Made by a program: the position numbers and the translations under genes
Assembly (NCBI GenBank): GCA_002011165.2
Contig: MTMI02000003.1
Coordinates: 277,117 to 341,116, forward strand
Length of the DNA stretch: 64,000 nt
Reading direction: 5' to 3'
Origin: Candidatus Mnemosynella biddleae
GTDB taxonomy: Archaea; Halobacteriota; Archaeoglobi; Mnemosynellales; Mnemosynellaceae
In this document: positions 1 through 64,000 of the stretch, piece after piece
Layout of the letters: each line of letters begins with the position of its first letter
How positions within the stretch are numbered: position 1 is the first letter of the stretch
The notes under the pieces: model-generated
Databases searched by the model: none
Seen by the model: only the letters and a program-made list of their open reading frames with translations
Told to the model about the DNA's origin: nothing

Positions 1-89
1 TTCACTAGCACTTCATCATCTCTTATTTGTGGAATCTCGAGTTCCTCAAGACTCATACGATTAGGTTCGTGTATAACAAGAGCCTTCAT
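1..89 (-). CDS. Zinc-type medium-chain alcohol dehydrogenase, N-terminus only (runs off window)
   Basis: Minus-strand translation from ATG at 89: MKALVIHEPNRMSLEELEIPQIRDDEVLV, typical MDR N-terminus. Confidence 0.6.
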   Translation of the reverse strand, partial: MKALVIHEPNRMSLEELEIPQIRDDEVLV

Positions 90-180
90 TTTTCCTTCCA
101 AAAAACATCCCCCCAAACTATTGCACATCACTTTCCATAAAAAGTTTCTGTAAAAATGCTTTAATATGAGAATATCTTGA

Positions 181-1428
181 TCAGTAACTCCCTATTTTTT
201 CTGTAATCTCATTGAAACATTTTATTACTGCTTCTGCAGTCTTATCTCCATTTATATTATCATCCACTTCAAGCAATATGACTCTGGAGCTTATTTTTTC
301 TTTAAGAGTTTTCAAGAAGAGTTTATCGTCCTCTGGCTGATAGAGGGGACCTCCAGAGGTGTCGAGAACGGAGAAGCCCCTATGTGGTAAAACCAGTGCC
401 ACATTCCCGATACTCCTATTTAATTTTGAGGCCAGTATCTCAGCCATTTCAAGAAGCTCTTCCCTAGATAATCTCACATTGGTATTGTAGGGATTGTGAT
501 AGTGTGTTTTTCTCCCTCTGTAAACCGAAGGTATTGACTCTGGGGGTCCGAAAACCAGATAGTTGATGCTCCCAGGAACAACAACCAAAGGTAAACCCAT
601 CTCAACCGCATTTTCAACTCTTGGTTTCATAGGACTGTAAATATCATCGGCGAAGACTTCTCCAACCAGCTCATGAAGATTCAGATCAAGAACTCCAATA
701 AAAAAGCCAGTCTCTATTAGTTCCTCCATGGCTGAGCCTCCAGCGCCCGAAGCGTGGAAAACAATAGGTTCATACCCCAGCTCTTTCAATTTATTTACAC
801 ACTTTCTGGTTAGGCTTCCTGTGGATCCCAACGTTGAGATTGCCACCCTTTTTTTCTCAGCATCTTCACTCAATTTCATCTCACGAGCTCTTATCATTCC
901 AGCAAGAGCGCTGGCAGCATTAGATAAAATGAGCTTAGAGATCGTATTTGGACCAAATTCCAAATCGGCGACGGAAAACATCATCATTATATCCTTATAC
1001 CCAATAAATGGTCTTATGTTTCCTGAAGCTACCGTGGAAACTATCACTTTCGGAATGCCTATTGGAAGATGTCGCATTGCTATTGAAGCCGCTGCTGTGC
1101 CCTGATTTCCGCCTATTCCTATAACTCCCCCCAACCTATCAAGAGTCTTCAAAAGAAACTTTCCAGCCCCCAGCCCCATAGTTTTGATGGCCTCATCACG
1201 TCTGATTTCACCAGTTCTTACTTTTTTGGCAAAATCAGAGGGATCAATGGATAGGTATCCCAAAAGCTCTTCTCTGGTAACATCAGGCTCCACTGTAGGA
1301 TCACTATAGATACCCAAATCAACCATTATAGCCTCCATACCAAGGGAAAAAAATTTATTTTTTAAAAAAAGGGCTTCATCGCCCTTAGTGTCTAAGGTTG
1401 CCAATATGATTACTATACCTCTCGTCAT
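181..1428 (-). CDS. UPF0261 / Tm-1-like ATP-binding domain protein
   Basis: 415 aa ORF; MTRGIVIILATLDTKGDEALFLK and IGIGGNQGTAAASIAMRHLPIGIPKVIVSTVASG motifs of the family. Confidence 0.85.
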   Translation of the reverse strand: MTRGIVIILATLDTKGDEALFLKNKFFSLGMEAIMVDLGIYSDPTVEPDVTREELLGYLSIDPSDFAKKVRTGEIRRDEAIKTMGLGAGKFLLKTLDRLGGVIGIGGNQGTAAASIAMRHLPIGIPKVIVSTVASGNIRPFIGYKDIMMMFSVADLEFGPNTISKLILSNAASALAGMIRAREMKLSEDAEKKRVAISTLGSTGSLTRKCVNKLKELGYEPIVFHASGAGGSAMEELIETGFFIGVLDLNLHELVGEVFADDIYSPMKPRVENAVEMGLPLVVVPGSINYLVFGPPESIPSVYRGRKTHYHNPYNTNVRLSREELLEMAEILASKLNRSIGNVALVLPHRGFSVLDTSGGPLYQPEDDKLFLKTLKEKISSRVILLEVDDNINGDKTAEAVIKCFNEITEKIGSY

Positions 1429-1438
1429 AGTTAAAGCT

Positions 1439-2305
1439 TTATACTTTGAATGCTCTCTCTGGAAAGTCTCTCACACGAGCGATTACATCAACCTTTTTGA
1501 GTTCTTCTGCAAATGCTGCTAGGTGATCCGATATTCTCTCCACCATTGCCTTACCGCCCTCAGGAGTTCCTGTGAATGGATCTCCAATAGTAGCATTATC
1601 GCTGTACTCATGATGTTCAAGCGGTATCCATATGTTTTCACTTCCCATGAACTCTATTGTCGGTGTACCATCTGTTTTGATGAATTTCTCTCCCAGCCAC
1701 TTGGGTGCATGGATGCTTCTGGGTTGAGCTCTTTCCATCTTCACAAGCTCAGGCTTGTAGTACATTAAGATAGCAGTTTCCTCTTCTCCAGAATGCCATC
1801 CCGGAGCATCCTCTGGTGGAGATTTGAAAAGATCTTTTATCAGCTTTATGTCACGTTCTGTGGGCACTTTGTACCATACTGGTAAAGCGCCGGTATCATA
1901 CCTTAAAGCCCTAAGTGCATCGTCCATGACTTTAGTGTTGGAGCCATGGTGAGACACAAATATCAGTTTGTTAAAGCCATGATATACCAAGCTTCGGCCT
2001 ATGTCGTACAGAACGTTTCTAAATGTATCCCCACGGAGAGTTATTGAGCCATAACCTCCGTTAACCTCTCCCATGTGATGTGGAGAGTAACCATATGGCA
2101 TCAATGGCGCATGTGGAACATTACCCTTCTCAGAGGCTTTCTCTACCACAGCCATAGTTACATAGCTATCTGTCCCAAGAGGTATATGTGGACCATGCTT
2201 TTCACAACTACCGATCGGTATGAGTACCACGTCTGTCTCTTTCAACCACTCTTGAACCTCAACAAAACTGCACTCCAATAAATTATAAGGTCTATTTGCA
2301 GCCAT
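1439..2305 (-). CDS. Creatininase family protein
   Basis: VVLIPIGSCEKHGPHIPLGTDSY and NGGYGSITLRGDTF / HHGSN motifs. Confidence 0.85.
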   Translation of the reverse strand: MAANRPYNLLECSFVEVQEWLKETDVVLIPIGSCEKHGPHIPLGTDSYVTMAVVEKASEKGNVPHAPLMPYGYSPHHMGEVNGGYGSITLRGDTFRNVLYDIGRSLVYHGFNKLIFVSHHGSNTKVMDDALRALRYDTGALPVWYKVPTERDIKLIKDLFKSPPEDAPGWHSGEEETAILMYYKPELVKMERAQPRSIHAPKWLGEKFIKTDGTPTIEFMGSENIWIPLEHHEYSDNATIGDPFTGTPEGGKAMVERISDHLAAFAEELKKVDVIARVRDFPERAFKV

Positions 2306-2550
2306 TATACGGCTCCCTCCTAAACTGATTGACGGGTTTAGTAGGAGAATTTGTTAAGAAAGTTTATTTATAAAAAGTTATTGGTGTTAAGAGTAGTAAA
2401 ACATAATTTCTTGGGAAAAATGATTTGTTTATTTTGATTTGATAGTCTTAGATTGAGACCTAAGAGACAAAAAGTTTAAAGTAATGAAATTAAAACTAAT
2501 AAAGATTAAAATTTCAATTTCAGAACTGAGAAGAGAGGGAGGGGGAAAAT

Positions 2551-2964
2551 TTGAGAAAAAAACTTGTGATTAAAGATATTGAACGCTGTGTTGGATGTGG
2601 GCTCTGCATGTATGCCTGCTCAAGAAAAAATGCTAAAAAACCTGAAATAGGAGTTGGTTCTTCTGGAATTCTTCCGATGAGTTTAAGTGGTTTTGAAAGA
2701 GGAGCAGCAATAATAGTTTGTAGAGCGTGTGAAGACCCTCCCTGCGCTCAAGTTTGTCCAACAGGAGCTTTAAAACCTAGAAAAGGTGGAGGAGTGATTT
2801 ATAGAGAGAATTTATGTATTGGATGCGGAAATTGTATTGAATCGTGCACGATTGGTGCAATCTTCGAAAGAGATGATGGTAAAATTGCTGTTTGTGTTCA
2901 TTGCGGATACTGCGTTAAGTTCTGTCCTCATGGGGTCCTAAGTTATGAGGAGGTTGAGTCATGA
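2551..2964 (+). CDS. 4Fe-4S ferredoxin-type electron-transfer subunit (four cysteine-rich cluster motifs)
   Basis: CVGCGLCMYAC, CRACEDPPCAQVC, CIGCGNCIESC, CVHCGYCVKFC; overlaps start of AOR. Confidence 0.85.
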   Translation: MRKKLVIKDIERCVGCGLCMYACSRKNAKKPEIGVGSSGILPMSLSGFERGAAIIVCRACEDPPCAQVCPTGALKPRKGGGVIYRENLCIGCGNCIESCTIGAIFERDDGKIAVCVHCGYCVKFCPHGVLSYEEVES

Positions 2965-4703
2965 GATCAAAAGTTCTGAAGATCGATCTTTCGAATTACA
3001 GCTATGAGATTGAAGACAGAAGAGATCTTTTCGAAAAATGGATCGGAGGTACTGGAGTTGCTCTTCAGCTTTTAAAAGAGGAAATGGATAAGGATGCAGA
3101 TCCCCTGAGCGAAGATAACGTTATAGTCTTTGCAACAGGTCCTTTCACTCCAGCTTATCCCTTCGCCTCGAAAACAGTTGCAATGTTCAAGAGTCCGCTT
3201 ACTGGAAACCTTGGAGAGAGCCACGCAGGAGGGAGAACTGCAACAAGTATCGCAAATGCGGGATATGGAGCCATAGTGATAAAAGGAAAGAGTGAAAAGC
3301 CTATCTATGTCGTTATCAACGAGGATGAAGTGCATTTCAGAGATGGGAGGGTTATCTGGGGGATCTCGGATTCGCTGATTACTGGAAGAATCATTGCAGA
3401 AAAAGAGGGTGGTAGAGGACTCAGGACGATAATGAGAATTGGAGGAGCTGGAGAGAGGCTCGTGAGATATGCATGCGTTACAACGGAGACATACAGACAC
3501 TTCGGAAGACTGGGGCTCGGTGCGGTTTTCGGAAGCAAACAACTCAAAGCTCTCGTGATTATAGGAAGGAGAAGATACAAGCCGGTGGACTCAAAAGGAT
3601 ACAGAGAAATTTACAAAGAGATCTACGACAAAGCGGTCTCTTCAGATGTTATGAGCAAATATCATCTTTTGGGAACTGCTGAAAACGTTCTTCCTCTAAA
3701 CGAGATAGGTGGTCTTCCGACAATGAATCTCAAAACTTCGAGATTTGAGAATGCTGATGAGATAAGTGGAGAATCTCTAGCTGAATTCAACTTAGGAAGA
3801 AGAATTGCGTGTAACCATTGTCCTACAGCATGTATCCACATAGCAGTTCTTAAAGAGCCCTATGAAGATGAGCCCTATTTCATGAAGACCAAGATGATTT
3901 CATATGACTACGAGCTGATCTACGCTCTTGGCTCGATGATTGGAATAAAGAGTAGAGAAGATCTTCTGAAGATTATCCATAAAGTTGAAACATACGGATT
4001 AGATGCCATGAGCACCGGCGTTTCCTTGGCTTGGGCAACTGAAGCTCTTGAAAGGGGTCTTCTCTCTGAGAGGGATACAATTGTTCCTCTGAAGTTCTCC
4101 TACGCTGAAGGGTATTTGAGGGCGATTGACTTTATAGTAGAGCAACCCAATGACTTCTACAGAGCTCTGGCCCAAGGAGTGAGAGTGGCGTCCTCAATTT
4201 ACGGTGGAGAGGAATTTGCTCTTCAGTTCTGTGGAAATGAGATGCCCGGATATCACACTGGATATGGTGCCCATCTTGGATATCTTACTGGATTGAGGCA
4301 CAGTCATCTTGATTCCGCAGGCTACAGTATAGATCAAAAGGTGAAAGATTACACGCCCGAAACTCTCGTGGATTCCTTAGTCAAGGAGGAGAGCTGGAGA
4401 CAGATTCTCTCAAGTCTAGTTGTGTGTTTCTTCTCGAGAGGAATTTACACACCAGATATTGTTTCAAGAGCTTTCAAGCCATTAGGAGTTGAGATAACTG
4501 AAGAAGAACTGAAAGCTAAGGGAGAAGAGATATACAAAGAAAAGCTTAGGCTCAAAAAAGAACTTGGATTCAAAGAAGAGCACATGAGACTTCCAGAGAG
4601 AGTTTTCGAGACCGAAACGCTGAGGGGTATGTTGAAAAAAGAGTTCTTCGAACAGGCAATAAGTTACTACCTCAACAAGTATTTCCGAGAGAGGACAGAA
4701 TGA
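2961..4703 (+). CDS. Aldehyde:ferredoxin oxidoreductase family tungstoenzyme
   Basis: 580 aa; KIDLSNYSYEIE..WIGGTGVALQLL N-terminus, GRTATSIANAGYGAIVIKG, CNHCPTAC. Confidence 0.9.
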   Translation: MRSKVLKIDLSNYSYEIEDRRDLFEKWIGGTGVALQLLKEEMDKDADPLSEDNVIVFATGPFTPAYPFASKTVAMFKSPLTGNLGESHAGGRTATSIANAGYGAIVIKGKSEKPIYVVINEDEVHFRDGRVIWGISDSLITGRIIAEKEGGRGLRTIMRIGGAGERLVRYACVTTETYRHFGRLGLGAVFGSKQLKALVIIGRRRYKPVDSKGYREIYKEIYDKAVSSDVMSKYHLLGTAENVLPLNEIGGLPTMNLKTSRFENADEISGESLAEFNLGRRIACNHCPTACIHIAVLKEPYEDEPYFMKTKMISYDYELIYALGSMIGIKSREDLLKIIHKVETYGLDAMSTGVSLAWATEALERGLLSERDTIVPLKFSYAEGYLRAIDFIVEQPNDFYRALAQGVRVASSIYGGEEFALQFCGNEMPGYHTGYGAHLGYLTGLRHSHLDSAGYSIDQKVKDYTPETLVDSLVKEESWRQILSSLVVCFFSRGIYTPDIVSRAFKPLGVEITEEELKAKGEEIYKEKLRLKKELGFKEEHMRLPERVFETETLRGMLKKEFFEQAISYYLNKYFRERTE

Positions 4704-5217
4704 GTGATGTAAGCTTATCTACAAGTTCGTCTCTATTTTCGGGAGTTACATAGAATAAGAGGGCGTCCTTTCTTCTCTTAATTTTTCCAATAAAATCAAG
4801 ATTTGATTTTTCATGAATGACTGCTAAAAGAGGTTTTTCTGAGTTCAGAGCATTTTCAACTGCCTTTTTAAACTCTTCGCTATATATCTCCATCGGAGCT
4901 ATCTCGTCAATAACGATGATATCATCCTCTTCGAGAGCTCTTCTGATGGCAATTTGAGTCATTTCATCCACATTTCTCACATTAACTCTGTATTTTCCCA
5001 CTTTAGGTCCTCTTTCATTTACGTGAGCCAGAATTTTTGAGTTTCCACTCTTCAAATCAACCATCATAAATCCAACTCTAACTTTCCCTTCTCTTAGCTC
5101 TGGACAAAAGATTCCTCCAACTTTGAGACCCTTTTCCTTAAGTCGAGAGATGACTTTCGAGACAAGTGTGGTTTTCCCGCATCCCGGCTTCCCTGTGAGG
5201 AGAAAATTATTTGGCAT
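4672..5217 (-). CDS. THEP1-type nucleoside-triphosphatase
   Basis: NNFLLTGKPGCGKTTLVSKVISRLKEKGLKVGGIFCPELREGKVRVGF; IVIDEIAPMEIYSEEFKKAV. Confidence 0.9.
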   Translation of the reverse strand: MPNNFLLTGKPGCGKTTLVSKVISRLKEKGLKVGGIFCPELREGKVRVGFMMVDLKSGNSKILAHVNERGPKVGKYRVNVRNVDEMTQIAIRRALEEDDIIVIDEIAPMEIYSEEFKKAVENALNSEKPLLAVIHEKSNLDFIGKIKRRKDALLFYVTPENRDELVDKLTSLILSSLGNTC

Positions 5218-5233
5218 GAGCATGAAAAGTGAA

Positions 5234-5306
5234 TAGCCCGGGGCGGATTCGAACCGCCGTCGCGGGATCCAGAGTCCCGCATGATTGACCGCTACACCAC
5301 CGGGCT
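5234..5306 (-). tRNA. tRNA-Gln (anticodon CTG)
   Basis: Reverse complement folds as cloverleaf AGCCCGG...CGGGA-CTCTGGA-TCCCG...GGTTCGAATCC...CCGGGCT-A. Confidence 0.93.
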
Positions 5307-5369
5307 TCAGATGAGATACTTGACTTCACTTTTTAAAAACTTTCTCCAAAATATTTATCATGTTTAAAA

Positions 5370-5645
5370 ATGAGTATTTCAAAGTCCATGAAACTCGAAG
5401 AGCTTAGGATAGAATTTGCAAAGCCAATATGTATATGCAAAGCATGCCCCTCCTACCCAAAGGAGGGTGCCGCATTCTGCAGAGCTGGAAAAAGCGAGAA
5501 GGAAATTCAGAAAGAATACTGCATATGTTATAGATGCTGGGTCTATAGAAGTGATGGACTTAAAGGAGAGTTCTTCTGTGCTGAAGGAAAGGCAAGAGAG
5601 GACTTTTGGGAAGAAATTAAGAAAAAAGAAAAAGATATCAAATAA
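5370..5645 (+). CDS. DUF2769-like cysteine-rich small protein
   Basis: [41 protein letters not shown]. Confidence 0.75.
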
Positions 5646-6657
5646 TTCCTTTCTTCACCATAAGCTCAGCGTTAAGAACTGAAGCACCTGCAGCCCCTCT
5701 GATCGTGTTATGTGAAAGACATATGTAGCGAATTCCCTCCCTGACTCTCCCTACAGTGACGCTCATTCCATTTTCTGCATTTCTGTCCAATCTTGTCTGA
5801 GGTCTGTCAACTTCTTCTCTCACAATAATTGGATGTTTTGGCGCAGAAGGTGTATCAATGCTCCTGAAATCTTTGAAAACCTTTTTCACCTCTTCTGGAG
5901 TTGGATTCTCATGCATTCTTGCAAAAACTGCTTCAAGATGTCCATCAATTACGGGCACTCTATTGCACGAAGCTAGAATGTCTATTTCGGCAAATTTTAC
6001 CTTCTCCCCATCGAATTCTCCAAGAAGTTTCTTGCTTTCTGTTTCAATCTTCTCCTCTTCTTTCGCAATATATGGGATTATATTATCGAGGATTGCCATT
6101 GACGGAACTCCCTCGTAACCAGCTCCAGAGACGGCCTGCATGGTTACAACTCTGACCTCATGTAATCCGAATTGCATAAGTGGTTTAAGAGTTATCACGA
6201 GGCCTATTGTGGAGCAATTCGGATTTGTGACTATGAAGCCGTCCCACTTTCTTTTCTTCCTCTGTATATCAATGAGACCAAGGTGATCTGCGTTAACCTC
6301 AGGGATGACGAGAGGAATATCATCCTCCATCCTATATGCTGAAGCATTGCTTGCAACCACAAAACCGCTTTCAGCAAATAACGGTTCCACTTTCTTGGCT
6401 TCATCACTCGGAAGAGCCGAGAAAACTATATCGCAGTCCATCTTCTTTGGATCCGGAGCTACGAGTTCTAAATCCGTAACTTCCTCGGGAATGGGTGTTT
6501 CAAGTCTCCAGACTGCACCTTCACTGTATTTTTTACCCACGTTTCTTTCTGAAGCCGAGATTGCTGTAATCTCGAACCAAGGGTGAGAGGAAAGTAGTTG
6601 TATAAAGCGCTGACCCACAGCTCCAGTAGACCCGAGAATTCCAACTCTATATCTCAT
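5638..6657 (-). CDS. asd: Aspartate-semialdehyde dehydrogenase
   Basis: [45 protein letters not shown] catalytic Cys motif. Confidence 0.95.
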
Positions 6658-6661
6658 GTTC

Positions 6662-6832
6662 TCAGAGAGTTATTGCCCCTTCTGGGCATGCATCAACACA
6701 GCTTCCACACTCAACACAGGCATCTTCATCTATCACTGCCTTCTCATTCTCAATAGTTATTGCTCCAACCGGACATGCTTCCACACATTCTCCACATCCC
6801 TTACATTTTGAAGTATCCACAACAGCTGGCAT
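6662..6832 (-). CDS. 2[4Fe-4S] ferredoxin (56 aa)
   Basis: My translation: [56 protein letters not shown]; not in supplied ORF track. Confidence 0.93.
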
Positions 6833-7011
6833 CTTTATCCAACCTCCTTGAATTTTGTGATGAATTTAGATTTTCTCACCATATTTTTAGTTTTTGCTTT
6901 ACTTCCTCTATTCCTATTACTCAAATTCTTTCAATGAAATGAACTATAAATGCAACTCTGTATCATCGAAAAGAAAAGAAAATGTTATATAATGGATGTG
7001 AAAGAAAAAAA

Positions 7012-7080
7012 GATAGAGTCCTACATCAACCCAGACCCCCAGACAGGAAGGGCCCTCTCGGCCCTTCTAAATTTCTTTCT
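7012..7080 (+). ncRNA. Candidate small RNA with 17-nt antisense match to UPF0058 leader and terminator hairpin
   Basis: TTATATAA TATA box at 6985-6992, hairpin GAAGGGCC-CTCTC-GGCCCTTC (7047-7067) then T-rich tract; no ORF. Confidence 0.45.
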
Positions 7081-7259
7081 TTTTCTTTTGCCTTCTTTTC
7101 TCCTCTGAGAGATTTATATTGATATTTGTTACTTGTTTCCACTTATTTTCAAATTTGATGTATCCAAACTTCATTAAAATTACATATTTTGTTGTTTTTT
7201 TACATGAGACTTCTGTACTCGTCCCTCAGAAGAGATTGTGATCTCTAAATAAAAATGAT

Positions 7260-9113
7260 TTAAACGACCTCGTAAATTTTCACTTCCGAATTCTCGTAAA
7301 TGACGGGTAAATTGAATTGAATGTCTCCGAAGAGAGCCCTCTCTCTATCACTAACGACGAGATACTTTACAGAGTATTTTTTCATTAACTTGAGATCTCC
7401 GTGATACATCCTTATGATGTCCTTTTGTCTTTCCTCAACTGGTTCGAAACCTCTCCACATAATCTCGTGTCCTCTCCAGCCAAGAACAGATGGATATCCC
7501 GTAAGCGTTGAAAACTGAGAGGAATAAGTATAAGAATCCCCATAGAGCTCGAGAATGACTCCTCTTTCTTTTGAGCTCAAAAATGAGATTGCTTCGATAT
7601 CCCGAGGATGAGATTCCTTCAAGTACTTCAGCCCATCGAGAGTGAGTTCCTCAAAATGATGAGCCTTATCAGCTATTGCTACTGGAAGAAAAACTGAAGA
7701 AAGTACGAGCATGGGGAGTAGGAGTTTCAACTCTTTTCTTCCAATCGAACTAAGAAATTTTCCAGCAGGAACGCTCCAGAGAATCCAATTCTGTAATCCT
7801 AGTTTGAAAACAGTATTCATTCTTTCATATGGCTCTCCAAAAGCATCATTTACATACAAAATTTCCACGAAAATCGAGAGGAATATTCCTAATAGGACTA
7901 AAAGATTCTCGAGACTCATTTTCTCTCTTCTAATCGCAACGAAGAGAGGTATAAGGAGAGCCGGTACTTGATAGTTTGAAAAGAAAAGAAGGAGGAAAAG
8001 AGGGATTAACCACCAGTCTGATTTCCTAAAGTTCTTGTAAAACCTGAGATAGAAAATTGCGATAAACAAGCCGTAAAGAAGAAGGTAATGGTTCAGTTGT
8101 GTTGTTTCGTGAACAATTCCGATGGATCTATCAAAAAAGGATGTTCTGAACGGGAGGAAAAAGATGATAGGAAGAGATAAGAGAGGAATTTTTCGAAATT
8201 CCTTAGATATGAGGAGGACGAAGAAAGTGAGAAGGAAATAAGTTGGAAACTCCCAAGTATTTAGAGAGAGGAAGGAATTTAATAAAAGAAGAACTAAAAG
8301 AAAAGCTTCAAATGACCTCTTTTTGTATATTCTGTAAATGAGCATAATTGTGAGTATTTGAAATGGAATCGAGATCATATGAGGATGAAGATCTGCATGA
8401 ATGAATGAAAACGCTGGAAATTCATTTATCGTGTTTGGGATGACCCTCGAAAAATCCCAGTAATTCCAAGATATTTTAAAAGTTCCCGCAAAAGAGAGAA
8501 GATAGAGTAAAGTTAGAGCTCCAGATTTCCTTCTAGAAAACTCTTTTCCGAATTCGTAAGCCATGGGAATTGTTATCGCAGGAATCGTTGCACTTGCAAG
8601 ATTAAAGGCAATTTCAGGAGGGGTTCCCGTGAGTTTCACTAAAGAAGCAAACATCAGATATCCAAGATAATAGTAATTCATCTCAGAACCACCGAACCAA
8701 ACATCCTCGAGAGGTAAGTTCTTTGAGACCAAAAGACCCTTCAATAAGGCAAACTCCATGAACTTTTCTCCACCTGTAAAGAGTATTTCTGGCGAGAGAG
8801 CTCTTAAAAAAGAGAAGAAGAGGAAAGAAATTGCAAATATTAGTTCGATTTCGAGAAATCTTTTCATTTCGAATTTCATTTCTTTTGAAACTATAAGATT
8901 TAGAAGGGTTATTAAAAAGAGAGAGGGCAGAATTATGGAAATCGAAAATTCTACTCTTCCAAGATACCATAGGAGGAGAGAGAAGAGAATAAGAGAGATT
9001 GGTTTCGAAATAGAATAAAAACCAAGTCTCACAGAGAGCTGAAGAGAGAGAGCTGAAAAAAATTCCAGTGTTAGAAACCATATGAAGAGATGGAGGATCT
9101 CATTTTGAATCAA
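7260..9113 (-). CDS. DUF2298 (Chlor_Arch_YYY) multipass membrane protein
   Basis: 617 aa; EDVWFGGSEMNYYYLGYLMFASLVKLTGTPPEIAFNLA; many TM segments. Confidence 0.85.
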   Translation of the reverse strand: MIQNEILHLFIWFLTLEFFSALSLQLSVRLGFYSISKPISLILFSLLLWYLGRVEFSISIILPSLFLITLLNLIVSKEMKFEMKRFLEIELIFAISFLFFSFLRALSPEILFTGGEKFMEFALLKGLLVSKNLPLEDVWFGGSEMNYYYLGYLMFASLVKLTGTPPEIAFNLASATIPAITIPMAYEFGKEFSRRKSGALTLLYLLSFAGTFKISWNYWDFSRVIPNTINEFPAFSFIHADLHPHMISIPFQILTIMLIYRIYKKRSFEAFLLVLLLLNSFLSLNTWEFPTYFLLTFFVLLISKEFRKIPLLSLPIIFFLPFRTSFFDRSIGIVHETTQLNHYLLLYGLFIAIFYLRFYKNFRKSDWWLIPLFLLLFFSNYQVPALLIPLFVAIRREKMSLENLLVLLGIFLSIFVEILYVNDAFGEPYERMNTVFKLGLQNWILWSVPAGKFLSSIGRKELKLLLPMLVLSSVFLPVAIADKAHHFEELTLDGLKYLKESHPRDIEAISFLSSKERGVILELYGDSYTYSSQFSTLTGYPSVLGWRGHEIMWRGFEPVEERQKDIIRMYHGDLKLMKKYSVKYLVVSDRERALFGDIQFNLPVIYENSEVKIYEVV

Positions 9114-10734
9114 TATTTCTCACTCCCCTTTTCAGAACATCTAAGCTGATATCTAAAGTGCGGAGTGAGAGGAATCCGAAGATCAAGGTAACGAGATTTT
9201 TCAGAGCATGATCTACAAGAGCGACCGTAAAAGAGATCTCAGTTGGAATTCCTCCAGCTGTTAACACACCAGTCATCGCCGCTTCATATGTCCCTATCCC
9301 TCCGGGAGTGATCGGGAAAACTTTCGTCAAATTAGCAAACGAGACTGCGAGAATCACGAGGAGGAGAGAGGCGTGTATGAAAGAGGAGAGAATAACATAG
9401 CTTACAACCGCTTCGATCATCCAGAGAAGCATGGAGAGCGATGTGAAGAGAGTTAGTGATTTCAACTCAAACAATTTTCTCATGTCACCAAATATTTTCT
9501 GAAGATAAGAAGAGATTCTGGATGAAGTGGAGAAACGAATTAAAAAAACTGACAGAACGAAAAGAAGTGTTAAAAGTATAGAGATGAGGAATACGAGTGA
9601 GCTTTTTTCGTAGAGTTCAACTCCGAGGATGACAAATGAGAGAAGTCCAAGAGTTGCTACAGAGAGGAGATCAAAAACTCTCTCTAAAAGGAGAGAGGAA
9701 AGAGCAGAAAGAACGGGTATTTCAGAGTCCCTTCTCAGAATGTATACTCTCGATAAATCCCCGATTCTTCCCGGAAGAACTATGTTCAGAGATTGAGATA
9801 AAAAGATAAGGGAGATTGAAGTTAGAATTGAGAGCTTATAACCTATCTTCCCTATGATGGCCGAGTATCTGATGCCTCTCAAAACCCAAGAAAGAGAGTA
9901 TATGATAGAGGCAACTGAGAGTGCTAAAAAGCTCACACTGAGAAGAGATTTGAAAATGTTCTCAAAACCAGAAAAAAAGGTTATCGAAGCAAGAATAAGG
10001 AGGGCAATAAGAACGCTTCCAACGCCCCATCTCCCCTCGAGCTTCACGAGCTCGAGTTTAAGAAGAAGGGCTGAAAGACCCATTTCAATAGAGTCTCTGA
10101 AAAATTTGACTTTTGTATCTCCTTTTTCACGCCATATCACCGGAATTTCTGCGATCTTCAACTCTCTGTATTGAGCTCTCACGAGAATTTCTGTATCCCA
10201 AAACCATCCATTATCTTTAACCTCATCAAGGAGAATAATAGTGCTCTCTTTCCTGAAAGCTTTAAATCCACATTGATGATCTTTTATTTTTGACTTCAAA
10301 AGCATTCTAACCCAGAAATTGTAACACCAGCTAAGAAATCTTCTAGGAAGAGACCTCTTAGCAAGAGATGTCTTTCTTGAACCCACAACAATATCGTAAC
10401 CTTCTTCCATTAGCTTTATAACATCGGAGATGTGTGAAAGATCTGTTGCAAGATCGACATCCATGTAAAGGAGGATTTCTCCTCTAGCTGTTTTAAAAGC
10501 TCTTTTTAGAGCTTCTCCTCTTCCAAGACGTTCAGGATAGTGAAGGACTCTTATCCTTTCGTCCCTTTGCGAATAGCTCATCGCAATTTCGTAGGTTCGA
10601 TCCTCGCTACCGTCTTCAGCAACGATGATTTCGTAATCAATTCCAAATTCCTCAAGCTTCTTTTTAGTATCCTCAATTGCCTTTCCAATGTTTTTCTCCT
10701 CGTTGTAAGCTGGAAGGATGATCGAGAGCTTCAT
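9100..10734 (-). CDS. GT2 dolichyl-phosphate-glucose synthase-like domain fused to UPF0104 / lysylphosphatidylglycerol synthase-TM-like domain
   Basis: SIILPAYNEEKNIGKAIED, DVDLATDLSHI; C-terminal LSQSLNIVLPGRIGDLSRVYILRR, VFPITPGGIGTYEAA. Confidence 0.88.
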   Translation of the reverse strand: MKLSIILPAYNEEKNIGKAIEDTKKKLEEFGIDYEIIVAEDGSEDRTYEIAMSYSQRDERIRVLHYPERLGRGEALKRAFKTARGEILLYMDVDLATDLSHISDVIKLMEEGYDIVVGSRKTSLAKRSLPRRFLSWCYNFWVRMLLKSKIKDHQCGFKAFRKESTIILLDEVKDNGWFWDTEILVRAQYRELKIAEIPVIWREKGDTKVKFFRDSIEMGLSALLLKLELVKLEGRWGVGSVLIALLILASITFFSGFENIFKSLLSVSFLALSVASIIYSLSWVLRGIRYSAIIGKIGYKLSILTSISLIFLSQSLNIVLPGRIGDLSRVYILRRDSEIPVLSALSSLLLERVFDLLSVATLGLLSFVILGVELYEKSSLVFLISILLTLLFVLSVFLIRFSTSSRISSYLQKIFGDMRKLFELKSLTLFTSLSMLLWMIEAVVSYVILSSFIHASLLLVILAVSFANLTKVFPITPGGIGTYEAAMTGVLTAGGIPTEISFTVALVDHALKNLVTLIFGFLSLRTLDISLDVLKRGVRNIDSK

Positions 10735-11915
10735 TTTCTTTCACTTCCCAACATTTCTGCTACTTTCCTTCCTGCTATGATCGAACCTTCCATGCTTCTC
10801 TCTGGATAGTTTGACTCAGAGAACAAGCCAGCATAATAAATTCCTTTCTCCTCATACGGAGCAATATTCTTCAAATATCCTCTCTCGTAAACGGGAGCGG
10901 TGTAATTTGCGTTTTCTATTCTTATCCATTTCACGTCCCTAATCTGGAAGTGATCTCTCAGAACCTTTCTCACAAACCTTTCATCGAGTTCCCCAGTGTA
11001 GGATACGAAATAAGTTAAATGGCACCCATATTCTTCGGGCGATACCATATTTGTGTGGGCTATAACTGCACCGATCCGTGGAATTCCCTGAACGTTAAGC
11101 CAGTAGATTTCCTCTAACACAGGTTCTTCTGTAGCAACAAGAGCGCATGAAGTTTTCTGCCACTTTATATTTCTCACGAGCTCTGGAGCTGTCACTATCA
11201 GATGTTCTCCCTTAAAACAACCTTTGGATGTTCTCACCTCTTTAAATCCTCCAGAAAAATTCACTTCCTTTACTCTCACCCCTTTAAGAATTTCCGCATC
11301 GGATTTCTCTGCAAGAGCTTCCACCAATTTTCCAAAACCTCCTTTTAGATATCCGACCCTTTCACCCCTAAAACCTCTTGAAGATCTCATCCCGACTCTT
11401 CCAATAACCCAAGAAGCTGAGATTCTATTTGCATCTTTTCCGAACTTGCTCTCAATAAGAGGTTGAAAGAAATTTTGATACAAACGTTCTCCACATTTCT
11501 TCTTTACCCATTCATTTCCGTCTATTTCATCCATCTCTTCGAGAATTTCCCTTCTCTTCATCATTTCTCTGCATTCTCTCACGAAAAGAGCCAATCTGAG
11601 TTTATCTGTAATGCTGAGATGGGGATACCTCAGAATTTCGATAGGTGTGTTCAAAGGATATATCTTTCCATTTACCAAAAATCCAGTTTTGGTTTCATAC
11701 CACCGAACATATCTCCAGAGTTTCAGTCTCTTAAGTAAAGGAATTAGCTCAGTGTTGAACTCGAAGAAATGATGATAAAATTTCTCGATTCCCAAATCGG
11801 GATAGATGTCAAGAAGGCCACCTATTCTCTGAGATTTTTCCAGAACCAAAGCCTCTTCTATATCGAGGGCTACCCTTAACCCGCTCAAACCCGCACCGAT
11901 GATGAGAGTTCTCAT
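10731..11915 (-). CDS. FAD-dependent oxidoreductase (protoporphyrinogen oxidase/phytoene desaturase-like)
   Basis: Start revised to MRTLIIGAGLSGLRVALDIEEALVLEKSQRIGGLL (Rossmann); overlaps upstream stop by 4 nt. Confidence 0.85.
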   Translation of the reverse strand: MRTLIIGAGLSGLRVALDIEEALVLEKSQRIGGLLDIYPDLGIEKFYHHFFEFNTELIPLLKRLKLWRYVRWYETKTGFLVNGKIYPLNTPIEILRYPHLSITDKLRLALFVRECREMMKRREILEEMDEIDGNEWVKKKCGERLYQNFFQPLIESKFGKDANRISASWVIGRVGMRSSRGFRGERVGYLKGGFGKLVEALAEKSDAEILKGVRVKEVNFSGGFKEVRTSKGCFKGEHLIVTAPELVRNIKWQKTSCALVATEEPVLEEIYWLNVQGIPRIGAVIAHTNMVSPEEYGCHLTYFVSYTGELDERFVRKVLRDHFQIRDVKWIRIENANYTAPVYERGYLKNIAPYEEKGIYYAGLFSESNYPERSMEGSIIAGRKVAEMLGSERK

Positions 11916-13399
11916 GAGTTCAACCTCGCGTAGAGATGTAGCCATAAAGCTCCGGGATCTCCCATCCCTTCTCTTTTCAGGAGATAAGACGGAAGATCTT
12001 TCAATTCGACTTGAGGAATCCACCACTCTCTTAATTTGAAGTCTCTCACCTTGACATATCCTTCAATTTCAATTTCCTCTTTTGTTATAAGATATTCCGC
12101 AGTTAGTTTTGATGGAGCTTTCGTCCAGTAACTCACATTTTCATTTCTTAAATACCATGGGAATGGCCAGTAATCATCACTGATGATAGCTATCTCGTGA
12201 CCTCTGATCTCATTCACAACCTCTGGAACATCCACAGAAGTTTGAACAAATACAAGAGGTTCCTTAGGATTGGCGGGATGGATGTAGTTTACGAGAATGG
12301 AAGAATATACTGTGTATGAGGTGAGGAGCAGAAAGAGTATTAAAAGGAGTTTCTTTTGTGAGAACTCTTCCAGAAATTCGAAAGCTATGAAGACTGCGGG
12401 AAGAAGAATGTGAATTGAGAGCCAAGGAACCTTTTCTCCGAGATACGAATAGATGATGAAAGAGGAGAGATACCAGTAGATGAAAAAGAGCATCTTTTGA
12501 TTGCCTTTCCTGTAGAAGTAAACGCAACCCATGAAGCTGAAAAGTAAGACGGGAGATTCATATAGGAGGAGGATTGGAAAGTAGTAATACGGAGGGCCAC
12601 CTATTCTCTGTATCTTATGCATTTCGAACCAATGAGAGATGGCATCTGGAATCGAACTAATAGCTCTTTCTGGGTGGGAGAGAAAGGAAGAGAAGAATAA
12701 GAAGTAAATGAGAATTGCAGGAATGGATGAGATGATGACGCTTTTCCAGTTTCCTAAGATCCATTTCATAGTTTTCCTTGGATATCTCAGGAGAAGGAAG
12801 GATATGAAAATAAAAAGTGTTATGAAGGTATTTTCTTTAGTGCAGAGAGATAGAGAAGCGACTGAGAAGAGTGAGATGAGATAAACGTTTTTTCTCGTCC
12901 TTAAGTACTCCTCCGCAAGAATGTAGATTAAAAGACTCCAGAAGGCAATTATGATGTCATTTCTGAAAAACCTTGAGTAGTAAAGAAAGATAGGAGAGAT
13001 TGAGATGTAGAGAGCTATGAGAATTTTTTTCTTCTCACTCAGACGCATAAAAAGAATTAGAACGATTAGAAGAACTCCAAAAATCACAGGAAGGATTCTC
13101 GCAGAGAAATCGGAGATTCCAAAGAGTTTGAAGATGAGAGAGGTTGCGTAATACAAGAAAGGTCCATGATAAGCAGGATCGTAAATGTAACTGGAGAGGT
13201 GAAGTGTGATCCAGCCCTGAACGCTCTCATCGTGATGCATCGGTCTGAAGTCGAGAAGGATGACTCTCAGAAAGAGGGCGAAAAGGATTATCGCAAGATA
13301 TATGAGTTTTCTGGCTTTCACTTTCGATAGTTTAAAGCCAAACCGATTAATAAATTTGATGAGATGATGAAAGAAGTTCTGGAGAAGCAGGGATATCAC
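11912..13399 (-). CDS. TIGR03663-like membrane glycosyltransferase family protein (true start probably internal, near 13320)
   Basis: RPMHHDESVQGWITLHLSSYIYDPAYHGPFLYYATSLIFKLFGISDFSARILPV. Confidence 0.82.
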   Translation of the reverse strand: MISLLLQNFFHHLIKFINRFGFKLSKVKARKLIYLAIILFALFLRVILLDFRPMHHDESVQGWITLHLSSYIYDPAYHGPFLYYATSLIFKLFGISDFSARILPVIFGVLLIVLILFMRLSEKKKILIALYISISPIFLYYSRFFRNDIIIAFWSLLIYILAEEYLRTRKNVYLISLFSVASLSLCTKENTFITLFIFISFLLLRYPRKTMKWILGNWKSVIISSIPAILIYFLFFSSFLSHPERAISSIPDAISHWFEMHKIQRIGGPPYYYFPILLLYESPVLLFSFMGCVYFYRKGNQKMLFFIYWYLSSFIIYSYLGEKVPWLSIHILLPAVFIAFEFLEEFSQKKLLLILFLLLTSYTVYSSILVNYIHPANPKEPLVFVQTSVDVPEVVNEIRGHEIAIISDDYWPFPWYLRNENVSYWTKAPSKLTAEYLITKEEIEIEGYVKVRDFKLREWWIPQVELKDLPSYLLKREGMGDPGALWLHLYARLNS

Positions 13400-14254
13400 T
13401 TCATAGGGGACGCAGCTGTTAAAACCTGTCTTTGGACTAAAAAATCATTGAGAGGAGAAGGGGAGTGTTATAAATCTAAATTTTATGGAATTTCCTCTCA
13501 CAGATGCATTCAAATGACTCCCTCGCTTCTTTGCAATCAGAGATGTATTTTCTGTTGGAGACCTTTCGATTCCGGAGAGGTTTCTTTTGATGCTCCCGAA
13601 GAAATAGTTGAAGGATGTATCCGAGAACACAGAAGATTAATCTCTGGTTATCACGGATACGAGAGGACTCCTGAGGAGAGATTTAAAGAGGCTCTCGAAC
13701 CAAGACATGTGGCAATCTCTCTAAGTGGAGAGCCGACTCTATATCCTTATCTTCGAGAACTCATAGAACTCTTCCATGAAAGAGGATTTACAACTTTCCT
13801 CGTTTCAAACGGAACAAATCCTGATGTTTTGAGAAGAGTTAGACCCACTCAACTTTACATCTCTCTTGATGCACCTGATGAGGAAATATATGAATTTGTA
13901 TGTCAGCCAGTTGGTGACACATGGAAGAGGATTATAGAGAGTCTCAAGCTCTTGAGAACTCATCCCTCTAGAACTGTGATAAGAGTGACCGCAGTGAGAG
14001 ACTATAACATGAGTGAGGAGGAGAAATACGGAGAGCTCGTAAAAATGGCTTCTCCGGATTATGTTGAGGTGAAAGCGTATATGCACCTTGGATTTTCTAG
14101 AATGCGACTCAGAAGAGAGGCTATGCCGACTCATGAAGAAGTGAGAGCTTTTGCACTCAAAATTGCGGAAAATTGCGGATATAAAATTGCGGATGAATCC
14201 GAAATTAGTAGAGTTGTCTTGCTTTCTAAAGATGGAAGAGTTGAGAAGTTGTAA
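13364..14254 (+). CDS. taw1: tRNA-4-demethylwyosine synthase TYW1-like radical SAM protein
   Basis: SHRCIQMTPSLLCNQRCIFCWRPF (CxxxCxxC), HVAISLSGEPTLYPYL, VEVKAYMHLGFSRMRLRREAMPTHEEV. Confidence 0.92.
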   Translation: MMKEVLEKQGYHFIGDAAVKTCLWTKKSLRGEGECYKSKFYGISSHRCIQMTPSLLCNQRCIFCWRPFDSGEVSFDAPEEIVEGCIREHRRLISGYHGYERTPEERFKEALEPRHVAISLSGEPTLYPYLRELIELFHERGFTTFLVSNGTNPDVLRRVRPTQLYISLDAPDEEIYEFVCQPVGDTWKRIIESLKLLRTHPSRTVIRVTAVRDYNMSEEEKYGELVKMASPDYVEVKAYMHLGFSRMRLRREAMPTHEEVRAFALKIAENCGYKIADESEISRVVLLSKDGRVEKL

Positions 14255-14327
14255 TTGATTAATAATTGAGAAATCTTGGGTAAAGTTAAAATAAAGAGGT
14301 TGGAAAAAAGGATATTCGGGTGATTGA

Positions 14328-14996
14328 ATGAGCTGTAAGATCGCAATACTTGGAGGAACTGGAGACATAGGAGAGGGTTTAGCCCTAAGATGGGCAATTG
14401 CAGGGCATGAAATTATAATAGGATCGAGAAAAGAAGAGAAGGCAAAACAAGCTGTTGAGAGATATCTTAACATACTAAAGGAGAGAGGTTATACCGATGT
14501 TAAAATGAGTGGAATGGAGAACAAAGAAGCTGCTGCTCAGGCAGAGATCATAGTACTTTCGATTCCTTATGAACATACGCTTTCAACAATTGAGCATATT
14601 AAGGATGTTTTGAAAGATCAGATAATCATCTGTCCTGTTGTTCCAATGGAGAAGAAAAAGGGTTATTTCCTCTACACCCCCCCAGAAGAGGGTTCTGCAG
14701 CAGAAATGGTGCAGAAAGCTGTTCCCGAGACTTGCAAAGTAGTTGCAGCTTATCAGAATATTGCGGCCGACAAACTTGCGAATCTGGATCTTGATATTGA
14801 GTATGACGTTGTGGTCTGTGGACCGAAAGAGGAGAGAAAACTCGTGATGGAATTAACGGAACAGATGGGTAAACTCAGAGCTCTTGATGGAGGTCCTCTC
14901 CCAGCTGCGAGAATGGTTGAAGCGATGACTCCGCTGATAATCAATGTTGCAATGAAGAACAAAATGAAAGACGTTTCAATAAAATTCGTTGAGTAA
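14328..14996 (+). CDS. npdG: NADPH-dependent F420 reductase
   Basis: CKIAILGGTGDIGEGLALRWAIAGHEIIIGSR; LRALDGGPLPAARMVEAMTPLIIN. Confidence 0.93.
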   Translation: MSCKIAILGGTGDIGEGLALRWAIAGHEIIIGSRKEEKAKQAVERYLNILKERGYTDVKMSGMENKEAAAQAEIIVLSIPYEHTLSTIEHIKDVLKDQIIICPVVPMEKKKGYFLYTPPEEGSAAEMVQKAVPETCKVVAAYQNIAADKLANLDLDIEYDVVVCGPKEERKLVMELTEQMGKLRALDGGPLPAARMVEAMTPLIINVAMKNKMKDVSIKFVE

Positions 14997-15025
14997 GTGG
15001 AGATTTATACAAATCTCCACTTTTT
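14997..15025. terminator. Terminator hairpin between convergent npdG and ilvE
   Basis: GTGGAGATTT-ATAC-AAATCTCCAC perfect 10-bp stem followed by TTTTT. Confidence 0.7.
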
Positions 15026-15899
15026 AATCCTCATATATCGGTGTTCCTTCTTCTTGCGTTAGTTTTTCGAACTCCTCCATCAATCTCTTTGTTATTGCCC
15101 CCACTTTTCCATTCCCGATGACTCTCCCATCAATTTTCGTTACTGGAGCTATTTCAGCTGCGGTTCCAGTTACGAAAACTTCATCGGCGGTGTAAAGATC
15201 GAAAAGACTTATGTTCTGCTCTTTTAGATCATATCCAAGTCTCTCACAGAGTTCAAAAACGACTTCTCTTGTTATTCCTCTGAGGCTGAGAAGAGCTGGT
15301 GGTGTGTAAATTTTTCCTTTCTTTACAACGAAAATATTGTCTCCAGAACCCTCGCAGATGTATCCGTTATCATCGAGAAAGATTGCTTCGTCTGCACCTT
15401 TTACATTCGCTTCTATCTTGCCCAAGATGTTATTCAAGTAATTCAGAGATTTCACGTTAACCACAAGAGCTGCTGGGGAGATTCTTCTGACTCCAACTGA
15501 GACTGCATGGAGACCTCTCTCATAGAGATCTCCATACATCTTACCCCATTCTCTTGTGATGATGATCACAGTGGGTTTTTTGCACTTCCTCGGATCTAAT
15601 CCTAGATCTCCAACGCCACGAGTGACTATCGGGCGAATATAAGCGTCTCTCAACCCATTCCTTCTCAAACACTCGATAATTGCTTTTTTCATTTCATCCT
15701 TTGTCATCGGTATTTCAAGCAGGATTGCCTTCGCGGAATCATAAAGTCTGTCAATATGCTCATCGAATCTGAAGATTCTTCCGTTATAAGCTCTTATACC
15801 TTCAAAAACTCCATCGCCGTAAAAGAATCCATGATCAAAGACTGAGATTTTCGCTTCCTCCTCTGGATAGAACTCTCCGTTAATGTAAACCCATCCCAT
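15024..15899 (-). CDS. ilvE: Branched-chain amino acid aminotransferase
   Basis: [37 protein letters not shown]. Confidence 0.95.
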
Positions 15900-15965
15900 T
15901 ATTGGTCACCCTCTCCAACATTAGTTTGAGTAATTTCCATCCCTGAAATTTATAAAGATTTAGTA

Positions 15966-17318
15966 TCACAGTGCGACCATCACTCTAATGTCACTTACGT
16001 TTGTTCCAGTTGGTCCGGTGAATATCAAATCATTTAGCTTTCTGAAGAACTCATAAGAATTGTTCTCTTTCAGGTACTCTTCGATGCTCAAACCCATCTT
16101 CTCTGCTCTCTCGTAGCTCTTCCCATCTGCAATAGCTCCTGCTGCATCTGTTGGACCGTCAATTCCGTCAGTTCCCATGCAAAGAACCGCAATGTTATCC
16201 ACTCCTCTCATCTTTTCAATAGCTCCTAAAACGAATTCCATTGCTCTTCCGCCCTTTCCACTTCCTTTTACCGTAACGGTTGTCTCTCCACCAGAGATGA
16301 TGACTGCAGGCCTTTTCAGCGGAATTCCACTTTTCACAACTTCTCTTAGAATTCCAGCATGAGCTATTCCTACTTCTCTGCTCTCTCCCTCTATCATCGA
16401 AGAGAGAACTAGAACATTCATTCCGAGCTCTTTTGCCTTTTCAGCAGCTCCAATAAGGGCTTCGAGATTATTCGAGAGAATGACATTGTTCACTTTTCTG
16501 AAGACTTCATCCCCCTCTTTCGGAGTTTCCGGAATCTCGCCTCTCAACCCCTTTTCAAGTCTCTCTCTTACCGAGTTTGGAACCTCGTTCCATATTTCAT
16601 ACTTCTTTAAGACGTTCACCGCATCCTCAAAAGTTGAAGCATCTGGAGCAGTTGGGCCAGAAGCTATAACATCGAGAGGATCTCCTATGACGTCAGAAAT
16701 GAGAAGGGTTATAACTGTAGCGGGATATGCTGCTCTTGCGAGTTGACCTCCTTTTATCAGAGATATGTGCTTTCTGACCGCATTAATTTCGTTGATGGTA
16801 GCTCCGCATCTAAGAAGAAGATCAGTAACTTTTTTCTTTTCCTCAAGAGTTATTGGTGGAACGGGAAGCGGAAGAAGAGCTGAACCTCCTCCAGAGATGA
16901 GACAAATGACGAGATCGTCTTCATCCGCCTCTTTCAAAAGCTCGATGATCTTTTTTGCGCCTTCCATACCACCCTCCCCAGGAATGGGGTGTGTTCCCCT
17001 AACACACTCGACCTTCGGAATCTCCCGAACCGTGGTATCGACGATTACGCCCCTCTCTATTTTATCTCCGAGAATCTCGTAAAGAACTGATGCCATGGTT
17101 GAAGATGCTTTTCCACCTCCGACAACAAATATTCTCCTGAAGTTCCTGAGATCATAAGAAGAAGTTCTGACAATTAATCTATTTCCTTCAATCCTCACAT
17201 GCCTCTTTATGATTTTCTCTGGTAGAACTCTCTCTATTCCAGCAGTAGCAACCTTTAAGCATATTTCTCTCGCTCTTTCATCTCCATTCTCCACGAGTTC
17301 CTGAAAATTTCGAATCAT
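15966..17318 (-). CDS. Glycerate 2-kinase (MOFRL family)
   Basis: VVGGGKASSTMASVLYEIL, CLISGGGSALLPLPVPPITLEEK, MGTDGIDGPTDAAGAIADG. Confidence 0.93.
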   Translation of the reverse strand: MIRNFQELVENGDERAREICLKVATAGIERVLPEKIIKRHVRIEGNRLIVRTSSYDLRNFRRIFVVGGGKASSTMASVLYEILGDKIERGVIVDTTVREIPKVECVRGTHPIPGEGGMEGAKKIIELLKEADEDDLVICLISGGGSALLPLPVPPITLEEKKKVTDLLLRCGATINEINAVRKHISLIKGGQLARAAYPATVITLLISDVIGDPLDVIASGPTAPDASTFEDAVNVLKKYEIWNEVPNSVRERLEKGLRGEIPETPKEGDEVFRKVNNVILSNNLEALIGAAEKAKELGMNVLVLSSMIEGESREVGIAHAGILREVVKSGIPLKRPAVIISGGETTVTVKGSGKGGRAMEFVLGAIEKMRGVDNIAVLCMGTDGIDGPTDAAGAIADGKSYERAEKMGLSIEEYLKENNSYEFFRKLNDLIFTGPTGTNVSDIRVMVAL

Positions 17319-17403
17319 AGTAATTTTTCTTCCGAAGGAAATTAAAAATGTTGTGCAGAAATAATAAGCTTAATAAGAGTTGGCAAGCAAAAAGGTATGC
17401 GAA

Positions 17404-17895
17404 ATGAACCAAGATGATTCCTTTGAAAAATGGATGCAAGAATTCATGAATAAAGTTTTTACAATGTTTCCTGAGTTGGAGAGAGTTGTAAATGGAGAGG
17501 AATTCAGAGAAGTTGTAGAAAGATTAGAAAGTGGATTGCCTGCTGCGTTCTACATAAAAATCGGTCCAAATGGTCCAGAGATCAGACATTTTGATATGAT
17601 CGAAGATTTTGAAGAGGATTTTGAAGACGAAGATCTTATGTTTCAAGTTTTTGAGGATGAAGATCAGATATTCGTTAGCATGGAGATAAACGAAGCGGAA
17701 AAGGAAGATATAGAAGTAAGAATAAGAGGGGATAGAATTCTGGAAATATTTATCGCAGAAGAGCTCGTGAAATCAATTGAACTTCCCGCACCGGTTAAAG
17801 AAGATAGTGTGAGAGCTTCCTATAAGAATGGAGTGCTCGATGTCATAATTGAAAAGGTTGAAGAGTTCAAGTTCAAAAAAGTGAAAATAGAGTGA
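17404..17895 (+). CDS. Hsp20/GvpH-like protein
   Basis: C-terminal alpha-crystallin-like IEVRIRGDRILEIFIAEELVKSIELPAPVKEDSVRASYKNGVLDVIIEK. Confidence 0.65.
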   Translation: MNQDDSFEKWMQEFMNKVFTMFPELERVVNGEEFREVVERLESGLPAAFYIKIGPNGPEIRHFDMIEDFEEDFEDEDLMFQVFEDEDQIFVSMEINEAEKEDIEVRIRGDRILEIFIAEELVKSIELPAPVKEDSVRASYKNGVLDVIIEKVEEFKFKKVKIE

Positions 17896-17896
17896 T

Positions 17897-17967
17897 GCGG
17901 CTGTAGTCTAGTGGCAGGACGGGGGCTTCCCAAGCCTCTGGCCCGGGTTCAAATCCCGGCAGCCGCA
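17897..17967 (+). tRNA. tRNA-Gly (anticodon CCC)
   Basis: GCGGCTG..GGGGC-TTCCCAA-GCCTC..GGGTTCAAATCCC..CAGCCGC-A. Confidence 0.93.
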
Positions 17968-18300
17968 TCCTATTTCGTTATTTTCACTGCTGATATCGTT
18001 TTTCTTTCCTATTATAACTCCCTTTAATTCCTCGACGGTCATTTCAAGCCTTCTGAGTCTTTCTTCAATATCATTACTTACTGCATAGTATGCACCAAAG
18101 TGAACACCTGGCATATAATCAACTTCTTTACCATCACTAAACCGTATCACAACCGTGTCCTCATCAACTCTCCAAATATGCGCCCACTTTCCAGCATAGT
18201 CTTTTAGTTCAACCGGCAATCTTACAATGGCTAAAACGGTACTTGGGTTAGTTTTTGCCCTTCCCACCTTTGTCCTTCCAACATATTTCATAGTATTCAC
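17908..18300 (-). CDS. Hypothetical protein whose C-terminus reads through the antisense of tRNA-Gly
   Basis: MNTMKYVGRTKVGRAKTNPSTVLAIVRLPVELKDYAGKWAHIWRV...; last ~20 aa (GCGCRDLNPGQRLGKPPSCH) are tRNA antisense. Confidence 0.5.
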   Translation of the reverse strand: MNTMKYVGRTKVGRAKTNPSTVLAIVRLPVELKDYAGKWAHIWRVDEDTVVIRFSDGKEVDYMPGVHFGAYYAVSNDIEERLRRLEMTVEELKGVIIGKKNDISSENNEIGCGCRDLNPGQRLGKPPSCH

Positions 18301-18424
18301 TTAGTGTTTACAGCAAATAAAATCTTCTCTCCAACTCTTATCTGAAAAATAGAAGAAAAAAGAAAATCCTAATACTCTATCATTTCAACGGTTCTAACTC
18401 ACTTTCTTATCTCTATCCACTCAA

Positions 18425-19077
18425 AGTTACTCCTTCAATAACACCATTCGCCACTGCTTCGTCAATATTTTCATCCAAAGGATAGTATCCATTATGTTTT
18501 ATCAAATAAACAACGTTTCCAATTACACCAACAGTCCTATATGCACCACCAATACTGGAAATATCTCTTGAGTAACTGATATGATCGGATTTTATGTCTA
18601 GATCTAACCTTTCGCAATCTCTAGTTTCTTCGTATTCACTTATTAAATTATCAAGTATCCTTTAAGTTGGCTATAGAACGCTGTAGCACTATCAGTAGTA
18701 TTGAATTTAATTACTATGAGATGAACCGCTTCCCCTAAGATTAACCCTTCTCCAGAAGAAATCTCAACTATTCCACTTGGTCTCTCAATTTCTTGAACTC
18801 CAAATATTATTTGCTCGAATCCAAGCATTTTTAAGAACTCATCAAAAGTCTCATTTTCGTTAAATCTGAGCTTGTAATCTTTTGGTGTTTTAGATAAACC
18901 TTTCTTCACAAGATCGACAGCTGTTCCATGATATTCATAAGTTATAGGAGTTTCAGTTGTTGCTGTAATTTCGCCCCCTTTAGAGTCCCTAGGAGTTTCA
19001 CTGCTAATACCTGCTAAAATAACTAAAATTAGGAAAGCCCCAATAACTCCAATTAAAATTTTTAGTTTCTTGCCCAT
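18425..19077 (-). pseudogene. Secreted or anchored hypothetical protein with one frameshift
   Basis: ORF 18643..19077 ends FYSQLKGYLII*; next frame continues ILDNLISEYEETRDCERLDLDIKSDHISYSRDISSIGGAYRTVGVIGNVVYLIKHNGYYPLDENIDEAVANGVIEGVTLSG*. Confidence 0.6.
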
Positions 19078-19162
19078 TTAACCTCCCCTTATATATCTAA
19101 TTATCCTGATATATCTAATTTTTATGTTATATAGTTTTTACGAAATATAATATCCATAATTT

Positions 19163-19390
19163 TTGATGTCAATAATTAGCAAAACTAAGCTCTCCATTCT
19201 CCAAGAACTCTCAAAAGAACCTCTTCATGGATATGCTCTCGCTAAAAAGCTCAACATTACAATTTCCTCCATTTATGCTCATCTCTCTGAACTTGAAGAA
19301 AGTGGATTTGTATCTCATAAATTCTCTCAGCGCCGTAAAATATTCTTTATCACCGAGAAAGGCAAAAAATTACTTGAATTATTGGATTAA
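19163..19390 (+). CDS. PadR/ArsR-like winged-helix regulator
   Basis: SKTKLSILQELSKEPLHGYALAKKLNITISSIYAHLSELEESGFVSHKF. Confidence 0.8.
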   Translation: MMSIISKTKLSILQELSKEPLHGYALAKKLNITISSIYAHLSELEESGFVSHKFSQRRKIFFITEKGKKLLELLD

Positions 19391-19532
19391 CAAGGTTTTT
19401 TGCAACACATCAACAAAATATTTACTACTTTTACATTCTCAACCATTTTTTACCAGTTCTCCATTTTGTGTTGTGTAGTTTAGTTTTTGATATCTCCATA
19501 AAGAGTTGACTCCAATTCTCTTCCACTTCAAA

Positions 19533-19861
19533 TTTCTTGATCTTGATAACTTCTCAAAAGTTCTTCTACTTCTCGTTTCCCCTCCTCGTATTCAGGATAT
19601 AGATTCTTTACAATATCCCAGAATTTATCGCTGTGACTCCTCACAACTAGATGAGCAAGTTCATGCGCTATTACATACTTTTAAACCTCTATCCGAGAGA
19701 TTTCCTACCCTCCTACTGAAGTAAATTTTATTCCCCTTTATCAAAGCCAACCTATCTACATCCACTACATCAAAATCCAGTTTCCCGAAAATCTCTGCAC
19801 TCTCACCATTTAACAACTCCTCAATTAATCTCTCAATTCTCTTTACAATTTCTTCAACCAT
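19533..19861 (-). pseudogene. YgjP/DUF45-like metallopeptidase, interrupted by 1-nt frameshift
   Basis: MVEEIVKRIERLIEELL..VGNLSDRGLK then shifted frame YVIAHELAHLVVRSHSDKFWDIVKNLYPEYEEGKREVEELLRS (HELxH). Confidence 0.7.
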
Positions 19862-20072
19862 ACTCGTCCTCCAAGTTGAGCATGATTTTTTTTTTTTCTT
19901 CTACTTCATCAAGCTCTTGGATTCCAAATTCTATCAGCTTCTCTCTTATTACTCTCCTTATCCTTCTTCGCCTCGCCTCTATCAGAAAATCCTCTTTATT
20001 AAGTAAGTTATTACTCCTCAATTTACCAATTATTTCCTCAGCAAGCTTCTTTGTTGCACCTCTCTGAAATCT

Positions 20073-20507
20073 CTAGAACAAATCGAACCCAAATTCATCT
20101 TTTTTCTTCCTCTTCCTACCTCCTTTTTTCTTCTTTACACCTAATGGGTCTGAAATGTCAATTTTTGGCACATCTATAGCGAACGGGTCTTTCTTTTTAT
20201 TTCCCTGTGTTTTTTTAGGCAACATTCTTTTGTACTTTTTAGGGTCGATACCAAGTTTTTTCAGTTGCCTCTCAGTTAATAATCCTCTGTCATACTTTTT
20301 GTGACAGGTTGGACACATCGGAACTACTTGAGAGCCACCCTTAGAATGTGCTTTGATATGAGCTTTTTCCAGCACCCCAACACTTTTTTCACTCCTGCCA
20401 CATATAACACACTTGTTTCCATGTAACTTCTTTATTGCTTCCCATTCTGTTTTGCTTATTCGTTGTCTTCTCTTTTTATCACCTATATCTTCAAAAATGT
20501 CGAACAT
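20073..20507 (-). CDS. HNH endonuclease domain protein
   Basis: CVICGRSEKSVGVLEKAHIKAHSKGGSQVVPMCPTCHKKYDRG; start taken at MFDIFED. Confidence 0.8.
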   Translation of the reverse strand: MFDIFEDIGDKKRRQRISKTEWEAIKKLHGNKCVICGRSEKSVGVLEKAHIKAHSKGGSQVVPMCPTCHKKYDRGLLTERQLKKLGIDPKKYKRMLPKKTQGNKKKDPFAIDVPKIDISDPLGVKKKKGGRKRKKKDEFGFDLF

Positions 20508-20702
20508 TATAACCACCTTGCTACAACATTTTTTCATATTATTTCACATTTATAACGATTCCTCTTTATTTGGAAAAAGATCTTTACTACTCATATACGA
20601 TGATTGAGTTTGGTAACTGAGACACTCCTAAGCTTTTTGTCACTAGTAATTTGTTAAAACTACTATTATTGCCTTTTAAAGAGCACAGAACATTTAAAAT
20701 CT

Positions 20703-21059
20703 TCAATATACAAGAATCAACACTTGAGACACCCAAAAAACAAACGCAATAATTTTAATAATCCACCATATCAAAACAATTGACTCTGTGTAATCTTTTA
20801 ATGTATACTCTGAAATTCTCCCTCTTTCCTCCAAGTACTCCCAATAATCTCCAATAGCTCCAATAATGCTTTCTAAAAACCATAGAATTAAACCAATTGC
20901 AATACTCCAAATTGAAAACGCTCTTAATTCGTTTATTGTTATCCCTTTAGGTTCCAAGAAAAAGGATAGTATTAATGTAACACCACCCAAATATAACACA
21001 AACCTGTACCAGTTCTTTATTGCAAAGTTTTCCAACAGACCAACTTTTACTTCAGTCAT
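20703..21059 (-). CDS. Small membrane protein, hypothetical
   Basis: Two or three hydrophobic segments; open frame. Confidence 0.5.
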   Translation of the reverse strand: MTEVKVGLLENFAIKNWYRFVLYLGGVTLILSFFLEPKGITINELRAFSIWSIAIGLILWFLESIIGAIGDYWEYLEERGRISEYTLKDYTESIVLIWWIIKIIAFVFWVSQVLILVY

Positions 21060-21087
21060 ACTGCCATCCTCGTTAGTTCTTTATACT

Positions 21088-21336
21088 TTAGCAGTCATCC
21101 TCCAAGCCATATTTAAATGGTCTAATCAGTCTAAATTTTCCCTTCTCAACAAGTTCAAAAAGTTCAGTGTTTCCACCAGGATTTCCAACCCTATGCTTCC
21201 ACAAAAAAGCATTATAAGTCCCTTCACGAAATCCGGGACAAGTTTCTCTGAATTCCCTCACAGTAAAGGGTTCATTTAATTTCCCTTCTTTTACTGCTTT
21301 AACTATTGCCCGATACATCCTATGGTTTGCCATCAT
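21088..21336 (-). CDS. Conserved-looking small hypothetical protein
   Basis: MMANHRMYRAIVKAVKEGKLNEPFTVREFRETCPGFREGTYNAFLWKHRVGNPGG..LFELVEKGKFRLIRP. Confidence 0.55.
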   Translation of the reverse strand: MMANHRMYRAIVKAVKEGKLNEPFTVREFRETCPGFREGTYNAFLWKHRVGNPGGNTELFELVEKGKFRLIRPFKYGLEDDC

Positions 21337-21454
21337 AAACCACCATAGTTAATACTGGATTTGCCAATATATAAACGGAGTAGGGTAAATATACCTATAA
21401 TGCACACTTACTTCTACATTGCTACCCATCTACTACACCACATTCTATTATCAC

Positions 21455-21844
21455 TCACTTAAAAGCAATCCCGTACTTCCCTCTATCTTTCACCTTCACT
21501 CTCACGCTTTCTGCTCCTAAATCCAGAGCAGCTTTATAATCTATGAGCCATCTCTTTATCACGAACTGATCTGAGGTCTCGGCAGTCTCCTCTTTACCGT
21601 CAACCTCAAACTTTATTATCGCTTTATTCCCTTCAAAATCAATCTGCGTGATCTTTATTTCTTTGCCAATGTAATTCCTCAGACTTTTCTTCGATCTAGG
21701 TTTCTTTCTAACAAACTCCTTTACTTCCGCACCGGTAACACTTTGCCCTTTAATAACATCCTTATATTTCTCCAAAACTTTCATTCTCTCTTTAAGTAAT
21801 TCTTCCAAGGACTTTTTCTCCTTCTTTTTTTCTTTCTCAGTCAT
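21455..21844 (-). CDS. Lysine-rich hypothetical protein
   Basis: 129 aa open frame with plausible start, element-type gene. Confidence 0.5.
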   Translation of the reverse strand: MTEKEKKKEKKSLEELLKERMKVLEKYKDVIKGQSVTGAEVKEFVRKKPRSKKSLRNYIGKEIKITQIDFEGNKAIIKFEVDGKEETAETSDQFVIKRWLIDYKAALDLGAESVRVKVKDRGKYGIAFK

Positions 21845-21887
21845 AATACACCTCCTTAAACCTCAATAAACTTGTACCTCTTTAACA

Positions 21888-22268
21888 TTTATTTACCCAG
21901 TCCTTTTTCTTTTGAACATCTCTTTCTTCAATCTAGAGATCTCTCTACTCACATCGGATGTATAACTAATTCCTCCACCCAAATATTTGTTTATATACTC
22001 TATCACAACTTTAACCTGTTATTTCTTTATCCGTCATTCCTCCTTTATGTAAATTCTCAATTGCAATTCTATACTTATCCCTTTTACACAGATTCCCTGT
22101 TTTAATTCTCTCCGCTCTACGCTTTTCATGATGTCTCTTCATTCCCATACTAATTGCTAGCCCTTTGTCTTGTGAATTGTCGCCATCCAAAAACTCATAA
22201 TACTCAAAATCATACTTAGTTGCCTCTCCATTAATTATTTTCTTGATTAGTTCGATCTCATCATTTCC
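21888..22268 (-). pseudogene. Element gene with frameshift
   Basis: IELIKKIINGEATKYDFEYYEFLDGDNSQDKGLAISMGMKRHHEKRRAERIKTGNLCKRDKYRIAIENLHKGGMTDKEITG* then adjacent frame VKVVIEYINKYLGGGISYTSDVSREISRLKKDVQKKKDWVNKC*. Confidence 0.5.
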
Positions 22269-22304
22269 TTATGTATCCAGAAATGGCTTGCAAAGTTCTA
22301 TCAA

Positions 22305-23349
22305 TTACAAAATAGTGGTACTTCGCAAGTTCTTTGCCAACTTTCCGGCGAATCTAAACATCTCTGCCTCTTCTCCAACTTTAAAAGAATTGCCCACAAA
22401 ACTTCCACTTTTCATGACTATTATGACATCTATGTATGGTAGAGCATCACGTACAGTTTCCCACCTATGCACAACCAACCCAAAATCCCTAGAACCCCTC
22501 CCAACTTCAAAAAGAATCGATGAACCCTTAGGAAATCCCCTCTGAAAGATCTCATCCAGAGATCTCGATCCGGATGAGAAATGATTCTCATCCGGATCAT
22601 CAAGAGGCTGAAACAGTCTAGGTTTTTCAGGAGGTTCGTATGAAAATGGTTCAAACACTCTGAAGATCCCATCCTTCAGAGTGAAGAGATATTCCGGTTG
22701 ATCTATGGAGCATCCTCTGAGCTTCAAAATCCTCATCCTCCTGAGAACAGCATCATCAATGATCTCTCTCACAAGCTCGATAACTCCATCAACAAGATAC
22801 TCGCTTTCTGATGTTTCCTTTTTTTCGCTGATTAAAAATAAATAGAGATTAATTTCCTCTCGGATATCTTTATGAGATCTTCAACAATTGGACTATCTAT
22901 CGATTTTTCGACTGCTTCAATAGAATCTATAATTAGAAGAGGTTTTTCGTATTCTTTACAACTTTTCAACATTAGGAAAAGAGCTCTGAGGAATGAGGGT
23001 CTATCCTCGTACTCAATAGTTAGCATGAGATCAGAGACTTCCCATCCCCTTTGAGCAATTAACTTTCTGTCATCCACAAGATTCATCTTTTTTGTTGCAT
23101 CGAGTATATGAGTCTCTTCCAAAAATCTCGGACCCAAGGATGGAGTTTCAAAAGCCTCTGTGGAGAGATCCTAGTGGAGATATAGAGAACCTTCGTAAAC
23201 TTGCTCATGAATTTCGCAAGTTCCAGTGCAAAGATTGTCTTACCAGTTCCGGGATCTCCTTTTATGAGGAGAGATAAACCTTCATTCTCAATAAAATCGT
23301 GCAACATATCCCTAAAAGAGGGTGTAAAGAACTCAGAATTTTGCCTCAT
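22305..23349 (-). pseudogene. GvpD/KaiC-like RecA-fold ATPase pseudogene (three reading-frame blocks, truncated 3' end)
   Basis: Blocks 23083..23349 (LLIKGDPGTGKTIFALELAKFM), 22832..23137 (LLIIDSIEAVEK), 22305..22772 (YLFTLKDGIFRVFEPF) collinear with intact 61705..62958. Confidence 0.8.
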
Positions 23350-23483
23350 TTCTAATCTCTTTTAACTCTCTTCTCATTTAAAAACTTTAAAATTTTTCTG
23401 CGTAATATCACTTTCCAGTTTTGAAAAATTAATAAATTAATTCTGAGATCTTTGGGATGTAAAAGATCTCGGAGGGAGGGAAG

Positions 23484-24833
23484 ATGGCTTCCGAGATCCG
23501 AGAGATTACCCAGAGATTTGAGAGGATTGGAGCCCACTCTCACATCCGAGGTCTTGGACTTGATGAGAATCTCAGAGCCAAGGAAGTTGCAGATGGACTG
23601 GTTGGACAGAAAAAAGCTAGAGAGGCAGCTGGAGTAATTGTGAAATTGATAAAAGCTGGAAAGATGGCAGGAAGAGGAATTCTCATTGCAGGACCTCCAG
23701 GAAGCGGAAAAACTGCGATCGCAGTTGCAATAAGTAAGGAGCTTGGAAAGGATATTCCCTTCGTTCAGGTCTCCGCAAGCGAATTTTACAGTGCAGAAAT
23801 GAAGAAAACTGAGGCGCTGATTCAATCAATGAGAAGAGCGATAGGTGTGAGGATAAAGGAGAGAAGAATCGTGCTTGAGGGAGAGGTTACAGCACTTGAT
23901 TATAATATGGTTCCCAATCCCTACAATCCAACTCAGAGAATTCCAGAGTCTGCAAGTTTGACTCTCGCAACAAAGGATGAGAAGAGGACTTTCAGCGTAA
24001 GTGGAAGACTTGCAATACAATTTCTACAGCAAGGAATTGAAGTTGGAGACGTTATAATGATTGATAAAGAATCGGGAAGAGTTGCGATAATAGGAAAGAG
24101 CGAAAAAGCAACGAAGAAATATGATCTCGGAGGCGTTGAGACTGTTGAGATTCCATCGGGAAGTGTGGAGAGGGAGAGGGAGTTCACATACGTTGTCACG
24201 TTGAACGATCTTGATGAGGCGAACGCGAGAAGGGGATCCATCTTTAGCCTTTTTGGTTCGCAAACACGAGAAATAGACAATGAAGTCAGAGAGGCGGTGG
24301 ACGAGCAGATTAAGAGATGGGTAGAAGAGGGTAGAGCTGAACTCATTCCGGGAGTCCTCTTTATAGATGAGACGCATCTTATGGACATTGAACTTTTTGC
24401 CTTCATGAACAGAGCTATGGAATCGGAGATGGCCCCGATCATAATTCTGGCTTCAAACAGAGGAATTTCAAGAATTAGAGGAACGGATATAGTTTCACCA
24501 CATGGAATTCCAGTGGATCTTCTGGATAGGCTACTGATAATAATCACAGAGCCCTACAAGAGAGATGAGATAAAGAAGATTATAGAGATAAGAGCTGAAG
24601 AATCTGGAATAAAATTGAGCGAGGAGGCTAAAGAAAAACTAACACAACTTGGAGAAGAAAATAGCATGAGATACGCTACGCAACTTCTTGCACCAGCTTT
24701 TGAATATGCAAAACTTCGAGGATCATATGAAGTGGAGGTAGAGGATATTGAGCGAGCTTCCAAGGTTTTCGTAGACGTAACGCAGAGTTCAGAATACCTG
24801 AGAGAGTGGGAAGAAAAGATGATAAAAGAATAA
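23484..24833 (+). CDS. TIP49/RuvB-like AAA+ ATPase
   Basis: RFERIGAHSHIRGLGLDENLRAKEVADGLVGQKKAREAAGVIVKLIKAGKMAGRGILIAGPPGSGKTAIA; PGVLFIDETHLMDIELFAFMNRAMESEMAPIIILASNRGI. Confidence 0.95.
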   Translation: MASEIREITQRFERIGAHSHIRGLGLDENLRAKEVADGLVGQKKAREAAGVIVKLIKAGKMAGRGILIAGPPGSGKTAIAVAISKELGKDIPFVQVSASEFYSAEMKKTEALIQSMRRAIGVRIKERRIVLEGEVTALDYNMVPNPYNPTQRIPESASLTLATKDEKRTFSVSGRLAIQFLQQGIEVGDVIMIDKESGRVAIIGKSEKATKKYDLGGVETVEIPSGSVEREREFTYVVTLNDLDEANARRGSIFSLFGSQTREIDNEVREAVDEQIKRWVEEGRAELIPGVLFIDETHLMDIELFAFMNRAMESEMAPIIILASNRGISRIRGTDIVSPHGIPVDLLDRLLIIITEPYKRDEIKKIIEIRAEESGIKLSEEAKEKLTQLGEENSMRYATQLLAPAFEYAKLRGSYEVEVEDIERASKVFVDVTQSSEYLREWEEKMIKE

Positions 24834-24973
24834 ATACCTTTAATTTCTTTTTTTACATAGCTAAAATCTTTTATTTGAAGAAAGAATGGAGATCTACTTC
24901 TTCATCCATTTTTAGCGATAATCTTATTCTTCTGTTTTCCTCACTCTTTAAGAGGAGAGGGAAGTGGAAAAAG

Positions 24974-25420
24974 ATGATGGCTCCAACCATCAAAATAAGA
25001 AGATTTCAATCATTAGATTTTGGGCAGATTGTGGAGATAGAGAAGTTATCCTTCCGCGAATCTAATCCTGTGCTTTTCTTGAGAATATACGAGAATTATC
25101 CAGATGGTATTCTAGTTGCGGAAATGAATGCTTTGATAGTGGGGTATATTGTTTTCATGGAGATGGGTGGTGCGGGTAGAATACTTTCCATTGCTGTTCA
25201 TCCCTCTTACAGAAGGATGGGAATTGGAAGCTTGCTTCTGAAAAAAGCGATAGAAGTGATGATGAGGAAGGGATTGAAACATGCAATTCTTGAGGTAAGA
25301 AAGAGTAATTCTGTAGCTCAGAGGCTCTACAAAAAATTTGGGTTCGAAATTGTGGGAGAGATTCCAAAATATTATAAAGATGGAGAAGATGCTCTTCTAA
25401 TGGAGAAAGTGATAGTATGA
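24974..25420 (+). CDS. RimI-like N-acetyltransferase
   Basis: ILSIAVHPSYRRMGIGSLLLKKAIEVMMRKGLKHAILEVRKSNSVAQRLYKKFGFEIVGEIPKYY; start revised to ATG 24974. Confidence 0.88.
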   Translation: MMAPTIKIRRFQSLDFGQIVEIEKLSFRESNPVLFLRIYENYPDGILVAEMNALIVGYIVFMEMGGAGRILSIAVHPSYRRMGIGSLLLKKAIEVMMRKGLKHAILEVRKSNSVAQRLYKKFGFEIVGEIPKYYKDGEDALLMEKVIV

Positions 25421-25753
25421 TAGATGAAATATTCGGAAAACTCATGGAAAGGGATTTTACACTAGAGTTCGAGAATTTCGAGATAACACATGAGAGTTTA
25501 ACATTTGAGCTTTCAGGAAGAATCAAGATATCGGTGAGGAAGAAAAATGAGAATAAGGGGAACGATGAGAATTCTGGTTGAAGAAGAAAAAATACTAGAG
25601 GTGAGAGGTGGAGAGAGAATTTCAGTTGAATGTTATCGTTTTTATCTCCTCCCGATCATTATAAAGATCTTCAACGGGAATGCGGAAGTAAGATATAGAA
25701 AGATAAAACTCCCTACTTCTTTATGCAATCTTATGGAGTTCCGTGTTCAGTGA
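25420..25753 (+). other. Two overlapping small ORFs, possibly one frameshifted gene
   Basis: MIDEIFGKLMERDFTLEFENFEITHESLTFELSGRIKISVRKKNENKGNDENSG* then ORF 25547..25753 in another frame. Confidence 0.35.
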
Positions 25754-26019
25754 ACCTGAGTAGCAACCCTTTCTGAGAACTCCCGCATCTTTTCCGATAT
25801 AATTTCTGCAGTCCCAAACCTATCGGAAAGAATCTTCGCTATTTCATTTCCAAGGACGAAAATTGCTCTCTTGTGTTCAGACTTGCTTCTATGCACGTGA
25901 ACTGGCTTTATGTTTAAAGCTTCGTATTCCTTAAATCCTCTAGAGACTCCAAGCTGTTCCATTAGCATTTTGACCTGATAGAGAAGCATATGTATATGGA
26001 TTAACTCCTCCTTATCCAA
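25747..26019 (-). CDS. UPF0058 family protein (TTG start)
   Basis: MDKEELIHIHMLLYQVKMLME..LNIKPVHVHRSKSEHKRAIFVLGNEIAKIL. Confidence 0.85.
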   Translation of the reverse strand: MDKEELIHIHMLLYQVKMLMEQLGVSRGFKEYEALNIKPVHVHRSKSEHKRAIFVLGNEIAKILSDRFGTAEIISEKMREFSERVATQVH

Positions 26020-26075
26020 ATTCCCAGACCCCCAGACAGATTCTCAAATATTTTTTGTTTTAGGAGCTATTAAAT

Positions 26076-27266
26076 TTAACCTTCGACTCCCTCTTCGAGA
26101 TCCTCCAAAGTCATTATTTTAAGCTCTGCTGGTACTCTCATGAGATTTCCTCTCTTCACTCCAACTATGAACTCTAGACCTTTCTCTGATGCGATGTCAA
26201 CAAGCCTCTGGGTTATTATTCCGTCAAAGACGACTCCGAATACTTCCTTATTATTTTCCTCACTTAGAACATTAGCAAGGTCTCTTACTGGTATTTCCTT
26301 CAGAACAATGTTATCTTTGTTAAGGATTCTTGCCATAAGAGTTCCAGATATATCTTCCATATGCTCCTTCAGAGATTTTCTCTCAGCAATTCCTCGTTCT
26401 GTTTCGCTCACCTTTTCTTCTCTGAGATCTCTTCTTCTAACCTTTCTCGTTTCCGTCATCTGTTCAACTGGAATCTTGTTTCTAAGAGCTTTCACTATCT
26501 CTTTATACGTCAGCTCCTCGACACCTCTTCCTTCTGGAGCTCTCGCAACGTAATCAACTTCTGCCCTCTGAAGAAGCTCCTTCAGGATGAGATCTCCTCC
26601 TCTGTCCCCATCAAGAAATGCGGTGACTATTTTCCTCTTCGAGAGTTCCACAACAGTCTCAGGTATGTTCGTCCCTTCAACAGCTATCACATTCTTTATT
26701 CCATATTTCAGAAGATTGAGAACGTCTGCCCTGCCCTCAACCACTATGATTGCATCGGAATCATCTATATTAGGACCTGCAGGAAGCTTCTCCTTTCCAT
26801 AATGACACACTTCCTCGATTCTAACTGCCTGTTTGACTTCTTCAACTATCTCGTCGCTCTCTGGAATGCCCTCGCTGAACATATCTCTCAGAATCACTTT
26901 TGCTCGCTCTATTATCTGTTTTCTTTTGGTGCTCCTCACATCCTCGATCTTTTCAACCGATATATGAGCGACGCAAGGTCCAACTCTATCAATCGTTTCC
27001 AACGCTGCCGCTATGATCGCTGTTTCCACCTTATCAAGCGAAGAGGGGACAAGGATTTTCCCTTTGGATCTTCCCCCTCTGGACTCTATCTGCACCTCTA
27101 TCCTTCCAATCCTTCCTGTCTTTTGAAGATCTCTGAGATCTAATTCCTCTCCGAGAAGTCCCTCGGTTTGACCAAAAATTGCACCTACAACATCTGGTCT
27201 TTCCACAACCCCTTCTGCAGTTATGTTAGCATGAATAACGTATTTTATCGTTTCCGAATTCTGCAT
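26076..27266 (-). CDS. dnaG: Archaeal DnaG primase
   Basis: [35 protein letters not shown]; Toprim [30 protein letters not shown]; start revised to MQNSETIK. Confidence 0.95.
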
Positions 27267-27358
27267 TTCCGATACCTCCCTGAAATTCTCAGAACTGTTG
27301 AGTGCTCTCAGATCACAGCACCTCAACTGAAATTTTAAGTGTGTTTTATCTCATAATT

Positions 27359-27760
27359 TTAGATCCTTCCTAATTTATAGATGTTTGCATATTTGATGAG
27401 ATACCTTTCCAAGCTCTCAACATCTTTAATTTCCTTTCTAAGAAGAGCTGAGAACTTTTTGTGCGTCTCGAAATCGCACTTAACTCCTGTAGCCTGAAGA
27501 TGATGGAAGAGATATCTGGCTCTTTCTCTTCCGTGCTCATCCCAATCGGTCAGAATTATTACGTTCTCCCCTTCAAGAATCTCGATTAAAGAGTTCAAAG
27601 AAAGTTGAGAGGAGCAAACTATTTTGCCCGAGATTCCAAGTCTTCTCAAACAAGCCCTATCTCTCTCTCCCTCAACCAGTATTGTCTCTCCATTTTCATT
27701 TCTCTCTTTAAGATCCTCTATGAGCTGTATGACGCTTTCAACGTTATTTTGAGGCATCAT
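27359..27760 (-). CDS. Small Toprim-domain protein
   Basis: ILVEGERDRACLRRLGISGKIV, VIILTDWDEHGRERA. Confidence 0.85.
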   Translation of the reverse strand: MMPQNNVESVIQLIEDLKERNENGETILVEGERDRACLRRLGISGKIVCSSQLSLNSLIEILEGENVIILTDWDEHGRERARYLFHHLQATGVKCDFETHKKFSALLRKEIKDVESLERYLIKYANIYKLGRI

Positions 27761-28052
27761 ACAACCTCTTCTCTACTTCTTCTCTTGAGAGGCCTTCTAT
27801 TTTCACAATTTTTCTCGAATCTTTCTCACCGTGAACTATTGAGATCTTCTCTAAGGGTATCTCGAATAACGAAGATAATTCCTTTAAAAGCTGTTGATTT
27901 GCTCTCCCCTTCTTACGCTCTTCTGTCAAGATTATCTTAATGCTCTTCCTCCACTCGTCGTATCCAGCTGGAACCCTCACCTCTTTTCCTCCTGCTGAAA
28001 CAATGAAGTTTACGAGAACTCCGTCTTCACACTCTCTTATCGCCTCTTTCAC
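27744..28052 (-). CDS. DUF167 / YggU family protein (GTG start)
   Basis: DGVLVNFIVSAGGKEVRVPAGYDEWRKSIKIILTEERKKGRANQQLLKELSSLFEIPLEKISIVHGEKDSRKIVKI. Confidence 0.88.
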   Translation of the reverse strand: MKEAIRECEDGVLVNFIVSAGGKEVRVPAGYDEWRKSIKIILTEERKKGRANQQLLKELSSLFEIPLEKISIVHGEKDSRKIVKIEGLSREEVEKRLYDASK

Positions 28053-28070
28053 AAGATCACCTTTTTCAGA

Positions 28071-28280
28071 GACTGTGCCTCAACACTAACTCTGGATGCT
28101 CATCCCTTGGCATAAGCCGCAGTCGCATCCAGTGACCCGTGCTGAGGCTGTTCCACACCGGGGTTGTCCGCTTTCATCGGGAGGTAATCCTCTCTCACGC
28201 GGAAGACACGTCGGTGTGGTGTTGCTCCACCCTCGCACCGGTGCTCACCGATCGCACCAGTCCTCGTAGATGGAGCAAGA
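28071..28280 (-). ncRNA. Triple-hairpin H/ACA guide sRNA
   Basis: Three abutting hairpins (28220-28278, 28149-28219, 28074-28148), each ending in ACA exactly 15 nt after the upper stem and with GA..UGA K-turn/K-loop in the upper stem; AT-rich promoter with TTTAAA upstream; guides match 23S helix 69 and PTC. Confidence 0.88.
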
Positions 28281-28302
28281 GAAATTTCGATTTAAGAATA
28301 CT

Positions 28303-29550
28303 TTAAATTTCTCTTCCCGAACCTTTTGATGCCAGAATGCCCTCATCAAAAATGACTTCACCTCTTCTCATAACAACTCTTGGGTGAACTGCAGGAAAGC
28401 CCTCATAGGGGGTCCATCCACACTTGCTGTGGAGATTTTTTGCTTCTATCCTCCGCTCTTTCTTCTCAAAAACCACAATATCTGCATAGAATCCTTTTTC
28501 TATCCTTCCTCTCTTCTCGATTCCAAAAATCTTAGCGGGACTCTCGCATCCTATCCTCAAAAGGGTCAGAAGAGGGATTTCTCCTCTCTTCACCAGTCTC
28601 ATCATCAGAGGTATCATCGTCTCAATCCCTGGAAGTCCAGATGCTCCCTCTTCCTTTTCCTCAAGAGTATGAGGAGCGTGATCCGAGGCCAAAACATCAA
28701 CTGAACTTAGATTTTCTCTGAGAAATTTCACATGAGTTTCATCTCTGAGTGGAGGATTTACGATTCCGAGTTTTCCCAATCTTTTGTAATCCTTCACACT
28801 GAGAAGAAGATGATGAGGTGCAACCTCAGAGGTTGCTGAAGAATTTGATATTATCTTCAGAGCTTCTCTGGTGGAGATATGAGAGAAATGCACATCATTA
28901 GAGAGTTCAAGAACTTTTTTAACTGCGATGAGCTCGCATTCTGGAGGTCTTGCTAGAGAGTGACTCTCCGGTCTCTCGCTTTTCAGATGTGAGAGCCTTC
29001 TGATTATCTCTCCATCTTCTGCGTGCACGCAGATCTTCTTTCCTCTGAGAACTCTAAGAGCCTCTTTAAGCTCTTCATAACTCACTTCAAGATTTCCAGT
29101 TGAAGGTCCCAAAAAGACTTCTCCAAATGCAAATGCTTTATCTCTGAGTTTCTCAAGCTTTCTCAAATTTCCTCTTATTCCAACATTTATTCCAAAGTCG
29201 GCTATCGATTTTCTCTTTGCCTCCCTTCTCTTCATTTCAAAACTCTTTAAATCGAGCGTAGGAGGTCTCGTATTTGGCTGATCTACAACAACCGTAACTC
29301 CTCCTGCTATTGCAGCACAAGATCCCGTAAACCAGTCCTCTTTGTGAGTGTCCCCGGGATCTCTGAAGTGAACGTGCACATCTATGAATCCCGGAGTTAC
29401 AAGAGCTCCCTCAGCATCTATTTCCTCATCTCCTTTGACGATTTTCCTTATACAGCTTATCTTCTCACCATCTATTCCTATTTCAGCTGAGATCAAAGAA
29501 CCATGATAAAATATTCTGGCGTTTTTTATGGCAATCTCCGCATCACTCAT
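28303..29550 (-). CDS. pyrC: Dihydroorotase
   Basis: VTPGFIDVHVHFRDPGDTHKEDWFTGSCAAIAGGVTVVVDQPNT; LASDHAPHTLEEK. Confidence 0.95.
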   Translation of the reverse strand: MSDAEIAIKNARIFYHGSLISAEIGIDGEKISCIRKIVKGDEEIDAEGALVTPGFIDVHVHFRDPGDTHKEDWFTGSCAAIAGGVTVVVDQPNTRPPTLDLKSFEMKRREAKRKSIADFGINVGIRGNLRKLEKLRDKAFAFGEVFLGPSTGNLEVSYEELKEALRVLRGKKICVHAEDGEIIRRLSHLKSERPESHSLARPPECELIAVKKVLELSNDVHFSHISTREALKIISNSSATSEVAPHHLLLSVKDYKRLGKLGIVNPPLRDETHVKFLRENLSSVDVLASDHAPHTLEEKEEGASGLPGIETMIPLMMRLVKRGEIPLLTLLRIGCESPAKIFGIEKRGRIEKGFYADIVVFEKKERRIEAKNLHSKCGWTPYEGFPAVHPRVVMRRGEVIFDEGILASKGSGREI

Positions 29551-29568
29551 CGTGAAACCTTTTGGAGC

Positions 29569-30468
29569 TTATGGAAGATAAAAGAAGTGGATGAAAATGA
29601 AAAAGAGATAAAGAGTGAGAAGAAGAGATCCTTCGATTCTCCCGAGCTTTCCGTCCTTTACCCCAAACGACGTCAGAAGGATAGCCAGAAGAAGGAAGAG
29701 GAAATAGCTTCCAAATTGAGAGGGTTGAAGAGGTGTGATGAGAACTGCGACTCCAAGAGTTGCAAAGTTATTGGCAACAACGCTTCCCATAATTCCTCCT
29801 ATTGCTATTTCTGGAACTCCCCTAAGTGCAGGTATGATGGTTAGGGAGAACATTTCCGCACTCGTAACCAAAGCCAGAATAGTTGCCCCGAATACTGTAT
29901 CACTTATCCCGAGAAATTCCGAGAGATTTTCCGCACTGTCAACCATAAGATCTCCACCGAAGGACATGAGAATGAGCCCAAGAAACATGAAAAATAGATT
30001 TTTCAGTTCACCCTCTTCTTCTTTCTCAATTCTTCCTTTGAAAATCTTAAAGATGACAAGAAGATATGCAGAGAGGAGGATGAGTCCATCCAGTCTGGAG
30101 TACCCTCCAAAAGAGAGAATGATGATGACAAAAGTGGATGCAAGAGCAAGAAGGGTTTGATTTTTTAATTCCTTATCCTTGATTTTAAGAGGTGCAATTA
30201 AAGCTGAAAGACCTAAACAGAGAGCAAGAATTGTTATATTCGTACCAACTGCATTTCCAAAGGCGAGTGAGGGGTAACCTTTCAATGAGGCAATTGCAGA
30301 AGCAAAGAGCTCCTCTGGTTCAGCTCCAGCGAATATGAAAGAGATGGCGGAGAGGCTCATTCCTAGATATTTTCCACTTCTCTCCGCATTCTCGATGAAG
30401 AGTTCTGCCCCTCCTATGAGTAGTGCGACACTCGGAAGAAAGACGATGGCATCGAGGAGGGGATTCAT
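29569..30468 (-). CDS. Sodium/calcium exchanger family membrane protein
   Basis: FIFAGAEPEELFASAIASLKGYPSLAFGNAVGTNITILALCLGLSALI; second repeat TILALVTSAEMFSLTIIPALRGVPEIAIGGIMGSVVANN. Confidence 0.88.
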   Translation of the reverse strand: MNPLLDAIVFLPSVALLIGGAELFIENAERSGKYLGMSLSAISFIFAGAEPEELFASAIASLKGYPSLAFGNAVGTNITILALCLGLSALIAPLKIKDKELKNQTLLALASTFVIIILSFGGYSRLDGLILLSAYLLVIFKIFKGRIEKEEEGELKNLFFMFLGLILMSFGGDLMVDSAENLSEFLGISDTVFGATILALVTSAEMFSLTIIPALRGVPEIAIGGIMGSVVANNFATLGVAVLITPLQPSQFGSYFLFLLLAILLTSFGVKDGKLGRIEGSLLLTLYLFFIFIHFFYLP

Positions 30469-30545
30469 GGGAAGTGTGTGAGACTCTAAGGAATAAAAAT
30501 CTAATCAGTATGTTTTAAGAAGGATGACGGAGCTTGTGATATTGA

Positions 30546-31580
30546 ATGAGAGGAGAGCTCAGAGAGGACGGAATTCATGTGAATGATCTCGAGCTTCACA
30601 ACAGAGGTGGTTACGGGAGGAGAGAGGGTTCTGAGGTCATTCTATCGACTGAAGAAGCAATTTATCTTCTTGAGAAGGGCAAGATTGATGTTTATGACGA
30701 TGGGAGAAGGTTGGATTTGAAAGAGCTTTTTCTGAGAGCTTCTGGAGAGATCCAAGATTTTGAAATTAAATATGCGGTCTACAGAGATCTGAGAGAGAGG
30801 GGGTATTGCATTCATCCGGGAATAGCAGATTTTAGGCTTTTTCCAAGAGGTGGAAAACCAGGAAAGACTCCTTCGGAGTTTCTTGTTATTGCAATTTCGG
30901 AAAGAAGAAGTATTCCGCTTGAAGATCTCATTAAAAAGCTTGAAATGTGTCAAAGATTGAAGAAGAAGCTCATTATAGCCATAGTTGATGAAGAGACCGA
31001 CATAACTTACTACGAGGTTAGATGGAGAGGCATGGAAGGATTCTCAAAAGATCTCCCCTCAGAGAGGTTTAAAGGGATTCTGTTAAACGACAGGGTGATT
31101 ATCTGGAATGAGAGGGCTCGAGAGATTCTTCATAACACCTTCTTCTTCGGTGAGCTCGTTAATTCAACCCTATACCTCTCTCTTGTTGAATCCGCCTATC
31201 TTGTCTCTAAGGGACTTCTAATTCTCAGAAATGTAGTCGGAGAGGAGGTTGGAGAGGAGGAGCTTCTAAAAATATGCAGAGAGGTTGAAGAGGATTTTGA
31301 TGAGAAGATGAAGGTCTATAAAGATCTAAGAGAGAAGAGAATGGTTGTGAAAACTGGATTCAAATTTGGAGCTCACTTCAGAGTTTACGAGAAGGTTGAG
31401 AGCTTGAGTGAGCTTTATCACTCAAGATATCTCGTGCACGTTGTGAGAAGAGACTATGTCTTCACACCTCCAGAAATCTCAAGAGCTGTTAGATTGGCCC
31501 ACGGAGTCAGAAAAAGTATGATTTTCGCCTATGAAGATGAAAAAATTAGATACATTGAGATAAGGAGGATTAGACCATGA
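30546..31580 (+). CDS. endA: tRNA-splicing endonuclease (long, two-repeat homodimer type)
   Basis: 344 aa; [37 protein letters not shown] and second [33 protein letters not shown]. Confidence 0.92.
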
Positions 31581-32866
31581 AATTGAATCCATGGGAAGTC
31601 ACAGAAATAGAGGACTATTCAAAGCTTTTCGAAGAATTCGGAATTGAGCCGTTTTCCGAAATTCTTGAAAGAATTCCAGAACCGCACAGATTGATGAGGA
31701 GGGGGGTGATCTTTGGCCACAGAGATTACGAAAGAATTCTTGAAGCGATGGAGAGAAAGATGCCCTTCGCTGTGATGAGTGGATTTATGCCTTCAGGGAA
31801 AATACACTTGGGAGGAAAAATGGTGATGGAAGAAATCATCTGGCATCAGAAAATGGGTGCAGATGCTTATGTTGCGATTGCAGATATGGAGGCCCACTCT
31901 GTAAGGGGTCTCAGCTGGGAAAAATGTAAGGAAATTGGAATCGAAGAGTACGTTCTCTCGCTCATAGCTCTTGGATTCGAACCAAGAGGAAGAATTTACT
32001 TCCAGTCTGCCTCCTTGGAAGTGAAGGATCTTGCCTTTGAACTTGGAACCGAGGTAACTCTCTCCGAGATGATTGCAATTTATGGATTCTCTGGAGAGAC
32101 GCACGCCTCTCACATGTTCAGCGTTCTGGTTCAGGCTGCTGATATTCTGCATCCAGAACTCGAGGAATTCGGAGGCCCGAAACCGGTTATCGTTCCAGTT
32201 GGAGCGGATCAGGATCCTCATCTCAGGCTCACGAGAGATCTAGCAGATAGAATGAACAAGTTTCTCATAGAAAGAAGGGGAGACTACATAAGTGTGAGAG
32301 GAAAAGGAGTCTCTCCTGAGGAGATAGAGGGGCTTGCCAGACTCATTCCTTTCGAGAAGAAAGTTTATGAAGGACATGTGGATGTCTTCCAAGGAGAAAT
32401 GGAAGAGATCAAGAAGATTGTTCAGGATTTCGAGCTTTCTTCTGGTGGATATGCATTCATTCCTCCCTCCTCCACCTATCACAGATTTATGACCGGATTG
32501 CTCGGTGGTAAAATGTCATCTTCAAAGCCAGAGAGTTATATAGCGCTGACCGATCCTCTAGAAGAGGCTAAGAGAAAGGTTATGAGAGCCAAAACGGGGG
32601 GTCAGGGAACTGTCGAGAAACAGAGAGAGCTTGGAGGAAAGCCAGAAGAGTGTGTCGTTTTCGAACTCTTTAGATATCACTTAATAGAAGATGATGATGA
32701 GCTCTTAAGAATCTATGAGGAGTGCATCTCGGGAGAGAGGCTCTGCGGAGATTGCAAAAAGCTTGCGGGAGAGCTCCTTGTCTCATGGTTAAAAGATCAT
32801 CAGGAGAAGAGAGAGCAGGCGAGGGATCTCTTGAGGGAATATGAGGTGGTAGGATGGAAGAGCTGA
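31577..32866 (+). CDS. trpS: Tryptophanyl-tRNA synthetase
   Basis: [65 protein letters not shown]. Confidence 0.95.
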
Positions 32867-34308
32867 TGAGAGTTCTGGAAGCGATAAGAGAGAGCGGGAG
32901 CATTTCCATTAAAGATCTCTCGAAGAAGCTTGGGATGAGCGAAGCAGAGCTCATGTCAGCAGTTCTTTCACTTCACCACAGAGAGCTTGTTGAGTTGAAG
33001 AAGGAGGAGATCAAATACTGCAGACTGACAGATGAAGGTAGAGAATACGCAGAAAGGGGACTTCCAGAGAGGAGAGTTGCAGATTTCATCTCCTCAAAAG
33101 GTGGAGAGGTCTCTCTAAGTGAAATAAGAGAGAGCTTCGGAGAGAAGTTAACCTCGATAGCGCTGGGATGGTTGAGAAAGAAAGGGTGGGTACAGTTCGA
33201 GAAAGGAGAGGAACCCAAACTCAAACTTCTGAGATCAGAGAGAGGAGAGGACGAGGACGCTCTTAAAAAACTCCTGAATGGAGAGTTGAGAGTTGAAGAA
33301 CTTGGAGAGAATCTCATCGAAGAACTGAAAAAGAGAAATCTCGTGGAAGTGAGAGAAGAGAGAATTCACAGGGTTGAGATAACAGAGAAAGGTAAAAAGA
33401 TAAAAAAAGAGGAACTTGAGGAAATAACGAGGTTAACTCCAGAAATTATCCTGAGTGGAGAGTGGAAGAGGAAAAAGATAAAGAGATACGACATTAGAGC
33501 TCCGAGTGCGGAGATCTTTCCCGCGAAAATTCATCCATACAGAAGGATAATAGAAGAGATGAGGAAGATTTTCCTCTCTATGGGATTCACCGAAATAAGA
33601 GGGGAGATAGTTCAATCCTCCTTCTGGAACTTTGATGCTCTCTTCCAACCCCAAGATCATCCAGCCAGAGATATGCAGGACACGTTCTATCTTGAAAGTG
33701 AGAGTGAGCTTGATGAAGAGCTCGTGAAGAAGGTTAAAGCCATGCACGAGCGAGGAGGAGAGATAGAATCAACAGGATGGGGTTTCCCGTGGAGAGAGGA
33801 GCTAGCAAAAAAGAACGTTCTGAGAACACACACAACCGCAATAACAATAAAGTACCTCGCAGATCATCCTGACCCTCCGATAAAAGCATTCTGCATAGAC
33901 AGAGTTTATAGAAGGGAGACAGTTGATTCTACTCACCTTCCCGAGTTCGATCAACTGGAAGGAGTTGTGATGGAAAAGGGTATGTCTCTTTCCAACCTCT
34001 TTGGAGTTCTGAGGACCTTTTACAACCTTATGGGATTTGAGAATGTTCGATTCCGTCCTGGATATTTCCCCTATACCGAACCCTCTGTTGAATGTGAGGT
34101 CTATGTCGAAGGGATTGGATGGATTGAGCTTGGTGGTGCAGGAATTTTCAGAAAAGAGGTGACGTATCCTCTTGGAATAAAGTATCCTGTGCTGGCATGG
34201 GGTCTCGGAGTAAGCAGACTGGCAATGCTCAAGCTCAATCTGAAAGACCTTAGATATCTTTACAAACCTGATATGGAGTGGTTGAGGAGGGCGCCCATAT
34301 GCCCGTGA
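32854..34308 (+). CDS. pheS: Phenylalanyl-tRNA synthetase alpha subunit
   Basis: [69 protein letters not shown]. Confidence 0.96.
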
Positions 34309-35900
34309 TACATCTAGATTTCGAAGAACTTGAGAGACTTGTTGGAGCTCCAGCACAGAAAATAATCGAGAGAATTCCAATGATTGGAGCAGATGTAGAA
34401 AGAGTTGAAGATGGTTTTGCGGATGTGGAGTTCTTCCCGGATCGCCCTGATATGTACAGCGTTGAGGGAGTTGCAAGAGCAATGAGAGGATTTCTTGGTA
34501 TTGAGACGGGAGCTCCTAAATACAGAGTCTCTCCATCAGAGGTTGAGATGAGGGTTGAACCATCTGTGAAACAGGTGAGACCTCTAATAGTCTGTGCAGT
34601 TGTGAGAGATATTGAGATGAGTGATCCTCTGATAGAATCGATGATGCATCTTCAAGAACATCTCCACTGGGGTCTCGGAAGAAACAGAAGGAAAGTATCA
34701 ATAGGAATTCATGACCTCTCGAAAGTAGAGTCACCTTTCACTTATAAAACCGTTGACGAAAACTTTTCTTTTATTCCTCTGGATTTCGATGAGGAGATGA
34801 CTATAAAAGAGATTCTTGAGAAGCATCCTAAAGGAAGAGCTTTTTCGTTCATCCTGAAAGATTTCAACAGATATCCGGTGATAGTGGATAGAGACGGAAA
34901 TGTTCTTTCCTTTCCTCCAATCATCAACGGAGAGCTGACAAGAGTTACGGAGAGGACAAGAGAGCTCTTCATAGATGTTACCGGAACTGAAGAGGTTGTG
35001 AGCGTTGCTCTGAACATCATAGTAACTGCTCTTGCAGAGAGAGGTTTCAGAATCCAGAGCGTTGAGATAATAGATGGGAAGAGAAAATTTACAACTCCTG
35101 ATCTCAGCGAGAGAGAGGTGGAGGTCTCGATTCAGGAAATAAGGGAGCTAATAGGGGTTCCTCTCAGTGAAGAGGAGTGTATTTCAGCGCTTAGGAAGAT
35201 GAGGTTTGACGCTGAGCTTCAGGGAGAGAAGATAAAGGTGAGGATACCAGCTTATCGTGCCGATATTATGCATCCTTGGGATATCATAGAGGATGTTGCT
35301 ATAGGATATGGATATGAGAGGATTCCATCTATTTTCCCTGAGATTCCATCCATAAGTTCGGAGCATGAGGTTGAAAAGAGGAACAACAGAATTAGAGAGG
35401 TAATGATAGGCTTGGGTTTCACCGAAGTTATGACCTTCACACTCACTTCTGAGAGGGTGCACTTCGAGATGATAAGGAGGGAGGGCTCTGCTCTGAAAAT
35501 AGCAAATCCAGCTTCAGAAGAGCAGAGGATTTTCAGAAGCTCGATTCTTCCGATGCTGATGGAAGCTCTTTCAATGAACAGACACTATCCCATGCCTCAG
35601 AGGATCTTTGAGGTTGGAGATGTGATAGTGGAGGAAAGGAGGAGAAATCATATTGCTGGAGTTTCGATGCACGCAAATGCTGATTTCTCTGAGATAAAAA
35701 GTGTAGTGATTGCACTGCTCAGAGAACTCGGATATCGGGTTGAGATTTTCGAAACAAAAGATCCAGCTTTTATCGAAGGAAGAGTTGCAAGGCTTGAAGG
35801 AGATGTAACTGGAGTTTTTGGAGAAGTTCACCCAGAAGTTCTCGTGAACTTTGATCTTGATCATCCAGTCTCGGCTTTCGAAATTGAACTACCATACTGA
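34299..35900 (+). CDS. pheT: Phenylalanyl-tRNA synthetase beta subunit
   Basis: [59 protein letters not shown]. Confidence 0.96.
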   Translation: MPVIHLDFEELERLVGAPAQKIIERIPMIGADVERVEDGFADVEFFPDRPDMYSVEGVARAMRGFLGIETGAPKYRVSPSEVEMRVEPSVKQVRPLIVCAVVRDIEMSDPLIESMMHLQEHLHWGLGRNRRKVSIGIHDLSKVESPFTYKTVDENFSFIPLDFDEEMTIKEILEKHPKGRAFSFILKDFNRYPVIVDRDGNVLSFPPIINGELTRVTERTRELFIDVTGTEEVVSVALNIIVTALAERGFRIQSVEIIDGKRKFTTPDLSEREVEVSIQEIRELIGVPLSEEECISALRKMRFDAELQGEKIKVRIPAYRADIMHPWDIIEDVAIGYGYERIPSIFPEIPSISSEHEVEKRNNRIREVMIGLGFTEVMTFTLTSERVHFEMIRREGSALKIANPASEEQRIFRSSILPMLMEALSMNRHYPMPQRIFEVGDVIVEERRRNHIAGVSMHANADFSEIKSVVIALLRELGYRVEIFETKDPAFIEGRVARLEGDVTGVFGEVHPEVLVNFDLDHPVSAFEIELPY

Positions 35901-36398
35901 AGACTTGCGAACTGCAACTTCGATTGCCTCCATCATATCTCTCTTCGGTATTATCGTAACGATTGGAATCGATACTATTTTCTCGATTGTCGGACTCACG
36001 ATTGGAGCGCAGACCAAAGCGACTGCGCCCTCTCTCTCAGCTCTTACTGATGATATAATGGCTTCCTCGAAAGAATTTGCAGGATACTCTTTTATTTTTA
36101 CCTTTCTATCTCCGACTTTCATGTAACTTTCGGTTATCTCATTCAAAACCGAACGTGAAGCTATCACCGCTATGAACGGCTCTTCGTCTCTCCTCAATGC
36201 ATTGAAGATTTGCTTTATCGTCTTCAGATTTGGATCTCTTTCTTCCGAGATGATTTTATAAAGAGTACTCTCGGGAATTCCACTTCTTTCCGAGAACTCT
36301 CGAATTGAGATTCTGAGATCCTCTTTTATAATCTTCTTCAGCGTTTCACCGAAACTTTCATCGGTGAAGATTGCTCTTATCAGTTTTTCTATACTCAT
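35889..36398 (-). CDS. XRE-type HTH transcriptional regulator with C-terminal sensor-like domain
   Basis: LRISIREFSERSGIPESTLYKIISEERDPNLKTIKQIFNAL; start taken at MSIEKL. Confidence 0.78.
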   Translation of the reverse strand: MSIEKLIRAIFTDESFGETLKKIIKEDLRISIREFSERSGIPESTLYKIISEERDPNLKTIKQIFNALRRDEEPFIAVIASRSVLNEITESYMKVGDRKVKIKEYPANSFEEAIISSVRAEREGAVALVCAPIVSPTIEKIVSIPIVTIIPKRDMMEAIEVAVRKSSVW

Positions 36399-36402
36399 TT
36401 TT

Positions 36403-36418
36403 GTCACCATTTCGTGAC
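36403..36418. promoter_or_regulatory. Candidate operator at regulator start
   Basis: GTCAC-CATTTC-GTGAC inverted repeat. Confidence 0.35.
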
Positions 36419-36497
36419 TTCTTCATCTCATTTTCTTCCTTGTTAGGTTAATAATTTTTCCGTTTCCGACACATTTATCAATCGTTAAATCTCCAAT

Positions 36498-37736
36498 TTG
36501 GAAGTGGGTGAGAAAGTGGACTCAGAGACCCTGATGAAGTACGATCTTGTCTGTAGGAACTGTGGACTGAGATTTCGGGATCATGGTTTCACATTCTCAT
36601 GCCCTGCTGGATGTTCCTCCATAGTTTCCACAGATTATGCCTCACCTCTCCGTCTAAAGAATCGAGAAATGGGAGAAGGGATCTGGAAATATGCTGAATG
36701 GTTACCTGTAGAGGGTAAGAACGACTACAGCGGAAAACCGGTTCTGTTTAAAAGCCCGGAACTAAGTTCTGAAGTTGGAACGAACGTGTATGTTGCATTC
36801 CACGGCTATTCTCCTGAGATTGGTGCAGAAATGATTACATGCACTTTCAAAGAAATTGAGGTGATTGTTTCACTGCGTTACGCAGCAGAAAGAGGAGCAG
36901 ACATAGCTCTGGCTTCTGTGGGGAATACGGCTAACGCCTTTCTCGCATTTTCACATTATGAAGACATAAATGTGTATCTTTTTGTCCCTAAACGGGTTTT
37001 TGACTGCCTCTTCTGTCATGAAAAGAGTGAAAATACGACATTAGTGATGGTTGACGGTTCTTACGATGATGCATTGACTCTTGCACAAAGATTTGCGGAG
37101 CTGAGAGGTATAAAGTATGAGGGCGGTGGTAGAAATGTGGCAAGGAGAGATGTCCTTGCAACCCTCGCCTACACCTTTCTGGAAACCTACGGCTTCCTCC
37201 CTGATGTTTACTTTCAAGCTGTGGGAAGTGGAACCGGAGCCATAGCGTTCTATGAAGGATCAAAGAGGCTTGTAGAGATGGGATTGGCAGAAAAATTGCC
37301 AAGAATTGCTGTTGCACAAAACAAGCCTTTTACACCAATAGTGAATGCCTGGAGGAGGAAGAGGAGGGAGATCGAAGTGTATGACTATGATCCTTTAGAT
37401 GTTGTTTACGCACAGGTTCTCACGAATAGGAGTCCTCTGTACTCCATGAGAGGTGGGCTATATGATATAATGGAGGAGACACGTGGCTTTGCGGTTTCAG
37501 CCTCAGAAAAGGAAGCTAAAGAGGCAGGAAAGCTGTTCATGGAAATTTATGGCATTGATCTGTATCCAGCAGCAGAAGTTGCTCTTGCAGCCCTCCTGAA
37601 ATCAGATGTGAAAGGAAGTGTTTTGCTGAACATCACTGGAGCTGGCTTCAGCAGATTGAAGAAAGATTACAGGGTAAGGAGGCCAAGAGCTGATTTTGTC
37701 GTGGAGTGTGAGGCAGATCTCGAAGTAATTTTGTGA
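36498..37736 (+). CDS. Cysteate synthase (threonine-synthase-like PLP enzyme)
   Basis: KYDLVCRNCGLRFRDHGFTFSCPAGCSSIVSTDYA; FHGYSPEIGAEMITCTFKEIE; placed directly before ComDE. Confidence 0.85.
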   Translation: MEVGEKVDSETLMKYDLVCRNCGLRFRDHGFTFSCPAGCSSIVSTDYASPLRLKNREMGEGIWKYAEWLPVEGKNDYSGKPVLFKSPELSSEVGTNVYVAFHGYSPEIGAEMITCTFKEIEVIVSLRYAAERGADIALASVGNTANAFLAFSHYEDINVYLFVPKRVFDCLFCHEKSENTTLVMVDGSYDDALTLAQRFAELRGIKYEGGGRNVARRDVLATLAYTFLETYGFLPDVYFQAVGSGTGAIAFYEGSKRLVEMGLAEKLPRIAVAQNKPFTPIVNAWRRKRREIEVYDYDPLDVVYAQVLTNRSPLYSMRGGLYDIMEETRGFAVSASEKEAKEAGKLFMEIYGIDLYPAAEVALAALLKSDVKGSVLLNITGAGFSRLKKDYRVRRPRADFVVECEADLEVIL

Positions 37737-37750
37737 TGAGGTGAGAGGTT

Positions 37751-38836
37751 ATGGAAGAAGAAGTCGTATCCGCATTAAAGGGTGCAGGCATAGATTATGT
37801 TCTCTTCCTGCCATGTGAAAAAATAAAGAGGTTAATACATCTTGTGAACTGGAATTTTGATTCTCTCACGTTATCCAGAGAGGAGGAGGGCATTGGAATC
37901 GCTGCCGGACTTTATATGGCTGGACGAAAACCCCTCATGATTATTCAGAGTTCGGGTTTCGGAAACTGCATAAATGCTTTGATGAGCTTGACTTTCTGCT
38001 ATCAGATGCCTCTGCCAATCCTTATAAGCTGGCGAGGAGTGTATGGTGAGGCAATCGAAGCTCAGAGACCAATGGGAGAAAAACTCCCAGCACTGCTTGA
38101 CGCTCTTGGCATCGAAAATATTGTTTTTGATGGGAAAAATGTTGATGAAATTGAAAATACCGTAGCAGAAGCATATGAAGAGGAAAAGGTGAAAGTTGTC
38201 CTCCTCAAACCAGATATCTGGAGTGCAATGCCCGATCTTTCTTACCTTCGGCCTCCGATTCCGGCAAGTAGCATCATGGTTGAGGGTGGAGGAGCCAAAT
38301 ATACGAGATATGAGATCTTGGAAGGTCTCAAAGACGAACTTTATGGTAGAATTGTTGTGTCAAACATAGGCTACCCAAGCAGAGAACTTTACAGCATTCT
38401 TGACCAACCCACCAACTTTTACATGCTCGGAAGCATGGGTCTTGCCTTAGCTATAGGTCTCGGTCTAGCTCTTGCGGGGAAGGAAGCAGTGGTGGTGGAA
38501 GGAGACGGTTCCATCCTTATGAATCCATCAACGCTCTTCACCGCCATAAATTCTGGAGCTGAGACGCTTACCATTCTTGCCATCGATAATGCCGCTTATG
38601 GGAGTACAGGCAATCAGAGGACAGCAACAGCAAAGGCAGATTTGCAAATTCTTGCTATTTCTGCTGGATTTGAAAAAACTTTCAGAAGCTCTGAACCCCA
38701 TGAGATATTGGAGCTTCTTAAAACAGGAGATACTAAATTTATCCATGCACTGGCAAAACCGGGAAATGCTGAGGTTCCTCCTATCCCGCTTAAAGCTCTT
38801 GAAATAAAAGAAAGGTTCATGGAGGCGATAAAATGA
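37751..38836 (+). CDS. comDE: Sulfopyruvate decarboxylase, fused ComD-ComE
   Basis: ALKGAGIDYVLFLPCEKIKRLIHL (alpha) and LGSMGLALAIGLGLALAGKEAVVVEGDGSILMNPSTL (beta, ThDP motif). Confidence 0.9.
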   Translation: MEEEVVSALKGAGIDYVLFLPCEKIKRLIHLVNWNFDSLTLSREEEGIGIAAGLYMAGRKPLMIIQSSGFGNCINALMSLTFCYQMPLPILISWRGVYGEAIEAQRPMGEKLPALLDALGIENIVFDGKNVDEIENTVAEAYEEEKVKVVLLKPDIWSAMPDLSYLRPPIPASSIMVEGGGAKYTRYEILEGLKDELYGRIVVSNIGYPSRELYSILDQPTNFYMLGSMGLALAIGLGLALAGKEAVVVEGDGSILMNPSTLFTAINSGAETLTILAIDNAAYGSTGNQRTATAKADLQILAISAGFEKTFRSSEPHEILELLKTGDTKFIHALAKPGNAEVPPIPLKALEIKERFMEAIK

Positions 38837-39711
38837 AAGAGAGACTCAGAATTGGATATCTATCCACAGCATACCACACATCCCACATCCTTCGGGAGTT
38901 GAAGCTCGTAAATGCTGAATGGAAGCTCTACGGAACAGGACCGGAGATAGTGAGAGCATTTGAAGACGGAAAAGTGGATTTAGCATACATCGGACTTCCA
39001 CCTGCCATCATAGGAATTGAGAGAGGTGTTGATATGGTCTGTATCGCTGGAGGACATGTTGAAGGAACTGTTATAGCGGGGAGAGGTAAGAGCTATCAGG
39101 AGATTGGTGAGAGAGCGCTGAGACAGCTTGAAGGGAAGAAAGTTGGTGTCCCATCCAGAGGAAGCATTCATGATGTAATCTTAAGAAATCTGGCCAAAAA
39201 CATGGAATTTGAGATAATCAACTATCCTTGGGCAGATTTGATACTTGAGGATTTCATAGATGGAAAGCTCGACGCTATATGCGGAACGCCAAGCTTGGGT
39301 GTTTTGGCAGTGAAGTACGGAGCTGAAATTTTTGCCTCACCAGATACGCTCTGGAGCTTTAATCCCAGCTATGGAATTGTAGTCAGGGAGAAATATTTGA
39401 AAGAGGAGTTGCTGATGGACTTTCTAATAAAACATGAGTGGGCATGCAATTTTATGAGAACCTACCGACTCCCCTCGCAAATAATATTCAAAGTGTTTGG
39501 CGGTTTGGTTAGTGAGAGCGATATCCAGAAAATGCTTGAAATGAGTCCCAAGTACTGTGCTTCACTTCCTGATGAATACGTGAAGGGCACCATCAGCCTT
39601 GCGGATGCCATGTTAGAACTCGGATATCTGGAGAATTCTGTGGAAGAGAGAGATGTGTTCAATAAAGAACTTATTCAGCTAATCCATCCTTTTCCCCACC
39701 ATTACAGATGA
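38833..39711 (+). CDS. NMT1/Thi5/MqnA-like periplasmic-binding-protein-fold protein without signal peptide
   Basis: MKERLRIGYLSTAYHTSHILRELKLV, IVRAFEDGKVDLAYIGLPPAIIG, LEGKKVGVPSRGSIHDVILRNL; overlaps comDE stop (ATGA). Confidence 0.8.
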   Translation: MKERLRIGYLSTAYHTSHILRELKLVNAEWKLYGTGPEIVRAFEDGKVDLAYIGLPPAIIGIERGVDMVCIAGGHVEGTVIAGRGKSYQEIGERALRQLEGKKVGVPSRGSIHDVILRNLAKNMEFEIINYPWADLILEDFIDGKLDAICGTPSLGVLAVKYGAEIFASPDTLWSFNPSYGIVVREKYLKEELLMDFLIKHEWACNFMRTYRLPSQIIFKVFGGLVSESDIQKMLEMSPKYCASLPDEYVKGTISLADAMLELGYLENSVEERDVFNKELIQLIHPFPHHYR

Positions 39712-39772
39712 CTTTTTATCCATGGGAGCCCAGAACTCTGTTGCAAAATCGAATATCAGGAGGTTGTAAGAA

Positions 39773-40822
39773 ATGAGGTGGAGATTCATCCCAATCCTCT
39801 TGGCGATAGCAATGCTTTCCGTTCTTTTTGCCGGATGTGTCGAGAGCGAGGAAGGTAACTATGTATATGTGGCAAAACTCTCTCCTGCTGGAGAGATGAG
39901 GGCTGAAATGCTTTCTGGAGACATTGACGGTTTCATTGCATGGGAACCTTATAATGCAGAGGTCGTGGTAAAAGGAGAAGGAGAATATCTTATTCAGTCA
40001 GGGGAGATCTGGCCAGATCATCCGTGCTGTGTCCTAGCAGTAAGTGATGAAGTGGCGAAGGATGAAAAACTTCTCACAGCTCTCCTCTGGGCTCATGTGA
40101 AGGCAACAAGATTTATAAACGATCCTGCGAATCACGAGAAAGTTGTGCAATATGCGATGGAGTTTACCGGAAAGGACAAAGAAGTTGTCGAAGAGGCGCT
40201 GAAGCACATAAAATTTGTTGAATATCCAGATGAGAAGGAGTTCAGAAAATACTACGAAAGACTCAAAGAGAGCGGATTCTTGCAGAATAGTATTAAAGAT
40301 CTTGGATACGCCTCAGAGGATGGGTTCTTCAAGGATTTCCTCATGCGGAATGCATACGATTATGTCGTTGAGAAGCTCAGAGAAGATCCTTCGTGGATTC
40401 CTGATGCACCAGACAGAGAGATCAACATGGGGCATCTGACCGCTGATCTTCACGAACTCGCATGGTATGTTGCTCTGAAGGAGGGATACTTCCAGCAAGC
40501 TGGAATAAAAGGTAATCTCGAGAAGCAATACGCAAATGGGCCAGCTGTCATGGAAGCTTTCAAATCTGGAGAATTGGATGTTTCATATCTCGGCGGAGCA
40601 CCAGCAACACTTAAGAGGATAAATGATGATATAAGGATTCACATAGTTGCTGGAGCCAACAACGAAGGCTCTGCGATAGTTGTTAAAAAGGGATCTGAAA
40701 TAAAGACGATTGAAGATCTCAAGGGAAGGACGATTGCAATTCCGGGATTTGGAACAGTGCAGGATTTCATACTCAGGATGGCTCTTGAAGAGCACAATTT
40801 AGAGGTGAGGTTGAAGGATTGA
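39773..40822 (+). CDS. NMT1-like substrate-binding lipoprotein with permuted domain order
   Basis: Lipobox LFAGCVES then C-terminal half (AKLSPAGEMRAEMLSGDIDGFIAWEPYNAEV), followed by N-terminal half (INMGHLTADLHELAWYVALKEGYFQQAG...DLKGRTIAIPGFGTVQDFILRMALEEHNL). Confidence 0.85.
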   Translation: MRWRFIPILLAIAMLSVLFAGCVESEEGNYVYVAKLSPAGEMRAEMLSGDIDGFIAWEPYNAEVVVKGEGEYLIQSGEIWPDHPCCVLAVSDEVAKDEKLLTALLWAHVKATRFINDPANHEKVVQYAMEFTGKDKEVVEEALKHIKFVEYPDEKEFRKYYERLKESGFLQNSIKDLGYASEDGFFKDFLMRNAYDYVVEKLREDPSWIPDAPDREINMGHLTADLHELAWYVALKEGYFQQAGIKGNLEKQYANGPAVMEAFKSGELDVSYLGGAPATLKRINDDIRIHIVAGANNEGSAIVVKKGSEIKTIEDLKGRTIAIPGFGTVQDFILRMALEEHNLEVRLKD

Positions 40823-41589
40823 AAAGAGAGAGAACTGGACTGGTGAAAATAGCATCAATCATTTTCTTTTTATTTCTCTGGCATCTTATTGCATCTCTAG
40901 AATTATTTGAGATTCCAACACCTCTAAAAACTGCAGAGACTTTCTTCAAGCTTCTCACAGTGGGAGAGCCTGTTCTTGGAAGAACTCTCCAGAGGCATGT
41001 AATTTCGAGTCTGGGAAGAGTGCTGAAAGGATCTCTCATAGCTTTTTCGATCGGAATTCCTCTGGGAATAGCCATGGCAAGAAGTGAAAAGTTTGAGGGC
41101 TTCACAAGCACTTTAATAGAGCTCTTCAGACCAATACCACCACTGGCGTGGATTCCCTTAGCTTACATCTTCTTCCGGCATTTGGAGAATACTTCTGTCT
41201 ATGCTCAGATTTTCATAGTCTTTGTTGGAGCTTTCTTTCCCGCTGTTCTTAATACCATAAGCGGAGTTAAATCCGTAGATCCAATTCTCATAGATGCTGC
41301 AAGAACTTTTGGTGCAACTCGTTTTCAGATTCTCACTAAGGTGATCTTGCCCGCGTCGCTTCCCATGATAATCACCGGAGTGAGGGTTGGACTCGGAGTT
41401 GGATGGATGAGCATAATAGCTGCGGAAATGATCGGAGGTTCTGCTTCTGGTATTGGCTTCTTTATCTGGACGATGTACTACATAGGAGGCGATACAGCTA
41501 AGATAATCTCAGGAATGATTGCAATCGGAATCGTGGGATATCTTATGAACGAGGGACTTCTCTGGATTGAGAGGAGGAGGGCTTACTGA
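40819..41589 (+). CDS. ABC transporter permease, SsuC/TauC type
   Basis: FRPIPPLAWIPLAYIFF; TFGATRFQILTKVILPASLPMIITGVRVGLGVGWMSIIAAEM. Confidence 0.93.
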   Translation: MKRERTGLVKIASIIFFLFLWHLIASLELFEIPTPLKTAETFFKLLTVGEPVLGRTLQRHVISSLGRVLKGSLIAFSIGIPLGIAMARSEKFEGFTSTLIELFRPIPPLAWIPLAYIFFRHLENTSVYAQIFIVFVGAFFPAVLNTISGVKSVDPILIDAARTFGATRFQILTKVILPASLPMIITGVRVGLGVGWMSIIAAEMIGGSASGIGFFIWTMYYIGGDTAKIISGMIAIGIVGYLMNEGLLWIERRRAY

Positions 41590-42317
41590 TGCTAGAAGTG
41601 AGAAATCTCAGAAAGGAATTTGACGGAAGTGTTGTCCTCGATAATATTAGCTTCAGGGTTCCCGAAGGTCAGTTCCTCTGCATTATCGGAAGATCAGGAT
41701 GTGGTAAGACGACGCTTCTACGTCTGATTGCCGGTTTGGAGAGACCGACATCAGGAGAGATTCTCTGGAAGGGAGAGCCACTGAAGGGACTGGACGGAAG
41801 CGTGGGTTTCGTCTTTCAGGAATATGCTCTCTTCCCTTGGAGGACTGCTGAAAAGAACATCGAATTTGGATTGGAGATAAAAGGTATTCCAAAAGAGGAG
41901 AGGAAGAGGATTGTAGATCATTATATAGAGCTCGTTGGACTAAAAGATGCTAGAAAGAAGTATCCAAGAGAGCTCTCAGGTGGTATGAGACAAAGAGTTG
42001 CAATAGCCAGAGTTCTCGCAGTGGATCCAGAGATTCTTCTAATGGATGAACCTTTCGGAGCTCTAGATGCTCAAACAAGAAACCTTATGCAAACAGAACT
42101 TCTTAGAATATGGGAGAGAGAACATAAAACCGTTCTTTTTGTGACTCACAGCGTAGATGAGGCTCTTTTCCTTGCAGATAGAGTTATTGTCCTCTCGATG
42201 CCACCTGCAAAGATAAAAGAGGACATAAAAATTAATGTTGAGAGACCGAGGAAAAGAACAGATCCAAGACTTTTGGAATTGAGAGAGAGAGTTCTCAAAC
42301 TAATCTGGGAGGGATGA
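41589..42317 (+). CDS. ABC transporter ATP-binding protein, SsuB/TauB type
   Basis: GRSGCGKTTLLRLIAGLERPTSG; ELSGGMRQRVAIARVLAVDPEILLMDEPFGALDAQTR. Confidence 0.95.
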   Translation: MLEVRNLRKEFDGSVVLDNISFRVPEGQFLCIIGRSGCGKTTLLRLIAGLERPTSGEILWKGEPLKGLDGSVGFVFQEYALFPWRTAEKNIEFGLEIKGIPKEERKRIVDHYIELVGLKDARKKYPRELSGGMRQRVAIARVLAVDPEILLMDEPFGALDAQTRNLMQTELLRIWEREHKTVLFVTHSVDEALFLADRVIVLSMPPAKIKEDIKINVERPRKRTDPRLLELRERVLKLIWEG

Positions 42318-42320
42318 AAA

Positions 42321-43346
42321 ATGCGGACTGTGTATTGGAATAAGGATGGAGCGGTTGAGATGATTGATCAGACTCTTTTACCTTCGGAACTGAAGATCAT
42401 AAAGTGTAAAAGAGTGGAAGAAGTTGCCGAAGCTATAAAATCTTTAAGAGTTAGAGGGGCTCCAGCCATAGGAGTTGCTGCAGCCTATGGAATTGCTCTC
42501 TGTGCTTTCAACTACAGAGGAGAGGATCCAGAAGAGATGAAAAAAGAGATTGTGAAATGTGCTGATCTTCTCAGATCCACGAGACCAACTGCGGTGAATC
42601 TCTTCCACGCAATAGACTTCACATTGAAGAGAGCTCTTACTGGAGATAGTGTTGAAGAAATAAAAAGACTTGCTCTGGAATCTGCTGAATTTCTCGCAAA
42701 TGAAGATATTCGAATCAACAGACTCATCGGAGAGATGGGTCAGGAGCTTCTTGAGGATGGAGACAGAGTTATGACACATTGCAATGCAGGAAGGCTCGCA
42801 ACAGTCGATTGGGGAACTGCTCTCGGAATTATCAGATCCGCAATGGAACGTGGGAAGAACATTGAAGTTATAGCAACAGAGACGAGACCACTGAACCAAG
42901 GAAGCAGACTCACGACGTGGGAGCTCCTCGAAGATGACATTCCAGTTACTCTCATCACAGATTCGATGAGCGGATATGTGATGAGGAGAGGACTCGTTGA
43001 CAAAATCATTGTTGGGGCAGATAGAATAGTTCGAGATGCTGTATTCAACAAAATTGGAACTTATTCTCATGCCGTCATAGCGAAGCACCATGGAATTCCT
43101 TTCTACGTCGCTGCTCCTTCTTCAACCTTCGATCTTGAAAGGAGAGAGGAGGATGTCGTGATTGAAGAGAGAGATAGGAGAGAACTGATATATTGTGGAG
43201 ATCGTCAAATTGCACCTCTTGATGTCAATGTCTTCAATCCTGCTTTTGATGCAACACCTCTTGAGCTCATTTCAGCAATCATCTGCGAGAAGGGAATTAT
43301 TTCTCCGATCACTGAGGAGAGAATGAGAGAAGTGTTACGCAAATGA
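42321..43346 (+). CDS. mtnA: S-methyl-5-thioribose-1-phosphate isomerase family (aIF2B-related)
   Basis: LRVRGAPAIGVAAAYGIAL; MTHCNAGRLATVDWGTALGIIRSA; ETRPLNQGSRLT; VGADRIVRDAVFNKIGTYSHAVIAKHHGIPFYVAAPSSTFD. Confidence 0.92.
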   Translation: MRTVYWNKDGAVEMIDQTLLPSELKIIKCKRVEEVAEAIKSLRVRGAPAIGVAAAYGIALCAFNYRGEDPEEMKKEIVKCADLLRSTRPTAVNLFHAIDFTLKRALTGDSVEEIKRLALESAEFLANEDIRINRLIGEMGQELLEDGDRVMTHCNAGRLATVDWGTALGIIRSAMERGKNIEVIATETRPLNQGSRLTTWELLEDDIPVTLITDSMSGYVMRRGLVDKIIVGADRIVRDAVFNKIGTYSHAVIAKHHGIPFYVAAPSSTFDLERREEDVVIEERDRRELIYCGDRQIAPLDVNVFNPAFDATPLELISAIICEKGIISPITEERMREVLRK

Positions 43347-43351
43347 GATCG

Positions 43352-44455
43352 CTAAAGAAATTCTTTCATTCTCTCTCCTAGCTTCAAGCCTGAGCCGGTC
43401 AGGGGAATAAGTAACTCTTCTCTATCTTCGATCTTTCTCAATCCCGCAAGAGCAACTGCAGAAGTCGGTTCAACATAAAGTCCATTTCTTCCAAGCTCTT
43501 TCAGAGCTTCCAAGATCTCTTCTTCATCCACACTAATGATTTCACCTCCAGTCTCTTTGACTGCCTTAAGAATTTGTTTCCACCTTACAGGTTTAGCAAC
43601 TGAGATTCCATCTGCAATCGTCTTTCTTACTTCAATCTCGGGAAGTTTCTCAAGATTTTCATGAAAAGCTCTGAAAAGAGGATTACAAGCGGATGATTGA
43701 ACCCCAATTAGTCTGGGAATTTCCTCAATGATTCCAATCTCTCTAAGCTCATCGAAGCCTATGTATGAACCGAGAAGAAGTGTTCCGTTGCCAAGAGGGA
43801 AAATGATTGCTTCTGGAGCTCTCCACCCAAGCTGTTCGCACACCTCATATGCGAAGGTTTTTGTTCCATGAAGGAAGAAAGGATTCCAAGAATGACTTGC
43901 GTAATAGAGTTTCTTGGCAAATTTTCTCGCTTCTTCTGCAATCTTGTCTCTTGAACCTCTGATTCTGTGAATTTCTGCACCGTAAAACTGAATCTGAGAG
44001 AGTTTCGGTTCTGGAGCTCCTTCTGGAACAAAGATATGGCATTTAATTTTTGCTTTAGCAGAGTAAGCAGAGATTGATGCTCCTGCATTTCCGGAAGAGT
44101 CTTCCACAATCTCCTTTACTCGGAGCTCCTTTATCTTGGAGATCATAACAGAAGAGCCACGATCTTTGAAGGATCCAGTTGGAAAGAGAAATTCTAGTTT
44201 AAGAAAGAGATCTCTCCCAAAGAGATTCGAGCGGAGAATTGGTGTGAAGCCTTCTTTAAAGGATACAGTTGAAGATTTCTCAGAAACTGGAAGAGCTTCA
44301 AAATATCTCCATAACGTTTTCTCTCTCTGCTCAATCTTCCTTCTCTTGAACTCGGGATGATAAATGAGGTCAAGAAAATTTCCGCAAGTGCACTTCCATA
44401 TAATTTCATCTGAATCGTATTCTCTCCCACACACAGGGCAGAGAAAATGACCCAT
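43352..44455 (-). CDS. thrC: Threonine synthase
   Basis: LKLEFLFPTGSFKDRGSSVMISK (PLP lysine), EDSSGNAGASISAYSAKA; N-terminal zinc ribbon. Confidence 0.92.
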   Translation of the reverse strand: MGHFLCPVCGREYDSDEIIWKCTCGNFLDLIYHPEFKRRKIEQREKTLWRYFEALPVSEKSSTVSFKEGFTPILRSNLFGRDLFLKLEFLFPTGSFKDRGSSVMISKIKELRVKEIVEDSSGNAGASISAYSAKAKIKCHIFVPEGAPEPKLSQIQFYGAEIHRIRGSRDKIAEEARKFAKKLYYASHSWNPFFLHGTKTFAYEVCEQLGWRAPEAIIFPLGNGTLLLGSYIGFDELREIGIIEEIPRLIGVQSSACNPLFRAFHENLEKLPEIEVRKTIADGISVAKPVRWKQILKAVKETGGEIISVDEEEILEALKELGRNGLYVEPTSAVALAGLRKIEDREELLIPLTGSGLKLGERMKEFL

Positions 44456-44647
44456 TGATTTCTTGTGCATCAAATAGCAGTTGGCAGTGCGCAACTAAAA
44501 ATTTATCTGAGATCTTATTACATCTATCTTTTCTTTTGTTCTGTCATATTGAGCACATTGTGCACTAAATTTATAGGAAAGATTTATATTATAAAACGAA
44601 AAAGATCATTTTTGCGTTGAAAGAAAAAGTAAAAGGAGGGAAAGAAA

Positions 44648-45136
44648 TTGAAGAGAAGAAAGGATGAGGCAGTATCTCCAGTTATTGGAGTCATACTGAT
44701 GGTCGCTATAACAGTAATTCTTGCGGCGGTGATAGGAAGCTTCGTTTTCGGCATGGGTTCAAAGGTTCAGAGCGCACCACAGGTCCAGCTGATGATTGAA
44801 GACAATACGAATGCAGTGACAACTGGTAAAACTGATGCACTTTTCGATGTATTACATTACGGAGGAGATGACTTAACTTGTGCGGATATCAAACTTCAAG
44901 TTGTTAATAGTACTACTACAGATACACTTACGTGGGATGGAACAAATTCTATCTTCAATGGTAGCTATTTGAATACAACAGCAATTTCAGACGGAGTTCT
45001 TAGTGTGGGAGAGAGTTTCACAGTCCAAGAGAATAACGTCAGTGACTTTGTAGGTTCATCCACGACGCTGACGCTTAGAGTAATTCATATACCGACAGGA
45101 AATATTATCTACGAAGCAAACGTCAGGGTAGCGTAA
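44648..45136 (+). CDS. Archaeal type IV pilin (DUF1628-like)
   Basis: KRRKDEAVSPVIGVILMVAITVILAAVIGSFVFGMG class III signal peptide; strong TATA upstream. Confidence 0.9.
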   Translation: MKRRKDEAVSPVIGVILMVAITVILAAVIGSFVFGMGSKVQSAPQVQLMIEDNTNAVTTGKTDALFDVLHYGGDDLTCADIKLQVVNSTTTDTLTWDGTNSIFNGSYLNTTAISDGVLSVGESFTVQENNVSDFVGSSTTLTLRVIHIPTGNIIYEANVRVA

Positions 45137-45219
45137 GTTTTATATCAAGATTTAAGATTTTTTTAAATTTTTATTTTATAATCGAAAAATTTAAAAATTG
45201 ATTTTTCTACGAATTTTTC

Positions 45220-45800
45220 GTGAATGAAAAAGCCATTTCACCAGTCATCGGAATAATCCTTCTCGTACTGATCATTGTTGTGGTATGTTCTTTTGTCTTA
45301 GCTATTTTTCCGAAGGATTCTCCATAGCTATAAAGGAGGGCTGACGATCAAGTTGTACTCTTGATTCATAAAGGAGAAGATGAAGTGGATGTGAGAAAAC
45401 TTACACTTCATAGGAGATTATAAGAGAGATGAAAAGGTGATAGCATGGTTTAAGCTCTGGAATTTTCCTTGGAAGGATAACCAGTATTTTCTCGAAGAGT
45501 GGAGTCGTGTATTTCGATAATAAAGGTAGAACGGATGGCTCTTACATTGATAAGAGAAGACCAGATGACTAACCATGGCTTGGAGAACTTGCTGAAATAT
45601 ATGGAGATGGGATCTGAATTGTCGGAGAGCATATTGGCTTCAGAATTAAGAAAGGTGGGATTGATCTTGGAATACGAAGATATTGTGAGAATCAGATTGA
45701 TATACACGGAATTTACAGGCATGCAGAGGTGCGAAGATTGTCTACTCATTAGGACCGTAAAGAATATGGAAATTCTAAAATGGGACTATAGTTGCTGAGC
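45220..45800 (+). pseudogene. Degenerate second pilin gene
   Basis: VNEKAISPVIGIILLVLIIVVVCSFVLAIFPKDSP* then in-frame stops and DDQVVLLIHKGEDEVDVRKLTLHRR. Confidence 0.65.
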
Positions 45801-45896
45801 GACGAGAAAGAAGTACTTTTTGGGTTTATCCATCACAGAAGGACGTTCATACAGCGACCAAAAGTTAAAATACATTGAATGCATTTAGTTTAATTT

Positions 45897-46130
45897 ATGG
45901 TCAAGACCATAACTATAGCAGATGACGTTTATGAAGAGCTCGTTAAGATGAAAGGTAGTAAAAGCTTTTCAGAGGTAATTAGAGAGCTTCTGAAAAAAAG
46001 AAAAGGTAATTCGGATATTTTGATCAAAATGCTTGGTGTACTTAGCGAAGATGAGTATAAAGAGGCAGAGAGAAGAATAAAAGACATCGAAGGTGAGTTT
46101 GAGAAATGGCAGTTCTCGATACAAACGTAA
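45897..46130 (+). CDS. vapB: VapB-type antitoxin
   Basis: MVKTITIADDVYEELVKMKGSKSFSEVIRELLKKRKG; overlaps PIN toxin start. Confidence 0.85.
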   Translation: MVKTITIADDVYEELVKMKGSKSFSEVIRELLKKRKGNSDILIKMLGVLSEDEYKEAERRIKDIEGEFEKWQFSIQT

Positions 46131-46474
46131 TAATCGAAATTGCAAGAGGTAACAAAAAAGTGCTCGACAACGTTCTTTCAATCGATAGTTATTTTCATAT
46201 AACCCCAATAATGATATTCGAAATAAAGATAGGAGCTCCAAAACTAATCGAACTTAACTTAATCGATTCCTTAGACTGTCTACACTTTGATAAAAAATCC
46301 GCAGAAACATCTGCGAACATCTACAAAGAGTTGAAGAGAAGGGGCAAAGAAATTAGTCTAAGGGACCTTTTCATTGGTGCCATCTGCATATCAAATAAAC
46401 AAAAACTCATAAGTCTTGATTCGGATTTCAAGGTTTTGGAGGATTTTGGACTGGAGTTAAGTCTACTCCGATGA
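46106..46474 (+). CDS. vapC: VapC-type PIN-domain toxin
   Basis: MAVLDTNVIIEIARGNKK; SLRDLFIGAICISNKQKLISLDSDF. Confidence 0.9.
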   Translation: MAVLDTNVIIEIARGNKKVLDNVLSIDSYFHITPIMIFEIKIGAPKLIELNLIDSLDCLHFDKKSAETSANIYKELKRRGKEISLRDLFIGAICISNKQKLISLDSDFKVLEDFGLELSLLR

Positions 46475-46519
46475 AATTGAGGAATTACGCTCGAAGATTA
46501 TTTTGAGAGATTTCACAAA

Positions 46520-47047
46520 TCATCTTCCATAAGTTGCCATGGCCTCTCCATACCCAATCACATGCCTTTTCATCGCATTTTCAAGTTCTTCTCTTCCTAC
46601 TCCTGGAGAGAGATCTAGCATTGTACCAAGAGCGTAGACCCTGAAGAAGTAGCGGTGAACCTCTCCGGGAGGGGGATGTGGCCCATCATAACCTATTCTG
46701 CCAAAATCATTTCTTCCCTGAAGAGCTTTTATTGGTTCTGTAACTTCTGGCTTCTTTGGAATGTTCTCAGGGATGATTTCAGCAGGTTCAATATTCCATA
46801 TTAACCAATGGATGAATGTCTTGCTTGGAGCATCTGGATCCTCAAGAATTATAACGAGAGATTTCACGTTATCTCCAATCCCTGAAATTTCTATCCTCGG
46901 AGATGTATTTTCTCCCTCTAACGTGTATTTCTTCGGAAATTCGCTGAAATTTAGCCTAATCTCAAGTTTTCCGATTTCCTTCTTTTCAACACATCCAGAA
47001 ACTACGAGAATTGAGATGACTAAGAGGGAGCTCAGAGTTCTCCACAT
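46520..47047 (-). CDS. PEBP / YbhB-YbcL family lipoprotein
   Basis: LVVSGCVEKK lipobox; SLVIILEDPDAPSKTFIHWLIWNIEP; YDGPHPPPGEVHRYFFRVYAL; start revised away from tRNA. Confidence 0.92.
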   Translation of the reverse strand: MWRTLSSLLVISILVVSGCVEKKEIGKLEIRLNFSEFPKKYTLEGENTSPRIEISGIGDNVKSLVIILEDPDAPSKTFIHWLIWNIEPAEIIPENIPKKPEVTEPIKALQGRNDFGRIGYDGPHPPPGEVHRYFFRVYALGTMLDLSPGVGREELENAMKRHVIGYGEAMATYGR

Positions 47048-47102
47048 CAAAATTTGAGTTATAGTTTTCTTAACATAAAAACTTTTGAGAGATTTTTTAA
47101 AA

Positions 47103-47177
47103 TGCTCCGGTGGGGATTTGAACCCCAGTCGTGGGAGTGAGAGTCCCACATGATTGGCCGGGCTACACTACCGGAGC
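47103..47177 (-). tRNA. tRNA-Glu (anticodon CTC)
   Basis: GCTCCGG..TGGGA-CTCTCAC-TCCCA..GGGGTTCAAATCCCC..CCGGAGC-A. Confidence 0.94.
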
Positions 47178-47271
47178 ACAAGAGTTTTTCATATATCTCT
47201 CAGATATTAAAAGTTTCTCTCCGAGTATTTAGAGGAGGAAATCCTTATGAGAGATGAAAAGTAAATGAAAT

Positions 47272-47547
47272 TTGAGGATCATGCTCGTAGTGAAGTGTTT
47301 TTATGCGGAATGGGACAAAGAATCGCTTGAGCAGAAGTTAATAATTGAGGAACTTAGAGAAGAGTTTGAAAGAGGGATAGAATTTAAAATGATGGATGTA
47401 GAAATCTATAGAGATGTGACCTCTAAATCTAGAGTTCATGCACTTCCAACGATTTTAATTGAAAAAAATGGCGAAATTGTGAAAAAGTTTGTGGGAAAAG
47501 TCTCAAAAGATATTATAGTGAGAGCCATAAGGAAGTATATGGAGTGA
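47272..47547 (+). CDS. Thioredoxin-fold small protein lacking CxxC
   Basis: VKCFYAEWDKESLEQKLIIEELREEF..HALPTILIEKNGEIVKKFVGKVSKDIIVRAI. Confidence 0.65.
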   Translation: MRIMLVVKCFYAEWDKESLEQKLIIEELREEFERGIEFKMMDVEIYRDVTSKSRVHALPTILIEKNGEIVKKFVGKVSKDIIVRAIRKYME

Positions 47548-48554
47548 AGAGCTTGAAAGAGTTCATAGATTTCGGGGTGCTTCCAATCAGAGTTTCCTCC
47601 AGAAGGTCTCTGAGACCTCATCTATCCTTAATATTCAGAGCAGAGAGCAAGATCACTGTGGGAATAGATACAACTGAGGGAAGAACTCCGATAAATGATT
47701 TCCTTTTGATTACACATGCACATAGAGATCATTACGGACATCGTGTTATGAAATTTGAACATACTATAGCCTCGAGAGAGACTGCAAAGGCTCTCGAAAT
47801 AATAAGCAGAGAGAGTTTCAGAGGAAGATGTTTCGAGATTGGAGATGAAATAACAGAGAACGGATGGAAGATTAGAACATATGAGACCTTTCATACCCCG
47901 GGTTCTACGGCTTTTTACTGGAAAAACGATATTGGCACAAGGATTCTTGTAACCGGAGATGTGAAAGAGTTTAAGGAGCTCCCGAAATGCGATCTTCTGA
48001 TAACTGAAGCAACATACGGTGATCCGCAAGACCCTTCATGCTATTTCGAGGATGATGTGGAAGGATTTTTGAATGTTTCGGATGAGTCTCCGGCTTTTGG
48101 AGCTTATCCATTCGGAAAAGCCCAAAGAGCTGTGAGATTATTGAGAGAGAGTGGATTTTCAGATATAATACAGATGGATGGACTTTCTTTTTCGCTTACA
48201 AGAGCCATTATTGGTGATGAGGAAATTGAGCTATTGAAGGATGATGAAAGTTTGAAGATAGTTTCGCCTAAAGAGCTCAAACGAGTGAGAAACCGAAAAA
48301 AGTTTGTCTTGAGCGCCCAGAAATTTTACCGCTCAACAATCACACTCAGCGATCATGCAGATTTTAGAAATCTCCTCCTTATGATAGAGAGGTGCGATCC
48401 TGAACTTGTGATCTTATATCACGGAGGGCGAAGAGCGGAGAGGATGAGAGACTATCTTAGAAATTCAGGTTATTTTGCAATTTCTCTTAAAGATGTGAAT
48501 ACAATCATAGGTGATCCAAATGACCTCGTTGAGGGAATTTCAAGAGATATTTAA
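47544..48554 (+). CDS. Metallo-beta-lactamase-fold (mRNA 3'-end processing factor-like) protein
   Basis: LLITHAHRDHYGH, HTPGSTAFYWKNDIGTRILVTGDVKE, TLSDHADFRNLLLMI. Confidence 0.85.
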   Translation: MKSLKEFIDFGVLPIRVSSRRSLRPHLSLIFRAESKITVGIDTTEGRTPINDFLLITHAHRDHYGHRVMKFEHTIASRETAKALEIISRESFRGRCFEIGDEITENGWKIRTYETFHTPGSTAFYWKNDIGTRILVTGDVKEFKELPKCDLLITEATYGDPQDPSCYFEDDVEGFLNVSDESPAFGAYPFGKAQRAVRLLRESGFSDIIQMDGLSFSLTRAIIGDEEIELLKDDESLKIVSPKELKRVRNRKKFVLSAQKFYRSTITLSDHADFRNLLLMIERCDPELVILYHGGRRAERMRDYLRNSGYFAISLKDVNTIIGDPNDLVEGISRDI

Positions 48555-48807
48555 GAAGAGATTCGGAGAGATAGATAGAAGATCTGGAGATCTCTTTCTC
48601 CTCAGTGTACTCATGGAGGAGGTCGGAGAGTTGGCTGAAAGTATAAGGAGAGACAAAGATTTCGAAGAGGAGTTTGCAGATGTCCTTTTCATTCTTATCT
48701 CCCTAGCTAATCTCAAAGGAGTTGATCTAGAGAGAGTTTTAAATGAGAAGTACGTAAAAAGAGATTTTGATCATATCACGGGTTCTTGGGACGATATTAG
48801 GGAGTAA
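48523..48807 (+). CDS. MazG-like nucleotide pyrophosphohydrolase
   Basis: LLSVLMEEVGELAESIRRDKDFEEEFADVLFILISLANLKGVDLERVLNEKY. Confidence 0.9.
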   Translation, partial: TSLREFQEIFKKRFGEIDRRSGDLFLLSVLMEEVGELAESIRRDKDFEEEFADVLFILISLANLKGVDLERVLNEKYVKRDFDHITGSWDDIRE

Positions 48808-48914
48808 ACTACGCTTTCCGATTTAAATCAGTAAGACTAACGTATCTTATTTGAGATAAAATAAGGATATCCGAAAAAGATAAAATTTTTAGAATTCACA
48901 GAACAAGTAATAAC

Positions 48915-48976
48915 ATGGCCTGTGAACCGACAGGACTGAGAAGCATGATGTCCTGTGGCTTGGCAGGCCAACAACC
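48915..48976 (+). ncRNA. Single-hairpin H/ACA guide sRNA candidate
   Basis: GGCCTG-TGAACCGA-CAGGAC-TGAGAAGCATGAT-GTCCTG-TGGCTTGG-CAGGCC-A-ACA; 15 nt from upper stem to ACA, loop carries UGA..GA. Confidence 0.72.
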
Positions 48977-49089
48977 CTTCAATTATTTTTCCTTTTCCTT
49001 CTACAAATGTTTCTGAGTAAAAGAGTAAGAAGGTGGAAATTTTTTAAAGTCAAACAATCTGAATAAATTCTTCAAATTGAGGTGATCCT

Positions 49090-49851
49090 TTGGATTGGTA
49101 TCTCTACACTCTCGTGATCCTCGTAGGAATTTTCACTGGATTTGTAAATACGCTTGCAGGAAGTGGATCTCTGATAACTTTGCCTCTTCTTATTTTTCTT
49201 GGACTTCCTGCCAACGTAGCAAACGGAACAAACAGAGTCTCGATTCTTCTCCAAAGCCTAGTGGGAATGAGAGAATTTCACTCTAGAGGTCTTCTTGACT
49301 TGAAATTCTCCTTGGGATATGCAATTCCTGCAACACTTGGAGCAATACTCGGTGCTCAGATAGCAGTGGATTTGAACGAAATGCTCATGCAAAAAGCCAT
49401 AGGGATTACCATGATTCTAATGCTCTTTATCATGCTCATCAATCCTAAGAGGTGGATTGAAGGGCAGAAGGAGAAGAAATTTTCAAGATTGCTCGAAATT
49501 ATAATCTTTTTCCTCATAGGAATTTATGGAGGATTTATCCAAGCAGGAGTTGGGATTTTTCTTCTTGCGTCTCTCGTGCTCTTTTCCGGCTTTGATCTCA
49601 TAAGAGCTAACGCCATAAAAGCTCTTATAGTTCTTATCTACACTATTCCCGCAATGTTAATTTTCATTTTAAACAATCAGGTCATCTGGGGGGTTGGACT
49701 TATTTTGGCTTTGGGAGGTATGATAGGAGCTTTTCTGGGTGTTCGTTTCGCCTCGCGTGAAGGTGCGGGGATTTGGGTTCACAGAATACTTATTGGTGTT
49801 GTGCTCCTTTCCGCTCTGAAGCTTCTCGGAATTTTCAATTTAATTTTTTGA
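49090..49851 (+). CDS. TauE/SafE family permease
   Basis: GIFTGFVNTLAGSGSLITLPLLIFLGLPANVANGTNRV; GIYGGFIQAGVGIFLLASLVL. Confidence 0.93.
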   Translation: MDWYLYTLVILVGIFTGFVNTLAGSGSLITLPLLIFLGLPANVANGTNRVSILLQSLVGMREFHSRGLLDLKFSLGYAIPATLGAILGAQIAVDLNEMLMQKAIGITMILMLFIMLINPKRWIEGQKEKKFSRLLEIIIFFLIGIYGGFIQAGVGIFLLASLVLFSGFDLIRANAIKALIVLIYTIPAMLIFILNNQVIWGVGLILALGGMIGAFLGVRFASREGAGIWVHRILIGVVLLSALKLLGIFNLIF

Positions 49852-49873
49852 AATTGGAGGAAAGATAAAATAA

Positions 49874-50707
49874 GTGGGGAAAGAAGAGGATATTAAGGAG
49901 GTTTATGAGATGCTTGTAAAGAGAGGAGAGGTGAAAGAGGGCTATAACGAGATTATTCCAGAAGGAAAAATGAAATACATAGAGTTCGGGATTTTGAAGC
50001 TTTCAAAGGGAAAAACTTTCGATTATCAGGAGATTAGAAAGGAGAGTGCTCTCGTTCTGCTGAGTGGACAGGTATCTTTTGAAATTGATGCAAAAACATA
50101 CAACACAGGAATTAGAAGTGATCCTTTCACTAAGGACCCATGGGCTCTTTATCTTCCAAGGGGCAGAAAAGTTAAGATTGGGGCAATTGCAGAATCAGAA
50201 ATCGCTATCGTGAAGTCACCATCGGAAAAAGAGGGAGAAGAGGTCTTCATAAAACCTGAAGATGTAAAAAAGAGGTCAGGAGGTATTTGGAACTGGAGGA
50301 GAGATATTCGAGATATCATAGACTGTTCGATTCCGTCTGAGAAGCTCTTAATAGGTGAGACTATTAATCCACCTGGAAACTGGTCGAGTTGGCCACCCCA
50401 TAAGCATGATGAGAATGACTATCCTCATGAAGTGAAGATGGAGGAGGTCTATCACTTCAGACTCAATCCTCCCGGTGGATTTGCTCTTCAGAGGATCTAT
50501 GCGGATAACTTCAACGAGGTTCACCTCATCGAAGATGGAGATACTGCCCTCATACCGAGAGGATATCATCCTGTAGTTACCTGTCCGGGACATCAGCTCT
50601 ATTATCTGTGGATCCTCGGAGGTGAGAGGAGGAAACCGTTAATGAGAACAGACCCAAATTTCAAATGGCAAAGCTCATTGAATGCGGTTCTCAAAGAGAT
50701 GATATGA
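49874..50707 (+). CDS. iolB: 5-deoxy-glucuronate isomerase-like protein (IolB)
   Basis: GNWSSWPPHKHDENDYPHEVKMEEVYHFRLNPPGGFALQRIYAD; DTALIPRGYHPVVTCPGHQLYYLWILGG. Confidence 0.88.
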   Translation: MGKEEDIKEVYEMLVKRGEVKEGYNEIIPEGKMKYIEFGILKLSKGKTFDYQEIRKESALVLLSGQVSFEIDAKTYNTGIRSDPFTKDPWALYLPRGRKVKIGAIAESEIAIVKSPSEKEGEEVFIKPEDVKKRSGGIWNWRRDIRDIIDCSIPSEKLLIGETINPPGNWSSWPPHKHDENDYPHEVKMEEVYHFRLNPPGGFALQRIYADNFNEVHLIEDGDTALIPRGYHPVVTCPGHQLYYLWILGGERRKPLMRTDPNFKWQSSLNAVLKEMI

Positions 50708-50729
50708 ACTAAGGCGAAATTTCCATTCT

Positions 50730-51230
50730 CTTTGAATCGAGAGGGTACTTCTTAAGGCATCTCTCTTCAAAAACTTAAGAGTCTCGGTATCGTATTCTTT
50801 AATATTTCAGAGAGGTTCCATTACGATTTCGAGAAATTCAAACATGCTTTCGACCTTTCACGGTCAACAAATCTCACAAGAGAGGGTTTTCTGGGGAAAA
50901 GTTCATTTGGTATGAGGATGCTATTTCAGCTATTTTCTCAAGTTCTTTTCAGAACCATAACAAAAATGGTTCTCCGAATTGTGAGATCGTTATGGCTTTT
51001 GGACTCATATCGCCGTAATATCCTTCTTCAGGCACTGTGTCTTTTTCTTCGCAACCTCAGAATAACAGAATATTGCATCATAAATTGCAGAAAGGTCCAT
51101 CTCATAGCTCGGATGATGCTTTGGCTCTAACCTTCTCATCAATACCTTTCACAGAAAATGCAATGCTCCGTATGTTTCACCTCACCCGCAAACCCTCAGT
51201 GTCTCTTACCACAATGGATATTTAGCATTG
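50730..51230 (-). pseudogene. Decayed radical-SAM-like gene
   Basis: Minus-strand fragments VKHTEHCIFCERY and VPEEGYYGDMSPKAITISQFGEPFL, split by stops and frame changes. Confidence 0.35.
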
Positions 51231-51887
51231 AAGGATGATTTAAAACTACGGATGAAGTTCGAAGAATGGGAAAAAGAACAGAGAGAGTTAGCTGAGAGAG
51301 TAATTTTGAGAGATGATGGAGTTCTCAAAAGATTTTGCGGAGTTGCCTTTTCTTCAAGTGAAGATGAGATTATATGTGCTTCAGTTGTGTTAGAAGATGA
51401 AGAAATTATTGAAGAAAAGGTTGTAAGAGGAAAAGCGGATATTCCCTATATCCCTTCATTCAGATTTTACAGAGAGGGAGGGCTCGCGATGAAACTCATA
51501 TCCTCACTTGAGAGCCATCCAGATGTTTTCATATTTCAAGCTTCTGGAATAGCCCACCCGAGATTTCTGGGGATGGCATCTCATTTGGGAGTTCTGATGA
51601 ACCTCAGAACAGTTGGAGTGACGAAGAAATACCTTCTTGGAGATCTTCCAAGAGTTAAAGAAGGTGAGTGGAAGATTCTGAAGCATGAAGGTAGAGAGGT
51701 TGCAGTCATCACGAAATTTGACGAAAAATTTTCACCGCTCATCATTTCTCCTGGTCATAGAGTTTCTATAATGGGCGCTTTTGAGATTATTAAAAATCTT
51801 ATGAGGGGAAATTCTCTGCCGAGACCTCTGCGCGAGGCAAGAAGGGTTGCAAAAAAGGAAAGATTAAATACCGCATCTCAAAAATGA
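51228..51887 (+). CDS. nfi: Endonuclease V
   Basis: YIPSFRFYREGGLAMKLISSLESHPDVFIFQASGIAHPRFLGMASHLGVLMNLRTVGVTKKYLLG. Confidence 0.9.
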   Translation: MKDDLKLRMKFEEWEKEQRELAERVILRDDGVLKRFCGVAFSSSEDEIICASVVLEDEEIIEEKVVRGKADIPYIPSFRFYREGGLAMKLISSLESHPDVFIFQASGIAHPRFLGMASHLGVLMNLRTVGVTKKYLLGDLPRVKEGEWKILKHEGREVAVITKFDEKFSPLIISPGHRVSIMGAFEIIKNLMRGNSLPRPLREARRVAKKERLNTASQK

Positions 51888-51897
51888 TAAGCATACA

Positions 51898-52551
51898 ATG
51901 TGTGATATGAAGATACTGCGATACATTGCAAAGCAAGGAGGAATGAAGGAATCTGTGAGACTATCCACAAAGGATATCTCTTCAGAGATCAAAAAAAGTC
52001 CTCAGACTATTTCCAGAAAGTTGAGAGAGCTGGAATCTGAGGGTATGATTTCAAGAAGGATTTCTCCTGAGGGACAGTGGATAGTAATAACTGAGAGAGG
52101 AGAGAGAGCTCTCAGGAAAGAATATGAGGACTATAGAAGGATTTTCGAAGTTCCTGAAGTTTTCACAATGAGGGGAAGGGTTTTCACGGGATTAGGAGAA
52201 GGTAGATACTATCTCTCGCTTGAAGGTTACAAGTCTCAGATCTCTAAAATCACAGGATTTGACCCATATCCAGGAACTCTCAATCTGAAGATCTCTCCAG
52301 AAGATCTTGAGACTAGAAAAAAATTGGCAAAAAAACCAGGATACGAAATTAAAGGATTTGAGACAGAAGGAAGGAGTTTTGGAGGTTGTAAGCTGTTTAA
52401 AGGTGAAATAGAAGGAGAGAGCTGTGCAGTTGTGATTCCTGAGAGAACACACTATCCTGAAGACATTTTGGAGATTGTTGCCCCAGTTAACCTAAGAGAG
52501 AGGCTGAGGCTGAGAGATGGAGATATCGTTAAAGTAAAGGTGGTAGCATGA
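51898..52551 (+). CDS. ribK: CTP-dependent riboflavin kinase with N-terminal HTH
   Basis: GRVFTGLGEGRYYLSLEGYKSQISKITGFDPYPGTLNLKI; RTHYPEDILEIVAPVNLRERLRLRDGDIVKV. Confidence 0.92.
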   Translation: MCDMKILRYIAKQGGMKESVRLSTKDISSEIKKSPQTISRKLRELESEGMISRRISPEGQWIVITERGERALRKEYEDYRRIFEVPEVFTMRGRVFTGLGEGRYYLSLEGYKSQISKITGFDPYPGTLNLKISPEDLETRKKLAKKPGYEIKGFETEGRSFGGCKLFKGEIEGESCAVVIPERTHYPEDILEIVAPVNLRERLRLRDGDIVKVKVVA

Positions 52552-53237
52552 GCATCGAAAGAGCGATTGAACTTCTGAGAAGAGGGGAGATGATTTTGAT
52601 CTACGACGATGATAGAAGAGAGGGAGAGACTGACATCGTTTTCCCAGCAAAAGTTGTGGGACCAGAGCATGTGAAAGTGATGAGAAGAGATGGTGGAGGG
52701 CTTATATGCGTAGCTCTTTCGAGCGAGATTGCAGACAGGCTCTCTCTTCCTTATGCTTTCGAGATCTTAAAAAAGGCAGAAGATATACTTCCAGAGAGGA
52801 TAATAGAGAGCCCTGGTGATGTTAAATATGATGCTCACTCATCTTTCTCGATTTGGGTGAATCACAGAGATGTTTTCACAGGAATAACAGACAGAGATAG
52901 GGCTCTGACAATAAGAGAGCTCGGAAAGATTGCCGAGAAAGTTGAAAGAGGAGAATATGTGAAATTCGGAGAGTTTTTCAGATCTCCAGGACATGTTCCA
53001 ATTCTCAGGGCTTCTGATGGTCTTTTGAAATCCAGAAGAGGTCAAACGGAGCTGTCCGTTGCTTTAGCTGAAATTGCCGGAATAACTCCTGCGATGGTTA
53101 TATGCGAAATGCTTGATGAAGAAGTTGCACTCTCGAAAAACAAGGCGAAAAAATACGCTGAAGAGAGAGGATCTGTATTTTTAGAGGGATGGGAAATAGT
53201 TGAAGCGTGGGAGAAGCTTCACGAAGATGCTTCCTGA
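52548..53237 (+). CDS. ribB: 3,4-dihydroxy-2-butanone 4-phosphate synthase
   Basis: MILIYDDDRREGETDIVFPA; HSSFSIWVNHRDVFTGITDRDRALTI; GHVPILRAS. Confidence 0.94.
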   Translation: MSIERAIELLRRGEMILIYDDDRREGETDIVFPAKVVGPEHVKVMRRDGGGLICVALSSEIADRLSLPYAFEILKKAEDILPERIIESPGDVKYDAHSSFSIWVNHRDVFTGITDRDRALTIRELGKIAEKVERGEYVKFGEFFRSPGHVPILRASDGLLKSRRGQTELSVALAEIAGITPAMVICEMLDEEVALSKNKAKKYAEERGSVFLEGWEIVEAWEKLHEDAS

Positions 53238-54703
53238 AGTCTCTTGATCACGAACTCCCTTCCAAGAGACATCAGAAACCATCCTGCTCTTGGGCCAGAT
53301 TTCTTGTTGAGAATTGACAGATAGATGGCCTGGAAGACCTTCGGAGCTTTGATGTTCAGCTCTTCCGCAACAGCATAAATCTCTCTGTGAATTCTCTCGG
53401 CCTCCCATTCTCCATATTTAATCCTTTCAGCGAGGATTTTGAGAGCTTTTTTAACTTCCGGTGAAAGGTTTTTCACGCTCTCTGGCAGACTCTTCTGAAT
53501 TTCAAATTTTACGTCATGAGGGGCGAATCTCTTTAACCAGTATCTCGCCTTCTCTGCAATTCTCTGAACAGCTTCTCTGTCCTCCTCATAACCTCCTCTT
53601 CTCAGAACTTCCATCACCCCATCAAGATCTTTGGCTATTTGCACTGCAGTAACAATGTGTTTGAAAGGTGCATTTGGATATTTCTTACCTATATCCGAGA
53701 GTTGATACTCTCTTGTGTTTCTCTTCCTTGCATCTTCGAATTCATCCACAAGTGCGAGTATCGGAAGTCCGGGATCGAAGTCTATGTGCTTTTCGGGCTT
53801 AACCCTCATAACCATATATCTCATAACTTCTTCTGGAATTGCCTTTATCATCTCGCTTATCTCGATAACGACTCCTTTAGAAGAGGACATTGCGCCTTGG
53901 CCTTTGAGCATAATCCACTCGTAAACCACGGGATAAGGAGGCTCGTATCCGAAAATCTCCTTCGAAATTCTCACCCCAGTATCATAAGAGCCTCCTGCTG
54001 TTGCATGATCCTTCCCAAAGGGTTCAACCGTAACCCCAAAGATTTTCCATCTCGCAGGCCAGTCGACTCTCCACGAGAGTTTCCCTTCTTTCATACTCAC
54101 AGTTGCTTCCTCTCCACACTCACACCGCATTTCAACAGTCTCTCTCATTGCATCAAAACTTACTACAGAGGTGGTGGATATTCTTCCGCATTTCGGACAA
54201 AGAGGATGGAAAGGACTCCAGGAACTTGGGAGTTTTCTTTTTGAGACCTCTTCGAGAATTCTCGCAATTTCTTCTCTTCTCTTCAGCGCTTCCTTCACTG
54301 CTTCAAGATAGAGACCTCTCTCATAACATTCATGTGCTCTGAAGACTTCGGGAGTTACTCCAAGTTCTTCCATTGAATCGAGAAAAGGTGTAAGAAAATG
54401 CTCCGCATAGTTCTCACAACATCCTTCTGGATCCGGAATTTTTGATAGAGGTACCCCTATGTATTCCTCGTAGCTTTCGGGAAGAAAGGGGTATCTCTTT
54501 CTCAGAGGATCAAAGTCATCGGCTATGTAAATGAATTTCACACTCTCCCCAATGTCTCTGAGTGCTCTGAAAATGGCATCTCCTGTGAGGATCTCCCTCA
54601 TATTCCCTATGTGTATGGGGCCAGAAGGGGTGATTCCCGTTGAGATTACCTGTGGTTTTCCTCTCAGCCCCTCTGCTATAACGTCAGCCCAATGAATTTT
54701 CAT
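53219..54703 (-). CDS. lysS: Class I lysyl-tRNA synthetase
   Basis: ISTGITPSGPIHIGNMREILTGDAI (HIGN) and KGQGAMSSSKGVVI (KMSKS-like); start revised to MKIHWADVIAEG. Confidence 0.95.
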   Translation of the reverse strand: MKIHWADVIAEGLRGKPQVISTGITPSGPIHIGNMREILTGDAIFRALRDIGESVKFIYIADDFDPLRKRYPFLPESYEEYIGVPLSKIPDPEGCCENYAEHFLTPFLDSMEELGVTPEVFRAHECYERGLYLEAVKEALKRREEIARILEEVSKRKLPSSWSPFHPLCPKCGRISTTSVVSFDAMRETVEMRCECGEEATVSMKEGKLSWRVDWPARWKIFGVTVEPFGKDHATAGGSYDTGVRISKEIFGYEPPYPVVYEWIMLKGQGAMSSSKGVVIEISEMIKAIPEEVMRYMVMRVKPEKHIDFDPGLPILALVDEFEDARKRNTREYQLSDIGKKYPNAPFKHIVTAVQIAKDLDGVMEVLRRGGYEEDREAVQRIAEKARYWLKRFAPHDVKFEIQKSLPESVKNLSPEVKKALKILAERIKYGEWEAERIHREIYAVAEELNIKAPKVFQAIYLSILNKKSGPRAGWFLMSLGREFVIKRLQEASS

Positions 54704-55983
54704 TCTACTCTCGCGACCTTCCTCCAAGCTGGCTTCGTGCACGTAATCTCCTCCCAGAATGCTTTGAATCCTGTGAATGATCTCGTGAGGATGTGAAGTG
54801 GTATAAATGCTGAGATTATTATATCTTTCCAATCTGCGCATCCCAATCTTTCATCCCTGAGAGCTCTGAGGACATACATCATGGAGAGTGGGACAAAGGG
54901 AGGGAGGAGTATGAGGGCTTGAAGGGGGAAGAAGAGGATAGAGGCGAAAAGATGGGCCGTATAGATTATTCCAAGAGGATAGGCTATGGCCTGAATAAGA
55001 AGAATCGGAAATCCAACTGATTTAAATCTTCTTTTCTTTCGAAGGAGAGGATAATATTTTCTTATCAGCTGAAATCTCGTCCTATCCCATCTCTTTCTCT
55101 GATTCCACCAGTCCTCAAGATTAACTGGAGAGAGCTCCATACTTATCATTCCGAGATCGAGTATTGTTGTGTAACCCTTCTGAAGAATTCTGAGAGCAAT
55201 TTCTTTGTCTTCTCCCAGACTCTCAGAGTCAAAACCTCCGATCTCCTCGAGAACATCTCTTCTAAGAAAAAGATTTCCTCCGTAAGTTAAGTGAGAACCG
55301 CCTAGGAGTTCCTCTATGAATCTGCTGATATCTAATCCAGCAGAGAACTCATTTCCGTAAATTCTACTGAGTATACCTTTTCCTCGATTTCTGATTGTTG
55401 CGCTTCCGTCAACTGCTCCTATGCGGTTATCAAAAGTTAACCAAGCAACCGCTCTTGAAATGGCATCACTCGAAATCACATGATCTGCGTCAATGACTCC
55501 TATAATTTCACCAGAAGAATTGAGAATTCCAAAATTTAGAGCTCCTCCTTTTGATTTCTGAAATTCATTTCTCAGTGCTTTAACGTTTTCGTAATTTTTA
55601 GCGAGTTCTTTCGCAATTTCTGGTGTTTTATCTTCACACGGATCCTCATAAACTATGATGACTTCTTTATTTTCGTATTCACTTTTCAGTATGCTCTCAA
55701 CACAGCTCTTAAGCACTCTCTCTTCGTTATAAGCAGGTATGATTATCGAGACTTTTGGTTCACCTTTCCTTTCAGGAAGCTTGGGAACTTTGAGAAACTT
55801 GAGAGAAAGGAATGAGAAGATGCTGGTTGATAGGAGACTTAAAAAGAATTCCGAGAAAAGGAGGAGGTCTCTCACTCCATAAGTGAGAGATCTGGAGATG
55901 ATTTCCCCGAGATGAAATCCAAAGAGTAAAAGGAGGAGGGTTGAAATTAAGAATCCAATCCTGTCTGGCTTTAGCAGTTCCAT
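54700..55983 (-). CDS. Membrane glycosyltransferase family 2
   Basis: PKVSIIIPAYNEERVLKSCVESILKSEYENKEVIIVYEDPCEDKTPEIAKEL; GVIDADHV; WWNQRKRW (QxxRW). Confidence 0.92.
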   Translation of the reverse strand: MELLKPDRIGFLISTLLLLLFGFHLGEIISRSLTYGVRDLLLFSEFFLSLLSTSIFSFLSLKFLKVPKLPERKGEPKVSIIIPAYNEERVLKSCVESILKSEYENKEVIIVYEDPCEDKTPEIAKELAKNYENVKALRNEFQKSKGGALNFGILNSSGEIIGVIDADHVISSDAISRAVAWLTFDNRIGAVDGSATIRNRGKGILSRIYGNEFSAGLDISRFIEELLGGSHLTYGGNLFLRRDVLEEIGGFDSESLGEDKEIALRILQKGYTTILDLGMISMELSPVNLEDWWNQRKRWDRTRFQLIRKYYPLLRKKRRFKSVGFPILLIQAIAYPLGIIYTAHLFASILFFPLQALILLPPFVPLSMMYVLRALRDERLGCADWKDIIISAFIPLHILTRSFTGFKAFWEEITCTKPAWRKVARVE

Positions 55984-56675
55984 ACTCTTCTCCTCACAGC
56001 AGGATCTCTTTCAACTATTCTTTTAAGCACTTCTTCGAAACTTTCGTCAGGATGAAGTATTTCTTTCAGATAAACTCCAGTTCTTCCGACTTCTCCTCTT
56101 CTCGTTAAAACTCTTATTCTCTCCTCAACAGTGTCTTGAGAGATCTTCAGAATGCTTGCAATTCTTCCAGGAGAGAGATCACTTAAAGGAGTCTCAAGAT
56201 GTCCGTCCTCTGTAGGGCTGATAAGCATAAGATTCTTGTTCACTCCCGGAACTCTCTCGTTAATGTCTCTAAGATCTATCATTCCTCCAAATCGGTAAAA
56301 CTCAATCTCCCTTCTCTTTGGTTCTACTAAGGGAAAAGAGACGTTAACTCCGTTCTCAAGAGAGATATGTGCTTTTATGACGCTATGAGGTGTTGCCTGG
56401 ACAAGAGACTTCTCAATGATCCCTAAAGGTGAGAGGAGAGTTTCCACAATGAAAGATGGTATAACATAGGGAATGATGACATCTATGTCACTATCCTTCC
56501 GCACATCGCCTCTTGCTATGCTTCCGTGAACGAATGATGTGATGTTTCTTGTTCTGAGCTCCTTTACTACTTCGAGAGCTTTCAGTCTCAACTCTCTCAA
56601 AATTTCCCAGTGCTTCTCGTCGTAAATAACTTCCTTCGGACTTCCCATCTCTCCAGTTTTCCTTCTCATCCAAAC
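55971..56675 (-). CDS. Pol-beta-superfamily nucleotidyltransferase with C-terminal helical/HTH region
   Basis: VHGSIARGDVRKDSDIDVIIPY. Confidence 0.8.
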   Translation of the reverse strand, partial: VWMRRKTGEMGSPKEVIYDEKHWEILRELRLKALEVVKELRTRNITSFVHGSIARGDVRKDSDIDVIIPYVIPSFIVETLLSPLGIIEKSLVQATPHSVIKAHISLENGVNVSFPLVEPKRREIEFYRFGGMIDLRDINERVPGVNKNLMLISPTEDGHLETPLSDLSPGRIASILKISQDTVEERIRVLTRRGEVGRTGVYLKEILHPDESFEEVLKRIVERDPAVRRRVWNC

Positions 56676-56980
56676 CCACAACTTTCCTTTATCCAGTCGA
56701 GGAAATCTCGATTTCCTCCGTCTATCCTCCAAAATATGATACATGGAAGTTCATAGCTGTGAAGTTCTCTGACTCTTTTTTCAATTTTCTTAAAGTTTTC
56801 TTCTGCTGTCTTACAGATCATCGCATACTCTGTGCATTTTTCCATCTTTTCTTTCCACTCAAAAATCGAAGTGATCTCATGAATATTCACGCAGGCAACC
56901 AGCTTCTCTTTAACGAGGATTTGTGCAATCTTTTCAGCTTCCTCTCTCTTCCCGCATGTGATGTAAACTATCGCCTCCAT
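56666..56980 (-). CDS. cutA: CutA divalent-ion tolerance protein
   Basis: VYITCGKREEAEKIAQILVKEKLVACVNIHEITSIFEWKEKMEKCTEYAMICKT; LHSYELPCIIFW. Confidence 0.94.
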   Translation of the reverse strand: MEAIVYITCGKREEAEKIAQILVKEKLVACVNIHEITSIFEWKEKMEKCTEYAMICKTAEENFKKIEKRVRELHSYELPCIIFWRIDGGNRDFLDWIKESCGFG

Positions 56981-57043
56981 TTCAACACCCGAAAGGAATA
57001 TTATGAATTAAAGTAATAAGAAGCTTGTCACGGAGGATATCCT

Positions 57044-58570
57044 GTGATCGAGAAGATTGCTCTAATAACCTTCGGAGTATACTGGGTCCTCGTTGAAGTA
57101 TTGAAGAAGAAGGGTGTGCTTGAGAGATACAGCATTACAAGTTATGGCCCCATTCTTATGATTAGAACTCAGAAAGGAATGGAGGCTCTCGAAAGACTAT
57201 CGAGACCGAAGAGTTTCTGGAGGGGTTTTTCCTCTGTTGGTTTGGTTTTTATGCTCTTTGCAATGACGCTCATGCTCTTCCTTGTATTCCTCATGGACTA
57301 CAGAGTTATCACTTCTCCTCCAGAACCGAGTCCTTTGACTGCTCCGAGAAATGTTCTCCTCCTACCTGGAGTAAACCAGTTCATCCCTCTCTGGTATGGA
57401 CTGATAGGGCTGGTAATTACGCTCATAGCTCATGAGTTTTCTCACGGAGTTTTGTGCAGGGTCGAAGGAATAAAGGTGAGAGCCCTTGGACTTCTTGTTG
57501 CTCTTGTTCCAATAGGAGGTTTTGCAGAACCAGATGAAGAGGAATTGAATTCTGCAGAGAAGTGGAAGAAGATCCGAGTTTTCACAGCAGGGATTATGAG
57601 TAACTTTTTGGTCGCTCTCATTTTCTTTGCCATCTTCTTTTCTTCCCTTTCATTCCTTGCACCAGTTTCAAGCTCAGAAATAGTTGTTTATGATGCTCCT
57701 CAAGATCTCGGAATAAGGGGAAACATGTTCCTAGAAGAGATCAACGGAAAGAGGGTGATGAATATCGAAGAGCTCATAGAAGTGCTTTCAGAGGTTAAAG
57801 GCGGAGAGGAAGTTAACGTGAAGCTCGTGGATAGAGAGGGTGAGATTGAGATTTCGACTCTCCTCTCGTCTGAGGGTGCGAAAATAATGAGGGTGTGGGA
57901 TGGAACTCCTGCAGAAAAAGCGGGGCTTAAAGATGGAGATGTTATCATCTCCATGAATGGAGAGAGAATCAATAATTTTGCTGATTTCTATACCTTCATG
58001 AAAGGGAGTTCGCCGGGAGAGGAGGTTAGAATAAAGCTCTCCGATGGAAGAGAAGTTGTTACAGTACTTGAAAAACATCCGAAAAAGGATATTGGATTTC
58101 TCGGAGTTTCAGTAGAGATGAGTGTTGGACCTCTTAAAATTTCCACATTTTCTCCATCTTCACTTCTGAAAACTCTTAAATCCCTTCCTTTCTCTCTCAA
58201 TTCACTTGAAGGATGGTTCACTCTCATTTCTCTTCCATTCCTCGCCATAGGAGGTTTCACCTCAATACTTACGAGTTACTTCCTTCCTTCTGGAATTTTC
58301 AGCTCTCACGAGATCCTTTTCTTCTTCATTCTCAATTCGTCCTTCTGGATAGCCTGGATAAACTTCTACGCGGGACTTTTCAACTCTCTTCCTGCAGTTC
58401 CACTTGATGGAGGGCACGTCTTCAAAGAGCTTCTGAGTTCCCTTTTTAATTCCCTCGGCATCTCAAATGCAAAAGACCTATCTTCAAAATTCTCCAGCCT
58501 TATAACTCTTTACATCTTTGCCTCATTCCTCTTAGCCATTTTAATACCGCACATTTCTCAATGGTTTTAA
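57044..58570 (+). CDS. Site-2 protease family (M50) with PDZ domain
   Basis: LIAHEFSHGVLCRVEGIKV (HExxH), GTPAEKAGLKDGDVIISMNGERINNFADFY, FNSLPAVPLDGGHVFKELL. Confidence 0.93.
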   Translation: MIEKIALITFGVYWVLVEVLKKKGVLERYSITSYGPILMIRTQKGMEALERLSRPKSFWRGFSSVGLVFMLFAMTLMLFLVFLMDYRVITSPPEPSPLTAPRNVLLLPGVNQFIPLWYGLIGLVITLIAHEFSHGVLCRVEGIKVRALGLLVALVPIGGFAEPDEEELNSAEKWKKIRVFTAGIMSNFLVALIFFAIFFSSLSFLAPVSSSEIVVYDAPQDLGIRGNMFLEEINGKRVMNIEELIEVLSEVKGGEEVNVKLVDREGEIEISTLLSSEGAKIMRVWDGTPAEKAGLKDGDVIISMNGERINNFADFYTFMKGSSPGEEVRIKLSDGREVVTVLEKHPKKDIGFLGVSVEMSVGPLKISTFSPSSLLKTLKSLPFSLNSLEGWFTLISLPFLAIGGFTSILTSYFLPSGIFSSHEILFFFILNSSFWIAWINFYAGLFNSLPAVPLDGGHVFKELLSSLFNSLGISNAKDLSSKFSSLITLYIFASFLLAILIPHISQWF

Positions 58571-58768
58571 TCACTTTCTGAGATCCTCTATAATCTTCTT
58601 CCACTCTTCCTTGGATATCTTCTTCCCCAGTCTCTTCTCAAGTTCAGCTTTAAAGATTATGTCTTCAAACATCTTTTCAAGATCGTTATCCTGAGACAGA
58701 ATGTCCCTTAGAGGGAGCATATCCTCAAGTATGTCTCTGAGTATGGCTTTTTTCTTTTCCTCCCTCAC
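58571..58768 (-). CDS. Small hypothetical protein
   Basis: 65 aa open frame between convergent/operonic genes. Confidence 0.5.
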   Translation of the reverse strand: MREEKKKAILRDILEDMLPLRDILSQDNDLEKMFEDIIFKAELEKRLGKKISKEEWKKIIEDLRK

Positions 58769-58775
58769 CCCCTTT

Positions 58776-59666
58776 TCACCCCAAAAATCTTGTTGTAAAT
58801 TCTGTCTCTAGACCCTTAACGGAAAACTCGTACTCTTTTCCACCGTACTCAAAGAATAGCTTTAGAGTCATCTCTATTTCCGTTTTTTCTCCACCTTTAA
58901 TATGAGACGCCCACCAATCGTCCAAGAGAGTGTTATTTATGAAGATGCTGAGATCAAGATCCGTCTCAGAATTGGAAGTCATAATTACTGGCTCATTAGA
59001 TCTTCCTTCTGCAATTCTGAGATTGTTCATGGTCATATAACACTCAAGCTTCGAGAGAGGTATGTCTATGGGATTCTCGTTTTTGACTCTTATATTGAGG
59101 ATGATCTCAGATGTTTCATTGGTGATCTTGCCCCATCTGGGTTCAACAGACTCTAAAGTGAGCTTTAAAAATCCAAAATTGATTGTCTGGGGAGAGCTCA
59201 GAGATAATTTAGAGAGAATGTGGGTTTCTACGTCTTCTCTTTTTTCTATCGGAACTTTGAACTCAAAGAGCTTAAGATCAAATACTAAATCCGCTTTTAT
59301 TAGGAGCTCCGTAAATTCTCCATTTCTCAGATGTGATATCCACCACTCAGGAATCTTATTATTATCTATCTTCGTTGAGATGATGATCTTCGATATACCA
59401 TTTGCTTTTATTTCAGCAGTTTCTGCAGATCCTTCGCCCATCTTTATCCCATTCATGTATATCTCTGTCAAAATATCCTTCAAAGGTATTGGAACGGGAT
59501 TTGGATTATAAACTTCTATTATGGTTTTTATTTCGGTAAAGGAGTTACTAACTTCGCCGAAAGTAAAAGAGACGTCTCTTATCTCAGGTTTTCCAAGCTG
59601 AATCTGCTCGGTGCATCCTGAGAGTGAGATTAGGACGAGAAGGAGAACTAAAATCTTTAACTTCAT
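58776..59666 (-). CDS. Lipoprotein with two LEA14/WHy-type domains
   Basis: LISLSGCTEQ lipobox; VYNPNPVPIPLKDILTEIYMNGIKMGEG and VKNENPIDIPLSKLECYMTMNNLRIAEG repeats. Confidence 0.88.
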   Translation of the reverse strand: MKLKILVLLLVLISLSGCTEQIQLGKPEIRDVSFTFGEVSNSFTEIKTIIEVYNPNPVPIPLKDILTEIYMNGIKMGEGSAETAEIKANGISKIIISTKIDNNKIPEWWISHLRNGEFTELLIKADLVFDLKLFEFKVPIEKREDVETHILSKLSLSSPQTINFGFLKLTLESVEPRWGKITNETSEIILNIRVKNENPIDIPLSKLECYMTMNNLRIAEGRSNEPVIMTSNSETDLDLSIFINNTLLDDWWASHIKGGEKTEIEMTLKLFFEYGGKEYEFSVKGLETEFTTRFLG

Positions 59667-59726
59667 TTCTTTTCCCCTTTAAAATTTGATTGGGCTCATT
59701 CGATTTTAAAGTTTTCTTGAAAATTT

Positions 59727-59785
59727 GGGCCTCAGTTTAAAGCCGATCCTCATTGTTCAGATCGCCCGTCACTCCTCACAGGCCC
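59727..59785 (-). ncRNA. C/D box sRNA
   Basis: GGGCC-U-GUGAGGA(C)-GUGACGGGCGAU-CUGA(D')-ACA-AUGAGGA(C')-UCGGCUUUAAA-CUGA(D)-GGCCC; guides 12 and 11 nt; TATA-like TTATAAAATT upstream. Confidence 0.9.
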
Positions 59786-59942
59786 ATAGAAAATGTTTTC
59801 CCCGAATTTTATAATTTTATTCCCAAAAGAGTTATCATAGGAAAAACTTTAAGTAATTTGAAGGATGAAAAGGACTTGCCGTAAAGATATCTCTTTTTTA
59901 AGGGATATTTTTGCGGTGATAATCTTAGAGAGGTGAGAATAA

Positions 59943-60095
59943 ATGGCATTTGATAGAGAACGAAGACAGCAGCCCAGAAAGATGTACAAAATCATCTGCG
60001 ATGATTGCGGTGCAGAGGCTGAAGTTCCGTTTAAACCGGACGGTGTCAGACCTGTGTACTGCAGGGACTGCTACAATAAGAGACGCGGAAGATGA
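59943..60095 (+). CDS. 50-aa CxxC zinc-ribbon protein
   Basis: My translation: MAFDRERRQQPRKMYKIICDDCGAEAEVPFKPDGVRPVYCRDCYNKRRGR; not in ORF track. Confidence 0.88.
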   Translation: MAFDRERRQQPRKMYKIICDDCGAEAEVPFKPDGVRPVYCRDCYNKRRGR

Positions 60096-60203
60096 GGTTG
60101 CTGGCTTCGAATAAATGCCCATAAGTTTTAAAGTTTTTAGTTTTATTTAATTTCTTTCTCCACTTCCGAAAGTGTTAAGAGAATTTTTGAGGATTTTTAA
60201 GAT

Positions 60204-60758
60204 ATGGAAGCTCTGATAGTTGTGGATATGCAAAAAGATTTTCTCGAACCTGAGGGAAAACTTTACGGTGGAGAGAGGGTAAGAAGTGTCATTCCGAAAG
60301 TTAGAGAGGCGATTAATTTCTCTCGAGATTTCATGCCGATTATCTGCACTCAGGACTGGCACAGAAAAGATGATGAAGAGTTCTCCCTTTGGCCTCCCCA
60401 CTGCATAGAAGGGAGTCCCGGTGCTGAGATAGTAGAGGAGATTGGAGTAAAAGAGGAGGACATATTCGTTAAAAAGAGGAGGTATTCCGCATTTTTCTCA
60501 ACTGATTTAGATCTGATTTTAAGGGAGAAGAACATCAGAAAACTCTGGATATGTGGAGTCCTTACGAACATCTGCGTTCTTCATACTATAGCTGACGCAA
60601 GGTCTCTGAACTACGAAGTCGGTCTTCTTAAAGATTGCACTGAAGCTTTGAATGATTATGACTACAAATATGCTGTTCATCACATTACAAACGTTCTCGG
60701 AGCAGAAGTGATAACTCTTGAGACTTTCTTCTCGTTGAGAGAAGAGGATGTAGGATGA
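60204..60758 (+). CDS. Nicotinamidase/isochorismatase family hydrolase
   Basis: EALIVVDMQKDFLEPEGKLYGG; IICTQDWHRKDDEEFSLWPPHCIEGSPGAE; LWICGVLTNICVLHTIADAR. Confidence 0.94.
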   Translation: MEALIVVDMQKDFLEPEGKLYGGERVRSVIPKVREAINFSRDFMPIICTQDWHRKDDEEFSLWPPHCIEGSPGAEIVEEIGVKEEDIFVKKRRYSAFFSTDLDLILREKNIRKLWICGVLTNICVLHTIADARSLNYEVGLLKDCTEALNDYDYKYAVHHITNVLGAEVITLETFFSLREEDVG

Positions 60759-61708
60759 AGTGCGAGAAATGCGGGAAAGAAAGATATGCGAAGGTCATTC
60801 CTCTGTGTCCAGAATGTATTAAAGAGGATGAAGAAGTTTTTAAAGAGCTTCACGACGGAATTGAGAGGTTAAACGGAGGTTCATGTAATCTTTGTTCCAA
60901 TAAATGCTCACTAGAGGAGAGAAGAGGATTATGCGGAATTGAAAGAGAATTGAAAAATAGTATTCTTCATGCTTATTATGATGTTCTTCCCACGAATTGC
61001 TGTAACTCTTGGTTCTGCAAAGGCCCCCAGCTTAGAGGCTTTAACCTAGCTATATTTTACTATGGATGTAATTTTGACTGTTTATTCTGCCAAAACTGGG
61101 AACATAAAATGGTGGAGAGCGGAGAAAGAAAGAGCATTGAAGAGGTTTTAAAGATGTTGAGAGAGGACGTCAAGTGTCTCTGTCACTTTGGAGGTTCTCC
61201 CGAACCTCAGCTCCCCTTTGCCATAGAACTGAGCAAAAGAGCGATTGAAGAGAGAGACGTGATAATCTGCTGGGAGTGGAATGGTGCGGGAAGAAAAGAT
61301 CTTGTTATGAGAGCTTCTGAAATTAGTTATGAGAGTGGAGGGACTGTAAAGTTTGATCTGAAAGCTTGGAACAGAAATCTTCACAGAGTTCTTACAGGAA
61401 GGGATAACGAAGCGGTGAAGAAGAATTTCAAAGCGGTTGCAGAGGAGTTTCCTGAGGTTATATCTGCGACGACGCTCTTAGTCCCTTATTATGTTGATGA
61501 GAAGGAGATTGAGGAGATTGCAAGGTTTATTTCGGAGATGGATGAAAATATTCCCTATTCCCTTCTTGTTTTCCACCCAGATTATCGGTTGAGTGATCTT
61601 CCAATTACTCCGATTTCTCAGGTTAGAAGATGTTACGAGGTTGCGAAAAAATATCTTAAGAGGGTTCACATAGGGAATTTACATTTACTTACAACTCACA
61701 AATTGTGA
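60755..61708 (+). CDS. Radical SAM protein, PflA-like
   Basis: NLAIFYYGCNFDCLFCQNWEHK (CxxxCxxC); GGSPEPQLPFAIELSKRA; N-terminal Cys-rich region. Confidence 0.92.
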   Translation: MKCEKCGKERYAKVIPLCPECIKEDEEVFKELHDGIERLNGGSCNLCSNKCSLEERRGLCGIERELKNSILHAYYDVLPTNCCNSWFCKGPQLRGFNLAIFYYGCNFDCLFCQNWEHKMVESGERKSIEEVLKMLREDVKCLCHFGGSPEPQLPFAIELSKRAIEERDVIICWEWNGAGRKDLVMRASEISYESGGTVKFDLKAWNRNLHRVLTGRDNEAVKKNFKAVAEEFPEVISATTLLVPYYVDEKEIEEIARFISEMDENIPYSLLVFHPDYRLSDLPITPISQVRRCYEVAKKYLKRVHIGNLHLLTTHKL

Positions 61709-62958
61709 AAAATTATAAATTCTCTTTTTTAGAAGTTTTAATAATGGGTGCATCTGATATGAGTGATGAAGTTTCTGAGCTCATAGAGCTTCCTCCAGAG
61801 ATTGAGAGGTTTTTTTCTCAAGAATTGGGTAGTACATTACTAATTAAAGGTAAACCCGGAACCGGAAAGACGATATTTGCTCTATCACTTCTTAAAAAGA
61901 TGTGCGAAGAGGGTAATGGGATCTATTTATCTACAAGAGTTGACGCAATGATAATTTATAAGCTATTTCCTTGGATAAAAGGGACGATACTGGATAAGTC
62001 GATTGTAGATGCGGTTCGCCCCCGGTTATCTCCGGTGAAAGGAGATAAATTTCAGTTGGCTAGGCAGATTGAATACTCAGATAAACCGACTTTCATAAGA
62101 CAGCTCTATAATCTAACTTATGAGTTGAATAGGCCTTTTCTGGTAATAGATTCATGGGACGCTATTGAAATCTTCTCGAAGAGCAAATACGGAGAGAGCA
62201 TAATAGAAGATATGATAGAATTTGCAAGAAAAACAGATGTAAGGATAATTTTCGTCACCGAATATCACGAGATACAAAGAGTGGATTACCTTATCGATGC
62301 AGTAATTGTTATGGAGAGAGATTTTCTCGATGGTAAGAGCGTTAGAATAATGCAAATCGAAAAAATGAGAGGTGTGGAAATATCTCGTGGTAGATATCTT
62401 TATACTCTAAAAGATGGAATTTTTAGGTATCTCAAGCCCATGAAGTTTTCTACACGTTATTTTAAGCGAGAGTCGTCTGATTTATCTGCTTTTGAGGAGA
62501 TTGACGAGATGGGAGAGTTCATAAAAGATAATATCCCGAAACTGATTCTCGTGGAATATGATGTGAATACACCACAAGAACTTCCTCTTTGCGTGCTCTC
62601 TCCTCTGATGAAAAAATATTCTGAGAAGGGGAAAGATGTTAAAATTGTTAGACCTGCTGGAATAGGTGTAAGCTCGATAAAGGGGACACTTGGTATTCTT
62701 CCTGATGAGATTCTAAGAGATGAGGAGATGGTTAAAAAAATAGCATCTAAAACGTTTCAAGAGTTTAAAGAGGTGTTCTTTGTTGTGTTTCCATCTGAAC
62801 ACGAAGTAATAAAAGAACTTACAAGTTACTCTCAATTGCATCTTAAGTTCCGAACTATAGATGGAACTCCGCTACTTAGACTAATAAAACCAGATAGCCA
62901 GATTTACCATGTGGAAGTAGATGAAAGAGAGATTAAAGGATTTACCAAGTTGGTATGA
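61705..62958 (+). CDS. GvpD/KaiC-like RecA-superfamily ATPase
   Basis: STLLIKGKPGTGKTIFALSLLKKMCEEGNGIYLSTRV; RPFLVIDSWDAIE; GRYLYTLKDGIFRYLKPM. Confidence 0.88.
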   Translation: MKNYKFSFLEVLIMGASDMSDEVSELIELPPEIERFFSQELGSTLLIKGKPGTGKTIFALSLLKKMCEEGNGIYLSTRVDAMIIYKLFPWIKGTILDKSIVDAVRPRLSPVKGDKFQLARQIEYSDKPTFIRQLYNLTYELNRPFLVIDSWDAIEIFSKSKYGESIIEDMIEFARKTDVRIIFVTEYHEIQRVDYLIDAVIVMERDFLDGKSVRIMQIEKMRGVEISRGRYLYTLKDGIFRYLKPMKFSTRYFKRESSDLSAFEEIDEMGEFIKDNIPKLILVEYDVNTPQELPLCVLSPLMKKYSEKGKDVKIVRPAGIGVSSIKGTLGILPDEILRDEEMVKKIASKTFQEFKEVFFVVFPSEHEVIKELTSYSQLHLKFRTIDGTPLLRLIKPDSQIYHVEVDEREIKGFTKLV

Positions 62959-62960
62959 GT

Positions 62961-63601
62961 GATGGAAGACGTTAGAATTCTACTAGCCGAGTTCGAAGAG
63001 AGTAAAGATGAGAACGGTAAATCAGTTGATGAGAGGTATGAAGAGTTCTTAAAAGCAATTCGAATGTCAGGATATGTTCAGAGATGAGTCTCTTGAAGAC
63101 CTAAAACCAAATGATTTATGGCTTTTTCTTGGGAAATAGATTTCTGAGATGGAGTTGGACAGATTTATCTATTAACAAGTGGAAGTTCTCCGAAAAATTT
63201 GAAGAATTCAAAAAGCTTGTTAGATTTTTAAAAGATGAGAGATTGCCTTTAGAGAGAGGAGTTAATGAGGCTTTAAAGAAATTCAAGATTGAAGGTCTTT
63301 CTCTCAAACTTATAAGCGGGATACTTTTCGTTTTGTTTCCCGAAAAATACGGAGTTTGGAGCGAGGATAACGAGAGAGCTTTAAGAATTCTTCAAAAATG
63401 CCCAAACTCAGCGGAGATATCGGAGAGGATTACAAAAAATTTTGTGAGGCTATGCTTAATCTTTCAAATGAAGTGGATATGGATTTGACAAAATTAGATC
63501 TGTTTCTCTCCTATGTTGCAAATAGGGAGAAAATTTTGAAGAAAAAACAGGAGCTCTCAGAATTAGGTTTAATTGAGTTCTCGGGGGGTAAGAAAAATTG
63601 A
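62961..63601 (+). pseudogene. Frameshifted gene resembling McrB-N-terminal-like/DUF helical domain proteins
   Basis: Frames: VMEDVRILLAEFEESKDENGKSVDERYEEFLKAIRMSGYVQR*; MFRDESLEDLKPNDLWLFLGK*; GNRFLRWSWTDLSINKWKFSEKFEEFKKLVRFLKDE..SGILFVLFPEKYGVWSEDNERALRILQK; KLSGDIGEDYKKFCEAMLNLSNEVDMDLTKLDLFLSYVANREK. Confidence 0.55.
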
Positions 63602-63800
63602 TGAAGATGTCTCCGCAGAAAAAATTGTTGAAAAAGAAGAAGAGTTTAATGTCTCTCAAATTCTTCCTATAGGTTTAGTAGTCATTCCTATAGAGCTTCT
63701 CGAAGCTTCGAGAATAAAAGTGGGCGACTTTGTGGAGATAATACAGAACGTCCACGGAGAGATCATTCTCAAGAAGGTTCGGGTAAAAATAATAAAATGA
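63573..63800 (+). CDS. Small AbrB-like/hypothetical protein
   Basis: VSQILPIGLVVIPIELLEASRIKVGDFVEIIQNVHGEIILKKVRVKI. Confidence 0.45.
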   Translation: MSSRGVRKIDEDVSAEKIVEKEEEFNVSQILPIGLVVIPIELLEASRIKVGDFVEIIQNVHGEIILKKVRVKIIK

Positions 63801-63861
63801 TGTCCGCGAGAAGCAAAATTTTTAATACGTTTTAATTAAATATTTTTCTAAAGTGATTGTT

Positions 63862-64000
63862 ATGCCCCTCAACTCTCTTTCAAGAGATATTTCTCGTTTT
63901 CTTGAGAGAGCTGGGGGTTCTCTTCTTATTAGGGGGGAGCCGGGGACTGGGAAAACGCTTCTGGCTTTGAGGATTGCTGAAGAATTTGAGAATTCTTTTT
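63862..64000 (+). CDS. Third GvpD/KaiC-like ATPase, N-terminus only (runs off window)
   Basis: My translation: MPLNSLSRDISRFLERAGGSLLIRGEPGTGKTLLALRIAEEFENSF (Walker A). Confidence 0.8.
   Translation, partial: MPLNSLSRDISRFLERAGGSLLIRGEPGTGKTLLALRIAEEFENSF

Follow-up and report, generated by a model that had tools for sequence, protein, structure and literature searches.

We analyzed a 64,000-nt stretch of the Candidatus Mnemosynella biddleae genome (referred to as the window) and examined the segment that separates an LEA_2 lipoprotein gene from an isochorismatase-family gene near its right end. On the minus strand, this segment reads GGGCC-U-GUGAGGA-GUGACGGGCGAU-CUGA-ACA-AUGAGGA-UCGGCUUUAAA-CUGA-GGCCC (59727-59785) and carries boxes C, D', C' and D in order, a short spacer between D' and C', and a GGGCC/GGCCC stem flanking boxes C and D (Table 1). 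While the D and D' boxes are exact CUGA, C and C' are each one substitution away from consensus (RUGAGGA). The first-pass annotation had described these boxes, guides of 12 and 11 nt and the same terminal stem, all of which we found exactly as described on the minus strand; the GAGGA variant that it reported in both C and C' was likewise present, and we observed this form in the C and C' boxes of relatives as well. Folded alone, the RNA preferred hairpins other than the C/D architecture, which is not unexpected given that C/D RNA is protein-dependent.

Table 1 Features of the sRNA locus (window positions; strand as read in the window).
Feature	Position	Strand	Basis or remark
Box C/D sRNA, 59 nt	59727..59785	-	Box order and class orthologues
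Terminal stem, 5' half, GGGCC	59781..59785	-	Complementary to GGCCC at 59727-59731
Box C, GUGAGGA (RUGAUGA variant)	59773..59779	-	Sequence motif
D' guide, GUGACGGGCGAU, 12 nt	59761..59772	-	Complementary to 16S 1400-1409 through positions 3-12; position 5 opposite C1402
Box D', CUGA	59757..59760	-	Exact consensus
D'-C' spacer, ACA, 3 nt	59754..59756	-	Same length in 47/51 class sequences
Box C', AUGAGGA	59747..59753	-	Sequence motif
D guide, UCGGCUUUAAA, 11 nt	59736..59746	-	Differs from the class GGGAGAG-type D guide
Box D, CUGA	59732..59735	-	Exact consensus
Terminal stem, 3' half, GGCCC	59727..59731	-	Pairs with GGGCC
TATA-like promoter element, TTATAAAAT	59805..59813	-	About 26 nt upstream of the 5' half of the stem
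Downstream neighbour, LEA_2 lipoprotein gene	58776..59666	-	Homologue close to the sRNA at 7 loci of relatives
Upstream neighbour, isochorismatase-family gene	60204..60758	+	Homologue close to the sRNA at 12 loci of relatives

We next asked how this arrangement compares with chance and with known RNAs. A strict double-guide C/D pattern, RTGAKGA-(9-13)-CYGA-(2-9)-RTGAKGA-(9-13)-CTGA, matched once in the 64-kb window and never in 60 Markov-simulated windows with the same nearest-neighbour statistics. With the archaeal box C/D sRNAs of the Pyrococcus and Sulfolobus sR families, the RNA shares its box order, spacings, stem, two guides and length of about 59 nt. We nonetheless rejected membership in an Rfam sR family, as scores fell below the gathering threshold of every family; the best match, sR1, aligned end to end at 21.8 bits versus a threshold of 45. 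The window sRNA differs from sR1, sR9, sR3 and sR14 in its guides and in having RUGAGGA as both C and C' box. Elsewhere in the window, we noted an H/ACA-type RNA, HgcG (Pab40), at 28069-28335 on the minus strand (98.4 bits, above the gathering score).

Across the family, 53 distinct sequences preceding the stem had an A/T content of 87-100% at −28 to −23, in keeping with an archaeal TATA box. The isochorismatase-family and LEA_2 genes both lie close to the sRNA at two loci (L044 and L045). The neighbours do not keep the same orientation towards the sRNA in the window and in its relatives, indicating that the neighbourhood has been rearranged.

Having established the anatomy, we turned to the target of the D' guide, which the first-pass annotation had placed at 16S C1402. 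As the 16S gene of the window genome is itself absent from the assembly, we deduced the 10-bp match from relatives: the guide would pair with 16S 1400-1409 (E. coli numbering, segment CGCCCGUCAC) and, under the geometry of C/D guides (10-12 nt, target at box+5), would place C1402 at the methylated position. Amongst the six class relatives with a 16S gene, the target region reads CGCCCGUCAA in five and CGCCCGUCAC in one (G002); all six share the core CGCCCGUCA, followed by A in the five and C in G002. Thus, the segment, earlier described as universal, is so as far as 1408, whereas position 1409 varies. Since the window guide starts with G, as does that of G002, the window genome's own 16S might also carry C at 1409, a weak prediction because the matching guide position is little constrained in the family. 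In raw complementarity, the D' guide scored 28.0, compared to a maximum of 27.0 among 60 shuffled guides. This margin is narrow; it is comparative conservation, rather than raw complementarity, that provides the strong evidence for the D' guide.

To that comparative evidence, the scans contributed as follows. An exact scan without wobble matched this genome only and suggested an orphan gene, a reading we discarded once a mismatch-tolerant scan revealed a class-wide family. Using a pattern that allowed up to two mismatches, we recovered an orthologous sRNA in 53 of the 59 genomes of the class. An exact pattern allowing the wobble (R at the wobble position) matched 52 of 59 class genomes and none of the 338 other genomes of the phylum, and a reversed control pattern gave 0 matches. 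We then determined guide-position statistics from 51 distinct class sequences, counting positions upstream from box D'. Positions 4-7, 9, 10 and 11 of the D' guide were invariant and position 3 was G in 50/51, while positions 1 and 12 were free to vary; position 2 was A in 50/51 even though it is unpaired with 16S C1399. Position 8 (window 59768) was U in 50/51, forming a G.U wobble with G1405, and was C only in the window sequence, where it gives a Watson-Crick pair. This pattern is the trace left by a guide-target duplex of 9-10 bp held at a fixed distance from D', and the near-invariant positions 3-11 agree with the duplexes of 8-10 bp described as best for methylation in vitro (PMC7089733, citing Yang 2016). 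Outside the guide, the stem is kept at the same place in nearly all sequences (GCC/GGC in 39/51, CCC/GGG in G001). Box C is AUGAUGA in 48/51 and AUGAGGA in 2/51, and the GAGGA form of box C' recurs in three further C' boxes of the class.

The genome also encodes the proteins of a C/D RNP, namely L7Ae, Nop5 and fibrillarin, with the fibrillarin gene adjoining the Nop5 gene in an operon and two L7Ae-family genes present. The fibrillarin gene (L003:1492-1995, minus strand) encodes only some 167-179 aa, which align to homologues starting near residue 50, such that the N-terminal domain appears to be lacking or its start miscalled; Nop5, at 243 aa, is likewise short, and is colinear with the short chain 1nt2_B. 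In bacteria, C1402 is 2'-O-methylated by the protein RsmI, which together with RsmH yields m4Cm1402; the same residue is reached there by a stand-alone protein enzyme. The RsmI model TIGR00096, which detected bacterial RsmI controls, found no match in the window genome and none over the cut-off in 40 relatives. Support for assigning the D' guide to C1402 comes from the anatomy, the constancy of guide positions 3-11 throughout the class and the conserved promoter-like block, and further from the genes for C/D RNP proteins and from RsmI not having been found.

We conclude that 59727-59785 is very probably an archaeal box C/D sRNA with its own promoter that guides 2'-O-methylation of 16S C1402. 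Its anatomy, the conservation of its guide, the protein genes and the complementarity to relatives' 16S are direct observations. From these we infer transcription, RNP assembly and methylation of C1402 in this organism, which would proceed as follows: the sRNA would be transcribed from its own promoter, L7Ae would bind both kink-turns (C/D and C'/D') and be joined by Nop5 and fibrillarin, the D' guide would pair with 16S 1400-1409, and fibrillarin would 2'-O-methylate C1402 in the P-site/decoding region.

We also explored what the second guide might contribute. For the D guide, we found no convincing target in 16S, 23S (the genome's partial 23S included) or 46 tRNAs, with a best tRNA match of 18.8 versus a 95% null of 21.6 and a best rRNA match of 20.8 versus 22.8. 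In most relatives, the D guide is of a GGGAGAG type that fits 23S GCUCUCCCCAU, 3' of the peptidyl-transferase centre, perfectly over 10 bp in G004 and over a shorter stretch, of about 7-8 bp, in three others (G005, G011 and G019); amongst these matches, that of G004 alone lies above the shuffle range. The guide departs from this type in the window, G001 and G038, and in the window lineage it appears to have been replaced and to be currently orphan. In the genome's own 23S fragment (L096, G000:C7:1-1628), E. coli position 2350 or so appears to be followed directly by about 2580, leaving out the peptidyl-transferase segment, probably through assembly collapse.

The behavior of the D guide bears on two other accounts of the sRNA. 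One holds that it is mainly an rRNA folding chaperone whose guides, during assembly, transiently engage the decoding-site strand together with another site in rRNA, with methylation secondary. Double-guide chaperoning has already been proposed for archaeal C/D sRNAs (PMC4644070), and a D guide of the class type, by fitting 23S, could bridge 16S and 23S together with D'. We consider this improbable, as the window has retained its D' guide while its D guide no longer fits the 23S site, the D guide-23S match stays inside the shuffle range except in G004, and a conserved duplex at fixed distance to box D' points to methylation. A similarly small chance attaches to the idea that the main target in this lineage is a different one (e.g., a tRNA or mRNA) reached via the D guide: tRNA-targeting sRNAs often have one target-less guide (PMC7994747) and the D guide of the window lineage is entirely altered, but its best matches lie below the null and the D' guide is still fully matched. 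Finally, although a 10-nt complement by itself barely exceeds shuffled guides, the notion that intergenic DNA came to resemble C/D boxes and a 16S complement by mere chance is refuted, with next to no probability left to it, by the empty simulated windows, the orthologues across the class and a near-invariant guide between drifting flanks.

Returning to an sRNA that guides methylation of C1402, we searched 85,488 species genomes for TGAKGANTGACGGGCGNNCTGA and obtained 21 loci, 20 of them archaeal, where we estimate about four chance matches to be expected; a Rhizobium locus looks like one of these. Loci in Thermoplasmatota (Methanomassiliicoccales and relatives) are full C/D sRNAs whose D guide is the one for 1402, and three Thermoproteota loci hold the guide core in an sRNA that, by eye, is less complete.

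The first-pass annotation had implied that an RNA-guided archaeal counterpart of the RsmI site would be new, but most of this is known. P. abyssi Cm1376, modelled from cryo-EM and confirmed as Cm by LC-HRMS, corresponds to E. coli m4Cm1402, yeast Cm1639 and human Cm1703 (PMC7005279, Table 4), and a 2024 review, citing Gaspin 2000, gives P. abyssi 'Cm1369' as the Cm1402 equivalent (PMC11542601). A P. abyssi guide for this site would serve the same modified residue in an archaeon. Human 18S C1703 is guided by SNORD43 (PMC7114786) and the equivalent Arabidopsis residue, 18S Cm1645, by AtU43 (PMC11542601); these U43 RNAs are likewise C/D RNAs guiding Cm at the 1402 equivalent, but differ in being eukaryotic snoRNAs.

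Cm at the 1402 equivalent is already documented in other species (PMC7005279), and this type of RNA is known as well; the window sRNA is a well-supported further member of that type, with unusually broad conservation. The novelty lies in the class-wide conservation of this C1402 guide and in its presence in other archaeal phyla. Bacteria use the protein RsmI to 2'-O-methylate C1402 and eukaryotes a guide RNA, and the modification is also present in Pyrococcus. It is conceivable, though doubtful, that the C1402 guide is ancient, inherited through the archaea (the window class, Thermoplasmatota and Thermoproteota) and homologous to eukaryotic U43, with its strength tuned, in the window class, by the conserved G.U wobble opposite G1405. 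A survey of seven archaea reported no single methylation site common to all (PMC7994747). The conservation of the guide through the class, and its recurrence in other phyla, where it occupies the other guide position, suggest that C1402 is one of the methylation sites that archaea have retained more steadily.
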